Assembly (NCBI GenBank): GCA_016215105.1
Contig: JACRLJ010000007.1
Span: 1-33,431 of the forward strand
DNA length: 33,431 nucleotides
Source: Candidatus Hydrogenedentota bacterium
GTDB lineage: Bacteria > Hydrogenedentota > Hydrogenedentia > Hydrogenedentales > SLHB01
Direction: 5' to 3'
Below, one piece after another: positions 1-33,431 of this stretch; the stretch's first letter is position 1, and every line of letters begins with the position of its first letter. The notes beneath the pieces are model-generated. The model was given only the letters and a program-made list of their open reading frames with translations. It did no database searches and was not told where the DNA came from. A program made the translations under genes and the position numbers.

Positions 1-49
1 ACCCGCCGACAAATAAATCGTCCTGATGGCGTTCTCGTCGAGTCTGCAT
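1..49 (-). CDS. Possible 5' end of a gene running off the left edge
   Basis: On the minus strand an ATG at 47-49 opens a reading frame that stays open to the window edge (16 codons, MQTRRERHQDDLFVGG). A perfect AGGAGG stands at 60-65, ten bases upstream. A TTGACA hexamer lies further upstream. The fragment is too short to name. The case rests only on the Shine-Dalgarno and promoter-like sequences, so it could be chance. Confidence 0.35.
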   Translation of the reverse strand, partial: MQTRRERHQDDLFVGG

Positions 50-72
50 CGGGCTCTTTCCTCCTAAGCCCT

Positions 73-101
73 TAGCTAAACTACATCCGCGGATCTGTCA
101 A
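73..101 (-). promoter_or_regulatory. Possible sigma-70 type promoter for the left-edge gene
   Basis: Read on the minus strand, a perfect TTGACA (96-101) is followed after 17 bases by TAGCTA (73-78), which is a poor -10 box. A run of T lies just upstream of the -35. The start point would fall almost on the AGGAGG at 60-65, leaving a very short leader, so the assignment is weak. Confidence 0.28.
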
Positions 102-803
102 GAAAAAATCCTGCACGGGGTTTTTCAACGGCTCCACAGACTACGAATTACCCGGCGCTTACAATCAAAAGAGAAACAAACTGGAATGTCGCTAAGCGAG
201 GGACGCGCCAAAGTAGAAGAGGCGTCCCCGCCTCTTCCGATGGCCTTCTCACTGCGCATCGACCGGCCCAACGTTATCCCCCTACCGATCCAATCCGTCC
301 ACTTGGTCCACGACGTCCACAAGGCTCTTGGCCTTATTCTGGCGCCGTTCGGTACCGACTACGAATTTGTCGGCGCGTTCGAACCCGCTCGGCTGCCGCA
401 ACGAGTAGGAAAAACGTCAAACGATGCCAGTTCGAGTTCAGTATTTGTTTTCATAATCTAATCGAGATTTATCAGTAACAGTATAATTAGTAAGCTAAAC
501 ACCCCTCGTCTCACCAATCTACCCCTCCCTGACCCCCACGAGGCCTAACCAAACCACTTGCCGCAAGCAAATACAGAACGTACCATGTATAAATGACTTA
601 TCCCCTCTCACCCCTTGTTTAGAAAACCACCGATTCTCAAGCCCTCCCCGTCACGCCTCCCTCGTCTCGCCACCTCTACTGCTCGCGTACTAGGCCGCGA
701 ATTCGGTGGCTCAGTCGCTTTTCTCTCTTCATCTTCCTGCAACGTCCCGCAAGCCATTCCATCCCCATCTGACCACCCTTCCTGATTTCCACATTGGAAG
801 ATC

Positions 804-845
804 TTCTCCGCGTTCCTCTGCGGTCTCCGCGTCTCTGCGTTTAGC
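804..845 (-). repeat. GCAGAGACGC-type dispersed repeat
   Basis: On the minus strand this stretch reads as a chain of near-repeats of the unit (a)acgcagagacgc / gcggagaccgcagagg / aacgcggagaa. In one frame it translates to an NAETRRPQRNAEK-like peptide. I recall the same style of short purine-rich repeat, with NAETQRR-like translations, scattered through many environmental bacterial genomes and often miscalled as protein. It lies in otherwise non-coding DNA. Only one copy is in this window. Confidence 0.55.
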
Positions 846-1034
846 TTGCTGTCCCACTGTGGCGCAGCTACACCGCGCCGCGCCATGCATTCTGCGGCCA
901 AATCGCGCCCATTTCGCCCCATTTCCCCTTGTTTTTCTATCAAGACCCGCCCAAGAAGCCGAAACAACGGCGCCTTATATATAGGGGGTTATTGCAGAGC
1001 GACTGGACCAACGCGGTTTGGGAACACGACATCG

Positions 1035-2402
<1,368 letters not shown>

Positions 2403-2463
2403 CCTTCTCCTATGGGTAATGGTGCAATGCCTATTGTACCCAAACCAAACCCAGCGTGTCGCG

Positions 2464-2491
2464 TTGACAGGTCCGAGCGTGGATCTATTTG
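2464..2491 (+). promoter_or_regulatory. Possible promoter for the small membrane protein gene
   Basis: A perfect TTGACA at 2464-2469 is followed after 16 bases by TATTTG at 2486-2491, which matches the -10 consensus only in its first three bases. It would give a leader of about 100 bases before the ATG at 2600. It lies in the divergent region shared with the response regulator gene. Confidence 0.3.
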
Positions 2492-2599
2492 GTGGCTCTC
2501 GATCCACATTGATGCCCGCCGCCAACCACGATATGATGAACTCATGGACGCCGGCCGGGAAAAAGGGGCCGCCCCAGAGGACCAAGAGGACACTCAGAT

Positions 2600-2782
2600 A
2601 TGAGCGAAGAAAAGCACGGTTGTTTCGGATGCGGTTGCGCCCCCATCACCGGTGGTGGCGTGGGAATCGGCGCAATCCTGGCCATCGTCATCTCGTGGAC
2701 TACAAACCATTCGGTCCTCTGGGCCGCCATCCACGGCCTCTGCGGCTGGTTCTACGTGGTGTATTGGCTGCTGACGCGGTAA
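2600..2782 (+). CDS. Small membrane protein, function unknown
   Basis: This 60-residue protein has a Cys/Gly-rich N-terminus (GCFGCGCAP, which could bind metal or be lipidated, although it lacks a lipobox signal). Two hydrophobic helices follow: GVGIGAILAIVISW, then a Trp-rich one around AAIHGLCGWFYVVYWLL. The start is backed by AAGAGGA at 2584-2590, nine bases upstream. Short proteins of the pattern ILA-ISW-NHS-LWA-IHG-WFYV-Y are, as I recall, common and uncharacterised in bacteria. It is transcribed away from the response regulator and toward the glucosidase, 138 bases before the latter's start. No function can be assigned. Confidence 0.75.
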   Translation: MSEEKHGCFGCGCAPITGGGVGIGAILAIVISWTTNHSVLWAAIHGLCGWFYVVYWLLTR

Positions 2783-2920
2783 GCGCTTCAATGCACGGGA
2801 AGCATCCTGGCCACATCGTTGTCTTCCCGGCCAGTTGTTGCGGCTACGATTTGCTGAGAATCGTACGTCTGCAATAGACGAAAACGACATTCAACGGCGT
2901 GTCGCGCGCCACGAGGAACC

Positions 2921-4549
2921 ATGCTGGCGGAAGAACAACGCTTACACGAAGCGCATAGCCGCACTGCCAATTGGCAACGGTGGGGGCCGTACTTGTCCGA
3001 GCGGCAGTGGGGCACGGTGCGCGAAGATTACTCTGCCGATGGCGAACCCTGGGAGTATTTCCCGCATGACCACGCGCGCAGCCGCGCCTACCGCTGGGGC
3101 GAGGACGGTCTGCTGGGCATCACGGACCGCGAATGCCGCTTGTGTTTCGCGCTTGCGCTGTGGAACGGCCGCGACCCTATTCTCAAAGAGCGCTTCTTCG
3201 GTCTGACCGGCCACGAGGGCAACCACGGCGAAGACGTCAAGGAGTGCTACTACTATCTTGACTCGACGCCGACGCACTCCTACCTGAAAGCCTTGTACAA
3301 ATATCCTCAGGCCGAGTTTCCCTATGACGCCCTCGTCCACACCGTGAAACGGGACGCAAAGCATGAGCCGGAGTTTGAACTGACCGATACCGGCGTGTTC
3401 GACGGCGACCGCTACTTCGACGTGCTTGTCGAGTACGCCAAGAACGCGCCCGACGATATCTGCATCCGGATTACCGCCGCCAACCGGGGACCGGAGAAAG
3501 CCGCGTTGCATCTGTTGCCAACCTTCTGGTTCCGCAACACGTGGTCCTGGGGCTGCAAGCATGAGGGCTGCTGGATGAAGCCGCGCATCACGCAGACCGG
3601 CGAAGGAACGTGTTCGGCGCATCACGTCACCCTGGGGAAGCTCGCGTTTCAGGCCGGCCCCCGCCCCGACGGGGCCTATCCGCCGCTGTTGTTTACCGAA
3701 AACGAGACCAACACCGAGCGGCTCAATCAAACGCCGAATCGCTTGCCGTTCGTCCGCGACGCGTTCCATGACTACATCGTCCATGGCACGATCGGCGCTG
3801 TGAACCCGAAGAAGACCGGAACGAAGGCGGCGGCCCACTACCAGCTGGAGATCGCCCCCGGCGCCGAAATCTCGGTGTCGTTGCGGCTCTACCAGGAAGA
3901 TGCGGCTCCTGCGGACGCCTTTGGCGTTGGCTTTGCCCAAGTGTTCGTTGACCGCATCCGCGAGGCGGACGAATTCTACGCCGCGCGCACTCCGGCAGGC
4001 GCGACCGGCGCCGAACGGCACGTGATCCGCCAAGCCTACGCGGGCTTGCTGTGGAACAAACAGTTCTATCATTACATTGTGCAAGACTGGCTCGAGGGCG
4101 ATCCCGCAATGCCCCCGCCGCCCGAGTCTCACAAACACAAGCGCAACACCGGTTGGCCTCACCTGTTTAACCGCGATGTCATCTCAATGCCGGACTCGTG
4201 GGAGTATCCGTGGTACGCCGCGTGGGACCTCGCATTCCACATGATTGCCTTCGCGGCCATTGATCCCGAGTTTGCCAAGAGCCAGCTTTTGCTCGTCCTA
4301 CGCGAGTGGTACATGCATCCAAATGGCCAGATTCCGGCCTACGAATTCGCGCTGGGAGACGCCAATCCCCCCGTGCACGCCTGGGTCTGCTGGCGCGTCT
4401 ACAAAATGACCGGACCGAAGGGCGCCCGCGACACCGTCTTCCTCGCGCGGGCGTTTCTCAAGCTTCTACAGCGCCACCATGCTGGCCATGGCGCTCGAAC
4501 TGGCCCGCGACAATCCGGAGTACGAAGACGTCGCCTCAAAGTTCTTTGA
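2921..4549 (+). CDS. Glucosidase (MGH1-like/GH63), N-terminal part of a broken gene
   Basis: The product begins like the roughly 850-900-residue cytosolic MGH1-like glucosidases: [19 protein letters not shown], the [18 protein letters not shown] block, then [19 protein letters not shown] and GNHGEDVKE. The catalytic-domain start is visible as [14 protein letters not shown]. The start ATG follows ACGAGGAACC. The family match ends at the codons for AFLK near 4462. After that the frame reads unrelated residues ([14 protein letters not shown]) to a stop at 4547-4549, while the family sequence resumes in another frame from about 4464 ([14 protein letters not shown]). Roughly 50 conserved residues appear to be missing at the join, a non-triplet loss. 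As read, this half should be inactive alone. Likely substrate class is a glucoside or mannosylglycerate-like compound, by family only. Confidence 0.85.
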
Positions 4550-5444
4550 GCACTTTATTGCGATCACCGACGCGATGAACACCTTGGGTGGGACAGGCCT
4601 GTGGAACGAGGAAGACGGCTTCTACTATGACCAGATAAAGCTGCCGGATGCCTCGATTCCGCTGCGCATTCGCTCCATTGTCGGCGTCATTCCTCTGTTT
4701 GCGGTCGAAGTGCTGGACAAAGAAGTCATCGAAAGTCTTGACGGGTTCAAGACGCGCCTCAATTGGTTTCTCGACAACCGGAGCGAGTTGGCCGCGAGCA
4801 TTTCCTACCTCGATCGGTGCGCGCCCCGCGAAGGCGCGCACACCCGCCGTCTATTGGCGATTCCGTCGCGTGAACGCCTCGAACGCGTGTTGCGCTACGT
4901 ACTTGACGAGAACGAGTTCCTCGCGCCGCACGGCGTGCGCTCGCTGTCGCGTGTGCATCTCGCGAGACCTTTCGTCTTCCGATGGGACTCGAAAGAGGCG
5001 CAAGTGGACTACGAGCCCGGCAATTCGTCCACGGACCTGTTCGGCGGGAATTCCAATTGGCGGGGTCCTGTCTGGTCTCCGCTGAACTATCTGCTGATCG
5101 AAGCGCTGGAGCGCTACCACTACTTCTATGGCGATACGCTGCGCTTGGAATTCCCAACCGGATCGGGAAACCTGCTGAATCTCGGCGAGATCGCCCACGA
5201 ACTGGCCGCCAGAATCTCGCGGCTTTTCGTGCCGGACGATCAGGGGCGCCGCCCGTGCTTCGGCGCCGACGCGCGCTACGCCCGCGATCCGCACTGGCGC
5301 GATTTGATACTGTTCCACGAGTACTTCCACGGTGACGATGGCAGAGGTCTGGGCGCGAGTCATCAAACCGGCTGGACCGCGCTTGTAGTCCGCACGCTCG
5401 AACAAGCCATTGCCGCGCGCCAGGTCCGGAGTCCCCAGTCATGA
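4479..5444 (+). CDS. Glucosidase (MGH1-like/GH63), C-terminal part of a broken gene
   Basis: This is the second half of the same glucosidase, 321 residues from the ATG at 4479, although homologous sequence is already in frame from 4464. It covers the end of the (alpha/alpha)6 barrel: [41 protein letters not shown], then [23 protein letters not shown], the conserved substrate-pocket stretch, and [15 protein letters not shown] near the end. The upstream half is in a different frame, so only a frameshift or an internal start could express it. The ATG at 4479 is a normal internal Met with no ribosome site. Its stop overlaps the start of the next gene by four bases (ATGA, 5441-5444), which shows the original gene was coupled to the hydrolase downstream. 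Confidence 0.82.
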
Positions 5445-6298
5445 TTGAACCGGTGGAACGATTCGTTCAATTACCCGGCCTGCGCATGCACTACGCCGTG
5501 GCCGGCCCTGAGGCGGGCCGCCCCATCATCTTGCTGCACGGATTTCCCGAATTCTGGTATAGCTGGCGCTTCCAGATTCCTGCGCTCGTCCAGGCCGGCT
5601 TCCGCGTCTACATGCCGGACCAACGCGGTTACAATCTAACCGATAAACACGGACCATACGACGTCGGGACACTCACACTGGACATCGCTCAATTTCAGGA
5701 TGCGCTCGGTATCGCGCGTTGTCCCATCGCCGGGCACGATTGGGGCGCTGTGGTCGCATGGGCCTTTGCGGCGCGTTTTCCGGAGCGTGTCGAGAAGCTG
5801 GTGGTGATGAACGGTCCCCATCCCAACGCCTACCTCGACGCGTGCCGGCGCCACTTCGCCCAAATCCGCAAGAGCTGGTACATCTATTTCTTTCAATTGC
5901 CGTGGCTGCCCGAGCGTATGATCCGCAGGAATGATTTCGCAGTATTGAACCGCGTGTTTCGCGCGCTGCGTATGTCTCCGGAGGACGTGCAGCGGTACAA
6001 GGCCGCGCTGTCGCAGCTGGGCGCGCTTACCGCCATGATCGGATGGTATCGCGCCATGGTCCGCGGACTCGTTCGCAGCCGCTTTGCGGCGCCACACGCC
6101 CGCATCACCGCGCCCACGTGCGTCATTTGGGGCGAGCGCGACGTGGCCCTCGATCGCGCGTGCAATGAAACGCTGCCGCACTACGTCGACGACCTGCGCA
6201 TCCACTATCTCCCGAACGCGAACCATTGGGTCCAGATGCATCGTCCCGACGAAGTGAACTCGCTTCTGCTATCCTTTCTAGCGCCTGAAGGGAACTAA
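5441..6298 (+). CDS. Alpha/beta hydrolase, epoxide-hydrolase-like
   Basis: This 285-residue alpha/beta-hydrolase has the oxyanion HGFP motif at 33-36 and an Asp nucleophile at D100 in GHDWGA. D234 in the WGERD strand is the likely acid and H262 (NANHW) the base. The Asp nucleophile, the HGFPEFWYSWR block and the cap-domain tyrosines (SWYIYFFQLPWLPE at about 145-158 and Y203 in GWYRA) fit soluble epoxide hydrolases better than esterases. Haloalkane dehalogenase is an alternative. No signal peptide is seen, so it is probably cytosolic. Translation is coupled to the glucosidase by an ATGA overlap. The physiological substrate cannot be told. Confidence 0.88.
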   Translation: MIEPVERFVQLPGLRMHYAVAGPEAGRPIILLHGFPEFWYSWRFQIPALVQAGFRVYMPDQRGYNLTDKHGPYDVGTLTLDIAQFQDALGIARCPIAGHDWGAVVAWAFAARFPERVEKLVVMNGPHPNAYLDACRRHFAQIRKSWYIYFFQLPWLPERMIRRNDFAVLNRVFRALRMSPEDVQRYKAALSQLGALTAMIGWYRAMVRGLVRSRFAAPHARITAPTCVIWGERDVALDRACNETLPHYVDDLRIHYLPNANHWVQMHRPDEVNSLLLSFLAPEGN

Positions 6299-6394
6299 CG
6301 GCGTTTTCGGGGGATTCTACCGGGATTATCTGCTATCCTTAGACGTATCCGCGAGCGTTCGGCGCGATATGCGCATGGGCCGGGTTATCAGACA

Positions 6395-6523
6395 CTAGAG
6401 GCGCGGCCAGAAAGCCTCCACTTACCAAGACCCGACAAAGGCGAGCGCTAGTGTTAGACAACTTACAGGTGCTTTCTGGCCGCGCCGCGCCATGAAGCTG
6501 ACTTTCTGGCCGGATTCCTGGCG
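6395..6523 (+). repeat. 129-bp dispersed repeat with inverted arms, copy 1
   Basis: This element is 129 bases long and matches 25012-25140 at 103 of 129 positions without a gap. A perfect 15-base inverted pair, gcgcggccagaaagc (6401-6415) and gctttctggccgcgc (6471-6485), encloses a 55-base loop. A third arm-like actttctggcc follows at about 6501-6511. It ends 16 bases before the ATG of the phosphatase gene at 6540, so it is either in that gene's leader or carries its promoter. No coding potential is seen in it. Confidence 0.85.
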
Positions 6524-6539
6524 CAAGATGGACTAAGCA

Positions 6540-8234
6540 ATGAGTGATACTGAAAGCAATCTGAAATCCCCGCAAAACGCGATCAAGGAAGAAGCCGTTC
6601 CTGTTCGGTCGCGGCCCGATCTCTTTATGCAGTTGAGCTATGCCCGCGACATTCTCGATTCGCTTGGAGACGGCCTTCTCGTCGTGGATCGCAACCAGCG
6701 GGCGCTGTTGTGCAACCACACGACGCGGCAGTTGCTTGGCCAGGATCTTCCGTCTATCACCGCCGACGGGTGGAGCACTCGCTACCAGTATCTGCTGTCG
6801 GACACGGCGGTACCGGCGCGCATCGAGGATGTCCCCCTGATACAGGCGGTGCGCGGCGCCGCGCTCACGCGCCAAGAGACTCACATTAGCCGCCCGGGCA
6901 TTCGCAACGTCTGGCTGAGTGTCACGTCGCGTCCGGTACACGACGGATCGGGCGCGCTCGAATGGACCTACATCATTATTCGGGACATCAATCTGCGCGT
7001 GTGGGCCGAAGAGCACATGCGGTTGCGGGATCGCGCGATGGCGTCCGCCAGCGAGGGTATTGTGATTATCGACGCCCGGCACGTAAAGAAGCCCATCATT
7101 TTCGCGAGCGAAGGGTTTGAACGCCTCACCGGGTACACCCAGGAAGAGACCGTAGGACGCGAGTGCGGCGTACTGTTCGGCGCTCCGCTGGAGAGTGTTG
7201 ACTTGGCGGCCGCGCAGGCGGACCTTAAGGACGAGCGCCCCATCGCAGTTGAGCTTCAAAACAACCGCAAGGACGGAACGCCCTTCTGGTACCGTTTGTC
7301 TGTTACTCCGGTGCGCGATAGCGGTGGCGCGCTGACGCACTACATTGCGATCATTTCCGACATCACCAAATTGGTCGAGTCGGATCAGAAAATTCGCGAG
7401 TCCGCGGAGCAGTTGCAGGAAGCCAACGCAAAAATTACCTGGGCGAACGAACGGATGAAGAATAGCCTCGAAGCCGCCGCGCGCGTGCAACAGGCGCTGC
7501 TGCCGTCGTCGCTGCCCGAAATTGCCGGCGCCAACTTCGCCTGGGCCTTCGAACCCGACGAGGAACTGTCGGGCGACATCCTCAACGTCATCCAGCTTGA
7601 TGACGACCATGTGGGTGTGTACATCCTCGACGTAACCGGGCACGGCGTGGCTTCGGCGATGCTTTCTGTCACGGTAAGCCGCTTGCTATCGCCGGTACGC
7701 AGCGCGACCGCGTTGGTGTACGAGCGTGTACCGGACTCGACTCAGTACACCGTGGCCACGCCGGGCAAAGTCGCGACGCGTCTCGCCATGCGCTTCGAGT
7801 GGGAGCCGCAGGCGGGCCTGATGTTTACGATCGTGTACGGTGTGCTTAATTGCCGGACCCGCGAGTTCAGCTACGCCTGCGCGGGCCATCCGCCTCCCGT
7901 GTACGTGACTAAAGACGATATTCGCATCTTGGAGCAGACCAACGGGCTGCCCATCGGAATCGGCTCGGGAGATTACGACGAGAAGACCGTGACCATCGAA
8001 CCGGATTCGCGGCTGTATTTCTATTCGGATGGCATTTCAGAGTCTATGGACACGAACGAGAACTTGTTCGGCCAGGACGGTATTATCGCGTCATTGCGGG
8101 AACTTCGCGCAGTGTCCCTCGAAGAAAGCGTCGCGGAGCTGATGGACCGCGCGAAGCGCTGGCGCGACGGCGGCCCAATCAAAGATGATATGTCGTTGTT
8201 AGCTCTGGAGGTTACGGCCCTGGACGCCGGCTAA
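6540..8234 (+). CDS. PAS/LOV-like-PP2C (SpoIIE/RsbU-type) Ser/Thr phosphatase
   Basis: This 564-residue soluble signalling protein has a first PAS domain at about 33-150 and a second at about 160-280, followed by a coiled-coil linker (about 280-310). A SpoIIE-type PP2C phosphatase fills the C-terminal half. Metal-binding aspartates are D346 (SGDILN), D364 (LDVTGHG), D497 (YSDGIS) and D549/D550 (KDDMS). This class usually dephosphorylates anti-sigma-factor antagonists in partner-switching pathways, but no STAS or HATPase partner is nearby. The second PAS is LOV-like (TGYTQEE, GRECGVLFG with C209, NNRKDGTPFW), yet it lacks most FMN-contacting residues. No strong Shine-Dalgarno precedes the ATG, and a dispersed repeat ends 16 bases upstream. 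Confidence 0.92.
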   Translation: MSDTESNLKSPQNAIKEEAVPVRSRPDLFMQLSYARDILDSLGDGLLVVDRNQRALLCNHTTRQLLGQDLPSITADGWSTRYQYLLSDTAVPARIEDVPLIQAVRGAALTRQETHISRPGIRNVWLSVTSRPVHDGSGALEWTYIIIRDINLRVWAEEHMRLRDRAMASASEGIVIIDARHVKKPIIFASEGFERLTGYTQEETVGRECGVLFGAPLESVDLAAAQADLKDERPIAVELQNNRKDGTPFWYRLSVTPVRDSGGALTHYIAIISDITKLVESDQKIRESAEQLQEANAKITWANERMKNSLEAAARVQQALLPSSLPEIAGANFAWAFEPDEELSGDILNVIQLDDDHVGVYILDVTGHGVASAMLSVTVSRLLSPVRSATALVYERVPDSTQYTVATPGKVATRLAMRFEWEPQAGLMFTIVYGVLNCRTREFSYACAGHPPPVYVTKDDIRILEQTNGLPIGIGSGDYDEKTVTIEPDSRLYFYSDGISESMDTNENLFGQDGIIASLRELRAVSLEESVAELMDRAKRWRDGGPIKDDMSLLALEVTALDAG

Positions 8235-8304
8235 GAGGCCTGGTATCTGACGCGGCGCCTGAGGCCCGTCGCGCTCCCGGCCACAGCGCCTTGTCCGCGC
8301 CCGA

Positions 8305-11283
8305 TCAGAAGTACCCAATCGCCTGGAGGCGGCTTTTCTGTTCGTCGGACAAATTCTTCTGCACGACGGGTTCGGCGGCATTTCCCTTGTTGAATTCTCG
8401 CATGCCCTCGAGCGTTATGCCGAGTTCACGCTCTTCGGGACGGCCGGTTCCCCCAAGGTCTGCCTGCTCGCCTGGGTCGGCGATAAGGTCATAAAGCTCA
8501 TGCGGCTTGGTTCGCATGTTGCCTTCGTTCGCATGTATCAGCTTGTGCTCGTTTGTGCGGACCGCCTGCAGGACATTTCCCTCGAAATCGACTTCGGAGT
8601 AGACGAAGCCGACGTCCGCGTTAGGCGCCGGATTCGCCGCCGTGACCAGCGATATGCCCTGCATCCCTCTTGCTGGGCTCAAGCCCGCAAGGTGAAGGAG
8701 TGTCGGCGCGAGATCCACGTGGCGCGCAAGATGGTCGTTCACCGCGGGGGTGTTTCCCGGCAATTTGAGAATCAACGGGACGTGGAGCTGCTCGTCGTAG
8801 AGCGTATCGCCGTGCCACCAGCCGCGGTGCTCGTAGAATTCTTCTCCATGATCGCCCGTCAGCACGATCACGGTCTTGTCGTATAGCCCGCGCTGTTTCA
8901 GTCCATCGAACAGTCTGCCCAACTGGGTGTCGAGGTATTCGACATCTCCGGTGTAGACCTCCTTAAACAACTCCTCGTATTTCGCCGGGTCCGGATGCTC
9001 CATGGCCGCCCTCGCGTACCCGATACCAGGACGCTTGTGGTCAATGTAGGGGTCGTGGCAATCCATGTAGTGCAGGAACAGGTAGAACGGCGCATCCTTT
9101 GGCCGCGCGGCGCTGTCCAACCAAGCCAGGGCCGTGCCCGTCACCACTTCCCCCGGCTGAAAGTAGTCCGTCACGACGACCTTCTTAATCATACGCGCCC
9201 GCGCTTTGCGAAGCGCTTGGTACAGCACGGTATTGACCGCGGACGCCGGCGCTCCAAAGCGCGTGTTCGGTTGCAGATCTTCGTAGTCAACAAAGCCCTT
9301 CTGGAAATTCCAAACTCTCGCGATGTTGCCATTGTTGGAGTAGCCTAGCGTGTAGTACCCCGCCGCGAGCAACACGTCCGCCAACGTCGTGATCGTCCCT
9401 GGCATCACCGAGTCTTGGCCAGTCACGGTGTGCGATGTTGGATAGCGCCCGGTAAACATGGTCGCAAAGCTTGGTTTGGTCCAGGGGGCTTGCGCGAAGC
9501 ATTTGGTAAATACGACGGAATTTGCCGCCAACGCGTCGAGGTGCGGTGTCTTCGTTCGCGCGCTGGCGTTGAATGATTTCAGGTAGTCCGCGCGAAGCGT
9601 ATCGATTCCCAGGAAGATGATATTGGGTCCTGCGGCTGTCTCTGGCGGCGCGAAAGGCAACGTGACAGGGTGAAGCGAGGCCGACTTGGCCATACCACCG
9701 CCCGCGGAGACGATGGCAAGAAATACGATGACAGGAACAAGTACTGCGCCCAATTTCGAAGTGTTGAATTGCCGTGCGCTCAGCCCTGAAGACACAGCCG
9801 CAATAAGCGCAATGGTTATGGCCGCTCCGATAAGCGCCGCCAACTGGCCGGGTGTGAGGTCATGTTTCAACATTACGTCGCGATAGTATCGGAAGCCTCC
9901 GACCCCAAGCGTGCCCAGACCCAGCAGACCTCCCAGGCACCATGCGAATACCCATCCGCGGCAGATGAAGCGGTCAAACAGTAGCGAAAGGAACGCCGCA
10001 CACGCAGCAAGCCCGGTTCCTACGCAGACAAACACGATCCCGTATGCCAGCGGCCCCCAGCACAGCACGCCCAGTTCGGTGAACTCCGCACTCTGGCTCG
10101 TTAGCCATTTGGCTTCGGCGAGCCCGATAAGCGCGCCTGAAACCAATCCGCCCAGGGCGCCACCCAACACATAATCCGCAAGGCGCTCGCGATACACGCG
10201 GATTTGTTCCGGCGAAAGCGTTACCATCCCGGCGCCTTGCCGCGCTTGCGCCCGCAACTCCGCCCACTTCGCCTTCGTTTCGGCTGCGGTACGGACGGGC
10301 TTGAACACGAAGAGGATCCAACCCACGATGTACGGCCCCAGGTCCCCCACCCACCAGCCCAGATGCGCAAACGCCAACGCGGACGCTTGCCCGCTGGTGT
10401 CGCCCAGCAACGTGACAAAGACCAGTTCGCGAACGCCCATGCCGCCGATCACCGGCGCAACCACGGTTCCGTAAATCAGCAGCGGGCTCGCGAATAGGAT
10501 ATCGAGCAGCGACGTGTGCGGGGCGCGGATCGCCATCATGGTTCCGAAGTACATGAGGCAGGCCCCGAGATGCACCAGCAAGCCAAAGAACACCGCCAGC
10601 AAAAGGTCAAGCCGGTTTCCGCTGTAGGCCGTCACCGCGGCGCCGAGCTTGGACACTTTGCCGCGGATAGCTCCTGGAACCGGCAGCGTCATCAAGAGCG
10701 CCTGGATCGCGCGGGGATTCAACAATAGAAGAAACGAGGCCAAGACGATGGCGCCCATCACCACAAGCAGGAGCGCGAACAGGACCCAATTGATTTTGAG
10801 CAGTCTGAATCCCAGAGGAAAGGTCAGGAGCACGAGAAACGTCAGGGCAATAAAGCCGATAAGTTTTTCGATCGCGATGACCGTCGTACATTTGATCACC
10901 TCGCCGGTATAGAGCGAGGAATCCACCAAACGATAGCCGTCGAGACCCAAGGTGCCTGGAAAATATAGGCCGAAGTATCGGCCTACAAACCAACTCCGCG
11001 CCATATACCCGAACGGTATGCTCAGGCCTTGACCACGCAGCAGGATTTGCCAGCGCAGTACCCCCGCGAGCATACCGAGCAGGCGAACCGCGGCCGCAAA
11101 GGCCAGCCAAGATACAGTGTGACGAGCCCCTGCGCCGGTAAGTGCGGCAAGCACTTGGCTTGGCGAAACGTGATTGAACAAATCCGGTTTCAGCCTGAAC
11201 CATTCGGGATGGAACAACAACACAAACAAGGCAGCGCTGACGGCTGCTTTGAGTAGCAGAAGCGTGAGCCGCTTTGTCATCAA
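8305..11283 (-). CDS. Flippase-like (UPF0104) membrane domain fused to sulfatase-superfamily domain
   Basis: This 992-residue membrane protein has three parts. Residues 1-330 are a UPF0104/LPG-synthase-TM-like multi-pass domain (RSWFVGRYFGLYFPGTLGLDGYR is split by helices, and GMGVRELVFVTLLG is typical). Residues about 365-535 form a second set of hydrophobic helices. Residues about 550-930 are an alkaline-phosphatase/sulfatase-fold domain, probably periplasmic: metal site GIDTLRADYL near 557, nucleophile loop PWTKPSFATMFTGRYP with Thr602, then LTGDHGEEF and HGDTLYDEQLHVPL. The usual sulfatase Cys/Ser for formylglycine is Thr, as in LtaS/EptA-type phospho-group transferases. Transfer of a head group to a lipid or glycan is therefore as likely as sulfate hydrolysis. 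It converges with the phosphatase gene, 70 bases apart. A paired start (MMTK) is preceded by GAAGG. Confidence 0.87.
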   Translation of the reverse strand: MMTKRLTLLLLKAAVSAALFVLLFHPEWFRLKPDLFNHVSPSQVLAALTGAGARHTVSWLAFAAAVRLLGMLAGVLRWQILLRGQGLSIPFGYMARSWFVGRYFGLYFPGTLGLDGYRLVDSSLYTGEVIKCTTVIAIEKLIGFIALTFLVLLTFPLGFRLLKINWVLFALLLVVMGAIVLASFLLLLNPRAIQALLMTLPVPGAIRGKVSKLGAAVTAYSGNRLDLLLAVFFGLLVHLGACLMYFGTMMAIRAPHTSLLDILFASPLLIYGTVVAPVIGGMGVRELVFVTLLGDTSGQASALAFAHLGWWVGDLGPYIVGWILFVFKPVRTAAETKAKWAELRAQARQGAGMVTLSPEQIRVYRERLADYVLGGALGGLVSGALIGLAEAKWLTSQSAEFTELGVLCWGPLAYGIVFVCVGTGLAACAAFLSLLFDRFICRGWVFAWCLGGLLGLGTLGVGGFRYYRDVMLKHDLTPGQLAALIGAAITIALIAAVSSGLSARQFNTSKLGAVLVPVIVFLAIVSAGGGMAKSASLHPVTLPFAPPETAAGPNIIFLGIDTLRADYLKSFNASARTKTPHLDALAANSVVFTKCFAQAPWTKPSFATMFTGRYPTSHTVTGQDSVMPGTITTLADVLLAAGYYTLGYSNNGNIARVWNFQKGFVDYEDLQPNTRFGAPASAVNTVLYQALRKARARMIKKVVVTDYFQPGEVVTGTALAWLDSAARPKDAPFYLFLHYMDCHDPYIDHKRPGIGYARAAMEHPDPAKYEELFKEVYTGDVEYLDTQLGRLFDGLKQRGLYDKTVIVLTGDHGEEFYEHRGWWHGDTLYDEQLHVPLILKLPGNTPAVNDHLARHVDLAPTLLHLAGLSPARGMQGISLVTAANPAPNADVGFVYSEVDFEGNVLQAVRTNEHKLIHANEGNMRTKPHELYDLIADPGEQADLGGTGRPEERELGITLEGMREFNKGNAAEPVVQKNLSDEQKSRLQAIGYF

Positions 11284-11350
11284 TCACAAACCTTCGCAAT
11301 AGAATTGTTGACTAAGTGTTCCTGGCACAACCCGGGGACAATCGGCTCCG

Positions 11351-11417
11351 ACGTAGCGCCGGCTTCCAGCCGGTAGACTCGAGTCGCTCCGAAGCCGGCA
11401 AGATGCCGGCGCTACGT
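11351..11417. repeat. Palindromic GTAGCGCCGGC intergenic repeat
   Basis: Outer arms acgtagcgccggc (11351-11363) and gccggcgctacgt (11405-11417) are perfect 13-base inverted repeats. Each arm also folds locally: ccggcttccagccgg on the left and gccggcaagatgccggc on the right. The unit gtagcgccggc-(ttccag)-ccgg with its mirror form is, as I recall, a widespread dispersed palindrome type in planctomycete-like genomes. It sits between the DUF502 gene's stop and the fusion gene's start, both on the minus strand. It could act as a transcript-end hairpin, but no T-run follows on either strand. Confidence 0.7.
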
Positions 11418-11472
11418 CCGGTGAATAGGGGCATCGATTAAGGGCTCCAGGAACGGACGGCGCCACCGAGGC

Positions 11473-12210
11473 TCATTCTTGCTCGTCGTCTTCGTCCCTC
11501 TGAAGGGGCTGGGGACGTCCCGGTCTGGGCATGTAGGTACCGCCGGAGACAATGCATTTCATCGCTTCTTCCACTGTCATATCAAGAACGGTGATGTCCT
11601 CTTGCGGAAGATAGAAGAGATAGCCCGATGTGGGATTTGGCGTCGTGGGAACGAACACCGCCGTAAGATCCTTTCCGGTCGCTTCTTTAATCACCGGGTT
11701 GTCGGTTGACGTGATAAACCCTATCATCAGGAGTTCCGGGTGAAAGAAGTGGACGAGGCACACCTTCTGAAACACCGTACCCTGGCGTCCGACAAAGGTG
11801 TCCCGGATTTGCTGAACTGCCTTGTACACCTTGCTGATAAACGGAATGCGGTGCAAGATGCGTTCGCCCAGCGCGATGATCTGTCTGCCCAGCAGGTAGC
11901 GCGTAAGAAATCCCGTCGTCAGGAACAGCGCCAGAGCGATCAGGAATCCCAATCCGAAATGGTAGCGAATGACCGAAAAGAACCGCAGAAACGCGTAGCG
12001 ATCCCCCAGGGTGTTCAGACCCGTGACCAGTCCGCGTATAAGGTCCTCCACCCCCAGGACCAGCTTGTTGATGAAGAACCACGAGACCCACAATGAAATG
12101 ATGAGGGGAATCCAGACGAGAAGCCCCGTGATCAGAAAACGCCAGAGTTGGCTCCAGCAATCTCTGAGGAAATGCGCAACGCCACGCTGCTTACGGTTGG
12201 GTTTTGTCAT
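11473..12210 (-). CDS. DUF502 membrane protein
   Basis: The 245-residue protein starts with a basic stretch, followed by two transmembrane helices (FLITGLLVWIPLIISLWVSW and FGLGFLIALALFLTTGFLT). A soluble domain carries the family hallmark VFVPTTPNPTSGYL at about 193-206 and the block IPFISKVYKAVQQI. The C-terminus is acidic (QRDEDDEQE). The biochemical role of DUF502 is not established. Its start lies 20 bases inside the upstream CBS-protein gene, so it is translationally coupled as the last gene of the phoH operon. This suggests an envelope-associated role. Confidence 0.9.
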   Translation of the reverse strand: MTKPNRKQRGVAHFLRDCWSQLWRFLITGLLVWIPLIISLWVSWFFINKLVLGVEDLIRGLVTGLNTLGDRYAFLRFFSVIRYHFGLGFLIALALFLTTGFLTRYLLGRQIIALGERILHRIPFISKVYKAVQQIRDTFVGRQGTVFQKVCLVHFFHPELLMIGFITSTDNPVIKEATGKDLTAVFVPTTPNPTSGYLFYLPQEDITVLDMTVEEAMKCIVSGGTYMPRPGRPQPLQRDEDDEQE

Positions 12211-13459
12211 CGTCCACCCTGCGCGTTTCCGGTTTTACTTCAAGACGTATCTTGGAAACGAAATTCGTGCCGCTGGCCAAGACCGTCACGCGGAATCGTC
12301 CGTGTTCGATGACTTCACCTTGCAGCGGGATACGGCCGGCGACCCGCATCAGCCACCCCCCAACCGTTTCGACCTCTTCGTCGGCGATGCCCAAAGCCAG
12401 CGCAAGCGAGACTTCTTCCAAGGGGGTTCGCGCATCGATTACATAGGCGTTCTGGCTGATCTGGTGGATAGGATTCTCCTCGTGGTCGTGCTCATCCTGA
12501 ATCTCGCCGAAGATCTCCTCGAGAATGTCCTCCATCGTGATCAGGCCGTCGGTCCCGCCGTACTCGTCGGTCACAATGACAAGATGCTGTTTCGCCTTTT
12601 TCAGCATCTTGAAAAGGTCATCCAGGTTAATGGTGTCGGGCACGTGCATGGTCTCGCGAATGAACCGCGCGATATCTTCCCGATCCGGTTCGGTATCCAT
12701 CAGCACGTCATAGGCGTTTACCACGCCGACGATTTCATCGATCGTTCCTTTGTAGATGGGTATGCGTGTCCGGCCGGATTGTTCGAAGGTGGTCAGGAGT
12801 TCCCGGCGCGTCGACGAATCCGGCAAGGCCTGAATGCCGATCCGGGGAACCATGATTTCCTTGGCGGTTGTCGAGGAGAGGTCGATGACCGAATGGATCA
12901 TGCGCTGCTCTTCACGCTCGATCGAGCCGTGCGCCGCGCTTTCGTCCACGAGGACACGCACATCTTCCAGAGACGACATGAACGGGCTGATATGGTGCTT
13001 CTCCGCGCCGGCGGCTCGCAGCAGCAGGCCCGTCACCCAGGATATTGGCAGCGATACGGGCGTCAGCGCGAGGTAGAACACCTGAATCAACGGAAGAAAG
13101 TACAACGTAAGACGGTTAGAATGGGCGCGAAATACGCTCTTGGGAATGATTTCCGAAAACACCAGAAAGACTGGTGTCGCGATAAGGACGGCAATCCCTT
13201 CGCGCTCGCCAACTGCGGTGGTAATCGCCATGGTGCCCGCAATAACGGCCACGTTGGTGCCGATAAGTAACGTTGTGAGCATTTGCTCGGGCTTGTACAT
13301 GTAGCGCAGCAGCCGCGCCGCCTTGCCGAGGTGCGCCTCCTCCGCCAGATAGCGAATCCGAATAGGATTCGAAGAGACAAACCCCGTCTCGTAGCCAGCG
13401 AACACGCCTTGGAGAACGATACAGACGAGAAACATCACTACGGCCCAGAAGACGATCAC
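12191..13459 (-). CDS. CorC/HlyC-type CBS membrane protein, second copy
   Basis: This 422-residue protein has the DUF21/CNNM transmembrane domain (about 1-185, with ETGFVSSNPIRIR and IFSEIIPK-like VFSEIIPKS). A CBS pair follows (about 200-320, with MVPR, TRIPIYKGTIDEIVG and VTDEYGGTDGLITMEDILEEIFGEI), then a CorC_HlyC C-terminal domain (about 335-410). Such proteins are linked to magnesium/cobalt efflux or homeostasis, although haemolysin is the older label. It starts with GTG at 13457-13459, overlapping the stop of the first copy in GTGA. The two copies are diverged paralogues rather than a recent duplication. The pair is the usual companion of ybeY/phoH. Confidence 0.93.
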   Translation of the reverse strand: MIVFWAVVMFLVCIVLQGVFAGYETGFVSSNPIRIRYLAEEAHLGKAARLLRYMYKPEQMLTTLLIGTNVAVIAGTMAITTAVGEREGIAVLIATPVFLVFSEIIPKSVFRAHSNRLTLYFLPLIQVFYLALTPVSLPISWVTGLLLRAAGAEKHHISPFMSSLEDVRVLVDESAAHGSIEREEQRMIHSVIDLSSTTAKEIMVPRIGIQALPDSSTRRELLTTFEQSGRTRIPIYKGTIDEIVGVVNAYDVLMDTEPDREDIARFIRETMHVPDTINLDDLFKMLKKAKQHLVIVTDEYGGTDGLITMEDILEEIFGEIQDEHDHEENPIHQISQNAYVIDARTPLEEVSLALALGIADEEVETVGGWLMRVAGRIPLQGEVIEHGRFRVTVLASGTNFVSKIRLEVKPETRRVDDDKTQP

Positions 13460-14847
13460 TGTTCGATCTCCTTGTCGGCCGAAGCCGGAGCCGGAGCCGC
13501 GCTCGCGTCAACGTGTACCGTCGCGGCCCGTTTGCCGTCCACCGCTTCGACGGTGAAGACTACACCCCGGTGACTTATTTGATCGCCTACCTCGGGAATC
13601 TTGTCGGTTTGCTCCATCAGGAACCCGGCCAGAGTCTCGTGTTCTTCATCCTCGATTTGGACCCCGATCAACTCACTGAGCTCGTCCAGCGCGAGGCTTC
13701 CTTCAACACGATAGCGCCCTTCCGAGATCTTCTCGTAGGCCCGTTCTTCCTGTTCATCCTCGTCCATGATTTCGCCCACGACTTGTTCGATAGCGTCTTC
13801 GAGCGTGACGATACCCTCGGTGCCGCCGTACTCGTCAACGACAATAGCGAGATGACTCCGGTGCCGCTGCGCGTCTTTTACGAAGCCCGGCGCCGTCATA
13901 GTCTCCGGTACGAAATAGGGTGGCCGCGCTAAGGTTCTCACCTTGCGCTGCAAGTCCCCTTTGGCGAAACTCGGCAGGAGGTCTTTGGCGAAAAGGATTC
14001 CCGTGATGTGGTCCAAGTCATCGCGATACACCGGCATACGCGAGAACTCATATTCCCGAAGAATGCACAGGGCCTCCTCGACCGTGGTGTCCTCGGCGAC
14101 AGCTTTGACATCGGGGCGAGGCACCAGGATCTCACGAAGCAGAACGTCGCTAAACTCAAGGGTGCCTTGAATCATCTGGCGCTCTTCTTCTTCAATCACG
14201 CCCTTGGCCTCGCCTTCAGACAGTACGGACTTGAACTCTTCGTCCGTGATGAACGGCGCCGCGCGCACGTCGTCAAAATGCGTGACTCGAAATATCGAAT
14301 TCGTCAGCCGCAGCAAACCGTCGCGAACAGGGGCGATCACCTTCCCAAACAATTGAAGCGGGATCGCCGCCAGGCGGGCGAAAGGTTCCCGAACTCGCAC
14401 CGCAAATACCTTGGGAACGATTTCGCCGAAGATGACCAGCACGGACGTAACACTGACCACAGCCAACGCGTACGATACCGGCGCCGAGAGTCCGGCGCAC
14501 GTTTCGTACAACTCTTCCACGTTCGACCCCAGGATAGCGCCGATGAGCACGTTGACGAAGATGTTGCCGATGAGAATGGTCGTCAGCAGCGTGCCGGGAT
14601 GCTCCATCATCGACGACACCATTCGGGAGGTAAGCGCGCCGTTTTCGCGCAAGGCGCGCAATCGCAGTTTGTGGATGGAAAAGAACGCAGTCTCCGACGC
14701 CGAAAAGAATGCCGAGGCGCAAATCAGAAAGAACACTGCCAACAGGCGGTGCGGCGGCAGGAACTCGGTCCAGGCGCGCGCAACCGCCGAACTCCCGGCG
14801 CCGGTTTCCTGCGCACTCACCAATACACTATGGCTCAGGGCCAGCAT
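13456..14847 (-). CDS. CorC/HlyC-type CBS membrane protein, first copy
   Basis: The domain order is the same as in its downstream paralogue: DUF21 membrane domain (FFSASETAFFSIHKLRLR, IFGEIVPKVFAVR), two CBS domains (SRMPVYRDDLDHITG; VVDEYGGTEGIVTLEDAIEQVVGEI), then a CorC_HlyC domain and an Ala/Pro-rich acidic tail. The start is uncertain. The conservative choice is the ATG at 14845-14847. A TTG at 14872-14874 is also in frame. The upstream reading continues as an Arg-rich stretch before a signal-like helix (ALMLALSHSVLVSAQ), a good n-region for an exported protein. GGAGGG lies six bases before an in-frame ATT at 14929-14931, just inside the end of ybeY. That rare start would fit best with coupling. 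Role: probable divalent-cation transport. Confidence 0.88.
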   Translation of the reverse strand: MLALSHSVLVSAQETGAGSSAVARAWTEFLPPHRLLAVFFLICASAFFSASETAFFSIHKLRLRALRENGALTSRMVSSMMEHPGTLLTTILIGNIFVNVLIGAILGSNVEELYETCAGLSAPVSYALAVVSVTSVLVIFGEIVPKVFAVRVREPFARLAAIPLQLFGKVIAPVRDGLLRLTNSIFRVTHFDDVRAAPFITDEEFKSVLSEGEAKGVIEEEERQMIQGTLEFSDVLLREILVPRPDVKAVAEDTTVEEALCILREYEFSRMPVYRDDLDHITGILFAKDLLPSFAKGDLQRKVRTLARPPYFVPETMTAPGFVKDAQRHRSHLAIVVDEYGGTEGIVTLEDAIEQVVGEIMDEDEQEERAYEKISEGRYRVEGSLALDELSELIGVQIEDEEHETLAGFLMEQTDKIPEVGDQISHRGVVFTVEAVDGKRAATVHVDASAAPAPASADKEIEQ

Positions 14848-14920
14848 CAGCGCGGCGATACCTGCGCACGCCAAGTACCGGGGAAGCCGGGTTCGCCGGC
14901 GGCTGGGCGCTCTTCTATCC

Positions 14921-15505
14921 TCAACTGGAATGGGCCAGCCCTCCCTCGTATCCGTTGCGGAATCGCGCCGGCGTTCTCGTCGTACCGCGCGATTGCGCGC
15001 GTACCGCGGGCTCGCCGCGCCACGCCGTCTCTTCGGGTATGCCCAGGTAGTGCGCCTGCTTTGCCCGCATGCGCGCTTCTTCCTTGCGCGTTGCGTGATC
15101 GTATCCCAACAGGTGCAGCATTCCGTGGCAGAACAAGAACAGAATCTCGCCACGCATTTGCGCACGCTTGCCCGAGCACTGCCGTTCGACGGTCTCGAGC
15201 GAGATCACGATATCTCCAAGCGGATACACGTCACACGCATCGGGCGCGTCCTGCGAAAACGAAAGCACGTCCGTGGACCGATCGATACCGCGGTACCGCC
15301 GGTTCAACTCGTGAATCGTGGCGTCGTCACACAGCAGCACGCTGATCTCAGCGCCAGGCCGGGCGCGCTCTCCCGTACAAACGCGCTCGGCAAGCTGTAC
15401 AAGCGCACGCTTGCGATACAGACTCGTGCGCGCGGATACGTTACGCACGTCGACGCCCACGAGAGCGGGGCCGTTATTAGTCCTCCAAGGTCGTGCTTCG
15501 AGCAC
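14921..15505 (-). CDS. ybeY: YbeY endoribonuclease / rRNA maturation factor
   Basis: With the GTG at 15503-15505 as start the protein has 194 residues. The zinc site HGMLHLLGYDH (H127, H131, H137; H-x3-H-x5-H) and the preceding RGEILFLFC and YRGIDRSTDVLSF blocks identify YbeY, a metal-dependent RNase needed for 16S rRNA 3' end processing and ribosome quality control. The GTG shares its first G with the TAG stop of the upstream gene (TAGTG), and CAGGAG lies directly upstream, so re-initiation is likely. A later GTG at 15458-15460 would give the more usual YbeY length but has no spaced Shine-Dalgarno. The longer open frame upstream overlaps the HD gene and is unlikely to be used. The C-terminal 30 residues beyond the Zn site are Arg-rich. 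Confidence 0.92.
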   Translation of the reverse strand: MLEARPWRTNNGPALVGVDVRNVSARTSLYRKRALVQLAERVCTGERARPGAEISVLLCDDATIHELNRRYRGIDRSTDVLSFSQDAPDACDVYPLGDIVISLETVERQCSGKRAQMRGEILFLFCHGMLHLLGYDHATRKEEARMRAKQAHYLGIPEETAWRGEPAVRAQSRGTTRTPARFRNGYEGGLAHSS

Positions 15506-17997
15506 TACTCCTGACCTCCGGACAACGAAACTACGTTGGTAAGTTTCTTTTCGGGGGTCTTCTCCGGATACGCGATGCGCGTATGCAGACTGGTAAGCAT
15601 TCGCTTCGTAATGACTTCGCCTATAGTGTCCAGGTCCTTCAGGGTAAGTCCGCATTCGTCGAACTGCCGGTCGGCGGACCGCGCCGCAATGATCTTGTCC
15701 ACGAATTCACGGATACGCTCTTCGTTCGGATTCTTGATCGAGCGAACACCGGATTCGACCGCGTCGCAGATCATCAGGATCGCGGTTTCGCGGCTTTGCG
15801 GCTTCGGCCCCGGATACCGAAAATCATCCTCGCGGACATCTCCGTGCTTCTGCGCCGCCTGCGCCTGCTGGTAGAAAAAACTGATGAGGCCCGTCCCGTG
15901 ATGCTCGAGAATTCCGTCAATGATAGGCTCCGGAAGGTGATATTCGCGGGCCATCTCCGCACCTTCGGTCACGTGCGCGGCGATGGCGCGCGAACTTAGC
16001 CGAGGGGGTAGAGTGTCATGTACGTTCACTCCAGTTTGGTTCTCGCTGAAATACTCCGGACGCCGCAGCTTCCCGATGTCGTGATAGTACGCGGAAACCC
16101 GCGCCAGCAGCCCGTTCGCGCCGACGGCGTCCGCGGCGGCCTCCGCCAATTGGCCGAGCATCAAGCTGTGCGCGTACGTGGCGGGTACCTCGATCGCCAG
16201 CCGGCTGAGCACCTCGTTGTTCAAGTCGGAGTATTCGAGAAGCTGAATATCGGTCGTAATCTTAAACAGCTTTTCCAGCGGCGACAGCAGGCCCGGCACG
16301 AAGAACAAACAGAGCACGCCGTTGAGAACAATTAACACAATCCGCTGGCCGGTTGCGCGGTTGGCCAAGGAATCCACCGTCAGGGCGATGGCCAGCACGA
16401 TGAGAATCCCGACCGCTGTCGCCTTGACGGACGCCCCCGTCATGTCGCTGCGGCGGCGCACGCGGAAAATGCTGAACACGGCGGCGATAGGCATCGCCGT
16501 ACCCGTGACCAGCAGACGCCAATCGTATCCGTATTGAATGGACACCAGAATCGCCGCGACAAGGCTGGTCATCACGGCCACGCGCGCCCCAACCAGTATG
16601 GCCAACAGTATCGCGCATGTGGTTACCGGGACAATGTAGCCCGTCGGTTCGATGTACGAACTGATGCGTCCGAATGTCAGAATGCCGAGCAGTAACAGAA
16701 GCGCCAAATTGGTGTTGCGTCCGCTGTCTTCTTTGTCCGGACTCAGCAGAGGCATGCCCTTCATCAGACACCCGAGGCTGAGCGCAACGAAAATCATGTT
16801 GCCGGCGAGCGCCGCCAGAATGCCCGACACCGGTTCCTGGCCGGTCTCTTTGAGCGCCCAATACGTCTTGGTGTCATTCCGGGACTGTTCCGTCCAGGGG
16901 TCGCCCATACGTTGAATGACCTGGCCCCGATCGATGGTCTTTTGTTGCGGCTCAACCGCGCGGCGCGCCTCTTCGCGCGCCGATTCCGTGGCGACCGGGT
17001 CGAAGCTCAGTGTGTCTATCACATCGAGTTTACCCAACTCGTACGCCGCGTTCTGAAGCTTGGCCTTCTCGGCTTCGTCGCTGGTCAACGCCGCCAACTG
17101 GCTCTTGCCCGCCTCCGCAATCCACGTGCGTAACAAATCCCGCGCATCGCTCACCACGCGCGCTTTCACCAGCGGAATGTCTTCGGTGTATTTCAAATCG
17201 CCTACGGGGTTTTCGCGGGTAATACGGATTTTGCGCTCGTCCTTGTCACCCAAAGCCCCGGCCCGAACGCCTTGACCGAGCACGCCGCTGCTGAGGACAT
17301 ACTCGAGGCCGCCACGAGCAAGCGTGGACAGCGCTTCCAGGTTGGCGAACTCCAGAGGCGTGACCTCCGGCTCCTTGAGCGAACGCGCGCGCACGGGCGC
17401 GGCGCTGTCTGACCGGGAAGACTTCTCGAACACTCGGGCGGGCACGCACGCGGGCTTTGGCGCAAGCCACAGCGCCAGCGCCGAACTGTCGGTGACCCCT
17501 TGGAAGTCAGTCTGTTTCGCCAATTGCGCCGCAAACTCGTTTAGCGCTTTTGCAACGACATCCACCGTCTCCTGATTGGAACGGGATTCGAGCAAGGCCT
17601 TGCGAATCGCCTTGTCCACCGCCTCCTGTTGCGATTGAAGCACGCCGATGCGGTGCTGCAACAAGGGAATTTGACTGTCCACACGCTCGCGATCTACTCG
17701 GTACTGTTCCGGCACGCTCGCGGCCGCGCGATCCTTGGCTTCCTTGGCGGTCTGCAGATCGACGGATTGAAACCGGAAATCGGCCATAACCGTTTCGTGC
17801 GCGATGCGCTCGGAGTCGATGTCCCGGCTGAAGGTTTCCTTGTACGGAACCAGCCGTTGCGTTACTAGGGCCGATACACCCAGAAACGTCAGCGATGCAA
17901 TCAAGAAACGGCGGCGCCTGCCGGTTTCCGCAACGCTGAAAAGGCGGCGTACAAAATTCGCGTGGGGCTTCTTCCGCCCGGGTTTCGTGAGGCTCAT
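15505..17997 (-). CDS. 7TM-HD phosphohydrolase (PgpH-like)
   Basis: This 830-residue protein has an N-terminal signal-anchor helix (about 30-55). A large extracytoplasmic 7TMR-HDED region (about 55-375) follows, then seven hydrophobic helices (about 385-590) and a cytoplasmic HD domain. Metal ligands include an early His near 610, the HD pair H639-D640 in YYHDIGK, and later histidines in HVTEGAEMA and ILEHHGTG. The best studied relative, PgpH of Listeria, hydrolyses cyclic di-AMP, so nucleotide-second-messenger breakdown is the inferred job. The ATG at 17995-17997 overlaps the phoH stop (ATGA). The stop TAG overlaps the ybeY start. This order (phoH, 7TM-HD, ybeY, CorC) is well conserved in bacteria. 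Confidence 0.93.
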   Translation of the reverse strand: MSLTKPGRKKPHANFVRRLFSVAETGRRRRFLIASLTFLGVSALVTQRLVPYKETFSRDIDSERIAHETVMADFRFQSVDLQTAKEAKDRAAASVPEQYRVDRERVDSQIPLLQHRIGVLQSQQEAVDKAIRKALLESRSNQETVDVVAKALNEFAAQLAKQTDFQGVTDSSALALWLAPKPACVPARVFEKSSRSDSAAPVRARSLKEPEVTPLEFANLEALSTLARGGLEYVLSSGVLGQGVRAGALGDKDERKIRITRENPVGDLKYTEDIPLVKARVVSDARDLLRTWIAEAGKSQLAALTSDEAEKAKLQNAAYELGKLDVIDTLSFDPVATESAREEARRAVEPQQKTIDRGQVIQRMGDPWTEQSRNDTKTYWALKETGQEPVSGILAALAGNMIFVALSLGCLMKGMPLLSPDKEDSGRNTNLALLLLLGILTFGRISSYIEPTGYIVPVTTCAILLAILVGARVAVMTSLVAAILVSIQYGYDWRLLVTGTAMPIAAVFSIFRVRRRSDMTGASVKATAVGILIVLAIALTVDSLANRATGQRIVLIVLNGVLCLFFVPGLLSPLEKLFKITTDIQLLEYSDLNNEVLSRLAIEVPATYAHSLMLGQLAEAAADAVGANGLLARVSAYYHDIGKLRRPEYFSENQTGVNVHDTLPPRLSSRAIAAHVTEGAEMAREYHLPEPIIDGILEHHGTGLISFFYQQAQAAQKHGDVREDDFRYPGPKPQSRETAILMICDAVESGVRSIKNPNEERIREFVDKIIAARSADRQFDECGLTLKDLDTIGEVITKRMLTSLHTRIAYPEKTPEKKLTNVVSLSGGQE

Positions 17998-18962
17998 GCG
18001 GGTTGGCCCTGAGCCCCCACACCCCCGTCACGCGCCGAATCCGCCTCATACGCTTCGACGATTGCCTGAACCAACGGATGACGAACAACGTCGCTCTTGG
18101 TCAATTCGACGATGGCCACGCCGGACGTTGTTCCCAGAATACGCTTCGCCTCGACGAGACCCGACCGCGTCCCGCGGGGCAGGTCGATTTGGGTAATATC
18201 CCCCGTTACAACCGCACGGGAGCCTTCCCCCAGCCGAGTCAGGAACATTTTCATCTGCTCCATGGTCGTGTTTTGCGCTTCGTCAAGAATCACAAACGCA
18301 TGATCCAGAGTGCGCCCGCGCATGAACGCCAACGGCGCCACCTCGATAGTCTCGCGGTCCATAAAACGCCGAACGCGATCCACATCGACCATCGAATTCA
18401 AGGCGTCGTAGAGCGGACGCAGGTATGGGTTCACTTTCTGTTGAAGGTCGCCGGGCAGGAATCCCAAGTTCTCACCCGCCTCGACGGCCGGTCGCGTCAA
18501 CACAATCCGGTTCACTTCCTTATTGAGCAGAGCCGACACCGCGGCGGCCATCGCCAAATACGTCTTACCCGTGCCCGCCGGCCCAATCACCAGCGTGACA
18601 TCGAACGCGCGGATCGTGTCCAGATACTCTTTCTGGCCACGCGTCCGCGGCTTAATCTGAATGTCGCGCCGCAATGCCTGGGGAACATCGGCCAGTATCC
18701 GGCCTAAGTCTTCCACTCGGCGGCTCCGCGCCTGGCCGAGCGCATAGGTCCAGTCCGCCAAACTCGGCGTGTGGCCATTGCGAACCGCGGTCAACATCTC
18801 ATCGAGCAAACTCTGAACCACGGAGGTATCCGCGTCGTCGCCTATGAGCACAACCTTGGCTCCACGGTCTACGATACGCACAGGCACTTCCGCCTGAAGC
18901 CGCTTCCGTATCTCTCCGTTTTTGCCCAGGAGTTTTATGGCCTCCTCCTGGCTATTTAGCAC
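17994..18962 (-). CDS. phoH: PhoH-like ATPase
   Basis: This 322-residue cytosolic ATPase has Walker A GPAGTGKT at 127-134 and Walker B ILDEAQ around 225-230. It also carries the PhoH signatures LTRPAVEAGENLGFLPGD and VTGDITQIDLPRG. The N-terminal 80 residues form the KH-like region (RIVDRGAKVVLIGDD). PhoH/YbeZ proteins work with YbeY in RNA metabolism. The gene starts with GTG at 18960-18962 and is the first gene of the overlapping run ending in DUF502. Its leader contains a degenerate copy of the 129-bp repeat. The C-terminal tail is short and Gly-rich. Confidence 0.95.
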   Translation of the reverse strand: MLNSQEEAIKLLGKNGEIRKRLQAEVPVRIVDRGAKVVLIGDDADTSVVQSLLDEMLTAVRNGHTPSLADWTYALGQARSRRVEDLGRILADVPQALRRDIQIKPRTRGQKEYLDTIRAFDVTLVIGPAGTGKTYLAMAAAVSALLNKEVNRIVLTRPAVEAGENLGFLPGDLQQKVNPYLRPLYDALNSMVDVDRVRRFMDRETIEVAPLAFMRGRTLDHAFVILDEAQNTTMEQMKMFLTRLGEGSRAVVTGDITQIDLPRGTRSGLVEAKRILGTTSGVAIVELTKSDVVRHPLVQAIVEAYEADSARDGGVGAQGQPA

Positions 18963-18995
18963 TATCTCGCGTGTCAGACGGGGTACAATGTCCTT

Positions 18996-19087
18996 CTACA
19001 GGCCCGGCCAGTAAGACTCCGGATAACTGAATCCGGCAGCGCTGGTCTCGGGTGTCAAAACGTCACAAACGCGTTCTGGCCGAGCAG
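18996..19087 (+). repeat. Degenerate copy of the 129-bp repeat (copy 3)
   Basis: The left arm aggcccggccagtaagactcc (19000-19020) matches the arms of the other copies at 18 of 21 bases. The right arm acgcgttctggccgagc (19069-19085) matches copy 2 at 15 of 17. The arms start 69 bases apart here and 70 in copy 2. The loop shares a ccagcg-tggt-like patch. The tail beyond the right arm is not conserved. It lies in the leader region upstream of phoH. Confidence 0.6.
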
Positions 19088-19133
19088 GGTCACTCTCTCC
19101 CGCTCCGGTCTTCGCGAATTTGGCGCCAAACTG

Positions 19134-19445
19134 CTATTCGCTGGGCGTGTCACCAGGCGTCTCGACCCGGTAGATCGTCTCGCCCTCGCGCACCAAGTGT
19201 TTGCTGCGCCTAACAGCCGCCTCGATTTCAACGGGGTCCGTGCCCAAGTCCCCGACATGATCCTTTAGGCGGCTCTCTTCCTTGTTCAGTTCGTCCAACT
19301 GGCCTTGCAGGGCCTGAAGTTCATCGCGTTCCTGCTGATACTGCAAGTAGCGTCCGTACAGGTCCCGCCGTTCCACGTAGAGCGCCATGAGCGACACGAC
19401 TACGAGGAGGGATAGGAAATAGAACCAGCGTGATTTGCGTCGCAA
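19134..19445 (-). CDS. Septum formation initiator family protein (FtsB/DivIC)
   Basis: This 103-residue bitopic protein has a short basic N-terminus (MRRKSRW), one transmembrane helix (about 8-24, FYFLSLLVVVSLMALYV) and a heptad-rich coiled coil (about 30-70, QERDELQALQGQLDELNKEE). The tail ends in the family-typical HLVREGETIYRV. FtsB/DivIC bridges FtsL and FtsQ in the division complex. It lies downstream of eno on the same strand, a common arrangement. The 145-base gap to eno holds a hairpin, so expression relative to eno may be adjusted there. Confidence 0.9.
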   Translation of the reverse strand: MRRKSRWFYFLSLLVVVSLMALYVERRDLYGRYLQYQQERDELQALQGQLDELNKEESRLKDHVGDLGTDPVEIEAAVRRSKHLVREGETIYRVETPGDTPSE

Positions 19446-19510
19446 TGTCTATTCCTCGTCGGGATCTCTGCTAGCGGCCGAACTATCCTGCAAAGCCATT
19501 GAGTAACGGG

Positions 19511-19547
19511 GCCCGCAATGACCGCCGTTTCAGCGATCATTGTGGGC
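19511..19547. promoter_or_regulatory. Inverted repeat between eno and ftsB-like gene
   Basis: Arms gcccgcaatga (19511-19521) and tcattgtgggc (19537-19547) pair over 11 positions with one G-U/A-C mismatch around a 15-base loop. On the minus strand it lies after eno and before the ftsB-like gene. There is no U-run after the stem, so a Rho-independent terminator is unlikely; an mRNA-stabilising or processing hairpin is possible. Confidence 0.45.
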
Positions 19548-19590
19548 TAAACCATTCCTTCATTCAACTCTAGGCCAGCGATTCGTGCAG

Positions 19591-20901
<1,311 letters not shown>

Positions 20902-20948
20902 CTATGCGTTGGCGGCGAACGATTCCCCTCGCCCGCCGCAACTTCGGT

Positions 20949-21779
20949 TTAGCCCTTCCACGGGAACAGAAAATCCCTGAATCCGCGGTTCAAATAGTCA
21001 TCTTGCGCGTCATCAACCACTGCGGCCGTCTTGGCGCGCGCCGTCGTCGCGGTAACGCCCTGGACCTCGGCCGTGTGCTGCATTTCGATGGCCGCGTACT
21101 TTCGCGCCAACATCTCGTAGGCGCTGCTCGCAAGCACCACCACCATGGCGCCGTACAACAGGAAAAAGACGGGTGGAATGATCAGCAGCGCCGATAGCGC
21201 CAGAATCTGACCGGCCAGACCCGCCGCGAACAGTGGATTATCAAGCACCAGCAAACTGGCCAGCTTCACTGTCTCGATGAGGCGTCCGTTCTTCTGTACC
21301 AGCGCGGGTATCACCAACAAACTGACCAGCAACTCAAAAATCAGACACCACGCCGCCAAACCGCTAACGCCATACCCCAGCCATGAGAGCGATTGGCCCA
21401 GGGTGTGCGCGTAGAACCATACACTCGTGGCCAGGCTGCACGTGATCAGCGTAAACAGCAGTCCAATGCATATCGCGCGGCCCCAGAAGCGCCGAATTCC
21501 CGTCCAGAAGTCCGCCAACGAGCCATCGCGCGTTTCAATGAGTACTTTCGCCATGTAAGCGATGCCCGCCGCCCCGACCGGCGCAAGCACACCCAAGGTC
21601 ACGATCATCAAGGGCAACCCCATCAGCAACCGGATGGCCGCGTCCTCGCTCAATAGTGCGTTCAGCGCCATCCATCCGGGAAATACGAGGACCATCGAGC
21701 AGAGGAGATTCGCTAACACCAGCTTTCCCAGGTGATCGTAAAGTACCCAGAATGTCATCCTTAGCGCCCTGCCCAGCAT
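20949..21779 (-). CDS. Polytopic membrane protein, YesL/DUF624-like
   Basis: This 276-residue protein has about six hydrophobic helices. It starts with an amphipathic segment (MLGRALRMTFWVLYDHLGKLVLANLL), and the loop after the third helix carries the SLADFWTGIRRFWGRA pattern seen in YesL/DUF624-like proteins. The C-terminal 45 residues are soluble and end in DDYLNRGFRDFLFPWKG, a tail I recall from uncharacterised homologues. No catalytic residues can be named. It lies downstream of the SurA/PpiC gene (86-base gap) and upstream of eno (71-base gap), all on the minus strand. The DUF assignment is by look rather than search. Confidence 0.75.
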   Translation of the reverse strand: MLGRALRMTFWVLYDHLGKLVLANLLCSMVLVFPGWMALNALLSEDAAIRLLMGLPLMIVTLGVLAPVGAAGIAYMAKVLIETRDGSLADFWTGIRRFWGRAICIGLLFTLITCSLATSVWFYAHTLGQSLSWLGYGVSGLAAWCLIFELLVSLLVIPALVQKNGRLIETVKLASLLVLDNPLFAAGLAGQILALSALLIIPPVFFLLYGAMVVVLASSAYEMLARKYAAIEMQHTAEVQGVTATTARAKTAAVVDDAQDDYLNRGFRDFLFPWKG

Positions 21780-21865
21780 AGACCCCGCCAGACGTCAGCA
21801 CGCCACGTCGTATTGTTAGCCCGAGAACCGGCGTGTACCGGCCACCAGATTCGCATCTCCACTCG

Positions 21866-22828
21866 TCACATGTAAACCTGGACGTGGCTGCGCTTTCGGA
21901 GCTCAGCAAGCCACTTCTGGTAACGCTCTTCACCGGCCTTCTTTCGAATCGCAGGCCCAATTTCCGCACGCGCATCATCCAGGCTGGCCAAACCCGGCGC
22001 TTCTTTCTTTAGGACTTTAATGATGTGGAAGCCCCCGGGTGATTCCAAGACACCGCTGACCCCACCCTCCGGTAGCGTAAACGCCGCATTTTCAAGTTCT
22101 TTCACCAAGTCTCCGTGCTGCACCCAGCCAATGATTCCGCCCTCTTTGGCGCCAGGCGCCTCGGAATGCGCCGCAGCCAACTGGCCAAAATCGGCGCCGG
22201 AATCCAAATCTTCTTTCAGCTTCTCCAGCCGGGCCTTCGCCGCGGCCCGAGGCGCCGCATCGCTTGACGCCGCGAGGAATATCTGGCTGCATCGCGAGCG
22301 CTCCTGATGCTGAAACTGGTCCTTGTGATCGGCGTAGTACTGCGCCACCTCGGATTCCGAGACAACGACTTCCTTCTCGAATGCCTCGCGCTTCTGCGCC
22401 GCCATGGAAACGGCCAAGAGCTGTTTCTTAAGGCGAGTCCGAAGATCGGCGACCGTCTCCCCGGCGGCTTCGAGTTCCTTCATGAACGCTTCGTTGGTCG
22501 GATAGTCCTTCTTGAACTTATCCAGTTGCTCTTCGATGCGCTCGTCCGGTACCTTCGCGCCTGCCAACTGCGCTTCGCGCAGCAGAATCTTGTTATCTAT
22601 GGCCTGCTGCAGAACTTCACGCGCCTTGGTCTGGACGTCTTGGTCGGACAAGGTCCCCTGAGCGCCGGCCACGAGCGGGGCCAACTCGGCCATGACCTCG
22701 CTACGCAGAATCACTTCCGTATCCACGGTCGCCGCCACTTCGTCCACCACCACCGCATAGGCTCCCGCGGTGGACAGCGCCAAGCCAAGAAGTAAGGCGC
22801 CCCTGAACAGCCGATTTTGGGATTTCAT
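21866..22828 (-). CDS. SurA/PpiC-type peptidyl-prolyl isomerase (exported)
   Basis: The start is placed at the ATG at 22826-22828, where a normal signal peptide begins (MKSQNRLFRGALLLGLALSTAGAYA, split likely after AYA). The open frame continues 51 codons upstream without sense. The mature 295 residues have a SurA-like N-terminal helical region (ATVDTEVILRSEV, QQAIDNKILLREA). A single PpiC parvulin domain at about 185-285 (RCSQIFLAA, GGIIGWVQHGDLVKELENAAF, GGFHIIKVL) and a short helix follow. Role: periplasmic foldase helping outer-membrane or secreted proteins. A candidate promoter is at 22918-22946. The catalytic domain is complete. Confidence 0.93.
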   Translation of the reverse strand: MKSQNRLFRGALLLGLALSTAGAYAVVVDEVAATVDTEVILRSEVMAELAPLVAGAQGTLSDQDVQTKAREVLQQAIDNKILLREAQLAGAKVPDERIEEQLDKFKKDYPTNEAFMKELEAAGETVADLRTRLKKQLLAVSMAAQKREAFEKEVVVSESEVAQYYADHKDQFQHQERSRCSQIFLAASSDAAPRAAAKARLEKLKEDLDSGADFGQLAAAHSEAPGAKEGGIIGWVQHGDLVKELENAAFTLPEGGVSGVLESPGGFHIIKVLKKEAPGLASLDDARAEIGPAIRKKAGEERYQKWLAELRKRSHVQVYM

Positions 22829-22917
22829 ATGGGTTTCCAGCGTCCTCTGATACGATTGTTGCGCAGCCTGCTCTACACACTTCAAACTACTAAAATCGCT
22901 ATGGTTTTCGATCTGGA

Positions 22918-22946
22918 AGCATAGCATACCCCTAAATCGTACGCAA
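22918..22946 (-). promoter_or_regulatory. Candidate promoter for the SurA/PpiC gene
   Basis: On the minus strand TTGCGT (22941-22946) is followed after exactly 17 bases by TATGCT (22918-22923). A second overlapping TATGCT lies five bases upstream. The leader to the ATG would be about 80 bases. Matches are 3/6 and 4/6, so it is moderate. Confidence 0.38.
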
Positions 22947-23101
22947 CCGGCGCGAGCAGGAGCGGTATGGCGGGGACGCATTGAAAATCGAGGTTTGTGA
23001 GGAAAGTACTCGCTGGACCTGAAAACGTCCTGACGCGACCGGTTCGGGATACTAATCGAGACTTCGGCGAAAGACGGCGTAGCGCGCCGCCCGTAGGGGC
23101 G

Positions 23102-23931
23102 CTATGGGCGCGACCGCCAATAGCCGAGTAGATCCGCCAGGAGCATCTCGAACGGTATTTTCGGCTTCCAGCCGGTGTGGGCGGTGAGCTTTTCGTGCGT
23201 TCCGCGGATGTCTTTCACATCGACCGGACGCAACCGCGCCTCGTCCACCTCGACGCGAATCGGAGTCTTCGACAGCGAAAGTAGCGTGTCCAAGGCTGCC
23301 TGAATGGTCCGTGACTGCCCCGAGCAGACGTTGTACACCTCACCGGGTCTGCCATGCAGCGCCGCCAACTCGTATGCCCGCACCACGTCCGATACGTGCG
23401 AGAAATCCCGCGCCGCGCTGAGATTTCCCACGCGTAGCACCGGCTCGGCGTTTCCCGCCTCGATGACGGCAATTTGCCGCGCGAAGTTCGAGAGCACGAA
23501 GCGGTCCAACTGGCCGGGTCCGGATTGTCCGGCCGCAAGGGGTGATCCTCGGAAACAGGCAATGTCTCCGGAGCGCCGTAGGCGTCCGCGCTGCCCACGT
23601 AAATCAGGCGGGCGTTCGGAAGGTGCGTTTTCATTGCGGAGGCAAGGTGAATGGTCCCCACCAGATTGGCGGTCATGGCCAGCGCCGGGTCCTGTAAGGA
23701 ATCGGGCACGAACGTGAGCGCCGCCAGATGAAAGACGTGGGTCACCCCGCTTGCCCACGTCATCATTCGCTCGACTTCGACGCGATCGGTAATGTCGCAA
23801 GCGAAATAGCGTCCCGGGGGCGGATCGCGCAGCACGCTGCCCCGGACTTCCCACCCGTGGGCGGAAAGGTGGGCGCACAGCGTCTGTCCCACGAATCCCT
23901 CGGCCCCGGTTACGAGCGCGTTTGGGATCAT
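23102..23931 (-). pseudogene. rmd: GDP-6-deoxy-4-keto-D-mannose reductase (rmd-like), internally deleted and frameshifted
   Basis: The N-terminal half (from the ATG at 23931) is a Rossmann-fold SDR: NALVTGAEGFVGQTL, VFHLAALTFVPDS, YVGSADAYG, then EDHPLRPDNP. At about 23513-23527 the reading jumps. The homologous sequence continues in another frame as GPGQLDRFVLSNFARQIAVIEAG, RVGNLSAARDFSHVSDVVRAYEL and PGEVYNVCSG, ending at 23102. The expected stretch between DNP and GPGQ, which in the family holds the catalytic Tyr-x3-Lys and the NHTGPGQ lead-in, is missing. I estimate about 30-35 codons, a non-triplet loss. Without Tyr and Lys the product cannot be active. It starts two bases after gmd, so the pair was built to make GDP-D-rhamnose. 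An assembly error is a live alternative. Confidence 0.8.
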
Positions 23932-23933
23932 AA

Positions 23934-25140
<1,207 letters not shown>

Positions 25141-25206
25141 TATATGACCTATATGGCCTATACGACGTATGCTTTCACTATCTCCCATGGACCGCGCCTA
25201 TCCAAT

Positions 25207-25791
25207 TCACCCCACCTCGCCCCGCGCCATCCGGTCGTACAACGCGAAGAACACGTCCCGGATGTTTCCCTGATGCCGATCAAATAGGCGCTCGATCAAT
25301 TTGTCGTCCCCGCCCCATGATTCCGCGTCGAGCGCGCGCATCAAGTCCGCCAGGAGGTCCGGAGACGTACGGCATTCGTAAAGCGCTGGAAGCCGGCCCG
25401 GAGTATGCACGGTGACGATCAGTCCTCCCGCGCGCCGCGTTATCCTCATGAAGCGCCGCCACGCCCACCATCCGAGTTGTTCGCACCCGTCCAGCAGTAT
25501 GACATCGCTCGGCGTCAGGCGCTCGGCCAACTCCCGCAAGAAGCCCGAATCAAAGCGAGGCCGCTCTTCGTTGAGGAATAGCCGGTGCGTCCGTAAGCCC
25601 AGTTCCTCTATTCGAGGCCCCAACGCTCGCAGGAACGTGCTCTTGCCGTGTCCGTGCGCCCCTACCACCGCCGCGCGATATCCCAAGCCGGCCAGGCGAG
25701 ACATAATCTGCTCCCAGGATACGCCGGCCAACCGGTACTCCAGCGCGTGCAGCCGGCTCGTGCGGAACGGGTTCTCACACGCGGTCGTCAT
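25207..25791 (-). CDS. Small P-loop ATPase of unknown role
   Basis: This 194-residue protein has Walker A GAHGHGKST near residues 43-51 and Walker B VILLDGCEQLG near 95-105. An RxTRRAGGLIVTVHTPG strand and a helical C-terminus (LIERLFDRHQGNIRDVFFALYDRMARG) complete it. The start ATG at 25789-25791 overlaps the upstream TGA stop (TGATG). An upstream in-frame extension would overlap that gene and is not needed. It lacks ABC signature and AAA+ sensor motifs that I can see, so the subfamily is open. It is the last gene of a three-gene unit with two arrestin-like proteins. A role as switch or motor for that unit is inference. Confidence 0.8.
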   Translation of the reverse strand: MTTACENPFRTSRLHALEYRLAGVSWEQIMSRLAGLGYRAAVVGAHGHGKSTFLRALGPRIEELGLRTHRLFLNEERPRFDSGFLRELAERLTPSDVILLDGCEQLGWWAWRRFMRITRRAGGLIVTVHTPGRLPALYECRTSPDLLADLMRALDAESWGGDDKLIERLFDRHQGNIRDVFFALYDRMARGEVG

Positions 25792-26162
25792 CACTTCATC
25801 TCGACGCTCGAGAGCTTGAGCATTTCGGTCCAGGGCGACACCACAATATCGATTCGCAACGAGTCCTTCCCCTTGTTGAGAACGAGCTCGATCGCCCATT
25901 GCAGCGAGATCAGCGCGCCCGCAAAACTGTACGGCGCGGCCGGCAACGTGAATTGAAACGTTTGTTCGACGGCGAGCTGGTTAGCCGGCAACTCCTGTTC
26001 TTCCGCGATATTCACGTCCTGGTCGCCACGGCCCTGCGTATACCAAACTAACCGCAGAAACGCTTCGCTCGGAGGATGGATCAATTCCCAGCCCATTACT
26101 CCCGCCACCACCTGACCGGGCGAGAACTCTTTTGCGTCACCATTGATCCGTAGCGTCAGCAT
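25791..26162 (-). CDS. Soluble arrestin-like domain protein
   Basis: This protein of 123 residues has an all-beta pattern: LTLRINGDAKEFSPGQVVAGVMGWEL, then FLRLVWYTQGRG, then FQFTLPAAPYSFAGALISLQWAIEL and IDIVVSPW. The FSPGQVVAG turn, F-x-F-x-LP and PYSF-G-LIS-W-IE are the pattern I associate with arrestin/Spo0M-type beta sandwiches; no search was possible. The start is set at ATG 26160-26162, eight bases after the upstream stop, because the longer frame overlaps the preceding gene. No signal peptide or membrane helix is seen. It is coupled to the ATPase by a one-base overlap. Confidence 0.72.
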   Translation of the reverse strand: MLTLRINGDAKEFSPGQVVAGVMGWELIHPPSEAFLRLVWYTQGRGDQDVNIAEEQELPANQLAVEQTFQFTLPAAPYSFAGALISLQWAIELVLNKGKDSLRIDIVVSPWTEMLKLSSVEMK

Positions 26163-26169
26163 AGTTGGG

Positions 26170-27063
26170 TCATCCTTGCGGCGCGGGGAGCGGAAGTACG
26201 GTGATAGGAAATGACTCGTCAATATCCGGCCAACGGCGTATCACTCCCGCCACCTTCACCGTCCAAACGATCTTGTTGTGGGGCGCTTGAAAGCTGTGCA
26301 TGGTGAACTCCGGCAGTTGCACCGCCACGGCGCCGGCGCGAATCTCGGCCGGGTTCTCAGTTTCAAACAGTACGATCCGCTCGAACACGCTGGTCGCGGT
26401 GACTGTCCGTGTTCCTTGCTGGTACCGGGCCTCCTCGGCGCCTTCCAGCAAGATCCGCAGCTTCTCGATGCGGTTCGCTGAGCCGAAGATCGTGAACTCG
26501 AGATCTGCTTTTCCGCCCAGAATGATCGCCCCGGGAGTAAGCCGCAGATATGGGCGCGGATTGAACATCTTCAGAAGGCTGTAAACGGCTACCGCCAACA
26601 GTACGATTCCGATCGCGACAAACGGCAACATGAACAGAGAAACGAACGCGCCCTCCGACCAAGCATTGTAGGCCGCGAACCACACAAAGCCGTTCCAACA
26701 GGCGGCGAATACCGTCATCACGATAAACTGCGCCAGGCCGCTCTGCGCCGGCTTCAATTCCAGCGTGCCGCTCAGCGCGGTGGCCGGAACCACCGGCGTA
26801 GCCGTGATCTGCGCGCGTTTGCGGGGGCGGATAGCGGAAATCATGATCGCCACGCCGACAATGACGAATACTAGTGGAACCAGGACCACGAAGATTTGCG
26901 ATGGAAGCTGACCGGTGCGCGTCCATGCAGCAATCGCCGGTCCTCCAATCGCCACCGCCGCGAACCCGCCGATGCCGGCAAACACGGCGCCGAAAACCAC
27001 CTGCCCGCACGTAGCGTACGCCGGAGAAACCTGTGACGAAATCGCCCTTTGCTTCATACTCAC
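26170..27063 (-). CDS. Membrane protein with C-terminal arrestin-like domain
   Basis: This 297-residue protein has four apparent hydrophobic helices: VVFGAVFAGIGGFAAVAIGG, FVVLVPLVFVIVGVAIMIS, FIVMTVFAACWNGFVWF and LFMLPFVAIGIVLLAVAVYSLL. A soluble C-terminal domain of about 120 residues (PYLRLTPGAIILGGKADLEFTI, PEFTMHSFQAPHNKIVWTVKV and RWPDIDESFPITVLP) resembles the beta pattern of its soluble neighbour. Start GTG at 27061-27063 has GGGAG five bases before; an ATG two codons on is an alternative. As first gene of the cassette it may anchor the arrestin-like partner and the ATPase at the membrane. Function is unknown. Confidence 0.75.
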   Translation of the reverse strand: MSMKQRAISSQVSPAYATCGQVVFGAVFAGIGGFAAVAIGGPAIAAWTRTGQLPSQIFVVLVPLVFVIVGVAIMISAIRPRKRAQITATPVVPATALSGTLELKPAQSGLAQFIVMTVFAACWNGFVWFAAYNAWSEGAFVSLFMLPFVAIGIVLLAVAVYSLLKMFNPRPYLRLTPGAIILGGKADLEFTIFGSANRIEKLRILLEGAEEARYQQGTRTVTATSVFERIVLFETENPAEIRAGAVAVQLPEFTMHSFQAPHNKIVWTVKVAGVIRRWPDIDESFPITVLPLPAPQG

Positions 27064-27211
27064 TTTCGCTCCCGCGCCGCACTAATTTTCCGTGCGCAGT
27101 ATAGCCGACAACCACCTCCGCTTTGTATCGAGACAAACTCGAGGATTGCGCCGTAGGCGCGGCAGAATATGTGCTTCGGAGGTTTGCTGGGAAGGAAACG
27201 AAAACTCACGG

Positions 27212-27877
27212 TCAGCCGGCAACAGAAGGATCGATGAACCACTCCGCGTCGGCTATGCGACCGGCAGGCAGATCGCCTTCCTGGACTCGCGCAAACGCAT
27301 CGGCTTTGTCGGCGCCGCTGACCAAGAACCACCGCTGACGCGCGGCGTTCAGTATCGGGTAGGTCATGGTAACGCGTTGTGTCTTCAGTTGAGGCACATC
27401 ATTGAGGACCACAAAGTGGTTTCGCTCGTGGAGCGCCTGGGTGGACGGAAACAGCGACGCCGTGTGCCCATCCGGACCCATGCCCAGCAGAATCAGGTCA
27501 AAGACCGGGATGCCTTCAGTGTTTTGCGGCAGCGTCCGCACAATGCGCGTTTCGTAGTCGTCCGCCGCATGGATACGTTCAGCCTCGATGCGGTGCGCTT
27601 TCAGGGCGGGCAGCTTGGACAGAAGTTCATCATGGAGCACTCGCCAATTCGAATCCGCGTGCGTAACGGGAACGCAGCGTTCGTCGACTTGGAACAGAGT
27701 GATTCGCTGCCAGTCAACACGTTCCGCATAATCACTCACAAGCGTGCGGTACAGTTGCGTGGGGGTCGCGCCGCCGGAGACTGCGACGAAGCCGCCGCCA
27801 CTGTCCGCCATCTGGTCCGCAAAGCGGCGAGCCAGGTCGCGCGCGGGATTCTCCGATAGATGAATGTGGGTGCTCAT
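27212..27877 (-). CDS. pgl: 6-phosphogluconolactonase
   Basis: This 221-residue DevB/SOL-type lactonase hydrolyses 6-phosphogluconolactone in the oxidative pentose phosphate pathway. Visible family blocks are VAVSGGATPTQLY, TLFQVDERCVP with SNWRVLHDELL, and ILLGMGPDGHTASLFP. Length is normal for the family. The gene starts three bases after the zwf stop, so the two are co-transcribed and the lactone made by zwf is handled at once. No oddity is seen. Confidence 0.95.
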   Translation of the reverse strand: MSTHIHLSENPARDLARRFADQMADSGGGFVAVSGGATPTQLYRTLVSDYAERVDWQRITLFQVDERCVPVTHADSNWRVLHDELLSKLPALKAHRIEAERIHAADDYETRIVRTLPQNTEGIPVFDLILLGMGPDGHTASLFPSTQALHERNHFVVLNDVPQLKTQRVTMTYPILNAARQRWFLVSGADKADAFARVQEGDLPAGRIADAEWFIDPSVAG

Positions 27878-27880
27878 GGT

Positions 27881-29341
27881 TTATGGGTTCCGCCACTTGC
27901 CTTCACACGTGTCGATTAAGTTATTCGCGGCGGAAGGCCCCCAAGTGCCCGGACGGTACAGTTCGACCCCCTGGTCCTTCCACGCTTCGTGCACACCCGA
28001 GACAATTCTCCAAGCGCTTTCGACTTCGTCAGATCGCATGAACAAAGTCGAGTCGCCGCGCAAGGCGTCAAGCAGGAGGCGTTCATAGGCCTCGGAAAGT
28101 TCGCGCTGAAAGGTGCGTCCGTAGTTGAAGTCCATGTCAACGGGCTGAAGCTGAAAATCCATTCCGGGCGGCTTCGCGCTGAAGCTCAGCGAGATGGCCT
28201 CGTCTGGCTGAATGCGGAACACCAAGGTGTTGGCCTGTGGCAGCTCAACTCCGAGCCTCTTGAAGTAGTGCGTCGGAGGTTGTTTGAACTGGATAGCGAT
28301 CTCGGTCATGCGCGCTTTGAGCTGTTTTCCGGTGCGGATCAGGAACGGCACACCTGCCCAGCGCCAATTGTCGATGTAGAGGCGCAAGGCGGCATAGGTC
28401 TCGGTCGTCGAATCCGGCGCTACGCCGTCTTCCGATAGGTATCCCTTGATTCCGGGGCCCTCGGTGTATTGCCCGCGCACGGCCCATTCGCCCACCGGGC
28501 CATCCGGCAAGTCCACGGAATTGAGGACCTTCAGTTTTTCGTCACGAGTCTCTTTGGCGTTGAAGGTCGCCGGCGGCTCCATCGCCACAATGCTCAGGAG
28601 TTGGAGGGCGTGGTTCTGCACGACGTCGCGCAATGCGCCGGTCTTGTCGTAGAACTCGCCGCGGCGCCCTTCCATGCCGACCGTTTCGGCCACGGTAATC
28701 TGCACGTGGTCAACGTACTTCTGGTTGAACAGCGGCTCGAAAATGGAGTTGCCAAAGCGGAACGCGAGAATATTTTGGACGGTTTCTTTTCCAAGATAGT
28801 GATCGATTCGGAAGATCTGATCCTCGGCCATGACCGCTCTAATCTGGCTGTTCAGTTCCTGGGCGGACGCCAGATCGTGGCCAAACGGCTTTTCGATCAC
28901 CACACGCGACCTCAATGCATCGCCATCGGGATGAATCATGCGGCCGCGTCCCAGACACTGGATGATGTGCGCGAAAAACTCGGACGCCGTGGCCAGGTAA
29001 TACAGTCGATGCCCTGGCAAACCGCGCTGTTTCTCGATATCCGCGAGCCGTTGCGCCAGCCCCCCATAGCCATCTTCGCTAGTGAAGTTGAGAGCATGGT
29101 AGAAGATATTCGATACAAACGGTGTGCAGGCGTCGTCGTCACCGTGGCCGGTACGAGAGAACTTCTTGAGGGCCTCGCACATGTCGCTCCGGAATTCGTT
29201 TTCCGGCTTATCCCGCCGCGCAACGCCGACTACCGCGATCCGCTCGGGCAAGAACCCCCCGGTCCATAGGTTATAAATTGCCGGTATGAGCTTGCGTCCC
29301 GCGAGGTCGCCGGTCGCGCCAAAAATCACAATCGTCGCCAT
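27881..29341 (-). CDS. zwf: Glucose-6-phosphate 1-dehydrogenase
   Basis: The product oxidises glucose-6-phosphate with NAD(P)+. The dinucleotide motif IFGATGDLAGRKLIPA stands at the N-terminus, and the substrate/catalytic block RIDHYLGKETVQNIL is present. EKPFGHDLASA and the C-terminal beta domain (WRWAGVPFLIRTGKQL, FRIQPDEAISL) are complete. From the ATG at 29339-29341, which has AAGGAG only three bases upstream, the protein has 486 residues, the usual length. Longer in-frame starts exist: GTG 29420-29422 with AAAGGA at good spacing (513 residues) and GTG 29516-29518 (545). I favour one of the first two. zwf and pgl form an operon. Confidence 0.95.
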   Translation of the reverse strand: MATIVIFGATGDLAGRKLIPAIYNLWTGGFLPERIAVVGVARRDKPENEFRSDMCEALKKFSRTGHGDDDACTPFVSNIFYHALNFTSEDGYGGLAQRLADIEKQRGLPGHRLYYLATASEFFAHIIQCLGRGRMIHPDGDALRSRVVIEKPFGHDLASAQELNSQIRAVMAEDQIFRIDHYLGKETVQNILAFRFGNSIFEPLFNQKYVDHVQITVAETVGMEGRRGEFYDKTGALRDVVQNHALQLLSIVAMEPPATFNAKETRDEKLKVLNSVDLPDGPVGEWAVRGQYTEGPGIKGYLSEDGVAPDSTTETYAALRLYIDNWRWAGVPFLIRTGKQLKARMTEIAIQFKQPPTHYFKRLGVELPQANTLVFRIQPDEAISLSFSAKPPGMDFQLQPVDMDFNYGRTFQRELSEAYERLLLDALRGDSTLFMRSDEVESAWRIVSGVHEAWKDQGVELYRPGTWGPSAANNLIDTCEGKWRNP

Positions 29342-29589
29342 GGACTCCTTGGCGATGTGAAAGCGCGAGGCGTCTGCGGCGGGGACCTCCCCTTTGAAGG
29401 ATGTAATGGGTTGCGCTGCCACGGTCACGTCCTTTACTGCAGATATCACCCCTTCTACCGGGGATTGGCATTCTCTTGGATGCGCGCAGTCCGCCGCGTC
29501 AAGAAGAGAAGTCACCACGACAACTCTGGCGCCGCAGCCTCTCCGCTTCGGGAGTGTAAACGATCTTGCCGCGCGAATTAATCCAGAGG

Positions 29590-30939
29590 TTACGCCTTGC
29601 CGGCGCGCCGCTTGAGCAGTTCCTCGTATTGCTTGATCCGAATATCGAAGAAACTCATCAGTTTCTCGTGGAGTTCGGCGTTTGCCGCCGCGATCAGGCT
29701 TCGGTGGTTTCCGACGGAACTATCCAACAACAACACATCGTCGAACGTGCCGCCGTATGCGTCCGTAACCGAACACCCGGCTTCCTGGGCGATCAGCACG
29801 GAGGCGGCAATGTCATACGGGGCGATCCCGATCACGGAACCTCGGCCCGCATTGATGAACTGATCCTCGACAATGTCGGGAATATCCCGGAGGTAGCGAT
29901 TGGCGATATCGATGCAGGCGTCGAGCTGGGTCGTCAGCAGACGAGTCAGACTGAAGGAGGTACTGTTGCAGGTAAAGAACCCCCCTTTGAGACTGGTGAG
30001 GTCAACGAGTTTCGCAGCGGTCGGGAAGATCAGTTCGGCGGGCCGCGCGGGCACGGTCATCGACCACGAAACGATTTCGAGATTTGTATTCTTTGACAGT
30101 TTGGGCTTCTTGATCGCGCCGTCCGCATAGATGCGCGCACCTTTGCCGCGTTCGGCGTAGAACGTGCGCTGACCGACAATCTCCATCACGCAGGCGTTCT
30201 CGACGTCGATCATTCGTGGCCGCTCGATGACCCGTGTGCTGGCCACCGATACCACACAGCTTTCGAATCCGCTCTTGGCGGCGCGTGAACCGTCGATTGG
30301 ATCGATCACCAGGAGATTCTGCGGCTGTCCGCTGCTGAAGGTGGTGTATCCCGCGTCTTCCGAATAGTAGGCGACCGGCCGCTTTGCTTCTTTCAGAAAC
30401 GCGAGCAACGCCTTCTCGGCCACGGTGTCCAGTTCGAAGGTGGCGTCGCCGCTCGCGGCCAACCCGACTACTTCCCGGCCCTTGGCGGCATGGACGTAAG
30501 GCAGTACCGCGGTGCGAATCGCCGTCGCGAGCTCCACCAGAAACTCGCGGGGAAGCGCGGCCGCTTTGGACCCCCGAATGACGGGAACCACGGCAGGCGC
30601 GACGTGATTGGAAACACTAGGAGGGGGCGCGGAAGCAGGCGCTGCCTTCTTGCTGGTTGACGGGCTTGGTTTCTTCTGGGCTGCGGCTTCGAGCCTGGCG
30701 CGAACGGACGGCTTAGTTGTCGCCGTTGGCGCGGTTTTGCGCGCGATCCGCGCGGTCTTCTTGGCAGGTTTACGCGGTTGGGGTTTCGACACGCGTTTCT
30801 TGGACGCGCTTTTTGCTTTGCCCGTCGCCGCCTTCTTGGGAACGGCCTTCTTCTTCGGGACTGGCCGCGCCGCCCGCGCCGTGGTCTTCGGCTTTTTCTT
30901 GAGTGTTTTCACGGCAGTCTTTGGTTTCGCTTTCGCCAT
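29590..30939 (-). CDS. Inositol monophosphatase family protein with histone H1-like N-terminal tail
   Basis: Of 449 residues, the first 100 are a Lys/Ala/Pro tail with 35 Lys+Arg and a single acidic residue, of the AKKTARIARKTA type found in histone H1-like bacterial proteins. From about 130 onward the protein is a Mg-dependent phosphatase: E194-D195 (YYSEDAG), D213-P-I-D216-G-S, and D376 in YDIAASVLIAQEAG. Substrates of the family include inositol phosphate, fructose bisphosphate and PAP; none can be chosen here. The start ATG has GAGG a few bases upstream and no alternative Met exists before the catalytic domain, so the tail is translated. It may bind nucleic acid or polyphosphate; this is inference. 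It lies 41 bases after the DUF6807 gene's stop side and upstream of zwf. Confidence 0.87.
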   Translation of the reverse strand: MAKAKPKTAVKTLKKKPKTTARAARPVPKKKAVPKKAATGKAKSASKKRVSKPQPRKPAKKTARIARKTAPTATTKPSVRARLEAAAQKKPSPSTSKKAAPASAPPPSVSNHVAPAVVPVIRGSKAAALPREFLVELATAIRTAVLPYVHAAKGREVVGLAASGDATFELDTVAEKALLAFLKEAKRPVAYYSEDAGYTTFSSGQPQNLLVIDPIDGSRAAKSGFESCVVSVASTRVIERPRMIDVENACVMEIVGQRTFYAERGKGARIYADGAIKKPKLSKNTNLEIVSWSMTVPARPAELIFPTAAKLVDLTSLKGGFFTCNSTSFSLTRLLTTQLDACIDIANRYLRDIPDIVEDQFINAGRGSVIGIAPYDIAASVLIAQEAGCSVTDAYGGTFDDVLLLDSSVGNHRSLIAAANAELHEKLMSFFDIRIKQYEELLKRRAGKA

Positions 30940-30980
30940 GTCCGCCTCACAGAGCCGTTACTGAGCCCTTCGCTTATCGA

Positions 30981-32141
30981 CTACTCCACAGTAACCTTCG
31001 GCGGGGCCACAAAATCCAGGAAGCGGTCCGCCACCCGTCCCCGCCGCGCGTCACCCCGATGAATATAGATACGATACCGCCACGTCGTCTGGCTGCCCTT
31101 GGGAAACATCATGTCACCCTTGACGCCGGCCTCTGGACGATAGCGGCTCCACGCAAAACAATTCGCGGTCATCAGACCGTAGTTGCGAACGTGCCAACCG
31201 GTCGGGTAGCGGGGATTGGACTCGTGATCCAAGATCGCAATACCGACCGACTTGCCATCTACAACACCACTGTAGTCGCACCATGGAGCATTCTTGCCCC
31301 ACGTTTCGCCTTCGTTAATCCCGCCATACCCATTTTCGATTCGTCCGCCATTAGTGACATCCATCGAGGTGGCCACACGGACGGATATCAAGCCACCCTC
31401 TTTGGTGTCGGTGAAGGTCACCGCGCGCTCGGTCATCTTGAAGGTCACGGCAATATCGAAGAGACGGACGCCGCCGGGCAGCGCATAGATGCAGAGGTCG
31501 CGCACTTCCTCGAACTGCTTCTTCTCGTTGGCGGCGCACCAATCGTTCTGGGCGACGATCCGGCCAAATACCGGCCCTGATTGGGTGTCCAGAAACCCGC
31601 GATGCCGCTGCCAACCGTGACCTTGCTCCTCGCTCCAGTTATCGACACCACTGCATTCACCGAAGGCAACCCAAATCGACTTATGATGGTGATGATCCCG
31701 ATGCTCACCGGGAGTGTCTTCTGACATGGGCCAATTGCGAGTAACTTTCACGCCGTAGGGGCCAACGACCGGGTGGAGAAACGGTCGCACCCATTCGCGG
31801 CCATAGTGGTACGATGTAAAGAGTTTACCGCCAATGGCAATATTTAGCTTCTTTGACTCAAGATCGGGGAGCACGGTGACAGTCTCGGCAGATATAGATC
31901 TCGTAAGTCCTTTTAGTACATACGTTTGCGTCTGTCCCGCCTTGAGTCCGTCGGCAAGCCATGTGACGAGAATCCCATTCTCGTGCCTGGAGACCTGTCC
32001 GGCAACCGTTTTCCGGCTCTTGGCCTCCTGAATCGACACGTGCGGACTTGATTCGTAAGACCATGGTATATATGCACTTACTGGACAAGTAGATCGGTCG
32101 TGCTCTCCCGCCTGGACTACAACTCTACACGACAAAGGCAC
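30981..32141 (-). CDS. DUF6807 (PmoA-like) family protein
   Basis: This 386-residue beta-rich protein has the His-rich block GEHRDHHHHKSIWVAFGE with DNW just after, preceded by HPVVGPYGVKVTRNWPM. Later blocks WGKNAPWCDYSG, ESNPRYPTGWHVRNYGLMTAN and RYRIYIHRGD are typical of DUF6807, once labelled methane oxygenase PmoA by database name. It is not methane monooxygenase. A carbohydrate-related role is likely from common neighbours of the family. Start GTG at 32139-32141 follows GGAAGGAG by seven bases, a strong site. No clear signal peptide. A TGGACT-N17-TAAAAT promoter lies upstream. Confidence 0.88.
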   Translation of the reverse strand: MPLSCRVVVQAGEHDRSTCPVSAYIPWSYESSPHVSIQEAKSRKTVAGQVSRHENGILVTWLADGLKAGQTQTYVLKGLTRSISAETVTVLPDLESKKLNIAIGGKLFTSYHYGREWVRPFLHPVVGPYGVKVTRNWPMSEDTPGEHRDHHHHKSIWVAFGECSGVDNWSEEQGHGWQRHRGFLDTQSGPVFGRIVAQNDWCAANEKKQFEEVRDLCIYALPGGVRLFDIAVTFKMTERAVTFTDTKEGGLISVRVATSMDVTNGGRIENGYGGINEGETWGKNAPWCDYSGVVDGKSVGIAILDHESNPRYPTGWHVRNYGLMTANCFAWSRYRPEAGVKGDMMFPKGSQTTWRYRIYIHRGDARRGRVADRFLDFVAPPKVTVE

Positions 32142-32192
32142 CGATACACTCCTTCCACTCGTAACAAAAGGTACTCTACTCCGTACGGGGGG

Positions 32193-32221
32193 ATTTTATC
32201 AGTTTTGATCGTTTAAGTCCA
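32193..32221 (-). promoter_or_regulatory. Promoter for the DUF6807 gene
   Basis: On the minus strand TGGACT (32216-32221) and TAAAAT (32193-32198) are 17 bases apart, 4/6 and 5/6 matches. Just downstream of the -10 lies ccgtacgg, an 8-base palindrome (32181-32188) that could be an operator. Confidence 0.5.
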
Positions 32222-32434
32222 GTGCTTTTTTGGCTTCATCCTGTCTAAGTGGTTGATGTGGCGACTTCTTTGTAATCCGTGATGAAATTCCGCCCTATCG
32301 CCCGTGTCAATCATTCAAGGCGGGAAACGGGGCGCCCGCGCAGGTCGTGGCGTGGCGGGAACCGCATGCATATCACGCAATACGGGAAACGTTCGTCCGC
32401 GCGGTTCGCGTGCCTGCATTCCTGCGCGCAGTTC

Positions 32435-32463
32435 TTGTGAACCTCTCCGGCCTACGCTATACT
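32435..32463 (+). promoter_or_regulatory. Promoter facing the right-edge sensor gene
   Basis: TTGTGA (32435-32440) and TATACT (32458-32463) are separated by 17 bases (4/6 and 5/6). The leader to the GTG at 32797 would be about 325 bases, unusually long. Confidence 0.45.
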
Positions 32464-32796
32464 CAGGTTCCGCTTAGCGCGCTTTGACAAGTCGTCAAGG
32501 ATGCGCCGCGGATTCAGCCCCTGACTCTGGAATGTGCAACTACACCAAGACTAACGTCGTAACGCCTGGCTATCCAGAATCGTGTCGGCTGGAATTCAGA
32601 TGGCGCTGACAAAGAAGCTAGAGATGAGCTTAGTGTCTCCGAAATTTAACCGCCTCAAGCGCTACAGCCACGTGCAGACGGACGGATGTTGGCGAGTGTC
32701 TGCGGTTCCGCGCGTGAATCGGCGTTGCCGGGGGCGCGTTCGGGGAAGGTGGGGGGTGTTCTGTCCGTTGGCCGAACCATCGGGCGAGGGGTACTA

Positions 32797-33431
32797 GTGA
32801 CGCAACCGGACACGAGATCGAGTTCGACACCGGCGAATACTCCGGTAGAGGCCCGCGACTCCAAGCATGAAGGCGCCGACGCGGACCATGATATTGCGCA
32901 GGATCGTGGACGTCGAAGGCGGTTTCTTGTGGCGGTTCCCGCCACGGGTCTGGTGGTGGCGCTTATACTGGAATCGGCGTCCGTCACGGTTCTTTTCGTT
33001 TCGTCGAGTTTTCATACCCCGTCTGAGAGGTTGCGGCTGGGAGCGCTGGTGGCGCTAGCGCTGGTGGCCGTCAATCTATTGTACCGGTTCCAACGCCAGC
33101 GATTGCTGACATGGTTAGGACTTCTTTCAGTTGTGACGCTGCTGTCGTCACAGGTCTTGGACGCCGTGGGCGATTCGCTTCTGCCCAAGCTCGATCCTGT
33201 CATGGCGGCGGCGCAATTCGAGCGAATCGAGGCCGCGGGCGAATGTCTGCTTCTTGCCGGTCTGGCCATGGTCCTGGTCACGGCGCACCTCACTCTGATC
33301 GACTCTTTAGCGGCGCGGCAGCGGTTGGCTCACGAGAAGCGGCGGCTCGCCCGTCAAATCGGCCAGCGGCAAAAGATAGAAGATGCGCTCAAGAAGAGCG
33401 AGGAACGGCACCGGCTAATCTTTGAAGGCGC
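32797..33431 (+). CDS. Four-TM sensor protein with PAS domain (probable histidine kinase), 3' truncated by window edge
   Basis: An uninterrupted frame opens at GTG 32797-32799, five bases after GAGGGG, and stays open to the last base (211 codons plus two bases). The N-terminal 40 residues are hydrophilic (TQPDTRSSS...), followed by an Arg cluster and four hydrophobic segments: about 49-70 (FLVAVPATGLVVALILE), 86-105, 113-130 and 155-178. A charged helix (RRLARQIGQRQKIEDALKKSEERHRLIFEG) is the usual lead into a PAS domain; SEERHRLIFE is the classic PAS start. The kinase or other output lies beyond the window. The start codon is not ATG and the gene is incomplete here, so it is easily missed. 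The nearby promoter at 32435-32463 faces it. Confidence 0.82.
   Translation, partial: MTQPDTRSSSTPANTPVEARDSKHEGADADHDIAQDRGRRRRFLVAVPATGLVVALILESASVTVLFVSSSFHTPSERLRLGALVALALVAVNLLYRFQRQRLLTWLGLLSVVTLLSSQVLDAVGDSLLPKLDPVMAAAQFERIEAAGECLLLAGLAMVLVTAHLTLIDSLAARQRLAHEKRRLARQIGQRQKIEDALKKSEERHRLIFEG

Follow-up and report, generated by a model that had tools for sequence, protein, structure and literature searches.

The alpha-arrestins, such as ARRDC3 and TXNIP, are bilobed soluble adaptors tied to ubiquitin ligases, and we know of none with a transmembrane (TM) anchor or an ATPase partner. VPS26, a component of the retromer and the retriever, is a eukaryotic cargo adaptor with the arrestin fold; it too is bilobed and soluble, its partners are VPS35 and VPS29, and, to our knowledge, its complex features no AAA+ partner. 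In Bacillus subtilis, the arrestin-clan fold is found in Spo0M (PDB 5cl2, PF07070), which carries its two lobes in one soluble chain and for which we are aware of neither split lobes nor an AAA+ partner. Spo0M has been assigned to the clan as the branch found in bacteria and archaea (PMC2515105), and complexes of it with FtsZ and ZapA have been reported from B. subtilis (PMC5325327). Bacterial proteins of the arrestin clan are known mainly as Spo0M (PMC2515105), and their roles are little understood.

Here, we describe a cassette of three genes, A, B and C, from a Candidatus Hydrogenedentota bacterium, which lies in a window of 33,431 nucleotides (the whole stretch of DNA that was analysed; assembly GCA_016215105.1, contig JACRLJ010000007.1). 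Genes A and B each code for a beta domain that, as modelled (for B, in a close ortholog), matches the arrestin-clan proteins named above: the alpha-arrestins ARRDC3 and TXNIP are top matches for both domains, VPS26 is among the top matches of both, and Spo0M likewise matches both. In the window, the arrestin lobes are distributed over two genes rather than placed in tandem in one chain, while relatives of these proteins exist in which they form one chain.

Layout, distribution and surroundings of the cassette

The three genes were found to be tightly linked on the minus strand (Table 1), as a preliminary description of this DNA had claimed. Of the spacing reported there, the one-base overlap between the stop of B and the start of C (TGATG) stands, whereas the gap between A and B amounts to 7 bases (26163–26169, CCCAACT) rather than 8; the upper end of 27063 proposed for the cassette corresponds to an in-frame GTG two codons upstream of the ATG of gene A (27057).

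Table 1. Features of the cassette, with positions counted from the first letter of the window.
Feature	Positions	Strand	Remarks
Gene A	26170-27057	minus	295 aa, from ATG; four-TM protein with an arrestin-type lobe at its end
TM1-TM2 of A	26818-27015	minus	residues ~15-80; hydropathy, alignment
TM3-TM4 hairpin of A	26557-26739	minus	residues ~107-167; immediately before the arrestin lobe
Arrestin-type lobe of A	26194-26556	minus	residues ~168-288; pLDDT ~97
Gene B	25791-26162	minus	123 aa; soluble single arrestin-type lobe
Gene C	25207-25791	minus	194 aa; predicted single-domain AAA+ ATPase, clamp-loader/initiator type
Walker A of C, GAHGHGKST	25636-25662	minus	residues 44-52
Walker B of C, VILLD	25489-25503	minus	residues 97-101
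GNIR motif of C	25258-25269	minus	residues 175-178; sensor-2-like

The cassette is real and lies far beyond chance, since A, B and C are all conserved, and many genomes carry relatives of them in this same order. A profile of B, scanned against 84,980 species genomes, recovered 41 loci, labelled as Hydrogenedentota, Planctomycetota (with Sedimentisphaerales and Pirellulaceae), Verrucomicrobiota, Acidobacteriota, Sumerlaeota, a Victivallis (Lentisphaerota), a Bdellovibrionales and a Pseudomonadota bin. The order A-B-C is maintained in at least seven phyla, and, by our own count, all three genes are adjacent in that order in 30 of the 41 loci, the others being mostly contig ends or loci with C elsewhere; the idea that the homologues stay together across phyla was thereby confirmed. 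Further, C was found in each of the 24 genomes checked, including four whose B locus has no adjacent C, and many of the A-B and B-C junctions in the loci of other phyla feature ATGA overlaps.

Within the Hydrogenedentota, B and C occur in an identical set of 11 genomes out of 68 and in no others, and A and B were found in the same 11 of 60 related genomes, all 11 of which also have C. The cassette nearest to that of the window comes from the genome G038, at a locus that we term L051 (Candidatus Hydrogenedentes). An exception to the linkage is seen in the genome G042, where A lies on a different contig from B and C. In a sample of 294 Planctomycetota genomes, by our own reading, 23 have both B and C, two have B only and one has C only (Fisher p = 7.6e-31), counts that leave the single-chain forms described below aside, mix E-value limits and come from genomes of unstated completeness. 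In the sampled Verrucomicrobiota and Acidobacteriota, B was found in 14 of 214 and 6 of 217 genomes, respectively, a few of these matches being fused or single-chain forms. The cassette is mostly present in a single copy and sporadic among genomes, some of which carry tandem duplicates of A. These computations show that A, B and C are inherited as a set.

A survey of the neighbourhoods of the cassette loci showed no conserved gene beyond the trio. In the window, the same-strand genes upstream of the cassette read as a 6-phosphogluconolactonase and a glucose-6-phosphate dehydrogenase, and we left them out of the cassette because no neighbour is generally common to the cassettes elsewhere. Two flanking clusters (3 and 4) were rejected as neighbours, being long ORFs that overlap the cassette on the opposite strand. 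Several other genes of the window have features of their own. The product of 29590-30939 (minus strand) is an inositol monophosphatase-type protein (Pfam Inositol_P, E = 1.2e-15, residues 132-429), preceded by a lysine/alanine/proline-rich N-terminal tail of ~100 residues that reads like a histone-H1-type tail, an unusual pairing. At 23102-23931 (minus strand), the N- and C-terminal parts of a GDP-mannose dehydratase/epimerase-type gene lie in two overlapping frames, which points to a frameshift, either real or assembly-made. By eye, the overlapping ORFs at 2921-4549 and 4479-5444 (plus strand, different frames) likewise resemble one glucosidase-type protein with a frameshift. Finally, a 992-aa ORF at 8305-11283 (minus strand) combines a membrane region of the lysylphosphatidylglycerol-synthase type with a sulfatase domain.

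The arrestin-type lobes and the ATPase

The hydropathy of A displays four hydrophobic segments (residues ~15-45, 48-80, 107-130 and 132-167) followed by a beta domain, in agreement with the earlier proposal that one of the two beta proteins is membrane-anchored. A model of window A built from 34 sequences has a mean pLDDT of 84, with the C-terminal domain reaching ~97. The top PDB structure matches of this domain are from the arrestin clan, namely the N-lobe of ARRDC3 (E = 1.8e-8) and Spo0M (E = 1.5e-6), with TXNIP, VPS26C, VPS26 and the beta-arrestins among the further matches; a comparison of the sequence profile of A with PDB chains gave no arrestin match. Judging from the four TM segments and from the basic residues found at the N-terminus, after TM4 and in the stretch that separates TM2 from TM3, the lobe of A would be cytoplasmic, a side of the membrane that B and C would share.

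The majority of the relatives of A (26 of 34) contain the Pfam domain DUF3592 (PF12158; best E = 1.5e-20), which the alignment places between TM1 and TM2 on the extracytoplasmic side. Window A has no DUF3592 match in Pfam and, along with its two closest relatives, lacks the domain in the alignment, yet all three keep B and C. In some relatives (e.g., L076, L083 and L073), the DUF3592/TM module is repeated, giving proteins of ~560-610 aa. We also noted that the DUF3592 part of the relatives of A has a weak profile match in calcium-activated potassium channels, to their beta subunits (PDB 6v22, E = 0.0028), with the Pfam family CaKB being found in three of the 34; in those subunits, too, two TM helices flank an extracellular domain, and the match could be due to chance.

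For B and C, we modelled both proteins jointly from the ortholog L051, with the two genes in one frame and the intervening stop written as glycine; hence, the fold models of B and C are those of the ortholog, which is 61% (B) and 54% (C) identical to the window proteins. This B-C read-through took the place of an A-B read-through alignment, which was dropped for folding because the aligner had placed the lobe of A on B. The joint model has a mean pLDDT of 93.8 and is poor at the joint only. Foldseek matched its B part to ARRDC3 (E = 2.4e-8), VPS26B (E = 7e-7) and Spo0M (E = 1.9e-6), and the arrestin-like folds that had been read from the beta patterns of A and B were both recovered, the arrestin clan being the top match for A in the window model and for B in the L051 model. 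At the sequence level, nine of the 43 relatives of B match Pfam Arrestin_N (best E = 5e-4), and the only match of the B profile among PDB chains was TXNIP (E = 0.28). The window proteins themselves have no arrestin-family sequence match: Pfam and NCBIfam run on them alone gave nothing decisive, and no match to the Spo0M profile (PF07070) is listed for window A and B.

The relationship between the two lobes emerged from weak matches of B in the Planctomycetota, which are single-chain proteins composed of a B-like N-lobe, a TM hairpin and an A-like C-lobe. One of these (L146) scores above the Pfam cut-offs for both Arrestin_N (65 bits; cut-off 24.9) and Arrestin_C (32 bits; cut-off 27.7). In profile-profile comparisons, B matches the N-lobe of the single-chain form (E = 1.4e-11) and A its hairpin and C-lobe (E = 3e-20); run against the whole genome of the window, the single-chain profile hits two places and no others: its C-lobe matches gene A (E = 3.4e-10) and its N-lobe gene B (E = 8e-5). 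Further, there are three single-ORF fusions of A to B, in the order A-B, in other genomes (L122, L192 and L193). The direct comparison of the A and B profiles is weak (probability 2%, E = 0.02). Taken together, the single-chain homologues, the profile matches, the genome-wide result and the fusions provide strong evidence that A and B, which the preliminary description had taken for two separate arrestin-like proteins, would instead be the C-lobe and the N-lobe, respectively, of one split arrestin; the arrestin-like folds stand, their independence does not.

In about six of ten single-chain loci (e.g., L202), a C-like AAA+ gene lies directly upstream on the same strand, and there is strong evidence that the split and the single-chain forms alike are linked to the ATPase. 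DUF3592 was not seen in the single-chain forms, and their matches to the Spo0M profile are weak and under the cut-off. Two single-chain proteins (L146:3957-5717 and L147:4457-6067) extend well beyond the second lobe at their C-terminal ends, and the domains in which the two extensions finish resemble each other.

The ATPase, described earlier as being of no obvious family, can now be assigned. The C part of the L051 model comprises a P-loop domain and a C-terminal helical part, as in AAA+ proteins, and its Foldseek matches are RFC (E = 1.6e-6) and, at ~1e-4, ORC and RarA. On the strength of this model, C is predicted to be a minimal AAA+ ATPase of the RFC/ORC/RarA-like type. Its sequence profile matches mostly generic P-loops among PDB chains. 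A match to the Pfam family Glyco_trans_4_4 (E = 2.5e-5, under the cut-off) was set aside, as it is not a family matched by most members of C. In the Walker A motif, G44, G47, G49 and K50 are invariant in 35 of 35 relatives. The Walker B aspartate is equally invariant (35/35), but the residue that follows it is glycine in 29, serine in five and cysteine in one, with the canonical catalytic glutamate in none; an acidic residue is present at +3 from the aspartate in 33 of the 35. The sensor-2-like GNxR motif, assigned by sequence position rather than structural superposition, retains its arginine in 34 of 35, and a histidine at the approximate place of sensor 1 is invariant across the 35 sequences. 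The missing Walker-B glutamate suggests that C may be a switch with slow or unusual ATP hydrolysis.

Possible mechanism and alternative explanations

We favour the reading that the cassette is an ATP-controlled, membrane-anchored split arrestin for a membrane-protein client, to which we assign a probability of about 50%. In such a system, B would dock onto the lobe of A at the cytoplasmic face of the inner membrane, rebuilding a two-lobed arrestin-like clamp; the A-B and B-C contacts are proposed on account of the fusions and the gene neighbourhood. Less surely, the clamp might grip the cytoplasmic part of its client, by analogy with arrestins and VPS26, and, again less surely, C might govern the assembly or the release of the clamp through its ATP- and ADP-bound states. 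Here, C would act more as a switch or a slow timer than as a motor, given the absence of the canonical Walker-B glutamate. In most relatives, DUF3592 would supply an input from outside the membrane; the window copy lacks it. As to the wider purpose, we tentatively entertain a bacterial adaptor without named kin, in which the AAA+ switch would assemble or open the split arrestin clamp to sort, regulate or clear membrane proteins.

Other explanations have to be weighed against the same observations. C might be of a chaperone type, remodelling or assembling a membrane or metal-bearing complex while the lobes of A and B merely hold the substrate, much as MoxR AAA+ ATPases work with membrane-anchored VWA proteins. 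The layout of a small AAA+ beside a membrane-anchored beta-sandwich protein is indeed MoxR-like, and the mostly single-copy, sporadic occurrence of the cassette would suit such a role; however, none of the 25 Pfam families listed for C is that of MoxR (AAA_3), no conserved neighbour offers itself as a possible substrate, and C lacks the Walker-B glutamate, so that we regard this explanation as unlikely. The position of DUF3592 between TM1 and TM2 in 26 of the 34 relatives of A, with the module sometimes repeated within one protein, raises the possibility of transmembrane signalling, whereby DUF3592 would sense the outside, the two lobes would relay the signal and C would pass it on as a nucleotide switch, for which its non-canonical Walker B is fitting. 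Such a role is quite improbable, in that window A and its two nearest relatives retain B and C but not DUF3592, the single-chain forms also show none of it, and no kinase, receptor or regulator is conserved nearby.

The patchy distribution of the cassette, along with a weak resemblance of the P-loop of C to STAND/NACHT, would be in keeping with a defence module, namely an ATPase-gated membrane effector against phages. Yet PADLOC-DB contains no match for window A, B or C, with a single weak match in the P-loop region for a relative; no defence genes were seen among the neighbours examined, and the labels in the tree of C cluster by phylum. We consider a defence function very improbable. We likewise give very little credence to mere co-inheritance of A, B and C in an operon without a joint function: the identity correlations between the three proteins across loci are modest (A-B 0.31, A-C 0.25, B-C 0.59), but the order is maintained across phyla together with the ATGA overlaps, fusions occur in two orders, and C is retained at distant sites where the operon is broken.

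Comparison with described systems

The single-chain arrestin-clan membrane proteins of the Planctomycetota and Acidobacteriota (e.g., L146, L148 and L202) have the same two lobes as the cassette and the same TM hairpin before the C-lobe, and a gene for an AAA+ protein homologous to C often lies immediately upstream of them. They differ in consisting of one chain instead of two, in having no DUF3592 and in their ATPases, the four C-like proteins read beside them all featuring a canonical DE Walker B. We found no description of these proteins in open-licence papers. On the side of the ATPase, C resembles its top fold matches RFC, ORC/Cdc6 and RarA in the P-loop, the C-terminal helical part and the GNxR sensor-2-like motif. 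It departs from this clade in consisting of a single 194-aa domain with no DNA-related part attached, in having G, S or C in place of the Walker-B glutamate and in the invariant histidine near the sensor-1 place.

The preliminary description knew of no named system of this make-up, and our literature search concurs: in the open-licence papers searched, with few subscription journals or preprints covered, we found neither the trio nor any arrestin paired with an AAA+ protein, and no functional study of DUF3592, the sole paper on this domain concerning a beta-lactamase. On this basis, we consider the system to be of a new kind, with parts that are known folds. The cassette also supplies DUF3592 with a first partner and context.

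Against the background of Spo0M, the present analysis adds a membrane-anchored arrestin, split or single-chain, that travels with an AAA+ ATPase in many phyla, among them the Planctomycetota, Verrucomicrobiota, Acidobacteriota and Hydrogenedentota. With both a fused and a split form in existence, whether the lobes join can be tested directly. If they do so under the control of ATP, they would constitute a new type of membrane-protein adaptor in bacteria; and, should the proposed sorting or clearing of membrane proteins prove true, the cassette would be a bacterial counterpart in kind of the cargo selection by eukaryotic arrestins and the retromer.
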